Positions 1 to 33,030 of a stretch of 33,030 bases of DNA are shown piece by piece. The notes under the pieces are model-generated. The model had not been told where the DNA came from and searched no databases. It worked only from the letters and a program-made list of their open reading frames with translations. Origin of the DNA: Planctomycetaceae bacterium (lineage in GTDB: Bacteria > Planctomycetota > Planctomycetia > Planctomycetales > Planctomycetaceae); contig WFTL01000128.1 of NCBI GenBank assembly GCA_015485495.1, forward strand, positions 1 through 33,030, written 5' to 3'. Made by a program: the position numbers and the translations under genes. Each line of letters opens with the position of its first letter. Positions within the stretch are counted from its first letter, which is position 1.

Positions 1-127
1 GCCAGGTCTGCGCATACGCGGGGACGGATACCAGACAGAGGACCGGGACCATCATCAGGCGTCCGCAGTTGCGAAGAAACACGACGCCGCGAGAGATGCG
101 CGATGCAGGTGGGTTGCAGGCTGCCAT
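1..127 (-). CDS. N-terminus of a secreted protein, cut by the window edge
   Basis: Reading leftward from an ATG at 127, 42 codons are open to the edge of the window. The N-terminus has several arginines, then a hydrophobic stretch (LMMVPVLCLVSV) and a signal-peptidase-like site, P-A-Y-A before Q-T-W. This looks like a Sec signal peptide. The start at 127 is preceded by GGAG with a 6-base spacer, which makes it better than the internal Met codons at 55 and 52. The mature protein lies outside the window, so its function cannot be told. It diverges from the OmpH-like lipoprotein to the right. That the signal peptide is real is an inference from 42 residues. Confidence 0.5.
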   Translation of the reverse strand, partial: MAACNPPASRISRGVVFLRNCGRLMMVPVLCLVSVPAYAQTW

Positions 128-155
128 GGAGCGCTCCAGTGATATCGTCACGTAC

Positions 156-173
156 ACAATCCGTACAATCCGT
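156..173. repeat. Tandem 9-base repeat, two copies
   Basis: ACAATCCGT occurs twice head to tail (156-164 and 165-173), 29 bases upstream of the leftward start at 127. It could be a regulator half-site pair or chance. Only the repeat itself is seen directly. Confidence 0.4.
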
Positions 174-226
174 CTATTCGGTATCACAGGTGCGATCGGT
201 TCAGCCCAATCGATACTTTCAGTACG

Positions 227-249
227 GAAAACCGGCGAAAACGGTTTTT
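227..249. other. Hairpin with A-rich and T-rich arms
   Basis: Arm 227-234 (GAAAACCG) pairs with 242-249 (CGGTTTTT): seven Watson-Crick pairs plus one G-T, with a 7-base loop. The T-rich arm is terminator-like, but the hairpin sits between divergent genes, where a terminator is not expected. It could belong to a leader or a small RNA. There is no independent support. Confidence 0.25.
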
Positions 250-574
250 CTTCGGCATTCGGCAATCCTCTCTCAGTCGGCCCGATCGCGCCTGCCGCCC
301 GGCCGTGCGAAGTACCGGGGGCTTCCCGTGTTCTCGTTCGGCAGATTCTGCGGGAAGCGGCAGCGCTAAGGCCGATTCGGGCGGATGGGGACTGCTCTGT
401 TTCGCCGCTGCATCTGTGGGAGAGCCTGAGCGGTGCATGAAGTGTTGACCTGAAACGGAAGCCGCTGCTATCTCCGCGTCAGTGACCCACGGGGAAATGA
501 TGCGCGGAACTGTATGTGGAACCGCTGCAGCGAATCCCGAAATGCCAGCGATCCGTAAATGGAGCCACCCAAAA

Positions 575-1219
575 ATGAAGATGTCATTCACTGTCATCGC
601 TCTGACAGTCACACTGTTCACCACCGGATGCGGCCGCGAACACACCGGCGGAGTGGCGGTGGTGGATCTGGATCGAGTAGCCAAAGCACTTGGCCGCGAT
701 GCCGCGATCCTGCAGCAGCTCAAACAGCAGGAACTCGATCTCAACCAGAAACTCAGTTCCGTGAAGACGTCCTTCGAAAAGCAGCTTGCAGAGACGTTCG
801 AAGAACTGCCGGAAGAACCGAGTCCGGAAGAGGCTCAAAAACTGCTCAATATGAAACGCAATGCCACGATTCGGCTGGCGAGCTACCAGAAGCAGGCGAC
901 GACTGCTCTGGCACAAATGAAAAGTTCTGCCATTTCCGAGTTTCGGGCGGAAGTCATGCCGCTGGCACGACGGATTGCCAAAGACAAAGGACTGTCCGTC
1001 GTGCTGACCAGCAATGATGCTGTTGTCTTCACGTTCGATGAGTCGGTCAACATCACGGATGAAGTGATCGTCGAACTGAAGAAAACAGCGCCACAGGTCG
1101 GTCCGGTCGCTGCGGCGGAGCCGAGGGCACTGCAGGCGACGCCCGAAACAGCCAGCGCAGCGGAACATGCGTCACCGACGCCTGCCGCGGAGGCGACTGA
1201 CGGGGAAGAGTCTCGCTGA
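575..1219 (+). CDS. OmpH/Skp-like periplasmic chaperone lipoprotein
   Basis: This 214-residue protein starts with a lipoprotein signal (hydrophobic stretch, then L-F-T-T-G-C with Cys at about residue 17). It continues with V-A-V-V-D-L-D-R-V, the usual opening strand of OmpH/Skp proteins. A long charged helical region follows (about residues 40-120, rich in Q, K, E and L), expected to form the coiled-coil tentacles. A closing strand around 'GLSVVLTSNDAVVF' comes next, and then an Ala/Pro/Glu-rich tail. Skp-type proteins hold unfolded outer-membrane proteins in the periplasm. Being a lipoprotein is a variation on soluble Skp. I chose the ATG at 575 because it gives a clean lipoprotein signal and has GGAG ten bases upstream. 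Earlier in-frame Met codons (from 482) would add 31 residues with no signal character. A strong hairpin follows the gene. Confidence 0.8.
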   Translation: MKMSFTVIALTVTLFTTGCGREHTGGVAVVDLDRVAKALGRDAAILQQLKQQELDLNQKLSSVKTSFEKQLAETFEELPEEPSPEEAQKLLNMKRNATIRLASYQKQATTALAQMKSSAISEFRAEVMPLARRIAKDKGLSVVLTSNDAVVFTFDESVNITDEVIVELKKTAPQVGPVAAAEPRALQATPETASAAEHASPTPAAEATDGEESR

Positions 1220-1300
1220 AGAATGCCGGACACCATGTGTTCGCATGCGTGAGCAGGCATTGTCTGCTGGCGGGTGCGGCGTTTCGAACAGGACCACATG

Positions 1301-1335
1301 CACACGGGGAAATGCTTTCCGCATTTCCCCGTGTG
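1301..1335. terminator. Strong bidirectional hairpin, likely terminator
   Basis: CACACGGGGAAATG (1301-1314) is perfectly complementary to 1322-1335, giving a 14-pair stem with a 7-base loop. It lies between two convergent genes: the OmpH-like gene ending at 1219 and the PncC gene ending at 1505. That is where a shared terminator is expected. No T-run follows on either strand, so termination would depend on stem strength or on Rho. Confidence 0.65.
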
Positions 1336-1504
1336 ACTCTGCACAGCGTCTTCGTGTTTTGTCCGGCAGAGGGCGTTTCGTTGCGGTCGCGGAACTTCCT
1401 TCAGAGAGTTGTTCCGGGCGGAAACTTTCAGAGCGTCCGAAGTCGGTTGTTCCGACTGCAGTCCGCCAACAGTCGGTGATTGGCCGGGCGGTCTGCGGAA
1501 AAGA

Positions 1505-2059
1505 TCAGTGTTCCTGTTCCAGGAGCCGGTCGCGGCAGAAGCGCAGAGCTTCACGGACGGCCGCGATCTGCCGGTGATGGCGACGGTCGGTATCTCCGGC
1601 AGAGTGTGCTGCTTCCCGGCCGGAATCCACGGGCAGGCGTTTTGCCCGGACATGGAAGCTGTCACCGGTGCGGATGGCCACGGCACACCACACCAGTCCG
1701 TCGAGGTTTTCGGGGGCGTCGGGGCCCAGGTGCCCGGTGATCGCCACGGCCACGTCGGCCTGCGGCGTGATGTTCAGAACCCCGGTTGCCATCTGTTCGG
1801 CGGTGGCCTGACAGACGGCTCCCTGCGCTGCCAGAAGGTCTTCGGAAACGTCCAGCCAGCGGACTTTCGTCTGTTCCTGGTAGACGACAGCAGAACCGGC
1901 CAGCCAGCGGGATATTCCTGGCAGCCGGCCGAGACTCGCGGCCGCCAGTCCGGCTGTGCAGCTTTCGGCCAGCACGATGCACTGTTTGCGGCGATTCAGA
2001 ACCGAATACAGCGCCTGGGCAGCTTCGGTGCAGAATGGGTCAGAAGAAGGAAGCGACAT
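1505..2059 (-). CDS. pncC: CinA C-terminal domain / nicotinamide-nucleotide amidohydrolase (PncC-type)
   Basis: This 184-residue protein carries the stand-alone CinA C-terminal domain, which deamidates NMN to nicotinic acid mononucleotide in pyridine-nucleotide recycling. The family signature A-E-S-C-T-A-G is at residues 31-37. It is followed by the G-S-A-V-V-Y-Q-E-Q-T-K segment and by I-T-G-H-L-G-P, which matches the usual ITGxAGP. The length fits a single-domain PncC; the N-terminal molybdopterin-binding-like domain of full CinA is absent. The ATG at 2059 lies 7 bases after the upstream GNAT gene, so this is the last gene of a five-gene operon. The C-terminal 30 residues are Arg/His-rich and less conserved. 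Family assignment is firm; the exact substrate is by homology. Confidence 0.85.
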   Translation of the reverse strand: MSLPSSDPFCTEAAQALYSVLNRRKQCIVLAESCTAGLAAASLGRLPGISRWLAGSAVVYQEQTKVRWLDVSEDLLAAQGAVCQATAEQMATGVLNITPQADVAVAITGHLGPDAPENLDGLVWCAVAIRTGDSFHVRAKRLPVDSGREAAHSAGDTDRRHHRQIAAVREALRFCRDRLLEQEH

Positions 2060-2066
2060 GGATGAT

Positions 2067-2900
2067 TCACCGTGCTTCGGCGGAATCGGTACGAAGGACG
2101 GAACGACACCACAGGCCGCACACGGGGCCGGACAACCAGCCCATGGATCGATACAGCCGGATTCCTGGGGTGTTGGTGCAGTCGCACCAGGCCGTGAGAT
2201 CGTCGATGTGCGCATCTGCCGCCGCCAGTTGACAGGAGTGGAGAAGCAGGCTGCGGCCGATACCCTGACGCCGATGCTGCCAGCGAACACCCACATACTG
2301 CAGAACGGCCGAACGCGCGTCGTGATCGCGGTGCAGCACGGCGATGCCTGCCGGCTGTGGCCGCGTATCGGATATCAGGACATCCGCGTTTCCCAGCCGG
2401 GACCACCGGGCGATGAGCTGGTCCGGGTCGGTGACCAGATGCGGAAGGTCCTGAGAATCGGTCAGACAGTCCGAAAGCAGTCCGGTGAGATGAGGCCCCC
2501 TGCGCCGGCCGAGCAGATCATGCAGTTTGTGGGGTTCTTCCGGGGGGGCGCCGATTCCAGGGGATAGACGCGGCGGAGACCAGGCCTGGATCTGCGCCAT
2601 GCGATGGAACCGGTGGGAAGCCAGGATGTCTGCCGTCAGAAGCGCTTCCGTATCGGGAACCAGCCAGTGCAGTTCTGTCGCCGCGTCTTCTGCGGCTGCT
2701 TCAAGAAGGCGGGCGATCACAGTTCGACTCAGTGTCCGCTGCGTGCGTTCCGACAGGGGCTGATGCACCGTTCCGGTGACCAGCATGATTCCGGCAACCG
2801 GATCGTCGGCCTGCAGACAGGCCGCTGTCATGTTTCCGAACTGAATGTCCCACCGCCACGGGCGTCGGCTGACGGTGCGGACCTGCAGGTTGCCGGACAT
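2067..2900 (-). CDS. GNAT-family N-acetyltransferase
   Basis: This 277-residue protein has a C-terminal GNAT domain. The strand 'AVLQYVGVRW' is followed by Q-H-R-R-Q-G-I-G-R-S-L-L, the acetyl-CoA pyrophosphate-binding R/Q-x-x-G-x-G/A motif. Then comes a helix and the 'NTPGIRLYRSMGW' segment typical of the last GNAT helix and strand. The N-terminal 130 residues may be a degenerate second GNAT lobe, as in tandem-GNAT proteins. It includes 'LLEAAAEDAATELHWLVPD' and 'ILASHRFHRMAQIQAW', which fit that fold. Substrate unknown. I chose the ATG at 2900, 10 bases after the zinc-ribbon gene stop; an upstream start would run across that gene. It is fourth in the operon. Confidence 0.8.
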   Translation of the reverse strand: MSGNLQVRTVSRRPWRWDIQFGNMTAACLQADDPVAGIMLVTGTVHQPLSERTQRTLSRTVIARLLEAAAEDAATELHWLVPDTEALLTADILASHRFHRMAQIQAWSPPRLSPGIGAPPEEPHKLHDLLGRRRGPHLTGLLSDCLTDSQDLPHLVTDPDQLIARWSRLGNADVLISDTRPQPAGIAVLHRDHDARSAVLQYVGVRWQHRRQGIGRSLLLHSCQLAAADAHIDDLTAWCDCTNTPGIRLYRSMGWLSGPVCGLWCRSVLRTDSAEAR

Positions 2901-2910
2901 TCCGGATGTG

Positions 2911-3138
2911 TCACTGAGGCAGCCGGCAGCAGCCGGGACCGCAGGGGCCTGCTTCCGGTGGCGGACAGTCTGAAGCGATCGGGAGGGCGGAGGTCGATCC
3001 GGACCGCCCCGCCGCCACACTCATCAGCTTTTCCATACGCTGCGAACCGCAGTGCGGGCAGGATGGCTTTTCACGGGGGCCCATCAGCAGTTCGCATTCC
3101 TTTTCGCATTCCGAACAGATGTATTCGAAAATCGGCAT
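2911..3138 (-). CDS. FmdB/regulatory-type zinc ribbon protein
   Basis: This 75-residue protein opens M-P-I-F-E-Y-I-C, the hallmark of the FmdB putative regulatory family. It has two zinc-knuckle pairs, Cys8/Cys11 and Cys27/Cys30. The tail is Gly/Pro/Cys-rich (C-G-P-G-C-C), as is common in the family, and may add metal or redox chemistry. The name comes from an amide-hydrolase regulator; for most members no function is shown. It sits between the secreted protein (16-base distance) and the GNAT gene (11-base distance), so it is co-transcribed with them. Confidence 0.85.
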   Translation of the reverse strand: MPIFEYICSECEKECELLMGPREKPSCPHCGSQRMEKLMSVAAGRSGSTSALPIASDCPPPEAGPCGPGCCRLPQ

Positions 3139-3153
3139 TCTGAGGGCTTCTTT

Positions 3154-4347
3154 CTACTGAATCGGACGAGAAGGACGCAGGGGGATGCCCTGCGGACGTC
3201 TGTGCTGTTCGAATTGTGACACGAACGATCGCCAGGTCAACAACTGGCTGAAGTGAACGTCCCGTGTGGTGCCTCCGGCCGTCAGAGGTCCGTCGACGGC
3301 GACCCGGAACTGCATTTCGAACGTCATGGATTCCGGATGAGGGGCCTGGGCGGCCATCCGCAGGGTCCCGGTCCCGGTGAGCAGATCGGCCCGAACGTTC
3401 AGCCGTGAGGCGTCCACGGTCGGCCCGGACGTTTCGGGCAGCAGAATCGTCTGGTTCACCGGGCTGATGCGGACGGTCACGGAGCGTGTCTGTCGATCCA
3501 CTTCCGTGACGGTGTACCGGCATTCCAGAGACGCCTGTCCCAGAATTCCCAGGGAGACTGTGTGGGTGCGGTTCCACTGCTGCCCTGTCTGAAACGAGGT
3601 CATGGCCGGGGTGGCGGGAGCGTTTTCGCTGTCGGTTTCCGAGTCTTCAGATTCGGATGCCGGAGGTTCTGACAGGATGAGAGGAGGCGGAGAGGCTCCC
3701 GGCATGAGCAGCGGAATCTGAAACGGCAGATGCAGCAGGGAACGCAGGGCATCGGTTCCGTACAGTTCATCCAGAACTGCAAAGTGTTCCGGGTAACGGT
3801 CGTTCAGCAATGACCGCAGTCGCGGGACATCGATGCGGCTGCCCTGTACGCTGATCCGCAGCGGAATCCGGTCCGTTTTCAGCACTGCAGAAACGGGCAC
3901 GGTCTGAAATGCGTCCGGTGTCTCGGGAGCGTCCGGACGATTCTGTTCGAAGGCCACGACCTGGGCTTCGGCGCCGAATCCGCCATCACCGGCGGGGGTG
4001 AGGATCGTGTACTGCAGCTTCACCCGGCTCACATCATCCATCTGCCGGTCGGTGCCGTCGACCGAAACGGTCGACGCGCGCTGAGTCGTCACCAGGACGG
4101 CGAACGTCTGCCCGGGTTCCAGATGCCACAGCGGGACAGGCGGTGGTTCGACCGCATCCGTACCCGCATCGGAGTTCTCGGCGGCATCCGCAGCGGCATT
4201 CTCATCGGTCCGCGAGTGGTCTTCGAGTGTCGAGGATCCGCTGTCGTCGGCACGAACGGAACAGAGCGCCCCGTCCTGGTGGACGGTGCCCAGCAGGATG
4301 GTGGCGGCGCAGCACAGTCTGCCGGGGACCCGGAGAATCGATAGCAT
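3154..4347 (-). CDS. Secreted planctomycete protein of unknown function (possibly DUF6263-like)
   Basis: This 397-residue protein begins with a signal peptide (hydrophobic 'LCCAATILLGTV', residues 11-22). An acidic Ala/Asp/Glu-rich linker follows to about residue 70. The body has repeated beta-strand patterns. One half starts 'LWHLEPGQTFAVLV'. A second half after a Pro/Glu/Asp-rich linker (about residues 240-265) contains 'WNRTHTVSLGILGQASLECRY'. The 'LxPGQTF...VLVTTQ' opening resembles DUF6263-type planctomycete proteins, but I cannot confirm this. No catalytic motif is visible. Its ATG overlaps the stop of the nuclease-domain gene by one base (TGATG), implying translational coupling. It probably works outside the cytoplasm. 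Confidence 0.7.
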   Translation of the reverse strand: MLSILRVPGRLCCAATILLGTVHQDGALCSVRADDSGSSTLEDHSRTDENAAADAAENSDAGTDAVEPPPVPLWHLEPGQTFAVLVTTQRASTVSVDGTDRQMDDVSRVKLQYTILTPAGDGGFGAEAQVVAFEQNRPDAPETPDAFQTVPVSAVLKTDRIPLRISVQGSRIDVPRLRSLLNDRYPEHFAVLDELYGTDALRSLLHLPFQIPLLMPGASPPPLILSEPPASESEDSETDSENAPATPAMTSFQTGQQWNRTHTVSLGILGQASLECRYTVTEVDRQTRSVTVRISPVNQTILLPETSGPTVDASRLNVRADLLTGTGTLRMAAQAPHPESMTFEMQFRVAVDGPLTAGGTTRDVHFSQLLTWRSFVSQFEQHRRPQGIPLRPSRPIQ

Positions 4348-4745
4348 CAGCCGACCTGTTCCAGAACGTCTTCGTCGACAAGAATGGGAATGGACGGATC
4401 GGTGTAGAGGGCCAGTGCCACCGCATCGCTGGGACGACAGTCCACTTCCAGCACTTCGTCGCCCTGTGCGATGCGGAGGACCGCGTAGTAGGTGTGGTCT
4501 TCGATGCGTGTGATGACAACGTCCTGCAGAGTGCCTCCCAGAGCCGTGATGCACTCGCGGAGCAGGTCGTGCGTCATGGGCCGGTAGGACGGTTCTTCCA
4601 GCAGCCGTCGGTTGATGGCAGCCGCTTCGAAGTCGCCGATCAGAATGGGAAAGGTTCGATTCCCATCGGTCTCCCGAAGATAGATGGCCCGCTGATCGTT
4701 CAGATCGGAAACGATCACACGGCTCAGCTGCATCGGGATCAGCAT
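4347..4745 (-). CDS. Bifunctional nuclease (BFN/DUF151) domain protein
   Basis: This 132-residue protein spans a single BFN (DUF151) domain. Family features visible include I-Y-L-R-E-T-D-G-N-R-x-F-P-I-L-I-G near residues 24-40, then E-A-x-A-I near 42-46. The closing signature C-R-P-S-D-A-V-A-L-A-L follows near 108-118. Plant BFN proteins show RNase and DNase activity; bacterial members are mostly uncharacterised, and stand-alone forms are widespread. The start at 4745 has a textbook Shine-Dalgarno, GAAAGGAG, five bases upstream. It is the first gene of the five-gene operon running to 1505, so its signals probably set expression of the whole unit. Confidence 0.88.
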   Translation of the reverse strand: MLIPMQLSRVIVSDLNDQRAIYLRETDGNRTFPILIGDFEAAAINRRLLEEPSYRPMTHDLLRECITALGGTLQDVVITRIEDHTYYAVLRIAQGDEVLEVDCRPSDAVALALYTDPSIPILVDEDVLEQVG

Positions 4746-4816
4746 GGAAACTCCTTTCACGGCAATGTCGATTCGGTCAGTCGGAAAGACCGGTTGCAGC
4801 GGACTCAGGTTGTGAC

Positions 4817-4840
4817 GGTCCGGGGGCAGCGGGCCGGACC
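4817..4840 (-). terminator. Candidate terminator hairpin after the DUF1080 gene
   Basis: GGTCCGG (4817-4823) pairs perfectly with CCGGACC (4834-4840) across a 10-base loop. It lies 38 bases beyond the DUF1080 stop and upstream of the nuclease-domain operon. If it terminates, the DUF1080 gene is a separate transcription unit. No T-run follows. Confidence 0.4.
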
Positions 4841-4877
4841 TCAGCGAACCGGTCCGCCGCTGGCCGGCCCGCATCGT

Positions 4878-5504
4878 TCAGGGAAGCCGGCGAACCCGAA
4901 TGTTGCGAAACCACACTTCACTGTCGGGGTCGTGTGCCTGCAGAGCGAATGTGCCCTGCCCCAGCCGGCGGTCGAAACGGTCGGAATGTGGTTTCTGGTT
5001 TTCCGGTTCTGTGTAGTCCACCACGACCTGTCCGTTGATTCGAATGACAACATGGCGGCCTTCGACACGAATGTTGTTCGTGTACCATTCGTTGTCGCGG
5101 GCCGGAGGATCGGTCACTTTGACGATGCCGTAGAGACTGCCGGAGCGAATGGAATCGGTGTGGGAAATGTTCACCTGGCACTCCAGCCCCCGGCGCGGCC
5201 AGTCGCTTTCCTGGTATTCCGTGTGAAAATAGATGCCGGAATTGCTTCCCGGCCGGGTCATCACTTCACATTCCAGCTCGAAATTTTTGAACGGTCTGCT
5301 GTCACCGACGTAGAACAGATGGGCTTTCGGGCCGTGGCAGACCAGAGCGCCGTTTTCAATTCTCCACGAATCGGCGTTTTCTCCGACTTTCCAGCCTTCC
5401 ATCGTGCCGTTGAAAATGGTCTGCCATTGTTCGGCGCTGTCGGCCGAAAAAGCAGCGGAACAGAAAAGGACAGCAAAACAAAGGACGGCGGTACGGCAAT
5501 GCAT
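4878..5504 (-). CDS. Secreted DUF1080 (3-keto-disaccharide hydrolase-like) protein
   Basis: This 208-residue protein has a signal peptide (MHCRTAVLCFAVLFCSAAFS, cleavage near A-D-S-A-E). The mature region matches the DUF1080 concanavalin-like jelly roll: 'FNGTMEGWKV', 'WRIENGALVC', 'FELECEVMTRPGSNSGIYFH', 'GLECQVN', 'NNIRVEGRHVVIRINGQVV' and the closing 'GTFALQAHDPDSEVWFRNIRVRRL'. This is a full-length single domain. Some members hydrolyse 3-keto-glycosides; most planctomycete copies are untested. The start at 5504 has GGAG eight bases upstream. It is divergent from the GT4 gene, with a 278-base gap in which I found no convincing promoter. Confidence 0.88.
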   Translation of the reverse strand: MHCRTAVLCFAVLFCSAAFSADSAEQWQTIFNGTMEGWKVGENADSWRIENGALVCHGPKAHLFYVGDSRPFKNFELECEVMTRPGSNSGIYFHTEYQESDWPRRGLECQVNISHTDSIRSGSLYGIVKVTDPPARDNEWYTNNIRVEGRHVVIRINGQVVVDYTEPENQKPHSDRFDRRLGQGTFALQAHDPDSEVWFRNIRVRRLP

Positions 5505-5782
5505 CAGGATGTCTCCGGGGATCTTCACAAAACCGGCCGGATCGGTTCGGGCAGGAAATGCGTCCGGGGTTCGGTCGGTTGCGGATGGACGGCTGGTCAC
5601 GGGCGGATTCTGCAGTCGTGTTCGTGCGGAGCGTTCACAGGCTTCGCCGGCGTGCCGGAATCCGATAGGGTGCCCGTTTCTTTGTTTCTAGCAGATCATC
5701 CGTCTGTTTCCACTGTTTCGTCTGCGTTCCGCTGCCGATTCTGTCGTCTGCGGAAGCCCTCCGGAGCCGAAAACCCGACGCC

Positions 5783-6961
5783 ATGCGTGTGGCTCACATC
5801 ATCACCCGCCTGATCATCGGCGGTGCTCAGGAAAACACTTTGTTCACGGTCGATGGGCAGCATCATCGGCACGGTGACCAGGTGTGTCTGATGACCGGGC
5901 CGGCTCGAGGTCCGGAAGGAAGCCTTGAAGACCGCGCCCGGCAGCGTGGCCTGGACCTGCGGATCATTCCTCCGCTGCGCCGAAATCTCAGTCCGTGGTA
6001 CGACTTTCACGCCTACCGGGCCGTGAAACGGGCCCTTCGGGACTACCGGCCCGATCTGGTTCACACGCACAGTTCCAAGGCCGGTATTCTGGGACGCCGG
6101 GCGGCGTGGTCGCTGGGAATCCCCTGCGTGCACACGATTCACGGAGCGTCCTTTCATTACGGTCAGCCGCGTCTGCTGTACGAAGCGTACCGCACAGCCG
6201 AACGGATGGCGGCGAACTGGTGTCAGCATTTCATCACGGTCTGCGATGCCATGACGCGGCAGTATGTGGAGGCGGGAATCGCTCCGGAATCGAAATTCAC
6301 GACGGTCTACAGCGGCATGGATGTCGATCGTTTTCTGCAGCCGCCGGAATCTCCGCAGGCCGTTCGTCGTCGGCTGGGGCTGGCAGACGACGACATTGTC
6401 GTCGTCAAAGTGGCTCGCCTGTTCAGCCTCAAAGGGCATGAATACCTCATCGAAGCGGCCCCGCGCATTGTGGCGGCGGTGCCCCGCGTTCGGTTCGTGT
6501 TCGTGGGGGACGGCATTCTGAGAGAACAGTACGAACAGCAGATCCGGCGGCTTGGACTGCAGGATCATTTCGTGTTCGTCGGACTCGTTCCGCCTGACCA
6601 CGTGTCCAGTTATGTGCATGCGGCCGACATTGTCGCTCATACAAGCGTCTGGGAAGGACTGGCCCGTGTTCTGGTGCAGGGACTGCTGGCCGGGCGTCCG
6701 GTGGTGAGCTTCGACATCGATGGTGCTCCGGAAGTCTGTCTGGACGGACAGACGGGAATCCTGGTGCCTCCCCGCCGGACGACACCTCTGGCCGATGCCA
6801 TCATCCGCCTGGCAGAAGATGAAACGCTGCGGCATCGCCTGGGAGAAACCGGAAGACGGAAATTTACGGAACCGTTTCGCCACGAGTACATGACGCAGCG
6901 GATCCGGGACGTGTACGAGCAGGTGCTTTCCCGGTGGTCCGGTTCCTGCGGATCCGGCTGA
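5783..6961 (+). CDS. GT4-family glycosyltransferase
   Basis: This 392-residue GT-B enzyme transfers a sugar from a nucleotide-sugar donor, probably during cell-surface polysaccharide or glycolipid synthesis. The N-terminal half shows the GT4 opening V-A-H-I-I-T-R-L-I-I-G-G-A-Q and H-T-H-S-S-K-A-G-I-L-G-R. The acceptor-domain segment H-G-A-S-F-H follows. The C-terminal half has 'KVARLFSLKGHEYLIEA', 'FVGDG', 'VFVGLV' and W-E-G-L-A-R-V-L-V-Q-G-L-L-A-G-R-P-V-V. The usual E-x7-E catalytic pair is here E-x7-Q, a variant I associate with planctomycete members of the subgroup. The ATG at 5783 fits the family N-terminus, although the nearest GGAG lies about 16 bases away. It converges on the DPM-GtrA gene. 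Confidence 0.9.
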   Translation: MRVAHIITRLIIGGAQENTLFTVDGQHHRHGDQVCLMTGPARGPEGSLEDRARQRGLDLRIIPPLRRNLSPWYDFHAYRAVKRALRDYRPDLVHTHSSKAGILGRRAAWSLGIPCVHTIHGASFHYGQPRLLYEAYRTAERMAANWCQHFITVCDAMTRQYVEAGIAPESKFTTVYSGMDVDRFLQPPESPQAVRRRLGLADDDIVVVKVARLFSLKGHEYLIEAAPRIVAAVPRVRFVFVGDGILREQYEQQIRRLGLQDHFVFVGLVPPDHVSSYVHAADIVAHTSVWEGLARVLVQGLLAGRPVVSFDIDGAPEVCLDGQTGILVPPRRTTPLADAIIRLAEDETLRHRLGETGRRKFTEPFRHEYMTQRIRDVYEQVLSRWSGSCGSG

Positions 6962-7079
6962 CGGGGACCGGACCACCGGAACGGACATGTCCGCGCGAAC
7001 ACCGGTTTCCGGTCCTGCGTCCTGCACGCGCACAACAGGGTGCCGCCGGAACAGACGCTCAAAGATTCTGCGGGAACCG

Positions 7080-8333
7080 TCAGGCTGCGGTTCGTTCCGG
7101 TGTGTCGGAAGTAGTGGCCAGAAGGGCCGCGGAGTTCTGCGATTCGCCCGACATGTTCAGCATGGCAGACGTGTCTCCGGCAGGCACGGACGGTTTTCGC
7201 AGCAGGCCGGCGAACCCAGGGGCGGTGGCCGGTGAAGCCGGTGCGGGGCGACTGCGAAACACCCACATCCGGCAGGCGGCATAATTGACGACGGCGGCGA
7301 AGACGGGGCCGAGGCCTGCTGCGGTGATCGGGTGTCGGGAGAAGAACGTGGTCTGTTCGATAAGGCCGACAGAGATGGACCAGCTCACCATCGCTCCGAA
7401 CAGACAGGCGCCGCAGAACTTCAGATACTGCACCAGGCGTCCGGACGTTTCGGTCTGGCGGAAGGTGATCGATCGGTTCAGTTCGTAATTCCAGGTCATG
7501 GCCATCCAGATCGCGGCGGCCCGGGCGATGCGGATTCCGACGCCGGGAGCCAGCAGGGCGAAGCTGAGCATGTCCAGCACCAGACCGCTGATTCCGACGG
7601 CTGTGAATGTGGAGAAACGAACAGCTTCCGGAAAACGAAACGCGTACAGACGGGCCAGGTGCTTCAGGTACAGTCCCTGTTCTTTGAGGCTCAGTTTGCT
7701 TTCGCCGCGGGTCCGGTCCGTGAAATGAATCGGGACTTCGACTATCCGGCTCAGACCGCAGCGGACCATGATTTCCAGGCCGATTTTGTAGCCGCAGGGA
7801 TTGAGTCCGTTCAGATTCGTGAGGTGTCGGCGATGCAGCGAAAAAAATCCGGCCATGGGATCGCGGGCTGTTGTGAGGCCGCGGGCCAGCCAGCCGGCCA
7901 CGCGGGAGTTCAGTCGCCGGAACAGCCCCCAGGATTCATCCAGAGATCCTCCGGGAACATAACGGCTGCCGATGACAAAGTCAGCCTGCTGAGTCTGCAG
8001 CGGTCGGAGCAGTTCCGGGACAGCTTCCGGTGGATGGGACAGATCGGCATCCATCACCACCAGACACTCGCCCTGCGCTTCCTGCAGTCCACGGATGACC
8101 GCAGTGGCCAGTCCGCGTTCGCCGATGCGGGTGATGAGCCGAACGGGAAAGTGTTCGGCCAGTGACCGGCAGATGTCGATGGTGCCGTCCTGACTGTCAT
8201 CGTCGACGATGATCAGTTCTCCCTGGAGGCCTGCTTCCTTCAGAGAGGAAAACAGGCGTTCCGTCAGTTCGGCAAGATTGTCGCGTTCGCGATACGTGGG
8301 AACGACGACAGACACATCAATCGCTGTCTTCAC
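7080..8333 (-). CDS. Polyprenyl-phosphate sugar synthase (DPM1-like GT2) fused to a GtrA domain
   Basis: This 417-residue protein has two parts. Residues 1-230 form a GT2 domain of the dolichol-phosphate-mannose-synthase type: V-V-V-P-T-Y-R-E-R-D-N, I-I-V-D-D-D-S-Q-D-G-T, M-D-A-D-L-S-H-P-P and R-T-R-G-E-S-K-L-S. Residues about 245-380 form a GtrA-like domain with four hydrophobic helices. This architecture charges a polyprenyl phosphate with a sugar and probably aids its flipping. I place the start at the GTG at 8333 because GGAGG lies seven bases upstream. The ATG at 8375 would overlap the upstream gene by 59 bases and has no such site. The gene overlaps the ArnT-like gene by 17 bases, so the two are coupled. 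The C-terminal 45 residues are low-complexity. Confidence 0.9.
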   Translation of the reverse strand: MKTAIDVSVVVPTYRERDNLAELTERLFSSLKEAGLQGELIIVDDDSQDGTIDICRSLAEHFPVRLITRIGERGLATAVIRGLQEAQGECLVVMDADLSHPPEAVPELLRPLQTQQADFVIGSRYVPGGSLDESWGLFRRLNSRVAGWLARGLTTARDPMAGFFSLHRRHLTNLNGLNPCGYKIGLEIMVRCGLSRIVEVPIHFTDRTRGESKLSLKEQGLYLKHLARLYAFRFPEAVRFSTFTAVGISGLVLDMLSFALLAPGVGIRIARAAAIWMAMTWNYELNRSITFRQTETSGRLVQYLKFCGACLFGAMVSWSISVGLIEQTTFFSRHPITAAGLGPVFAAVVNYAACRMWVFRSRPAPASPATAPGFAGLLRKPSVPAGDTSAMLNMSGESQNSAALLATTSDTPERTAA

Positions 8334-9999
8334 GGACGGGCCTCCATGCCACCTGAACGAATTCACGAAAATCATCGTGACAGCGGAATATCAGAAACTG
8401 ACCGACTGATTCCGGTCGAACGCGGGAAAATTCGGCCGGCAGACCGGCATCGGTCCCGAGGGCATCTCGGGTGATGGCAACGACGGTTCCCGGTTCGATG
8501 TCCTGTGCACCGGATGCGACCACATCGATCGTCTGGCAGATCAGCGGTCCCTGGCGCAGCCGGGCCCGCTGGTCTGCGGTCAGATAGAACAGAATGGATG
8601 CCGGCTTTTCGCCGATCATGACCAGAGGGGTCGGCAGTTCGTCCTGCTGTCGGACCCACTGAGCCAGTTCGCGCTCTGAATGAGATTCCGCGATGATCTG
8701 GACGGGCCAGGTCATGACAAGAAACGTGAGGCCGCCGATCCAGACGGACAGCGCACTGACGGCCGCCGTGTCGCGTCGCGTGTGGAAGTGGTGCGTGGCC
8801 AGAAGAGACATCACTCCCAGAGCCGCGGCGGTGAACCATGCAGCCGGAGGCCAGGGGACATCGAGAACATATCCGCAGATTCCCAGAACAATCAGCGGAA
8901 CGGCCATTCCGAAACAGCCGGCTGCCATCACGACTCGGGCAAAGGCGGCGGTGCCGGCGGAAGAAAGACGGCCCGTGGAAAAACTGTACCAGCCCAGCGC
9001 CGCCAAAACAGCCACGGCAGGATACAGCGGCAGGGCGTAGGTGGACAGTTTGGAACTGGCGGTACTCAGAAACAGCACACCGCCGATGAACCAGCAGGAC
9101 AGAAACAGCACCTGTCTTTTGACGGACCGGGCGAAATCGGTGCTGCGGAAATGACGCAGAAACGGAAGCAGGTACAGCAGCCACGGAAGTGTGCCGATGG
9201 TCAGGTAGGGCGCGTAGTAATGCCAGGGGCGGTTGGCATGCGGCTGCGTGTCCGTGGCGAATCCCATCAGATGACGTTCGATGAAATAATAGGACAGGTA
9301 TCCGGGAACCCGCGCTTCCATGGCCAGGTACCAGGGAGACGCTGCCAGAGCCCCCAGAAACAAAGCCGTTCCGGTCCGCAGGATCGTGCCGACATTCAAC
9401 TGTCGTGTGAGCGTGAGGAAAGCACACCAGCCGACACCTGTGACGGCCGCCCCGATGAGTCCTTTGGTGAGGAATGCCAGGGCGAAGGCACCGGCGGCAG
9501 CAATCAGCCAGAGGCGGCGGCGGGAACCGGGGGATTCCATTTTCCACAGCGAAAGAAGCAGCAGGTTGGTCCACGGGACCAGAGCGACGTCATGGACGGC
9601 AGCCTGAGCGACAGACAGAGGCATGATCATCGTGAGGGCGATGGAAGTCGCCAGCAGTCCCATGGTGGTGTCGAACAGGACGGCTGCGAGAAGCCCGGTT
9701 GTCAGTCCTCCCAGAATTCCGAACAGCAGTCCCGGAAGACGCACGGCAAATTCGGTCATGCCGAAGCATTTCAGAGACACCATCTGCGCCCAGAAGAACA
9801 GAATCGGTTTGTCTCGGAAGGCTTCTCCGCGGAACGTGGGAACGATCCATTCGTTCTGTTCCAGCATTTCCTGGGAAATGGTGGCGTGCAGACCCTCATC
9901 GGGTTCCAGCAGCGGAGTGGGAAGCGCCAGCGGCCAGATGTAGATCAGGACCGTGCTGATGACAATGCCGACGACAAGATGGCGGCGCGATGACGGCAT
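8317..9999 (-). CDS. ArnT-like membrane glycosyltransferase (GT83/PMT superfamily)
   Basis: This 560-residue polytopic membrane protein has a GT-C fold. After the first helix comes the catalytic loop, L-L-E-P-D-E-G-L-H-A, followed by 'WIVPTFRGEAFRDKPILFFW', a signature of ArnT/PMT-type enzymes. About eleven to thirteen hydrophobic segments follow, then a soluble C-terminal domain from about residue 440. Such enzymes move a sugar from a polyprenyl-phosphate carrier to lipid A or protein on the outer face of the inner membrane. The downstream coupled DPM-GtrA gene would make that carrier-bound sugar. The start at 9999 has a GGAAGGGAG stretch about ten bases upstream. The acceptor is unknown. 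Confidence 0.88.
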   Translation of the reverse strand: MPSSRRHLVVGIVISTVLIYIWPLALPTPLLEPDEGLHATISQEMLEQNEWIVPTFRGEAFRDKPILFFWAQMVSLKCFGMTEFAVRLPGLLFGILGGLTTGLLAAVLFDTTMGLLATSIALTMIMPLSVAQAAVHDVALVPWTNLLLLSLWKMESPGSRRRLWLIAAAGAFALAFLTKGLIGAAVTGVGWCAFLTLTRQLNVGTILRTGTALFLGALAASPWYLAMEARVPGYLSYYFIERHLMGFATDTQPHANRPWHYYAPYLTIGTLPWLLYLLPFLRHFRSTDFARSVKRQVLFLSCWFIGGVLFLSTASSKLSTYALPLYPAVAVLAALGWYSFSTGRLSSAGTAAFARVVMAAGCFGMAVPLIVLGICGYVLDVPWPPAAWFTAAALGVMSLLATHHFHTRRDTAAVSALSVWIGGLTFLVMTWPVQIIAESHSERELAQWVRQQDELPTPLVMIGEKPASILFYLTADQRARLRQGPLICQTIDVVASGAQDIEPGTVVAITRDALGTDAGLPAEFSRVRPESVGQFLIFRCHDDFREFVQVAWRPVREDSD

Positions 10000-10549
10000 A
10001 GTGCGAGGACTCCCTTCCTCAGGCGTTCCAGATGATGTCGTCGGCTTCTGCTGACAGGCCGGTCGACAAAAAACGACGCCGCCCAGCCTAATTCCTGCGG
10101 TATGAGAGCAACATGAATTTGAGGGGTCGGATTCGGAAAGATGCTGAAATCTTACCGCGCCCGGATCGCCGGCGGCAGGCCACTCCTGGTGATTCCTGTC
10201 TGCCTGAATGCAGGAAGCTGCATTTTTCATGCAGGTTTCTGCAGTGTCCGGGCGGCGGGGCTTCAGGGCCGCCTGCTCTCATGCAGTTCTCATTTGTTCC
10301 CGTTACGCTTCTGCTCTGGGAATGTCCGCCCGGAATGGGTTTTGCTGCTGCAGGTCAGGGATCCGGAAACGGGCCTGGATTGCGGCGCGGCGACCCGATG
10401 GCTGCGTCCGTCGGGACGGCCTGTGCGCGGCCGCTGTGGAAGGGCTGCAGCGGTGCTGGCTGCTGCAGGATCGCAGGAATCGGGCTGCGTGGGTGCGACA
10501 ATGCACCCGGTGGGCCAGGAGAACAATGGTGGAATGAACGGAACCGCGC
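10000..10549. other. 550-base divergent intergenic region
   Basis: This gap separates the leftward ArnT-like gene from the rightward response regulator. Open frames cross it on both strands, but their translations are Arg/Ser/Gly/Pro-rich and lack family features or ribosome sites. The notable content is a tandem operator-like repeat at 10208-10243. A six-pair GC hairpin (10251-10256 with 10268-10273) lies just beyond. About 300 bases separate the repeat from the regulator start, which allows for a long leader or an unrecognised small RNA. Confidence 0.5.
10208..10243. promoter_or_regulatory. Paired 15-base operator-like repeats, 21-base period
   Basis: ATGCAGG-NNN-CTGCA occurs at 10208-10222 (NNN = AAG) and again at 10229-10243 (NNN = TTT), separated by TTTTTC. 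Each copy contains the inverted repeat TGCAG-N4-CTGCA. The copies start exactly 21 bases apart, two helical turns, so two dimers would bind the same DNA face. The lack of conservation in the middle three bases, against twelve conserved flanking bases, is typical of protein-binding sites. The binding protein is unknown. The adjacent response regulator is one candidate, and either flanking gene could be the target. Confidence 0.55.
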
Positions 10550-11236
10550 ATGCGAATTCTCGTGGTTGAAGACTACGCTCCGGTACGCACGGCGGTGGCC
10601 GAATCGCTTCGGGAGTGCGGGCATGCTGTGGATGACACGGACAACGGCCAGGACGGTGTCTGGTATGCTGTGAACAACGATTACGATGTGATCATCCTGG
10701 ATCTCATGCTGCCAGGCCTGTCCGGAATGGACGTGTTGAAGCGGGTTCAGGAATCCGGCAGTCAGGCCCGGGTGCTCATGCTGACTGCCCGGGATGCCGT
10801 GGAAGACCGAGTGGCCGGTCTGAATGCCGGCGCCGATGACTATCTGATCAAGCCGTTTGCCATGGAGGAACTGCATGCCCGTGTCGACGTGCTGCTGCGC
10901 CGTCGATACAACCGGCGGAGCAGTGTGATCGAAGTGGGCGACCTGAAAATCGACACGTCGACGCAGACGGTGACGCGATCCGGTATTGAGGTGCCGCTGA
11001 CGAAACGCGAATATGCCCTGCTGGTCTTCCTGGCGTCTCGGGCCGGAGAAGTTGTGTCGCGATCGGAGATCTGGGACCACGTCTATGATTTCACTTCTGA
11101 CGCTCACAGCAACGTCGTCGATGTGTACATTCGTTATCTGCGGAAAAAACTGGAACAGAAGCCCGGATGGACGCGGCTGATTCATACACGCCGTGGATTC
11201 GGATACATCCTGAACGCCGAAAAGTCCGTCGAATGA
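10550..11236 (+). CDS. OmpR/PhoB-family response regulator
   Basis: This 228-residue protein has a complete receiver domain: acidic pocket Glu7/Asp8, phosphoacceptor Asp51 in I-I-L-D-L-M-L-P-G, Thr79 and Lys101. A winged-helix DNA-binding domain follows from about residue 128 ('LTKREYALLVFLASRAGEVV', 'SNVVDVYIRYLRKKLE', 'IHTRRGFGYIL'). All key residues are present, so it should be phosphorylation-competent. It overlaps the histidine kinase start by four bases (ATGA), implying it is phosphorylated by that kinase. The Shine-Dalgarno is weak. Regulators of this family usually bind tandem repeats, which makes the repeats about 300 bases upstream a possible autoregulatory site. Confidence 0.93.
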   Translation: MRILVVEDYAPVRTAVAESLRECGHAVDDTDNGQDGVWYAVNNDYDVIILDLMLPGLSGMDVLKRVQESGSQARVLMLTARDAVEDRVAGLNAGADDYLIKPFAMEELHARVDVLLRRRYNRRSSVIEVGDLKIDTSTQTVTRSGIEVPLTKREYALLVFLASRAGEVVSRSEIWDHVYDFTSDAHSNVVDVYIRYLRKKLEQKPGWTRLIHTRRGFGYILNAEKSVE

Positions 11237-12840
11237 CTGCCGTTCCCTTCCGACGCACCCTGCGCTTCCGGCTGCTGGCGGGCATCACGGTGACCACCGT
11301 TTCCGTGCTGTGCGTCACGCAGCTTCTGCTGTACCTGCTGATCCGTCGGCAGATGGTTGCGGAATTCGATGCGTCTCTGGCCGCCCGCGCGCGGTCTCTG
11401 GCTGTTCTGACTGAACAGACCGGCGATGTCATCGACATGAAGTTTCGTGAACATCCGATGCAGGAGTTCGCCCGCAGCATTCGACCGGAATACTATCAGG
11501 TGACTCATGAGTCGGGGGACATTCTGGCCCGGTCTCGGCAGCTTCGAAACGCGGAACTGCCGGAGCTGAACGGCTGTCTGGTTCTTCCCATGATTCGGTC
11601 CGTGATGCTGCCGGACGGACGCCGCGGCCGTGCAGCAGGCATTCGATTCTGTCCGCGGGTGGACGGCGAAACACTGGACGTTCCGGTGGGGGAACTCGAT
11701 CGCGGCGATGACCAGGCCGATCTGGATACGGTGGATTTCAGTGAGCGGGCGTTTGTGACTCTGGTGGTGGCGCGCGGCACGGAAGATCTGGACAGCTCGC
11801 TGGCCCGCATTCGTTCCCTGCTGATCGGATCCGGGCTGCTGGCCGCCGTGCTCATTCCCGGCGTACTGAGCTGGCTCACCTGGCGGCACATGAAACCCCT
11901 GAAGTCTCTGGCGGAACAGATCGACAGCGTGGGGGCGGCCGGACTGCATCGGCGTTTCGAACTGCCGGATGCTCCGGGCGAACTGGAACCGGTTGTGCTG
12001 CGTCTGAACGAACTCATGGGAGAACTGGAAGAGGCTTTTCGCCGCGAGAAGGAATTTTCTTCCGACGCCGCTCACGAACTGCGCACACCGCTGGCCGGAA
12101 TGCGGGCCACACTGGAGTTCAGTCTGATTCGTCCAAGGAGTCAGGAGGCCTATCGTCGTTCCATCAGAACCTGTCTGCGGATCGTTCAGGACACGGAATC
12201 TGTCATCTCCACACTTCTGGCGCTGGCCCGGATCGACAGCGGACGCGAAGCCGTGGAACCGGGGATGGTGGACGTGACGGCTCTCATCGAGAGACTGCTG
12301 TGTCGGTTTTCTGAACGAATTCGCGAACGGCGCCTGAATGTCCGTGAGGATGTGCCCGCTGGGCTGACGGTCGTGACCGACGGCACGAAGCTGGGGGTCG
12401 TTTTGTCGAATCTTCTGGACAATGCGACGTGCTACGCCGATGTCGGCGGTCATGTGACGGTCTGTGCGAAGATGAACGATGATCGGCTGGTCATCACGGC
12501 TGCCAATTCCGGATGCACGCTGTCGGAACGACAGATGGTTCGGGTGTTCGATCGCTTCTGGCGGGCCGACACATCCAGATCGGCGACCGGCAGCAACAGC
12601 GGACTGGGGCTGGCGCTGTCTCAGCGCATCATTCAGCTTCTGGGCGGAACGATCACTGCGATCTGTGACGAAGGGAATTTCGTTGTGACCATTGTGATTC
12701 CCGCTGAGTGGGTGGATGCGGACGAGAATGAGTGCGGTTTGGAGGGGCACGTTTCGGAACGAACGGATGCGGGCCGGGAAAACGGGGCGGCGTCGGCGGG
12801 CGAGCGGTCTGCTGAACCGGCCGTCGGTGCGTGTGGATAA
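11233..12840 (+). CDS. Sensor histidine kinase (HAMP, HisKA, HATPase)
   Basis: This 535-residue inner-membrane kinase has a first TM helix at about residues 14-37 and a periplasmic sensor region at about 38-192. A second TM helix spans about 194-216 and a HAMP linker about 217-270. The H-box follows (S-D-A-A-H-E-L-R-T-P, phospho-His281). The N-box (L-S-N-L-L-D-N-A), F-box (V-F-D-R-F-W-R-A-D) and G-box (N-S-G-L-G-L-A-L) are all present, so it should be active. The sensor region shows no known ligand motif. The last 40 residues are a Glu/Ala/Gly-rich tail beyond the ATPase fold. The start at 11233 overlaps the regulator stop (ATGA). Confidence 0.93.
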   Translation: MTAVPFRRTLRFRLLAGITVTTVSVLCVTQLLLYLLIRRQMVAEFDASLAARARSLAVLTEQTGDVIDMKFREHPMQEFARSIRPEYYQVTHESGDILARSRQLRNAELPELNGCLVLPMIRSVMLPDGRRGRAAGIRFCPRVDGETLDVPVGELDRGDDQADLDTVDFSERAFVTLVVARGTEDLDSSLARIRSLLIGSGLLAAVLIPGVLSWLTWRHMKPLKSLAEQIDSVGAAGLHRRFELPDAPGELEPVVLRLNELMGELEEAFRREKEFSSDAAHELRTPLAGMRATLEFSLIRPRSQEAYRRSIRTCLRIVQDTESVISTLLALARIDSGREAVEPGMVDVTALIERLLCRFSERIRERRLNVREDVPAGLTVVTDGTKLGVVLSNLLDNATCYADVGGHVTVCAKMNDDRLVITAANSGCTLSERQMVRVFDRFWRADTSRSATGSNSGLGLALSQRIIQLLGGTITAICDEGNFVVTIVIPAEWVDADENECGLEGHVSERTDAGRENGAASAGERSAEPAVGACG

Positions 12841-12865
12841 TCCAGGCAGGACAGGTACAGGCGAA

Positions 12866-13885
12866 ATGGATTTTGCCAGCAGAGTCGGAACAGGTCGTTC
12901 TCGTGCCGGATTCACCATCATCGAAGTGGTGGCGGTGGTTTCTGCCACCACGGTTCTGCTGGCGCTGCTGCTGCCGGCCGTTCAGCAGGTGCGGGAATCG
13001 GTCCGCCGCGTCCAGTGCGGCAATCACCTGCGCCAGATGGGGCTGGCCCTGCATCATTACCTGGACAGCCATGGTGTGTTTCCACCCAGTGAACTGCATG
13101 CGCCGGGAGACAGTGGCTGTGACCTGTGGGAGGTAGCGGTGGAAGACAACCTGTCGCACTGCACCGATTACTGCAGCTGGACCGTGCTGTGTCTGCCGTT
13201 TCTGGATCAGTCGACTCTGGCGGCCGCCTATGACGATGGCCGGGAATGGAGCAGTCGTGCCAATCGGCCGGCGGTGAGCACGCCGCTGGCCGTGTTTCAG
13301 TGTCCGTCTTCGCCGCAGCAGAACCGAAGGGACCCGGTCCATGTGGTCGGAGCCGCCGCGACGGACTACGGGGCCGTTCAGCGAATCGAAAAACGCGTGT
13401 TCACTGATGTGTTTGGTGTCCCGGCGCCGGCTCAGGCCGCTCGAGCCGGTGTTCTGGCCGAATACCGCGCCAACGCGGTTTCATCCGTGACCGACGGCCT
13501 GTCGCACACGATCATGCTGGCCGAAGGAGCCGGGCGTCCGGAGCCCCGTGTTCACAGGCATCCGATGACGTCAGAAGAGTTCGCTGCATGGTCCGATGAT
13601 TCCGTCGTTGAGTCGGGGGATCGGTTCGTGGTGAACCGAGGAACCGGGTGGGCCGATCCGGATTCCGGATTCAGTATCCGCGGAGTTCAGGAAGACGGCG
13701 TGACGCCCTGGGGAGCCTGTTTCATCAATGGCACCAATGTGGGGGAAGTCTGGAGCTTCCATTCCGGCGGGGCGCAGGTGCTGTATGCGGACGGGTCCGT
13801 GCAGTTCCTGTCTGAGGACATCGATGCCTGGACGTTCGTGTCTTTGTGCACGCGGGCCGGCGGTGAAATCACCGATTCGTTCTGA
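12866..13885 (+). CDS. DUF1559 pseudopilin-like protein
   Basis: This 339-residue protein has a type IV prepilin-like N-terminus. A short basic leader ends at Gly15, then F-T-I-I-E-V-V-A-V-V starts a hydrophobic helix ending L-L-L-P-A-V-Q-Q-V-R-E-S. This matches the GFTLIE-type cleavage/methylation motif and the LPAVQ segment of planctomycete DUF1559 proteins. The body has 'NHLRQMGLALHHYLDSHGVFPP', 'WTVLCLPFLDQ' and the closing 'FHSGGAQVLYADGSVQFL', all family hallmarks. Planctomycetes have many copies; their function is not settled. It starts 25 bases after the kinase stop on the same strand, so it is probably co-transcribed with the two-component pair. A frame running up into the kinase tail was rejected because it lacks leader character. 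Confidence 0.9.
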   Translation: MDFASRVGTGRSRAGFTIIEVVAVVSATTVLLALLLPAVQQVRESVRRVQCGNHLRQMGLALHHYLDSHGVFPPSELHAPGDSGCDLWEVAVEDNLSHCTDYCSWTVLCLPFLDQSTLAAAYDDGREWSSRANRPAVSTPLAVFQCPSSPQQNRRDPVHVVGAAATDYGAVQRIEKRVFTDVFGVPAPAQAARAGVLAEYRANAVSSVTDGLSHTIMLAEGAGRPEPRVHRHPMTSEEFAAWSDDSVVESGDRFVVNRGTGWADPDSGFSIRGVQEDGVTPWGACFINGTNVGEVWSFHSGGAQVLYADGSVQFLSEDIDAWTFVSLCTRAGGEITDSF

Positions 13886-13890
13886 GGGGA

Positions 13891-13911
13891 CGCTTCCCGG
13901 TGGCGGAAGCG
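13891..13911. terminator. Hairpin just after the DUF1559 stop, likely terminator
   Basis: CGCTTCC (13891-13897) pairs perfectly with GGAAGCG (13905-13911) across a 7-base loop, six bases beyond the DUF1559 stop. It lies in the 100-base convergent gap with the DUF1207 gene. No T-run follows. Confidence 0.5.
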
Positions 13912-13985
13912 GTCGCCGGCACGGCAGCCGGAAGATGACGTGGCAGGTGCTGCAGAAAGAACGGGCCGGGAGGCACCGGCGGACA

Positions 13986-14963
13986 TCAGTAGTCGAACCA
14001 GACGCCCATGCCGATCTGCCGGTCGGAGCGTCGGAAGAACGAGTACTGGTTCGATGGCCCGTCGTAATACTGCAGTCCGACACGCCAGGTCCGTCCGGAC
14101 CTGGGACCTTTCCACTGCCAGCCGGTCATGGCTGTGAAGCCGGGAGAAAATTCCACTTCCTGACGCATCTGACAGTTGACCGCTGCAAACGGAGCCCCGT
14201 GCAGCGGATTCGTCTGCTGCATGGCGTGTTCGGCTCCGAACTGAAACTGCCACGGCCTGGCACCGCCTTTGGCCGAAAACGCCCACGCGACTTCTCCGTA
14301 ATAACGCAGTTCGGGAGTCGCCTGCACGGACTGGCCCAGAATGAGCGAATCGCGGACGAAGTTCAGTCGCAGAAATCCGGGATTGCTGAGGAGGAATTCG
14401 TCTCCCAGGTGAGAACTGACGTGGAAGTAGCCGAACTTCCAGGCCACGTTGTCCTGCTGGCCGGTCCACAGCAGTCCGAACCGGTAATCCGCTGATTCCA
14501 CGTCGAGCTGCATTTCCGGATTGATGCGCGTCAGGACGGCGCCTTCCAGATCGACCTGCCAGCGGTCCATGTTCAGAAAATCCGTGTCGTTGTCGCGCAG
14601 CAGCCCCACGCGACCGCCCAGAGTGGCGTCCCATCGCCATTCTCCGATCGTCGGATCATACAGGCTGGCCATGGCGAAACGCGGTTCGTGCGGACCGGCA
14701 ATGTACGAACGATACAGCAGTCCGTCCGGAAGCACTTCGAAAGCCGGTTCTGAAGCGGCCGGCTTCAGCTGCGACCGCACGAAATCCGTCGTTCCCGTGG
14801 TGAACAGAGGCCGTTCAGCGGGTTCCGTTTGTGTCGGAAAGGACCAGCCGCCTTCCGGCTGGCTGGTCTGAGCCATCGCCGGGGCGAGAATCGCCGTCAT
14901 CGCCGCCGGGACGATCCATCGAAGAACCGTCGTCATTCGGCCGGATCGCACGTCCATGTGCAC
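13986..14963 (-). CDS. DUF1207 outer-surface protein
   Basis: This 325-residue protein has a signal peptide (hydrophobic 'WIVPAAMTAILAPAMA', cleavage before Q-T-S). The body fits DUF1207: 'LLYRSYIAGPHEPRF', 'WRWDATLGGRVGLLRDND', 'WQVDLEGAVLTRIN', 'ADYRFGLLW', 'FGYFHVSSHLGDEFL' and the closing 'QIGMGVWFDY'. The alternating strand pattern and terminal aromatic residue suggest an outer-membrane beta-barrel, an inference. Three starts are possible: GTG at 14963 with GGAG eight bases upstream, ATG at 14957, and ATG at 14936. I prefer the first on its ribosome site. It lies downstream of the RND pump on the same strand, 216 bases away. Confidence 0.8.
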   Translation of the reverse strand: MHMDVRSGRMTTVLRWIVPAAMTAILAPAMAQTSQPEGGWSFPTQTEPAERPLFTTGTTDFVRSQLKPAASEPAFEVLPDGLLYRSYIAGPHEPRFAMASLYDPTIGEWRWDATLGGRVGLLRDNDTDFLNMDRWQVDLEGAVLTRINPEMQLDVESADYRFGLLWTGQQDNVAWKFGYFHVSSHLGDEFLLSNPGFLRLNFVRDSLILGQSVQATPELRYYGEVAWAFSAKGGARPWQFQFGAEHAMQQTNPLHGAPFAAVNCQMRQEVEFSPGFTAMTGWQWKGPRSGRTWRVGLQYYDGPSNQYSFFRRSDRQIGMGVWFDY

Positions 14964-15059
14964 TCAAAAAACTCCGCAGCACCAGTCTGTCACGGGACAG
15001 AAAACAGAAAAGTCTCGCAAAAACGACATGAGAAAATGATGAGCATGGCTTCCGGCAGG

Positions 15060-15090
15060 CGATTCTGCCCCGTGATTTTTACCAGAATCG
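15060..15090 (-). terminator. Weak hairpin downstream of the RND pump gene
   Basis: CGATTCTG (15060-15067) pairs with CAGAATCG (15083-15090): eight pairs with a 15-base loop. It lies about 90 bases past the RND stop and upstream of DUF1207. The long loop makes it a weak terminator candidate. Confidence 0.25.
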
Positions 15091-15179
15091 GCAGGGGCCG
15101 TGAATTCGGCCTGGTTTCGTGCCGGTGGCTTCTGTTCCCAGTCAGGTCACCTGACGGCCGGATCAGGAAGCGACGGAAA

Positions 15180-18100
15180 TCAGGTGTGTTCGGCCGTCAC
15201 GGGAGTCCGTTCGGTGGCGACGGGGGACGGGCAGCGAACCGGGGTCGGGGGGCGGCTGCGGATCCCCGGAAGAATGTACATCAGGCTGAACAGAGACGGT
15301 ACGAGAAACAGCGTGAAGAGGGTGGAGACCACCAGGCCGCCCAGCACCACGCTGCCCAGGCCCCGATACAGTTCGGCTCCTGCCCCGCGGCTGAACACGA
15401 GCGGCATCAGGCCGATGGTGGTCGTGATCGTCGTCATGAAGATGGGGCGAATCCGCGTCCGGACACTGTCGACGACTGCCTGCCCGGGCGGCATCCCGTG
15501 TTCTCTCATCAGGTTCAAAGCCTGGTGGACGATGAGAATGGCATTGTTCACGACCGTTCCCGTCAGAATGACGAATCCCAGCATCGTCAGAATGTCCAGG
15601 TGCTGGACCGTGAACAGTCCCGTGATCCGCAGTCCCAGAATGCCGCCGACGGCGGCCAGGGGCAAAGACACCATGATGACCAGCGGGTACACCCACGATT
15701 CGAACAGAGCGGCCATGAGCAGATAGGTGATGAGTACGGCGATCAGGAAGTTCAGCCGCAGAGCCTGCCAGGTCTGCCGCAGGCTGTCGGCGGATCCGGA
15801 CAGGCTGATGTGATAGATGCCTCCGAGTTCTCCTCGTTCCTGCAATGGCCGAACGATGTCGTTTTCGATGATCCCGATGGCCGTCGCCAGCGGGATGTCG
15901 TCCGGAGGTGCGACCCGCAGGGTGACAGCACGCTGGCGATTGATATGCCGAATGCTGTCCAGACCGGATGCCATCCGGACGGTCGCCAGAGCCGACAATG
16001 GCAGGATGTCGCCGCTGCCGGTCGCCACCGGAATCTGTTCCAGAGACAGGAACCCGCCCTGCTCGTCCCGAACCGCCAGAGTCAGGTCGATTTCATCGCC
16101 GTCCAGAACATAGGTGTCGGCCCAGGCCGATTCGATACAGGCATCGACCGTGTAGGCGATGTCGTCGGTTGTCAGTCCGGCTTCGGCCACGCGAAGTTTG
16201 TCCGGTTCCACGCGCAGTTCCGGTTTGCCTTTTTCCAGAGACGGAATGGGATAGACGCTGGCTCCGTCGATGCGTGCCAGAATGTCCTGCCGAACCGCGG
16301 CACCCAGGTCGACAAGACGGTCCAGATCGGGACCGGTGATGTGGACTTCGATGGAGCGGGCGGATTCTCCCCAGCCGTTCTGAAACAGTCCCGACTGGCT
16401 GACATAGCACTGGATTCCCGGGATGACCTCGGAAGCCGCCCGCAGCCAGTCGACCAGTTCCCGGGCCCGGGCCGGGTCTTCCGCTTTGACGCTGATGTAT
16501 CCGCGGCCTGCCGATGCTCCAAAGGTGTAGTCGACGATCCGGGGGGGATCTGAGGTTTCGTGCAGGGAACTTTCTTCGTCTGCCTTTTCAGACAGCCCGG
16601 TCACCGGAAGCAGCGGGCGGATCTGCTGGTAGAACCGATCGGCGATCGTCTGCATCTGAGTAACGTTGTATCCCGGGGGCGGAACGAGCCGGGCGCGGAC
16701 GGAGTTGCGATTGCCGCCCGGCAGATATTCCACCGGCGGGATGAGCAACCATGCGAGAACAGAACCGCCTCCCACAAACACCAGGACACTCAGAAGCTGC
16801 CGCTGGACCGATGCCTGGATGAATTCATTGAGACGGACGATGCCGGCGGCGGTCCATCGGGCCATGTGGTCGGCCGGTACGAGAAAACGGGAGACGATGG
16901 AGCGGGCGCGGCCGGGCCCGACCGCTTCTGTCGGGCTGCGCAGCAGCCGGGCGGCGGCCGTGGGAATGACGATCACCGAGACCAGCAGAGACAGCCCGAC
17001 TCCGCAGCTGATGGCCAGAGCGATGTCGCGGAACAGTTGTCCGGCTTCTTCGCGGACAAACAGAATGGGGACGAACACGGCCAGTGTCGTCAGCGTGGAT
17101 GCCAGAGTGGCGCCCCAGACATCCAGCGTGCCCCGCCGGGCCGCGTCAGCGGGGCGAAGTCCCTGCTGGTGGTATCGGTAGATGTTTTCCAGGACAACCA
17201 CCGCATTGTCGACCAGCATGCCGATGGCGAAACTCATGCCCGCCAGGCTGACCACATTGAGTGATCGGTCCAGAAGACGCAGACACAGAAACGTCCCCAC
17301 GATGCTCACAGGAATCGCGGTGCCCACGATCAGCGTGGATCGGCCGCTGCGGAGAAACAGCAGCAGCACCAGCGTTGTCAGAATCGCTCCCAGAATCATG
17401 TTCTGCTGCACCGAACGAATGGATGCGTGGACGTATTCCGTGTCGTCGTACGACTGATGCAGCAGCAGACCCCGCTGTTTCAGAATCCCGCTGTTCATGG
17501 CGCGGACGGCTTCCCGGACTCCCGCCATGACGTCCAGCAGATTCGAGCCGGCTTCCTTGATGACCCTCAGCCGCAGGCAGCGTGTGGCGAAATGGCTGGC
17601 CGCCGTATCGCGTGCCGACCGGCGAACCAGAGTCACTCTGGCGACGTCGCCGATGGTCACCGGGGTCCCGTCCACAACCGTCAGCACTTCCTGTTCGACC
17701 TGTTCGGGACTCGTGTAGCGGCCCAGAATCCGCACGTCGAACCGGCGTTTCCCTTCGTTCATCTGACCGGCCGGCAGATCGTGATTCCGCGCCCGCAGAA
17801 CGTCCCGGACATCGGACAGAGTGAGTCGCAGGACGGCGAGCCGTGAGGGGTCGACCGTCACGCGCATCTCGTCTTCCTGAGCGCCCCAGACCCACACCCG
17901 GGCCACGCCTTCCACCCGTCCGAGTGCCGCGGCGATGTCGTCTTCGGCGAATCGGGAATGACGGACGATGTCCAGGTCGTCCGGCAGCAGTGAACCCAGT
18001 TCGGGAATGTCCCGGCTGCGCTGAATGAGTTCCTGCAGCAGCAGTGTGGGAGGCGACAGGGCGGCAAGCTGCGCGATGAGCTGTTCGTGCTGCGGATGCC

Positions 18101-18572
18101 GCCGGGCGAAATCCGCCAGTTCGGAAGCGTCCGGCGGTCGGGGAATCAGGTTGAATGTGGCGATGGCGCTCGCATCGTCGGCTCCGGAAAAAATCGTTGG
18201 TTCCAGAGCCGTTTCCGGATAACGGGCCACCTGCTGCAGCCGGGAACTGACCCGGACCAGGGCGTCGTTCATATCGGTGCTGATGTCGAAATTCAGTTCG
18301 ACACGGCCGCGGGAACTGGAACTGCTGCTGGTGATTTCCTTCATTCCGGGAATGGCATTCAGATGCCGTTCCTGTTCGTAGATGATTTCCCGTTCCACTT
18401 CCTCCGGGCCGGCTCCCGGCCACATGGTGGAAATGCTGAGCCACTGTTTTTCGACTTTCGGTGTCAGTTCCACCGGCATGTCGACGACGGCCAGAATCCC
18501 GAACAGCACCAGCAGCAGGACGGCCGTGGCGACTTTGACCGGATTGTTGATGAATGACGTGATCAGGTGCAC
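15180..18572 (-). CDS. RND efflux transporter permease (AcrB/HAE-like)
   Basis: This 1130-residue permease has the full RND plan: an N-terminal TM helix (F-I-N-N-P-V-K-V), a large periplasmic loop, TM2-6, the internal-duplicate helix near residue 590, a second loop and TM8-12. The TM4 motif near residue 452 is G-M-L-V-D-N-A-V-V-V-L-E-N, so the second Asp of AcrB's D407-D408 pair is Asn. The TM10 position that is Lys940 in AcrB is not Lys here (T-V-V-N-N-A-I-L-I). That pattern is also known to me from other RND subgroups. There is an extra Leu/Pro-rich insertion at about residues 145-205. The start is a GTG at 18572 with no clear Shine-Dalgarno. No membrane-fusion adaptor or TolC-like gene is adjacent. 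Confidence 0.9.
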   Translation of the reverse strand: MHLITSFINNPVKVATAVLLLVLFGILAVVDMPVELTPKVEKQWLSISTMWPGAGPEEVEREIIYEQERHLNAIPGMKEITSSSSSSRGRVELNFDISTDMNDALVRVSSRLQQVARYPETALEPTIFSGADDASAIATFNLIPRPPDASELADFARRHPQHEQLIAQLAALSPPTLLLQELIQRSRDIPELGSLLPDDLDIVRHSRFAEDDIAAALGRVEGVARVWVWGAQEDEMRVTVDPSRLAVLRLTLSDVRDVLRARNHDLPAGQMNEGKRRFDVRILGRYTSPEQVEQEVLTVVDGTPVTIGDVARVTLVRRSARDTAASHFATRCLRLRVIKEAGSNLLDVMAGVREAVRAMNSGILKQRGLLLHQSYDDTEYVHASIRSVQQNMILGAILTTLVLLLFLRSGRSTLIVGTAIPVSIVGTFLCLRLLDRSLNVVSLAGMSFAIGMLVDNAVVVLENIYRYHQQGLRPADAARRGTLDVWGATLASTLTTLAVFVPILFVREEAGQLFRDIALAISCGVGLSLLVSVIVIPTAAARLLRSPTEAVGPGRARSIVSRFLVPADHMARWTAAGIVRLNEFIQASVQRQLLSVLVFVGGGSVLAWLLIPPVEYLPGGNRNSVRARLVPPPGYNVTQMQTIADRFYQQIRPLLPVTGLSEKADEESSLHETSDPPRIVDYTFGASAGRGYISVKAEDPARARELVDWLRAASEVIPGIQCYVSQSGLFQNGWGESARSIEVHITGPDLDRLVDLGAAVRQDILARIDGASVYPIPSLEKGKPELRVEPDKLRVAEAGLTTDDIAYTVDACIESAWADTYVLDGDEIDLTLAVRDEQGGFLSLEQIPVATGSGDILPLSALATVRMASGLDSIRHINRQRAVTLRVAPPDDIPLATAIGIIENDIVRPLQERGELGGIYHISLSGSADSLRQTWQALRLNFLIAVLITYLLMAALFESWVYPLVIMVSLPLAAVGGILGLRITGLFTVQHLDILTMLGFVILTGTVVNNAILIVHQALNLMREHGMPPGQAVVDSVRTRIRPIFMTTITTTIGLMPLVFSRGAGAELYRGLGSVVLGGLVVSTLFTLFLVPSLFSLMYILPGIRSRPPTPVRCPSPVATERTPVTAEHT

Positions 18573-18719
18573 GGGAAGGAACCGGTGAGACAGACGGAAA
18601 CAGTGCGGACACCAGCCGGCGGTGTCCGACGGTGACGTGCCGGATTCCGCCGCGGCGCAGAGGACATGGCCGGGCCCGTTCGGGAGCCGTCTGGTGCGGA
18701 CCTCGGCCGCGAAGACCGT

Positions 18720-19739
18720 CTATTCCACCGAGGAAACAGATTCAATGCCATCCAGCAGCATGGGAAAGGCGTTCATCCGGTCCGACTTTCCGAAGGCGAA
18801 CAGGCTGTCGCCGTTTTCGATCACCAGATCGGCCGGAGGCGGAAAATGGGTGTCTCCCGATGCTTTGCACACGCCCAGCAGGATGATGCCGAAGTCCCGA
18901 AGCGGTGTTTCGCTGATCTTCTGACCCACCAGCGGCGAATGTTCCGGAACCTGAACGTCGGCGATTTCCCATTCCACGCCGTGTGCTTCCGAGACTTCCA
19001 CGAAGTTCTCGATGCTGGGAGACAGCATGAACCGGGCCATCCGGATCGCTCCTGACGACAGTGGATTGATCACCCGCGTGGCACCGGCCCGCAGCATCTT
19101 TTCGGCAGCGCGGTCGTCGCTGCCGCGGGCCACGATCTGCAGGTCCGGAGCCAGCAGCCGGGCGGACAGCACCACGTACAGATTGTCCGCATCCGTGGGC
19201 AGCACGGTGGTCAGTCCGCGGGCTCGTTCAATCCCGGCCTGCTTCAGAACTTCGTCCTGAGTCGCATCGCCCTCCACGAACAGCCAGTGGTCGGCCTTCA
19301 TTTCTTCGGTCATCAGTCCCGCATTTTCATCGACGATGACGAACGGCTGCTGTCGCCGCTGCAGGTAGTCGCACAGCGTGGCGCCCATTCGTCCGTATCC
19401 GCAGATGATGAAGTGATCGGAAAGCTGATCGATGGCCCTGTTCATACGCCGTTTCTCCATGAGCCGTTTCAGGTCGCCGCTGACCAGAATCTGGCCGAAC
19501 TGAAAGGCTGTGAATGTGAATACCCCCAGCCCGCCGGTCAGATACAGGATGACGAAAATCTTGGTTCCGGTGGTCAAAGGCTGCGGCTCGCGGCTGCCCA
19601 CGGTGGTCAGCAGGACAACGGCCTGGTAGAGGCTGTCCAGGTGCGGCTGTCCGGTCAGCAGATGCACCCCCACGGCTCCGATGAGCAGCATGGCCAGCAG
19701 CAGCAGCGGAATCTGAATGAGACTTCTCATTGAATTCAT
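18720..19739 (-). CDS. Two-TM, RCK-domain potassium-channel-like protein
   Basis: This 339-residue protein has the plan of an MthK-type channel subunit: TM1 (about residues 9-27), pore loop (35-55), TM2 (58-82), an RCK/TrkA-N domain with G-Y-G-R-M-G (about 114-230) and a TrkA-C domain (about 250-335). The filter region reads T-T-V-G-S-R-E (residues 45-51) where canonical channels have TVGYG or TVGFG, so ion selectivity is uncertain. The Rossmann motif and the acidic residue after strand 2 (V-I-V-D-E) suggest NAD(H) or nucleotide binding. No Shine-Dalgarno is visible. A TAGACT box six bases before the ATG suggests a leaderless message. It is divergent from the ThuA-like gene. Confidence 0.85.
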   Translation of the reverse strand: MNSMRSLIQIPLLLLAMLLIGAVGVHLLTGQPHLDSLYQAVVLLTTVGSREPQPLTTGTKIFVILYLTGGLGVFTFTAFQFGQILVSGDLKRLMEKRRMNRAIDQLSDHFIICGYGRMGATLCDYLQRRQQPFVIVDENAGLMTEEMKADHWLFVEGDATQDEVLKQAGIERARGLTTVLPTDADNLYVVLSARLLAPDLQIVARGSDDRAAEKMLRAGATRVINPLSSGAIRMARFMLSPSIENFVEVSEAHGVEWEIADVQVPEHSPLVGQKISETPLRDFGIILLGVCKASGDTHFPPPADLVIENGDSLFAFGKSDRMNAFPMLLDGIESVSSVE

Positions 19740-19745
19740 TGAAGA

Positions 19746-19751
19746 AGTCTA
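19746..19751 (-). promoter_or_regulatory. -10-like box directly before the channel gene
   Basis: On the minus strand TAGACT (four of six matches to TATAAT) is followed by six bases and then the ATG at 19739. Transcription would begin at or next to the A of the ATG, giving a leaderless mRNA. This agrees with the missing Shine-Dalgarno. No good -35 box is seen, so support is partial. Confidence 0.35.
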
Positions 19752-19826
19752 GCAGCCGCCGTGCGGTGCGTGCAGTCAGGATGCGTCATCCGTTCAGAGC
19801 GGGCACGGACGGGATCGTTCCCTCCG

Positions 19827-19848
19827 CGGCCGGCGCCGGAGCCGGCCG
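19827..19848. other. GC-only hairpin in the divergent gap
   Basis: CGGCCGGC (19827-19834) pairs perfectly with GCCGGCCG (19841-19848) across a 6-base loop. It abuts the -35 box of the candidate ThuA promoter, so it may be an operator rather than an RNA structure. Short GC repeats also arise by chance at this GC content. Confidence 0.3.
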
Positions 19849-19849
19849 G

Positions 19850-19879
19850 TTGACGGTCCCTGTGCCGGGCTGTCATGAT
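19850..19879 (+). promoter_or_regulatory. Candidate sigma-70 promoter of the ThuA-like gene
   Basis: TTGACG (19850-19855) is followed after 18 bases by CATGAT (19874-19879). These match the consensus at five of six and four of six positions. The spacing is acceptable, and the -10 lies 62 bases upstream of the gene start at 19942. Confidence 0.4.
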
Positions 19880-19941
19880 GATTCCCGGCCGGTGTTCCGC
19901 GTGCCGCTTCCTGTGTACCGGTCAGCAGACCCCCCGAAACA

Positions 19942-20994
19942 ATGAAGGTCATGATGCAAGGACGAATTCTGCTGCTGTGTGTGATGATCGGTGCGTCCAC
20001 CGGTCTGATCGGCCGCTCCGGTGCCCTGGCCGGCCTGCCGGCGGATCGTCTGGAACTGCAGCCGCCGCAGCCGAACGATGACACCCGCCATGTGGTGCTC
20101 ATTGCCGGCGACGAAGAATACCGGTCTGAAGAAACCATGCCGATGCTGGCACGACTGCTGAGCGGAAAACACAACTGCCGCTGCACCGTGCTGTTTTCGT
20201 TCGGACCGGATGGAGCCGCCTGGATCGATCCGAACAACCAGCGGGGAATGCGGGGGCTGGATGCTCTGGATTCAGCCGATCTGATGATCATCGGGACCCG
20301 CTTTCGGCGGCCGAATGCCCAGCAGGCGGCGCACATCACCAGGTACCTGAACGCCGGGAAGCCGGTGATCGGTATCCGGACGGCCACGCATGCGTTCGCC
20401 GGAAAGGGAGACTTCGGGGGCATTCCGTATTCGGAATTCGGACTGCGGATTCTGGGAGAAACCTGGGTGAGTCATCACGGGCGTCACAAAAAAGAAGGTG
20501 CGCGCGGGGTGATTGTTCCGGAAGCCGCCGGCCATCCGATTCTGCGAGGTGTTCAGGATGTGTTTGCGCAGAGCGATGTGTATGGCGTCGTTCATCTGAC
20601 CGAAAAAGATGAGATCCTTCTGCGGGGCGCCGTGACACGGTCTCTGGATCCCGATTCGGACATTCTGGCGGACGATCCGCGGAACGATCCGATGCAGCCA
20701 TTCGCCTGGCTGCACACGTACACGACACCGGACGGCAGCGGCACCGGCCAGGCGTTCTGCACAACAGCCGGAGCGTCCGTGGACTTTCAGTCTGCTGATC
20801 TGCGCCGGCTGATCGTCAATGCCGTGTATTTTCTGCTGAAGCGCCAGGTACCGGCTGAAGCCGATGTGCGGCTGACCGATCCCTGGAAACCGCGTTTCTA
20901 TGGGTTCATCAACGATCCTTCGTACTGGGCCCGTGTCGGCCTGACGCCGGCCGATTTCGTTCCGGGAAGCTGGCCCGATATCCCGGATCCGTAG
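19942..20994 (+). CDS. Secreted ThuA-like (trehalose-utilisation) domain protein
   Basis: This 350-residue protein has a signal peptide (hydrophobic 'ILLLCVMIGASTGLIG'). The mature part has a ThuA/class-I-amidotransferase-like fold. 'HVVLIAGDEEYRSEETMPML' opens the domain. 'DLMIIGTRFRRPNAQQAAHITRYLNAG' and 'PVIGIRTATHAF' follow. 'PFAWLHTYTTPDGSGTGQAFCTT' and 'DLRRLIVNAVYFLL' close it. Planctomycete homologues are common; a role in sugar metabolism is assumed, not proven. Starts at 19942, 19951 and 19954 are all in frame. AAGG lies five bases before 19954, so the true start may be there; the signal peptide is intact either way. The MFS gene follows after 123 bases. Confidence 0.82.
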   Translation: MKVMMQGRILLLCVMIGASTGLIGRSGALAGLPADRLELQPPQPNDDTRHVVLIAGDEEYRSEETMPMLARLLSGKHNCRCTVLFSFGPDGAAWIDPNNQRGMRGLDALDSADLMIIGTRFRRPNAQQAAHITRYLNAGKPVIGIRTATHAFAGKGDFGGIPYSEFGLRILGETWVSHHGRHKKEGARGVIVPEAAGHPILRGVQDVFAQSDVYGVVHLTEKDEILLRGAVTRSLDPDSDILADDPRNDPMQPFAWLHTYTTPDGSGTGQAFCTTAGASVDFQSADLRRLIVNAVYFLLKRQVPAEADVRLTDPWKPRFYGFINDPSYWARVGLTPADFVPGSWPDIPDP

Positions 20995-21076
20995 GCCGGG
21001 GCTGCTCTGCCGGTTTCGTGCCGAAAATCCTGTTTCGCCACCCGGCGGAGATTTCGACAGACAGCAGACCGTTGTG

Positions 21077-21096
21077 CCTGACCGGATCCGGTCAGG
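21077..21096. promoter_or_regulatory. 20-base perfect palindrome before the MFS gene
   Basis: CCTGACCGGA (21077-21086) is followed directly by its exact reverse complement (21087-21096). There is no spacer, so as RNA it would need a strained loop; as DNA it is an ideal site for a symmetric dimer. It ends 21 bases before the ATG at 21118, overlapping the leader, a repressor-like position. No regulator gene of a matching kind is adjacent. Confidence 0.5.
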
Positions 21097-21117
21097 GGGC
21101 ATTCGCAGGACGCATCG

Positions 21118-22401
21118 ATGCAGGATTCCGGTCAGGTCAGTGATGCGGATACAGGGGGGCCGTCGTTTTTCTGGTCCGCCGGCTGGTTCGCCACGGTGCT
21201 TTCGGCCTACTACATCATACGCCCCGTCAGGGACGCTCTGGGCAGCATGGAAGGAGCGTCCCGGCTGCGGTACTTTTTTGCCGCCGTGTTTCTGGTCATG
21301 CTGCTGGCCGTCCCTGCTTACGGATGGCTGGTGACGCGCTTCGATCGGCGACGTCTGGTCCCGGTTGTGTACCGGTTTCTGGAGCTGAATCTGATCGGTT
21401 TCAGTGCCGCCCTGCGTCTGCCCGAACACATCGTGGCCCGACTGGTGGCGCCGGTGTTTTTCGTCTGGGTGTCGGTCTATGTGCTGTTTCTGACGTCTCT
21501 GTTCTGGAGCGTCATGGCGGACATGTTCAGCCGCGAACGGGGACGGGCGGTATTCGGACGGATATCCGGCTGCGGGACGGCAGGAGCCATTGCGGCATCG
21601 CTGACGACGGGGGTTCTGGCATCGCGCGTCGGGCCGGCCTTCATGCTGCTGGGGGCCGCCGGACTGATGGAAACCGGTCTGTTCTGTTTCCGGCGTCTGG
21701 ACAGAGGCCGCCGGACAGGACCGCATGGTTCGGCCGTCCAGGCGGACAGAAACGATCCGGTGCCGTCGGTCGGCCGCAGTCTGTTCGAAGGTTTCGCGCA
21801 GATCGTGTCGTCACCCTGTCTGGCGGGGATTCTGCTATACACGTTCACAACAGTCTTCTGCAGCACATCGCTTTACATGCAGCAGGCGGATATGGTGCGG
21901 GCTGCCTGGCCGGATGCCGCCGCACGGACGGAAATTTTCGCCCGACTGGATCTTGGCACGCTGCTGCTGACCGCAGCGCTGCAGCTGACCGCAGCCGGTT
22001 TCGTGTTGCGGCGCAGCGTGTCGGCGGCTTTGTGTCTGCTGCCCGGAATCTATGTCGTGGGCTTTCCTCTGATAGCGATGAACCCGACGATTTCCGTTCT
22101 GCTGGCTACCGTGGTTCTGAGCCGATCGGCGACGTACGGCTTTTCCGTACCGGCCATCGGCGTGCTGTACACGACGGTCAGTCGGGCTGAGAAATACAAG
22201 GCGAAAAGCGTCATCGATACGATGGTGGTGCGGGGCGGAGACGCCCTGACATCATGGACGATGACCGCACTGCGCTCGTCCGGAATCGCGTCGGCTTCGC
22301 TTCTGAAAATTCCCGTGGCGGCCGCTGTCGGCGGAATCGTGCTTGGCGGTTTTCTGGGCCGGCGCGCTGCCCGTTCGCGGTCTACTCACAGTGAAACCTG
22401 A
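21118..22401 (+). CDS. MFS transporter related to NTP/NDP (Tlc-type) translocases
   Basis: This 427-residue protein has roughly ten to twelve hydrophobic helices. The first carries Y-Y-I-I-R-P-V-R-D-A-L-G, resembling the opening motif of the ATP:ADP antiporter/Npt-like branch. Further family-like segments are 'FFVWVSVYVLFLTSLFWSVMADMFS', 'FGRISGCGTAGAIAASLTTG' and the late helix with 'KYKAKSVIDTMVVRGGDALTSW'. In free-living planctomycetes such proteins are probably not ATP thieves; their substrate is unknown. The ATG at 21118 has AGGA eight bases upstream. A palindrome just before it suggests its own control. It converges on the DUF1501 gene with a 63-base gap. Confidence 0.8.
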   Translation: MQDSGQVSDADTGGPSFFWSAGWFATVLSAYYIIRPVRDALGSMEGASRLRYFFAAVFLVMLLAVPAYGWLVTRFDRRRLVPVVYRFLELNLIGFSAALRLPEHIVARLVAPVFFVWVSVYVLFLTSLFWSVMADMFSRERGRAVFGRISGCGTAGAIAASLTTGVLASRVGPAFMLLGAAGLMETGLFCFRRLDRGRRTGPHGSAVQADRNDPVPSVGRSLFEGFAQIVSSPCLAGILLYTFTTVFCSTSLYMQQADMVRAAWPDAAARTEIFARLDLGTLLLTAALQLTAAGFVLRRSVSAALCLLPGIYVVGFPLIAMNPTISVLLATVVLSRSATYGFSVPAIGVLYTTVSRAEKYKAKSVIDTMVVRGGDALTSWTMTALRSSGIASASLLKIPVAAAVGGIVLGGFLGRRAARSRSTHSET

Positions 22402-22464
22402 CAGGAAACTGCGGGGCCGCGGCCAGGCACAACGCTGCTGCAAAACAGGTGTCAGGCCGGCTGT

Positions 22465-23829
22465 TCAGGCGACGATGTCGTGGACCACTTCACCGTGAAC
22501 GTTGGTCAGTCGGAAATCACGGCCGCCATACCGGTACACCAGCCGTGTATGGTCGAATCCCAGCAGGTGCAGAATCGTGGCGTGCAGATCGTGCAGATGG
22601 ACTTCTTCGGACACCGCCCGGTATCCGAGTTCGTCGGTGCGGCCGTATGTCAGACCGGACCGGACGCCTCCGCCGGCCAGCCAGGCTGTGAAGCCTTCCG
22701 CATTGTGGTCGCGGCCGATGGTTTCTTTGCCTTCCAGAACCTGGGTTTCGGGAGTGCGTCCGAATTCGCCGGTCCACAGGACCAGGGTGTCTTCCAGCAG
22801 CCCCCGCTGGTCCAGGTCGGTCAGCAGGGCCGCGATCGGCTGATCGACCTGAGCGGCTTTGTTTGCGAATCGGTCCAGCCCGCTGTGATGGTCCCAGCCA
22901 TTGCAGGTCAGTTCCACGAAGCGGACTCCCGCTTCCACCAGACGGCGGGCCAGCAGACACTGGCGGGCGAAATCGTCGGTGGCTTTGCCATCCACGCCGT
23001 AAGCGGTCAGGGTGGCCTGGGTTTCCTGGCTGAGGTCCAGGACCTGAGGGACGGCATCCTGCATCCGGTCGGCCAGATCCAGAGATTCCATGACGCCCTG
23101 AACCTGGTTCGTCTGGGGCATCAGTCGGCGGTTGAGCTGCTGAGTCAGACGGAGCGTTTCTTTCGATGTCGCGCCCGTCAGTCCGTGCTGCGGGCTGAGA
23201 TTGCTGATGGCTGCCTTCGTGATGGGCTGGCCTTCCCAGCCCAGACGCGTTGCCTGGTACGTACTCGGCAGAAACGCACTGCCGTAGTTGGCCGGCCCGC
23301 CGAAAGTCCGCGTGGGTTTGATGGTGAAGAATCCGGGAAGGTTCTGGTTTTCCGTTCCCAGAGCATACAGGACCCACGAACCGAGTGACGGACGCACGAA
23401 CTGGAATTCTCCCGTGTGCAGCATGGGGACGGCGATCGGGTGAGCACGACTGGGAGCCGACATGGCGTTCAGAAGACACAGATGGTCCACCTGACCGGCC
23501 AGGTGCGGAAAGGCATCGGACACCCACATGCCGCACTCTCCGTGCTGACGGAAGCGGGCCAGCGGGGCCAGCAGGGTTCCCTTTTTCAGTCCCTTTTTGC
23601 CTCCGGCCGCCCTGAGTCGGGGCTTGTAATCGAACGATTCGAACTGCGAGGGACCTCCGGCCATGAACAGAAAAATGACGCGTTTCGCCCGAGGTGCGAA
23701 ATGAGGGCTCCGGGGGGCCAGCAGGCCGGCGGAAGCCTCTACCGGAGCCAGTCCGCTGACGGTCAGAGCACCCAGACCGCAGGAGGCGCTTCGCAGCCAT
23801 CCCCGTCGTGAGATACGTGGCGGTTTCAT
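22465..23829 (-). CDS. Tat-exported DUF1501 protein
   Basis: This 454-residue protein has a twin-arginine signal (S-R-R-G-W-L-R, residues 6-12) followed by a moderately hydrophobic stretch. The body is a typical DUF1501 sulfatase/alkaline-phosphatase-like fold: 'KRVIFLFMAGGPSQFESFDYK', 'WVSDAFPHLAGQVDHLCLLNAM', 'PIAVPMLHTGEF', 'FVELTCNGWDHHSGLDRF', 'LVLWTGEFGRTPE' and 'GRDHNAEGFTAWLAGGGV'. Function is unproven; the paired PSCyt1 gene is its constant partner in planctomycetes. Its ATG overlaps the partner's stop by four bases (ATGA), and AAGGA lies eight bases before it. Tat export suggests it folds with a cofactor or metal before crossing the membrane. Confidence 0.92.
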   Translation of the reverse strand: MKPPRISRRGWLRSASCGLGALTVSGLAPVEASAGLLAPRSPHFAPRAKRVIFLFMAGGPSQFESFDYKPRLRAAGGKKGLKKGTLLAPLARFRQHGECGMWVSDAFPHLAGQVDHLCLLNAMSAPSRAHPIAVPMLHTGEFQFVRPSLGSWVLYALGTENQNLPGFFTIKPTRTFGGPANYGSAFLPSTYQATRLGWEGQPITKAAISNLSPQHGLTGATSKETLRLTQQLNRRLMPQTNQVQGVMESLDLADRMQDAVPQVLDLSQETQATLTAYGVDGKATDDFARQCLLARRLVEAGVRFVELTCNGWDHHSGLDRFANKAAQVDQPIAALLTDLDQRGLLEDTLVLWTGEFGRTPETQVLEGKETIGRDHNAEGFTAWLAGGGVRSGLTYGRTDELGYRAVSEEVHLHDLHATILHLLGFDHTRLVYRYGGRDFRLTNVHGEVVHDIVA

Positions 23830-26483
23830 GAGGCGGTTCCTTCTGAAGACGCTGCTGTGTCCACCAGGTAGCGAAATTCGGCCGATGAGAACAATGTCAG
23901 GAACCAGGCCGTCCACGCTCGCTGCACGGCGTTTGTTTCGTCGGCACCGGCCTGCTGTTCAGCGTCGCGGACCTGTCGGATCATGTTCAGAATCGCCGTT
24001 CGTTCCTGGTCGGTTGGGCGCCGTCCGTATGCCAGACGCATGGAATGATCCACCCGGGCGGCATCGTCGGCGGACGGATTCCATGCCAGCAGCCGTTCAG
24101 CGGCGGATCGGGCCTGCTGAGCTGCAAATGCGGAATTGCGCAGATACAGCGCCTGAGACGGAACATTGGTCACCGCGCGACGTCCGCGAACCAGACTGGG
24201 AGACGGAAAATCGAACAGATCGAAAATCTCAGGAACATAATCCCGAACGACCGGCAGATAGACGCTGCGATGCCGGCTGGGAGGCTGGATCTTTTCCGGA
24301 GCGATGCCCCGTACGAGCTGATCGCCCAGGGCGGTGACGGACGAACCGTCCGGAGGCGTGCGATCCAGACGACCGCTGACAGACAGCATCGCATCGCGAA
24401 TCGCTTCGGCTTCCAGACGCCGCGGTTCGGCCCTCCAGAACAGGCGGTTGTCCGGGTCGATGGCCAGATTGTCCGGGTCGGCGACGGTGCTGAGCTGATA
24501 GGTCCGGCTCAGGACGATCTGACGGATCATGTCTTTCACCGACCAGCCCTGTTCCACGAAATGGCGTGCCAGAGCGTCGAGAAGTTCGGGGTGGGACGGT
24601 GGTTTTCCGATGAGGCCGAAGTTGTCGACTGTCGGCACGATGCCGCGTCCCATGAGATGTTGCCAGATGCGGTTGACCATCACCCGGGCAGTGAGCGGAT
24701 TGTGCGGGCTGGCGATCCATCGGGCCAGTTCCAGACGACCGCTCTGTTCCGGATTGACCGGCGGACTGTCGGGAACATGCACGGCGGAAAGAAATCCCCG
24801 GGGGACGACATCACCCGGCGTGCGGTAGTCTCCTCGAATGGCCAGTTTCGTATCGGCTGGTTTCTCGCGGTCGCGGGCTGTCATGGCGTAACGAGGCCGC
24901 GGCGGGCGATTCTTTTTCAGTTCCTCCAGATGAGCCTTCGCGGCTTTCAGTTCCGCTTCGGCGGCAGCCTTCTGTTCGGTTTTCTGAGACAGTTCTGTCC
25001 GGGCCTGAGCGGCGGCCTGTTCCACCCGCGTTCGTTCGGCTTCGGCAGCCGCCGGATCCGTGTCCGACGATGCTTCCAGACGGCTGGTCACAGCCGCCAG
25101 AAGCTGGTCGGCTTCCTGAACGCGGGCTTTCTGTTCTTCTTCCGCCGCGACAGCTTCCTTCAGCCGGGTTTCCTTTTCCTGGACTGTCTTATCTGCTGCG
25201 GCGATCTGCTTTTCATGGGCTTCGGCGATTCGGTGTTTTTCCGCGCCGTCCGGACCCAGCGGCAGCAGTTCTGTGGGGTTGTTGCTGTATTTCTGTTTGA
25301 TTGTCCCGTAAAGCGGTTCGGTACTCAGAAAGATTCCGGCCAGAGCGTAGTAATCGCGCGTGGGTATGGGATCGAATTTGTGATCGTGACACCGGGCACA
25401 GGAAACGGTCAGGGCCATGGTGCTTTTGAACACGACATCGATCTGATCGTCCACGATGTCCATCCGGAATTCCATGCCTCCGGAATTGTGACGCTTCGGA
25501 CCGAAGGCCAGCAGTCCGGCAGCCACACGCCGCGTCTGGATGTCTTCAGGGGAGTCTCCGTCTTCCGCCGGCAGCAGGTCTCCGGCGATCTGTTCGGTCA
25601 GAAACACATCGAACGGCCTGTCGTCGTTGAATGCATCGATCACGTAGTCGCGATACGGCCAGGCGTGCGGGTACGTGAAGTTGAACTCCATGCCGCTGGA
25701 TTCGGCGTATCGCACCACATCCAGCCAGTGCCGCCCCCAGCGTTCACCGAAATGGGGCGATGCCAGCAGACGGTCCACAACCCGTTCGACGGCATCCGGT
25801 GACCGATCGTTCAGAAAGGCATCGATTTCTTCGGGGGTCGGAGGCAGACCGGTCAGGTCGAAGCTGAGACGCCTGATGAGGGCTTCACGGCCGGCATCAC
25901 GCACCGGACGAACTCCGGCTGCTTCCATTCGGGCCAGAATGAACGGATCGATCAGACGGTTTCGGGGCCAGTCGGTGTTCTGCACCGGCGGCACCGATAC
26001 CGGACGCACGGGAACGAACGACCAGTGTTTCATGGAATCTTTCAGCCGCTGTTCCCGAACCGTCGGGCCGCTGTCTTCGCGCGTGTCGGGAGCTCCCAGG
26101 CGAATCCATTCAGCAAAAGCAGCGATCACCTCGTCGGGCAGTCGGTCGTCCGGAGGCATGGCGGCTTCGTCAGCATCGTGCCGCAGCATCCGCAGCAGAC
26201 GGCTGGATTCCGGATCGTGGGCCGTGAACATCGGGCCGCTGTCGCCGCCGCGACGCAGTCCGGCAGGAGAATCCAGTTCCAGTCCTGCCTGGATCTCATC
26301 GGCCTGGCTCGAATGACAGACGAAACAGTGTTCTTCCAGGATCGGAAGAATGTTTTTCTCGAACAGTTCCGCACCCCGACGAGCGGCTGCGTCGCCTGTT
26401 TCTTCAGCGTATGCAGCGGGGCCGCCTGTCACAATGAACGCAGCCAGCATCAGACCTGGAATCAGTGCGCGTTGCGTGTTCAT
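23826..26483 (-). CDS. PSCyt1-DUF1549-DUF1553 cytochrome-like secreted protein
   Basis: This 885-residue exported protein has a signal peptide ('LIPGLMLAAFIVTGGPAAYA'). A planctomycete cytochrome-C-like domain follows, with heme motif Cys53-F-V-Cys56-His57, then P-P-D-D near residue 110. DUF1549 (PSCyt2) covers about residues 150-395. A Lys/Glu/Ala-rich coiled coil of about 100 residues comes next, and DUF1553 (PSD1) runs to the end ('MVNRIWQHLMGRGIV', 'LDALARHFVEQGWSVKDMIRQI', 'NVPSQALYLRNSAF'). It is complete. It probably moves electrons or acts on polysaccharides outside the cytoplasm; no member is firmly assigned. I prefer the ATG at 26483 to the one at 26498 for its cleaner signal peptide. 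A good promoter lies 130 bases upstream. Confidence 0.92.
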   Translation of the reverse strand: MNTQRALIPGLMLAAFIVTGGPAAYAEETGDAAARRGAELFEKNILPILEEHCFVCHSSQADEIQAGLELDSPAGLRRGGDSGPMFTAHDPESSRLLRMLRHDADEAAMPPDDRLPDEVIAAFAEWIRLGAPDTREDSGPTVREQRLKDSMKHWSFVPVRPVSVPPVQNTDWPRNRLIDPFILARMEAAGVRPVRDAGREALIRRLSFDLTGLPPTPEEIDAFLNDRSPDAVERVVDRLLASPHFGERWGRHWLDVVRYAESSGMEFNFTYPHAWPYRDYVIDAFNDDRPFDVFLTEQIAGDLLPAEDGDSPEDIQTRRVAAGLLAFGPKRHNSGGMEFRMDIVDDQIDVVFKSTMALTVSCARCHDHKFDPIPTRDYYALAGIFLSTEPLYGTIKQKYSNNPTELLPLGPDGAEKHRIAEAHEKQIAAADKTVQEKETRLKEAVAAEEEQKARVQEADQLLAAVTSRLEASSDTDPAAAEAERTRVEQAAAQARTELSQKTEQKAAAEAELKAAKAHLEELKKNRPPRPRYAMTARDREKPADTKLAIRGDYRTPGDVVPRGFLSAVHVPDSPPVNPEQSGRLELARWIASPHNPLTARVMVNRIWQHLMGRGIVPTVDNFGLIGKPPSHPELLDALARHFVEQGWSVKDMIRQIVLSRTYQLSTVADPDNLAIDPDNRLFWRAEPRRLEAEAIRDAMLSVSGRLDRTPPDGSSVTALGDQLVRGIAPEKIQPPSRHRSVYLPVVRDYVPEIFDLFDFPSPSLVRGRRAVTNVPSQALYLRNSAFAAQQARSAAERLLAWNPSADDAARVDHSMRLAYGRRPTDQERTAILNMIRQVRDAEQQAGADETNAVQRAWTAWFLTLFSSAEFRYLVDTAASSEGTAS

Positions 26484-26949
26484 GATGGCACACCGCATGT
26501 CGGATGGTGGGATGGAAAGGCGACGCGGCAGTCAGGAGGGACAGGAGGTCCCGTCATTCCGAGACCCCGGCTCCGTTCCGAACAGAACGCTGTCCTGCCC
26601 GAACCGGACACCTCAAGTATAGAAGCTGCCGGAACCCGATTCAACAGAAAACAGACATGGAGGTCCGAATTATGGGGCGTGGAGGGGCGGAGTTCCGTCT
26701 GGTGGAGGGTTTTGGGGGCGGAAGGATTACGGATCCCGGGGAGGACATGCCGGTTTCAGAGGCCGTCTGTTCAGAAAAAGACCAGGGGGATTCGGCGTTC
26801 CCTGCAGACAGCTTCCTTGCGGACCGTAGCGACACACCTGAGAATTCCGGAGCAACAGGTGGCCGGCATCCGGGGCAGTGTTCTCGAGTGTCTGCGCTGG
26901 ATGTGGATGACGTGTGCACAGGGATGGACGGGGAAGAGGGGCGAAGGCG
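26484..26949. other. 466-base divergent intergenic region
   Basis: This lies between the leftward PSCyt1 gene and the rightward sulfatase. It holds a good minus-strand promoter (26616-26644) and a G-rich plus-strand stretch near 26701-26745 with several G-runs. A frame from about 26656 runs into the sulfatase start but lacks a hydrophobic core or family features, so I do not call it. No clear plus-strand promoter is seen. Confidence 0.45.
26616..26644 (-). promoter_or_regulatory. Sigma-70-like promoter of the PSCyt1-DUF1501 operon
   Basis: On the minus strand TTGAAT (26644-26639) is followed, after exactly 17 bases, by TATACT (26621-26616). The boxes match the consensus at four of six and five of six positions with the optimal spacer. 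The -10 lies about 132 bases upstream of the ATG at 26483, giving a leader of roughly 125 bases. Confidence 0.55.
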
Positions 26950-28473
26950 ATGTCTGGCCGTTTTCTGATTCTGATTGGAACTGTCGCTGGTCTGTGTGCA
27001 GCGGCTGAAGCGGAAGGAGCCGCACCGCTGCGTCCGAACATCGTGTACATCCTGGCAGACGATCTGGGCATCGGCGATGTGCGGGCATACGGCCTGGGCG
27101 GGAAGATCGCCACACCGCATCTGGATCGCCTGGCAGCGGACGGAATGATGTTTCTGGATGCGCACTCCGGATCGGCGGTTTGTACACCGACGCGTTACGG
27201 GATTCTGACCGGTCGTTATGCCTGGCGGACTCGTCTGCAGTCCGGCGTCCTGTGGGGATTTTCCATGCCTCTGATCGAACCGGGACGAATGACGGTGGCG
27301 TCCCTGCTTCGGAAGCACGGTTATCGCACAGGATGTGTGGGAAAGTGGCATCTGGGGCTGGAATGGAAGCAGCGGGATCCGTCGATTCCCCGAATCGACA
27401 GCCCGCAGGAAAGCTGGGAGAACTACGACATTCTGCAGCCGATTCGCCGCGGTCCGCTGCAGGCGGGATTCGATGAGTTCTTCGGCATTTCGGCGTCTCT
27501 GGACATGTATCCTCATGCGTACATCCGCAACGACCGAGTGACGGCGTCGTCGACCCGCATCATCGACGGATCGACGGGGAAGGCGTTCTGGCGCCGCGGT
27601 CCGGCCGGGGACGGCTTTCGCCATATCGAGGTTCTGGATCGGCTGACGGCTGAAGCAACGGAATTCATCCGGCAGCAGACCGCGGACACGCCGTTTTTCC
27701 TGTACTTTCCTCTGACCGCCCCGCACAAACCCATTCTTCCCGCACCACGATTTCAGGGACGCAGTGGGCTGAACGAATGGGGGGATTTCGTCATGCAGGT
27801 CGACTGGACAGTCGGCCAGGTGATGGATGCCGTGTCGGCCACGGGAATGGCCGACAACACGCTGTTCATTGTGACCAGTGACAACGGAGCGACGCCGGGC
27901 TGCGGGTTTGCGCTGCTTCGGCGGATGGGGCACGATCCGAGCGGCGGGTATCGTGGCCACAAAGCCGACATTTACGAAGGCGGCCACCGCGTGCCGTTTC
28001 TGGTGCGGTGGCCGGAGAGGGTGCCGGCCGGCCGTGTGTGCCGTTCCACCATCTGCCTGACGGATCTGCTGGCGACGGTTGCCGAGATTCTGGACGTGCA
28101 GCTTCCCGCCGACGCCGGAGAAGATTCCGTCAGTCTGCTGCCGGTTCTGAAGCAGCCGGACGGCAGCCCGGTCCGTGAAACGGTGATTCATCATTCCATC
28201 AACGGATCATTCGCCGTTCGACGGGGACGGTGGAAACTGTGTCTGTGTCCCGGGTCCGGCGGCTGGAGTGCGCCGCGTCCCGGCAGGACTCAGGGGCTGC
28301 CGCCGGTGCAGTTGTACGATCTTCAGAATGACCCGAAGGAACAGCAGAATCTCCAGGAAGATCATCCGGAAATCGTGCGGGAACTGACCGGCGTTCTGGA
28401 GAAGGCGATTTCCCGAGGACGCAGCACACCGGGACCCGCGCAGCCCAACGATCGAACGGTCGCATGGCCGTGA
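26950..28473 (+). CDS. Secreted sulfatase (arylsulfatase A family)
   Basis: This 507-residue protein has a signal peptide ('LILIGTVAGLCAAAEAEGA'). The metal-binding start of the sulfatase domain is P-N-I-V-Y-I-L-A-D-D-L-G (Asp37/Asp38). The modification motif C-T-P-T-R (Cys78-Arg82) is followed by 'GILTGRY', so Cys78 should become formylglycine. Later elements include G-K-W-H-L-G, 'PLTAPHKP', 'TLFIVTSDNGA', 'HRVPFLVRWP' and the closing 'LYDLQNDPKEQQNL'. It should cleave sulfate esters from sulfated polysaccharides, a planctomycete speciality; the substrate is not evident. The ATG at 26950 with an upstream GGGGCGAAGG is preferred over the GTG at 26914, which would precede the signal with a charged stretch. 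Confidence 0.92.
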   Translation: MSGRFLILIGTVAGLCAAAEAEGAAPLRPNIVYILADDLGIGDVRAYGLGGKIATPHLDRLAADGMMFLDAHSGSAVCTPTRYGILTGRYAWRTRLQSGVLWGFSMPLIEPGRMTVASLLRKHGYRTGCVGKWHLGLEWKQRDPSIPRIDSPQESWENYDILQPIRRGPLQAGFDEFFGISASLDMYPHAYIRNDRVTASSTRIIDGSTGKAFWRRGPAGDGFRHIEVLDRLTAEATEFIRQQTADTPFFLYFPLTAPHKPILPAPRFQGRSGLNEWGDFVMQVDWTVGQVMDAVSATGMADNTLFIVTSDNGATPGCGFALLRRMGHDPSGGYRGHKADIYEGGHRVPFLVRWPERVPAGRVCRSTICLTDLLATVAEILDVQLPADAGEDSVSLLPVLKQPDGSPVRETVIHHSINGSFAVRRGRWKLCLCPGSGGWSAPRPGRTQGLPPVQLYDLQNDPKEQQNLQEDHPEIVRELTGVLEKAISRGRSTPGPAQPNDRTVAWP

Positions 28474-28559
28474 CGCCGCGTGATGCGGAAGTGCCGGTGA
28501 TGTGGATGCGGTTGTTCCGGCTGTCTGCAGCGGGAGGAAAGAGCGGTTCGCGAAATCGG

Positions 28560-29393
28560 TCAGTCGAACAGACCGTACCGCACGATGCACCACAGGGCGG
28601 AGATTCCGTCTCGCCAGCCGATTTTCTTGCCTTCCGCGTAGGTCCGTCCGGAGTAACTGACAGATGTCTCAAACACTCGCAGCCGCTGCCGGGCGATCCG
28701 GGCGGTGACTTCCGGTTCGAAACCGAAGCGGTTCTGACGCAGTTTCGGTGCCAGTTCCGCGATCACTTCCCGTCGGAAGACCTTGTAGCAGGTTTCCATG
28801 TCGGTGAGGTTCAGGTTGGTGAACCAGTTCGACAGCATAGTCAGGAAGCGATTGCCCACGTAATGCCAGTAGTACAGAACCCGGTGGGCCCGGTCGCCCA
28901 GAAACCGGCTGCCGTAGACGACATCGGCCTGGTCTTCGATGATGGGACGCAGCAGCCGCGGGTACTCATCGGGATCATATTCCAGGTCGGCATCCTGGAT
29001 GATGACGACATCGCCGGATACGTTGCAGAATCCCGTTCGCAGAGCGGCTCCTTTGCCCTGATTCACGGAATGAAACAGCGTTCGAATCCGATTGAAGTCG
29101 TCGTCTGCTGATTCTTCTTCCAGTTCCTTCATCACTTCGCGGGAACGGTCCGTGCTGCAGTCGTCGATGAGGATCAGTTCTTTGCGGATGGGAACCTGAC
29201 GCACCCGATCGACCAGGTGCCGAAGGGTCTTTTCTTCGTTGTATACGGGAATGACGACGGACAGACGCAGGTCATCGGGAATCACATAGAACCCGATGTG
29301 CCGGCAGGCGGCTTCTCCCATGGTGGCCTTCTGGGCATCGAACCATTCGCTCGACCAGGGACGAAAAGCGTCCGGACCTGACTGTTCATTCAT
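28560..29393 (-). CDS. GT2-family glycosyltransferase
   Basis: This 277-residue cytoplasmic enzyme has a single GT-A domain of the DPM1-like GT2 branch: [23 protein letters not shown], '[12 protein letters not shown]', [14 protein letters not shown] and 'YGSRF'. No transmembrane tail or GtrA domain is present, unlike the enzyme at 7080-8333. The first 42 residues are an N-terminal extension ahead of the fold. It probably adds a sugar to a lipid carrier or a surface glycan. The start at 29393 has AGGAAG about seven bases upstream. A 153-base gap without a gene separates it from the ATP-grasp-like gene upstream. Confidence 0.9.
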
Positions 29394-29546
29394 GGATGTT
29401 CTTCCTGCGACGGACTGCGGAACGTCATGAACCCGGTGTCCGGAACAGGCGGCTGCCTGCTGTCCGGGACCGTTCTGACGGTTCGCTGTGACGGGCCTGT
29501 GAACGGGTTCCGCGTCCCGTCCCGGCGTGTTTGACTGAAGGGCCGT

Positions 29547-30785
29547 TCAGCCCCGGGCGGAAAACGGCCTCGCGGCATCAGCAGATTCCGCACGAAACGA
29601 AAGAGACGTGATGACCAGTTCCGTGTCAATGGCCGCGGACGGCCGCTGAGGGAATTCGAATCCTGTCGATACCGTGCGTACGATCTGTGCGGGCGGGAAC
29701 GCAGAAAAAATTCCGTTCCCCTGTTCGTTCAGGCCGGTTTCTTCTGACCGGCGGTGCAGCCAGAACCCCTGTTCGTGCGGTTCAATTAGCGGCAGAAGCC
29801 TGCGGGCCAGAAACCCCATCGTCAGGCGGGCATTGATGTCGTGGCAGGGCCGCAGCAGAGGGATGCCATCGGGCCCGATGAATTCCATGGCATCGATTCC
29901 CAGAGGTCCGAAATAGCCGAGATCGGCCGCCGCCCGGGCCACCTGACGGCCATGCCGAACTGCCGGCTGCCAGACCGGCGGGACATCGTGGGTGATGCGG
30001 CTGCCGCTGTACTGCCCGCGCCGGTCCGTGTACAGATCGGTGGTTCCCAGGAAGCGGACGGATTCGGAACAGTGTCCCCCGGAACCGGTGTCGATTTCGA
30101 ACAGCAGTCCGCATTCGCGGGTGATGGTGACAGCAGGTTCTACGCTCACACAGCAGCCCGATTCCCACTGTCGGCGCAGCCATCGCTTTTGAGAATCGGA
30201 CACCGTGGTTCCTCGTCCCCGGATGCGGTGGCGGCCGGATGCACTGAATTCCGCTTTGCCGATCCATTCCACGATGCCCGTGCTGTGTAACCGAGTCAGG
30301 GCCGCAGTGATGTCCTGTTCGTTGTCACACGGAAAACTGAATCGTCTGCCGGGTTCCGGAGACCGACGATGTGCCGCCTGGCCGCGATCGTCGTCGGGGC
30401 CGCCGGGTTCCGGACTGCGGATCACCGTATCGAATGCTGACTGAAAACGCCGGCTGTTGACCTGCCGCACAACCTCGGGCAGCGGAGCGGGCGAATCGGG
30501 GAATCGGGCTGCCAGAGCGTATGCCGGTGCGTCCCATCCCCAGGGGATGAGGCGGATATCGGCCGGCAGGCTGTCCAGTTCTTCCAGGGACATCCAGCGG
30601 ACGTGGGCGAGCACGTCCGAAGTGCGGACCGGTTTCGGATCCGCGATCACCGCATCGCCAGGATCGGCCGCCAGGCCGATGAGCGGATTCAGGGTGGAGA
30701 GCACTTCCCGCAGGCGGCCGGCAGGCGGAGACCGGCGGCCGGCCAGGGTGTCATCGAACATCAGGTTGGGCAGAAAAACCTGCAT
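29547..30785 (-). CDS. ATP-grasp-like protein, function unknown
   Basis: I recognise this 412-residue protein only at fold level. The C-terminal half has ATP-grasp features: 'WIGKAEFSASGRHRIRGRG' (a nucleotide-binding Lys candidate), 'VSVEPAVTITRECGLLFEID', 'GPLGIDAMEFIGPDGIPLLR' and D-I-N-A-R-L-T-M-G, resembling the metal-binding E-x-N-x-R segment. The N-terminal 130 residues look like a pre-grasp domain. Such enzymes form amide or similar bonds using ATP. Related planctomycete ATP-grasp proteins occur in methanopterin-linked C1 gene sets, one possible role, but no such genes are in this window. The start at 30785 is the first usable one after an in-frame stop; its ribosome site is weak. It is divergent from the thioredoxin lipoprotein. 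Confidence 0.6.
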   Translation of the reverse strand: MQVFLPNLMFDDTLAGRRSPPAGRLREVLSTLNPLIGLAADPGDAVIADPKPVRTSDVLAHVRWMSLEELDSLPADIRLIPWGWDAPAYALAARFPDSPAPLPEVVRQVNSRRFQSAFDTVIRSPEPGGPDDDRGQAAHRRSPEPGRRFSFPCDNEQDITAALTRLHSTGIVEWIGKAEFSASGRHRIRGRGTTVSDSQKRWLRRQWESGCCVSVEPAVTITRECGLLFEIDTGSGGHCSESVRFLGTTDLYTDRRGQYSGSRITHDVPPVWQPAVRHGRQVARAAADLGYFGPLGIDAMEFIGPDGIPLLRPCHDINARLTMGFLARRLLPLIEPHEQGFWLHRRSEETGLNEQGNGIFSAFPPAQIVRTVSTGFEFPQRPSAAIDTELVITSLSFRAESADAARPFSARG

Positions 30786-30860
30786 CTGTCGCGCCAGGGT
30801 GTACTCAGCCGGAACGGTTCACGATACTGTGCCGGGAGGCCGCTCGTCACCTTCCTGACG

Positions 30861-30907
30861 GACGTTTCCTTCCGGGACCAGACGTTTTCCTTTCCATTCC
30901 GGGACCG
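30861..30907 (+). repeat. Imperfect tandem repeat abutting a start codon
   Basis: A block beginning GACGTTTCC and ending TTCCGGGACC (30861-30879) recurs as GACGTTTTCC ending TTCCGGGACC (30881-30906), with seven extra pyrimidine-rich bases inside the second copy. The second copy ends one base before the ATG at 30908. It may be a regulator site or a local duplication. Confidence 0.4.
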
Positions 30908-32296
30908 ATGAACAGTTTTCCAGCCGGTGATCGGAACGATGGCTGCTCATGCTGTGATCATCTGCTTCGGCGGATTTCGGAACTGATGCTGTTCCTGCTG
31001 ATCGCTGCCGGCTGCGGCGATGGGTTCCCGGGGACTTCCGGAGACGCCGATCGGGGGACACCGGATTCCGCATCGCCGCAGGATGTGTCCACGTATCCGG
31101 AGTCAGAACAGGTCGCGGAATCCGAACAGGAAGAAGCGTTCGGTCAGGCCTGGGACCCGGGAATGGCAGACGTCACGGGATCGGTGGAAGCCGTTCTGGC
31201 AGGGGGGGCTGTTCCCGGCGACGATTCTGCTGAGCCGGATGCACAGGCGGCAGCCGGGCCGGTTGTCATGCGGCCGGTGACGCTGGAACCCGGGATGGCG
31301 GCGCCTGAACTGGACGTTCTGGAAGTCGTTCACGGGCCGGCATTTTCCGCCACGCCCCGACCGGGACGGATTCGTGTGGTGGAGTTCTGGGCCACCTGGT
31401 GCCGCCCGTCTCAGTTCAGCATCCGGCGGATGCATGAAGTGAAGGAACGGATGGCCCACCTGGTGGAACTGATTGCGATCACCACGGAAGATCCGGAACG
31501 AGTCCGTGAATTTCTGGGGCAGCAGGCTGTGACGGGAGGCACCTGGGGGGAACTGGCGGATTACAGCATCGCCGTCGACCGGGACAGCCGATCGTTCGCG
31601 CGGTACATGGATGCGGCCGGTCAGGAACGGATCCCCTGTGTGTTCGTGACAGATCGCAGCGGACGGATCGCGTGGATCGGCAGTCCTGTGGAGATGGATC
31701 CTGTTCTGGAGCAGATTCGCGACGGGCGCTTCGATCTGGATCGGTCTGTGAGACTGTTTCGGGCCCGTCGGCGGATGATGGCGGCGGCATGGAACGAAGA
31801 CGTCCAGGGAATTCTGGAGGTTCTGAGGGAACTGGCGGAGTTCCGGGAAGATGAGTTTCGGATGCTGCTGATGCAGCTCGAACTGCTTTCCGTGCAGCGG
31901 CTTTATGAAGAATTCGGACAACTCGCCCGGACCGTCATGGCGGATCGTCCGGATGATGCGGCAATGATGAATCACATCGCCTGGACCATTGCGACCGCTC
32001 AGGGACGGGGACGCGACCTGAATCTGGCGATGAGCGCCGCCATGCGGGCCAGCGAAAAGATGGAGCATCGGCACGCGGGGATTCTGGACACGGTGGCCCG
32101 CGTGTTCTATGAGCAGGGAGATGCTGCGGAAGCTTTGAACTGGCAGAAACGGGCTGTCCAGATACAGCCGTACAGTCTGGAACTGCAGTCGACTCTGAGA
32201 TTTTACGAGCGGCAGTTGAATCGACAGGCCGAATCGATCCAGCCGTCCGGCGAAACGTCCGGAACGCCTTCTGAACGAAAAAGCGCGGGGTCATGA
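30908..32296 (+). CDS. Thioredoxin-fold lipoprotein with a C-x-x-S active site and helical C-terminal region
   Basis: This 462-residue protein has a lipoprotein signal (Arg-Arg, then L-M-L-F-L-L-I-A-A-G-C, lipid Cys36). A Glu/Asp/Ser-rich linker runs to about residue 120. A TlpA/redoxin-like domain covers about 128-275. Its active site is W-A-T-W-C-R-P-S (Cys165, Ser168), so the second Cys is lost. Cys244 follows the presumed cis-proline (R-I-P-C-V-F-V-T-D). From 280 on it is helical, including a TPR-like segment ('ILDTVARVFYEQGDAAEALNWQKRAVQIQP'). It likely sits in the periplasm. The start at 30908 keeps basic residues ahead of the hydrophobic core; Met27 would not. It overlaps glutamine synthetase by four bases (ATGA). 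Confidence 0.8.
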   Translation: MNSFPAGDRNDGCSCCDHLLRRISELMLFLLIAAGCGDGFPGTSGDADRGTPDSASPQDVSTYPESEQVAESEQEEAFGQAWDPGMADVTGSVEAVLAGGAVPGDDSAEPDAQAAAGPVVMRPVTLEPGMAAPELDVLEVVHGPAFSATPRPGRIRVVEFWATWCRPSQFSIRRMHEVKERMAHLVELIAITTEDPERVREFLGQQAVTGGTWGELADYSIAVDRDSRSFARYMDAAGQERIPCVFVTDRSGRIAWIGSPVEMDPVLEQIRDGRFDLDRSVRLFRARRRMMAAAWNEDVQGILEVLRELAEFREDEFRMLLMQLELLSVQRLYEEFGQLARTVMADRPDDAAMMNHIAWTIATAQGRGRDLNLAMSAAMRASEKMEHRHAGILDTVARVFYEQGDAAEALNWQKRAVQIQPYSLELQSTLRFYERQLNRQAESIQPSGETSGTPSERKSAGS

Positions 32297-33030
32297 ATCA
32301 TACGGAATTTTCCCCGAGGGAAGTGATTGCTCTGTGTCGCCAGCGGGAGATTCTGGCGATCGATCTGCGATTCACGGATTTCCAGGGCGTCCAGCGGCAC
32401 GTCACGATTCCGGCAGACCAGCTCACCGAAGATCGCTTCGAAGACGGTTTCGGATTCGACGGGTCGTCGATGCGCGGCTGGCAGGCCATTCACGAAAGCG
32501 ACATGCTGATCGTTCCGGATCCCGGCACAGCGTTCGTGGATCCGTTCATGCCGGGGACTCTGGCGGTACTCGGCAACGTACGTGATCCGGTCACGCATCA
32601 GAGTTATCCGCGCGATCCCCGCAGCATCGCCCGCAAGGCAGAAAGTCACATGCTGTCCACGGGAGTGGCCGATCGCGTGGGCATCGGTCCGGAGGTGGAG
32701 TTCTTCGTTTTCGATGCGGTGCGTTTCGACCAGTCGATTCACCGGGCCTTCCATGCGGTGGACAGCCGGGAGGGACAGTGGCAGCAGGGCCACAGGAAGT
32801 CTTCCGGGCACCAGGTGCGCCGGCGCGAAGGATATCTGCCTCTGCCGCCGGCCGACACGCTGATGCCGCTGCGTACGGAAATCATGCAGGCGCTGCAGGA
32901 AAGCGGGGTGGCCACAGAAGGGCATCATCGGGAGGTGGCCACAGCCGGTCAGTGCCAGATCGATCTGGCAGCCGATTCTCTTGTGCGCACCGCCGATCAT
33001 CTGATGCGGCTGAAATACATGGTGCGGAAC
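32293..33030 (+). CDS. glnA: Type I glutamine synthetase, cut by the window edge, with an altered metal-site residue
   Basis: 246 codons are open to the right edge, covering the beta-grasp N-terminal domain and the start of the catalytic domain. Family motifs are clear: G-F-G-F-D-G-S-S-M-R-G-W, I-H-E-S-D-M, 'VPDPGTAFVDPF', G-P-E-V-E-F-F (Glu134/Glu136), 'EGYLPLPPADTL' and H-H-R-E-V-A-T-A-G-Q-C-Q-I-D. In the usual HHHEVATAGQxE segment, the last Glu (n1-metal ligand, Glu220 in enterobacterial numbering) is Gln222 here, and the third His is Arg213. Glutamine synthetase makes glutamine from glutamate, ammonia and ATP; this copy may be altered or act on another substrate. The ATG overlaps the lipoprotein stop (ATGA). 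The adenylylation-site region is outside the window. Confidence 0.9.
   Translation, partial: MNHTEFSPREVIALCRQREILAIDLRFTDFQGVQRHVTIPADQLTEDRFEDGFGFDGSSMRGWQAIHESDMLIVPDPGTAFVDPFMPGTLAVLGNVRDPVTHQSYPRDPRSIARKAESHMLSTGVADRVGIGPEVEFFVFDAVRFDQSIHRAFHAVDSREGQWQQGHRKSSGHQVRRREGYLPLPPADTLMPLRTEIMQALQESGVATEGHHREVATAGQCQIDLAADSLVRTADHLMRLKYMVRN

Follow-up and report, generated by a model that had tools for sequence, protein, structure and literature searches.

Type I Glutamine Synthetases With Changed Metal Ligands, Possibly Freed From Glutamine Synthesis, Recur in Two Planctomycete Families

Introduction

The metal ligands of glutamine synthetase are usually taken as fixed. The DNA analyzed here (the window) is a stretch of 33,030 nucleotides that makes up the entire contig C128 of a draft planctomycete genome (G000; 4.67 Mb, 98% complete). 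It ends within a gene for a type I glutamine synthetase (GSI-1) in which the ligand Glu220 reads Gln. This raises the questions of whether the change is real, whether it stands alone, and what such a protein is kept for. The initial annotation, made from the window only, suggested that the protein may be a paralogue with altered metal use, a non-canonical ligase or a regulatory pseudoenzyme. Residue positions are given throughout in what we take to be the Salmonella GSI numbering.

Results

Catalytic Residues of GSI-1

GSI-1 was found to be the last gene of C128 and is truncated by the contig end, with the remainder located on the minus strand of contig C52 (L001). The open reading frame in the window reads EGHHREVATAGQCQIDL around the changed site, and the features of both contigs are listed in Table 1. 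Of the metal ligands E129, E131, E212, E220, H269, and E357, five are kept in GSI-1 while E220 is Gln. The n1 ligands of this set are presumably E131, E212, and E220, onto which we mapped E141, E223, and E230 of the Helicobacter pylori enzyme. The available text of the H. pylori study names these three residues as the n1 ligands (PMC6076278).

Table 1. Positions of features in the window (C128) and on contig C52.
Feature	Contig	Position	Strand	Remarks
Sulfatase gene	C128	26914..28473		PF00884
412-aa ORF	C128	29547..30785	-	No Pfam match at E 0.001
462-aa protein with AhpC/TSA-Redoxin domain	C128	30908..32296	+	Upstream of GSI-1; ATGA overlap with the GSI-1 start, 32293-32296
GSI-1, 5' half (type I glutamine synthetase, residues 1-246)	C128	32293..33030	+	Pfam PF03951 and PF00120
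Codon 213, CGG, Arg replacing the third His of HHHE	C128	32929..32931	+	Common to both congeners and some ligand-intact relatives
Perfect palindrome, 18 bases	C128	32953..32970		C128/C52 joint; fold-back of the C52 end about it is an assembly artefact
Codon 222, CAG, Gln replacing the n1-metal ligand Glu220	C128	32956..32958	+	Alignment to Salmonella E220
202-aa ORF	C52 (L001)	682..1290	-	ECF sigma factor-like by eye; same strand as and 3' of the glutamine synthetase

The initial annotation had called a Glu to Gln change at the n1 ligand Glu220 and a His to Arg change close to it. Both calls stand, the former being genus-wide and the latter found as H-R-E in both congeners as well. The Arg is by itself uninformative as a sign of changed function, since it was found in 12 of 117 distinct sequences, some of which have all six ligands intact (L007, L060, and L024). 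The 3' half recovered from C52 adds H271R and E327D, also at catalytic positions, and the full-length GSI-1 of the genus thus has three such changes (E220Q, H271R, and E327D). The protein from the window retains E129, E131, E212, H269, E357, D50, N264, R321, R339, R344, R359, and Y397.

The NCBIfam model TIGR00653 (cut-off 429.15 bits) scored the two halves at 234.6 (5') and 333.5 bits (3'), each below the cut-off, and the full-length congener protein L005 at 557.9 bits, above it. The cut-off was also passed by L010 (552.9 bits) and L136 (565.2 bits), each of which has three ligands changed.

The Gln Codon Is Present in Both Congeners

A Gln at codon 222 could also be an artefact of assembly or amplification at the contig end. 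The last 78 bases of C128 (32953-33030) are common to the end of C52 and start with the palindrome, which takes in the C of the Gln codon, and the terminus of C52 is an inverted fold-back of the joint sequence. The fold-back and the palindrome, at the contig break, mark the C128 end as a weak spot of the assembly. Against this, the two congeners (G001 and G002; loci L005 and L006) carry CAG at codon 222 in a different sequence context, together with H-R-E and GQCQ. Their genes are complete and lie on other contigs, and the proteins are 75-76% identical to that of the window over the 5' half. E220Q was thereby found in all three genomes of the genus. Because both congeners carry the same residue we take E220Q to be real; sequencing error at the palindrome is ruled out, and the chance that codon 222 is an artefact is negligible.

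Other Glutamine Synthetases in the Genome and the Family

A PF00120 search of G000 returned a single type I gene, split into two pieces, and one GSII on contig C141, while a GSIII_N search of the same genome gave no match. A second glutamine synthetase is therefore present, but it is not of type I, and the proposed paralogy to a canonical glnA is not supported. The GSII was intact at all 13 catalytic positions read, using a GSII residue numbering that we assume to be correct, and G000 thus possesses in this GSII a credible glutamine synthetase besides GSI-1.

The alternative glutamine synthetases were read as intact in 40 of 40 cases overall. This was so for the GSI-2 of the family of the window (11/11) and for GSII at the 13 positions (15/15; G000 and 14 others), and the GSIII motifs were invariant in 14 of 14 sequences, six of which belong to f3, another family of the same class. 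Further GSI from other families of the class were likewise intact (3/3). The ligand losses are thus not due to sequencing quality or to a general trait of these genomes.

A GSI-type match was obtained in 165 of 170 genomes of the family. Among the relatives with GSI-1, GSII, GSIII or GSI-2 was present in 31 of 35 family genomes, with G013 counted from a fragment that lies where its contig breaks off. All of these were lacking in four genomes, G011, G016, G018, and G029, three of which belong to the seven ligand-changed genomes of this set. G011, G016, and G018 carry TIGR03105-type ligases, and the glutamine synthetase-like proteins of G011 and G016 are otherwise only of this type or unassigned. 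In G029 (99% complete) the sole glutamine synthetase detected was L136, with three metal ligands changed. A rule that ligands change only where another glutamine synthetase is present was consequently discarded, G029, G011, and G016 being exceptions. These exceptions are softened by the TIGR03105 members in G011 and G016 and by the GSII found in congeners of G029 (G270 and G271); an assembly gap may possibly account for the lack of GSII in G029 itself.

Metal Ligands Changed Repeatedly

At least one of the six ligands was found changed in 53 of 192 distinct GSI sequences. These comprised 34 of 120 in the set for the family of the window and 19 of 32 in f3, with none among 11 sequences belonging to the remaining families of the class, 27 non-class sequences and two GSI-2 rows. 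Two or more ligands were changed in 12/120 and 14/32 sequences of the two families, respectively. The set for the family of the window includes named loci (Fuerstiella, Gimesia, Schlesneria, Thalassoglobus, and others) that were placed there by similarity and not by label. The 80 named loci were the best 80 of 571 relatives and the first query sequence was of the Gln220 type, so the sample is non-random and 34/120 is not an unbiased frequency. In a less biased set, consisting of the genus of the window and one genome for each other genus, seven of 35 family genomes were ligand-changed (G018 being read only in part).

From 126 sequences we dropped the partial L040, five GlnA-like rows and then 22 identical rows, and the two halves from C128 and C52 were rejoined as one row. 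The f3 sample of 30 loci and five earlier rows gave 32 distinct sequences. For the same class, the 22 genomes G037-G058 provided a readable GSI in 16 cases, in addition to two copies from G048, and the 27 loci from outside the class were among 30 returned.

On a FastTree phylogeny calculated with the active-site columns removed, the state of any ligand changed at least 19 times, that of E129 alone at least 12 times and that of E220 alone at least 12 times. On a better modelled quick IQ-TREE phylogeny (117 rows) the corresponding minimum counts were 13, 8, and 7; in these parsimony counts loss and regain are indistinguishable. Independent pairs differing in ligand state numbered eight on well-supported branches and 12 on all branches.

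The replacing residues differed widely. In place of E220 we found Q, R, G, S, H, K, A, T, or V. L042/L010 carries D50N, E129R, E212A, E220Q, H271N, and E327G, while L136 carries D50N, E129A, E212S, E220S, N264H, and H271N. The changes in L300, a congener of L136, are E129A, E212G, E220A, and N264Y. In a clade of nine, E129A goes with D50N or D50S, and E129S was found in eight of the 32 f3 rows. With such residues it is hard to see how members like L042/L010 could work as two-metal enzymes. The scale of this pattern, with repeated changes in two families, lay beyond the view of the initial annotation.

Selection and Predicted Fold

A redundant GSI in slow neutral decay, with GSII, GSIII or GSI-2 making the glutamine, would be in agreement with the 31 of 35 genomes that have one of these, with the long branches of some altered rows and with the fewer sigma54-like sites of ligand-changed genes described below. 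We calculated dN/dS (NG86) for pairs at 80-99% identity, excluding 112 saturated or undefined pairs and setting aside 18 mixed pairs (median 0.043). Where both members were ligand-changed the median was 0.043 (range 0.018-0.073) for 41 pairs, many of which come from one clade (D50N/E129A), and where both were ligand-intact it was 0.056 (133 pairs). The congeners L005 and L006 gave dN 0.021, dS 0.84, and dN/dS 0.025. The altered GSI genes have open, full-length frames. By these sequence measures, the altered GSI proteins are selected and not freely decaying.

Residues G265, R321, R344, E357, R359, and Y397 were invariant in all 152 sequences of the two families, while Y397 was Phe in two of the 27 sequences from outside the class. 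Tyr397 is kept in intact GSI as well, and its invariance alone is thus no proof of a new role. The six invariant residues, the full-length frames, the low dN/dS of the ligand-changed pairs and the GSI-type match in nearly all family genomes all speak against neutral decay, which we regard as unlikely.

We modelled L133, a strongly eroded named member and a relative of the protein from the window, with AlphaFold2 using a 39-locus alignment (pLDDT 79.4, pTM 0.85). The best PDB matches of the model in Foldseek were type I glutamine synthetases, with 3ng0 at the top (TM 0.90). L133 is accordingly predicted to have kept the monomer fold despite a lost catalytic site.

GlnE, PII, and the Upstream Regions

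GlnE was found in 58 of 59 genomes, a count that takes in G000, and PII in eight of nine genomes examined. The GlnE gene of G000 lies on contig C21, with both nucleotidyltransferase motifs present, and Y397 is kept in GSI-1 of the same genome. The first Asp of both motifs was kept in all 19 full-length GlnE proteins, seven of which come from ligand-changed genomes (G000, G001, G002, G006, G011, G016, and G043); in the GlnE of G016 another conserved Asp, close to the C-terminal domain, is missing. The C-terminal motif was SD-x-E in all 17 full-length proteins from the family of the window (L156-L170, L172, and L173; 1202-1336 aa) and SD-x-D in L174 and L175 (1074 and 1058 aa), which belong to other families. 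G002 has an extra partial GlnE-like ORF on contig C70 (L171), possibly a contamination or a duplicate.

Sigma54-like sites were searched as TGGYRY-N5-TTGCW, which we take to represent the sigma54 consensus, with at most one mismatch and within 160 bases upstream. Expected counts were derived from random first-order-chain sequence. Among distinct upstream regions of the named genes, a site was found in 28 of 51 ligand-intact (1.15 expected) and two of 19 ligand-changed genes (0.37 expected). Of the tree rows, 106 had a sufficiently long upstream region, and for these the numbers were 40 of 78 intact and two of 28 changed (Fisher 2.8e-5). The comparison of site loss with ligand change in independent pairs gave no significance, the pairs being too few, and a tie between the two was therefore rejected in spite of the strong raw table. 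L042/L133, which is among the most eroded, retains a sigma54-like site, TGGAACACGATTTGCA, at -107. In the 400 bases before the GSI-1 start the best match to the narrower motif TGGCAC-N5-TTGCW has three mismatches. With sites so scarce in the altered genes, a plain role in the nitrogen response is less likely for them.

Neighboring Genes

The initial annotation had pointed to the coupling of GSI-1 to a redox lipoprotein gene as unusual. The overlap of the two genes is real in the window, but a phmmer search (E 1e-4) with the 462-aa AhpC/TSA protein found no relative at 83 related glutamine synthetase loci, whose flanks spanned 1.5 to 5 kb, some being ended by the contig; distant relatives could escape this single query. 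We therefore dropped the lipoprotein as a functional clue and consider the neighborhood incidental. No partner protein, regulon or conserved neighbor was found for the GSI loci.

Discussion

A gene that is kept whole, usually with a normal second glutamine synthetase in the genome, suggests that its product is no longer an ordinary enzyme. In the altered lineages the usual catalysis, or its usual form, seems no longer to be under selection, while the substrate-site arginines and the tyrosine targeted by GlnE still are. As a single account, a GSI pseudoenzyme or near-pseudoenzyme with a regulatory function is the likeliest, the glutamine being made by GSII, GSIII, GSI-2 or another ligase. Here the initial annotation was right to suspect altered metal use or a pseudoenzyme, since the change concerns an n1 ligand, is conserved in the genus and most probably goes with altered or lost catalysis; what finds no support is the paralogue beside a canonical glnA. 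We see about an even chance that these GSI have been freed from glutamine synthesis and now serve a function that is non-catalytic or altered and probably regulatory; both the loss of activity and this function are inferred.

If so, GSI-1 would descend from type I glutamine synthetases of the GlnE-regulated (beta) kind and would have had its active site altered. In the genus of the window the n1 site would be down one of its three carboxylates (E220Q), with E327D at the flap Glu and H271R at the second HxH His in addition, and in G000 GSII would supply the glutamine. A folded protein, presumably oligomeric, would keep a job that needs the substrate-site arginines and the adenylylation tyrosine, and this job would most likely be a regulatory one that GlnE and PII read or write. 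In the two planctomycete families proteins would have been freed from catalysis in this way many times, with differing residues.

Alternatively, the protein may still work as a glutamine synthetase, or as some other gamma-glutamyl ligase, whose metal use or kinetics have changed. The carbonyl of Gln220 would then bind the metal, Arg213 and Arg271 would compensate, and Asp327 would close the flap. The protein from the window keeps five of the six ligands as well as D50, N264, R321, R339, R344, and R359, and since Gln is still a weak metal coordinator, it may be active. Reduced or metal-shifted activity is thus a serious rival for this protein, which has one conservative ligand change. E327D is found in ligand-intact relatives too, the purifying selection agrees with this reading, and the presence of GlnE makes more sense with a target that has remained an enzyme. 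Nine different replacements of E220, with Arg, Lys, Gly, Ala, and Val among them, and the joint change of E220 with E129 or E212 that several lineages show do not look like one new chemistry. On balance we regard a still-working enzyme as possible but rather improbable.

A more specific form of the regulatory reading can be put forward tentatively, and we would sooner doubt than assert it. In both families a GSI controlled by GlnE and PII would repeatedly have become a non-catalytic scaffold for nitrogen status, in keeping with the 13 to 19 ligand-state changes counted by parsimony. This scaffold would bind glutamate or nucleotide, be adenylylated and signal via partners, while GSII, GSIII or a second GSI makes the glutamine.

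A natural series of ligand changes, under selection and with GlnE and PII kept, would allow a job of bacterial GSI apart from catalysis to be tested. There is also a practical consequence: as the curated GlnA model accepts sequences with three ligands changed (L010 and L136), genomes and metagenomes of planctomycetes can be given wrong nitrogen-assimilation calls.

Compared to GSI-beta GlnA (TIGR00653), the proteins are alike in sequence family, substrate-site arginines, Tyr397 and the presence of GlnE in the genome, and in fold as modelled for the relative L133. They differ in that E220 is Gln in the genus of the window, with H271R and E327D in addition, and in that other lineages have up to three ligands changed along with D50 and E327. 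A GSI acting as nitrogen sensor is described for Bacillus subtilis, where the accessible part of the report has the feedback-inhibited enzyme bind GlnR (PMC10799026); unlike the present case, that system depends on product feedback inhibition of an alpha-type enzyme without adenylylation. For a deep-sea planctomycete, upregulation of glutamine synthetase genes with nitrate or ammonium is stated in the portion of the article available (PMC10945688). In a literature search covering titles and abstract openings we found no bacterial glutamine synthetase pseudoenzyme, no glutamine synthetase E220 mutant and no adenylylation of a planctomycete glutamine synthetase, and within that scope a bacterial, recurrent and GlnE-retaining case was found to have no precedent.

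Two systems come closest. Lengsin, the pseudo-glutamine synthetase of the vertebrate lens, is according to the accessible text a GSI by descent, dodecameric and not catalytically active, and a remnant from where GSII took over (PMC2667176). It concerns one eukaryotic lineage and has a changed N-terminal region, whereas the planctomycete proteins are bacterial, arose repeatedly, retain GlnE and have no added domain that we could see. Point mutants of the Fusarium fujikuroi glutamine synthetase that are enzymatically dead are described, in the part of the paper at hand, as keeping regulatory functions (PMC3829961). They are alike in that regulation is separable from catalysis, and unlike in being laboratory-made variants of a fungal enzyme, where the planctomycete changes are natural and recurrent. 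As far as the available texts go, lengsin and the Fusarium mutants together indicate that each step of the proposed release from catalysis can happen.
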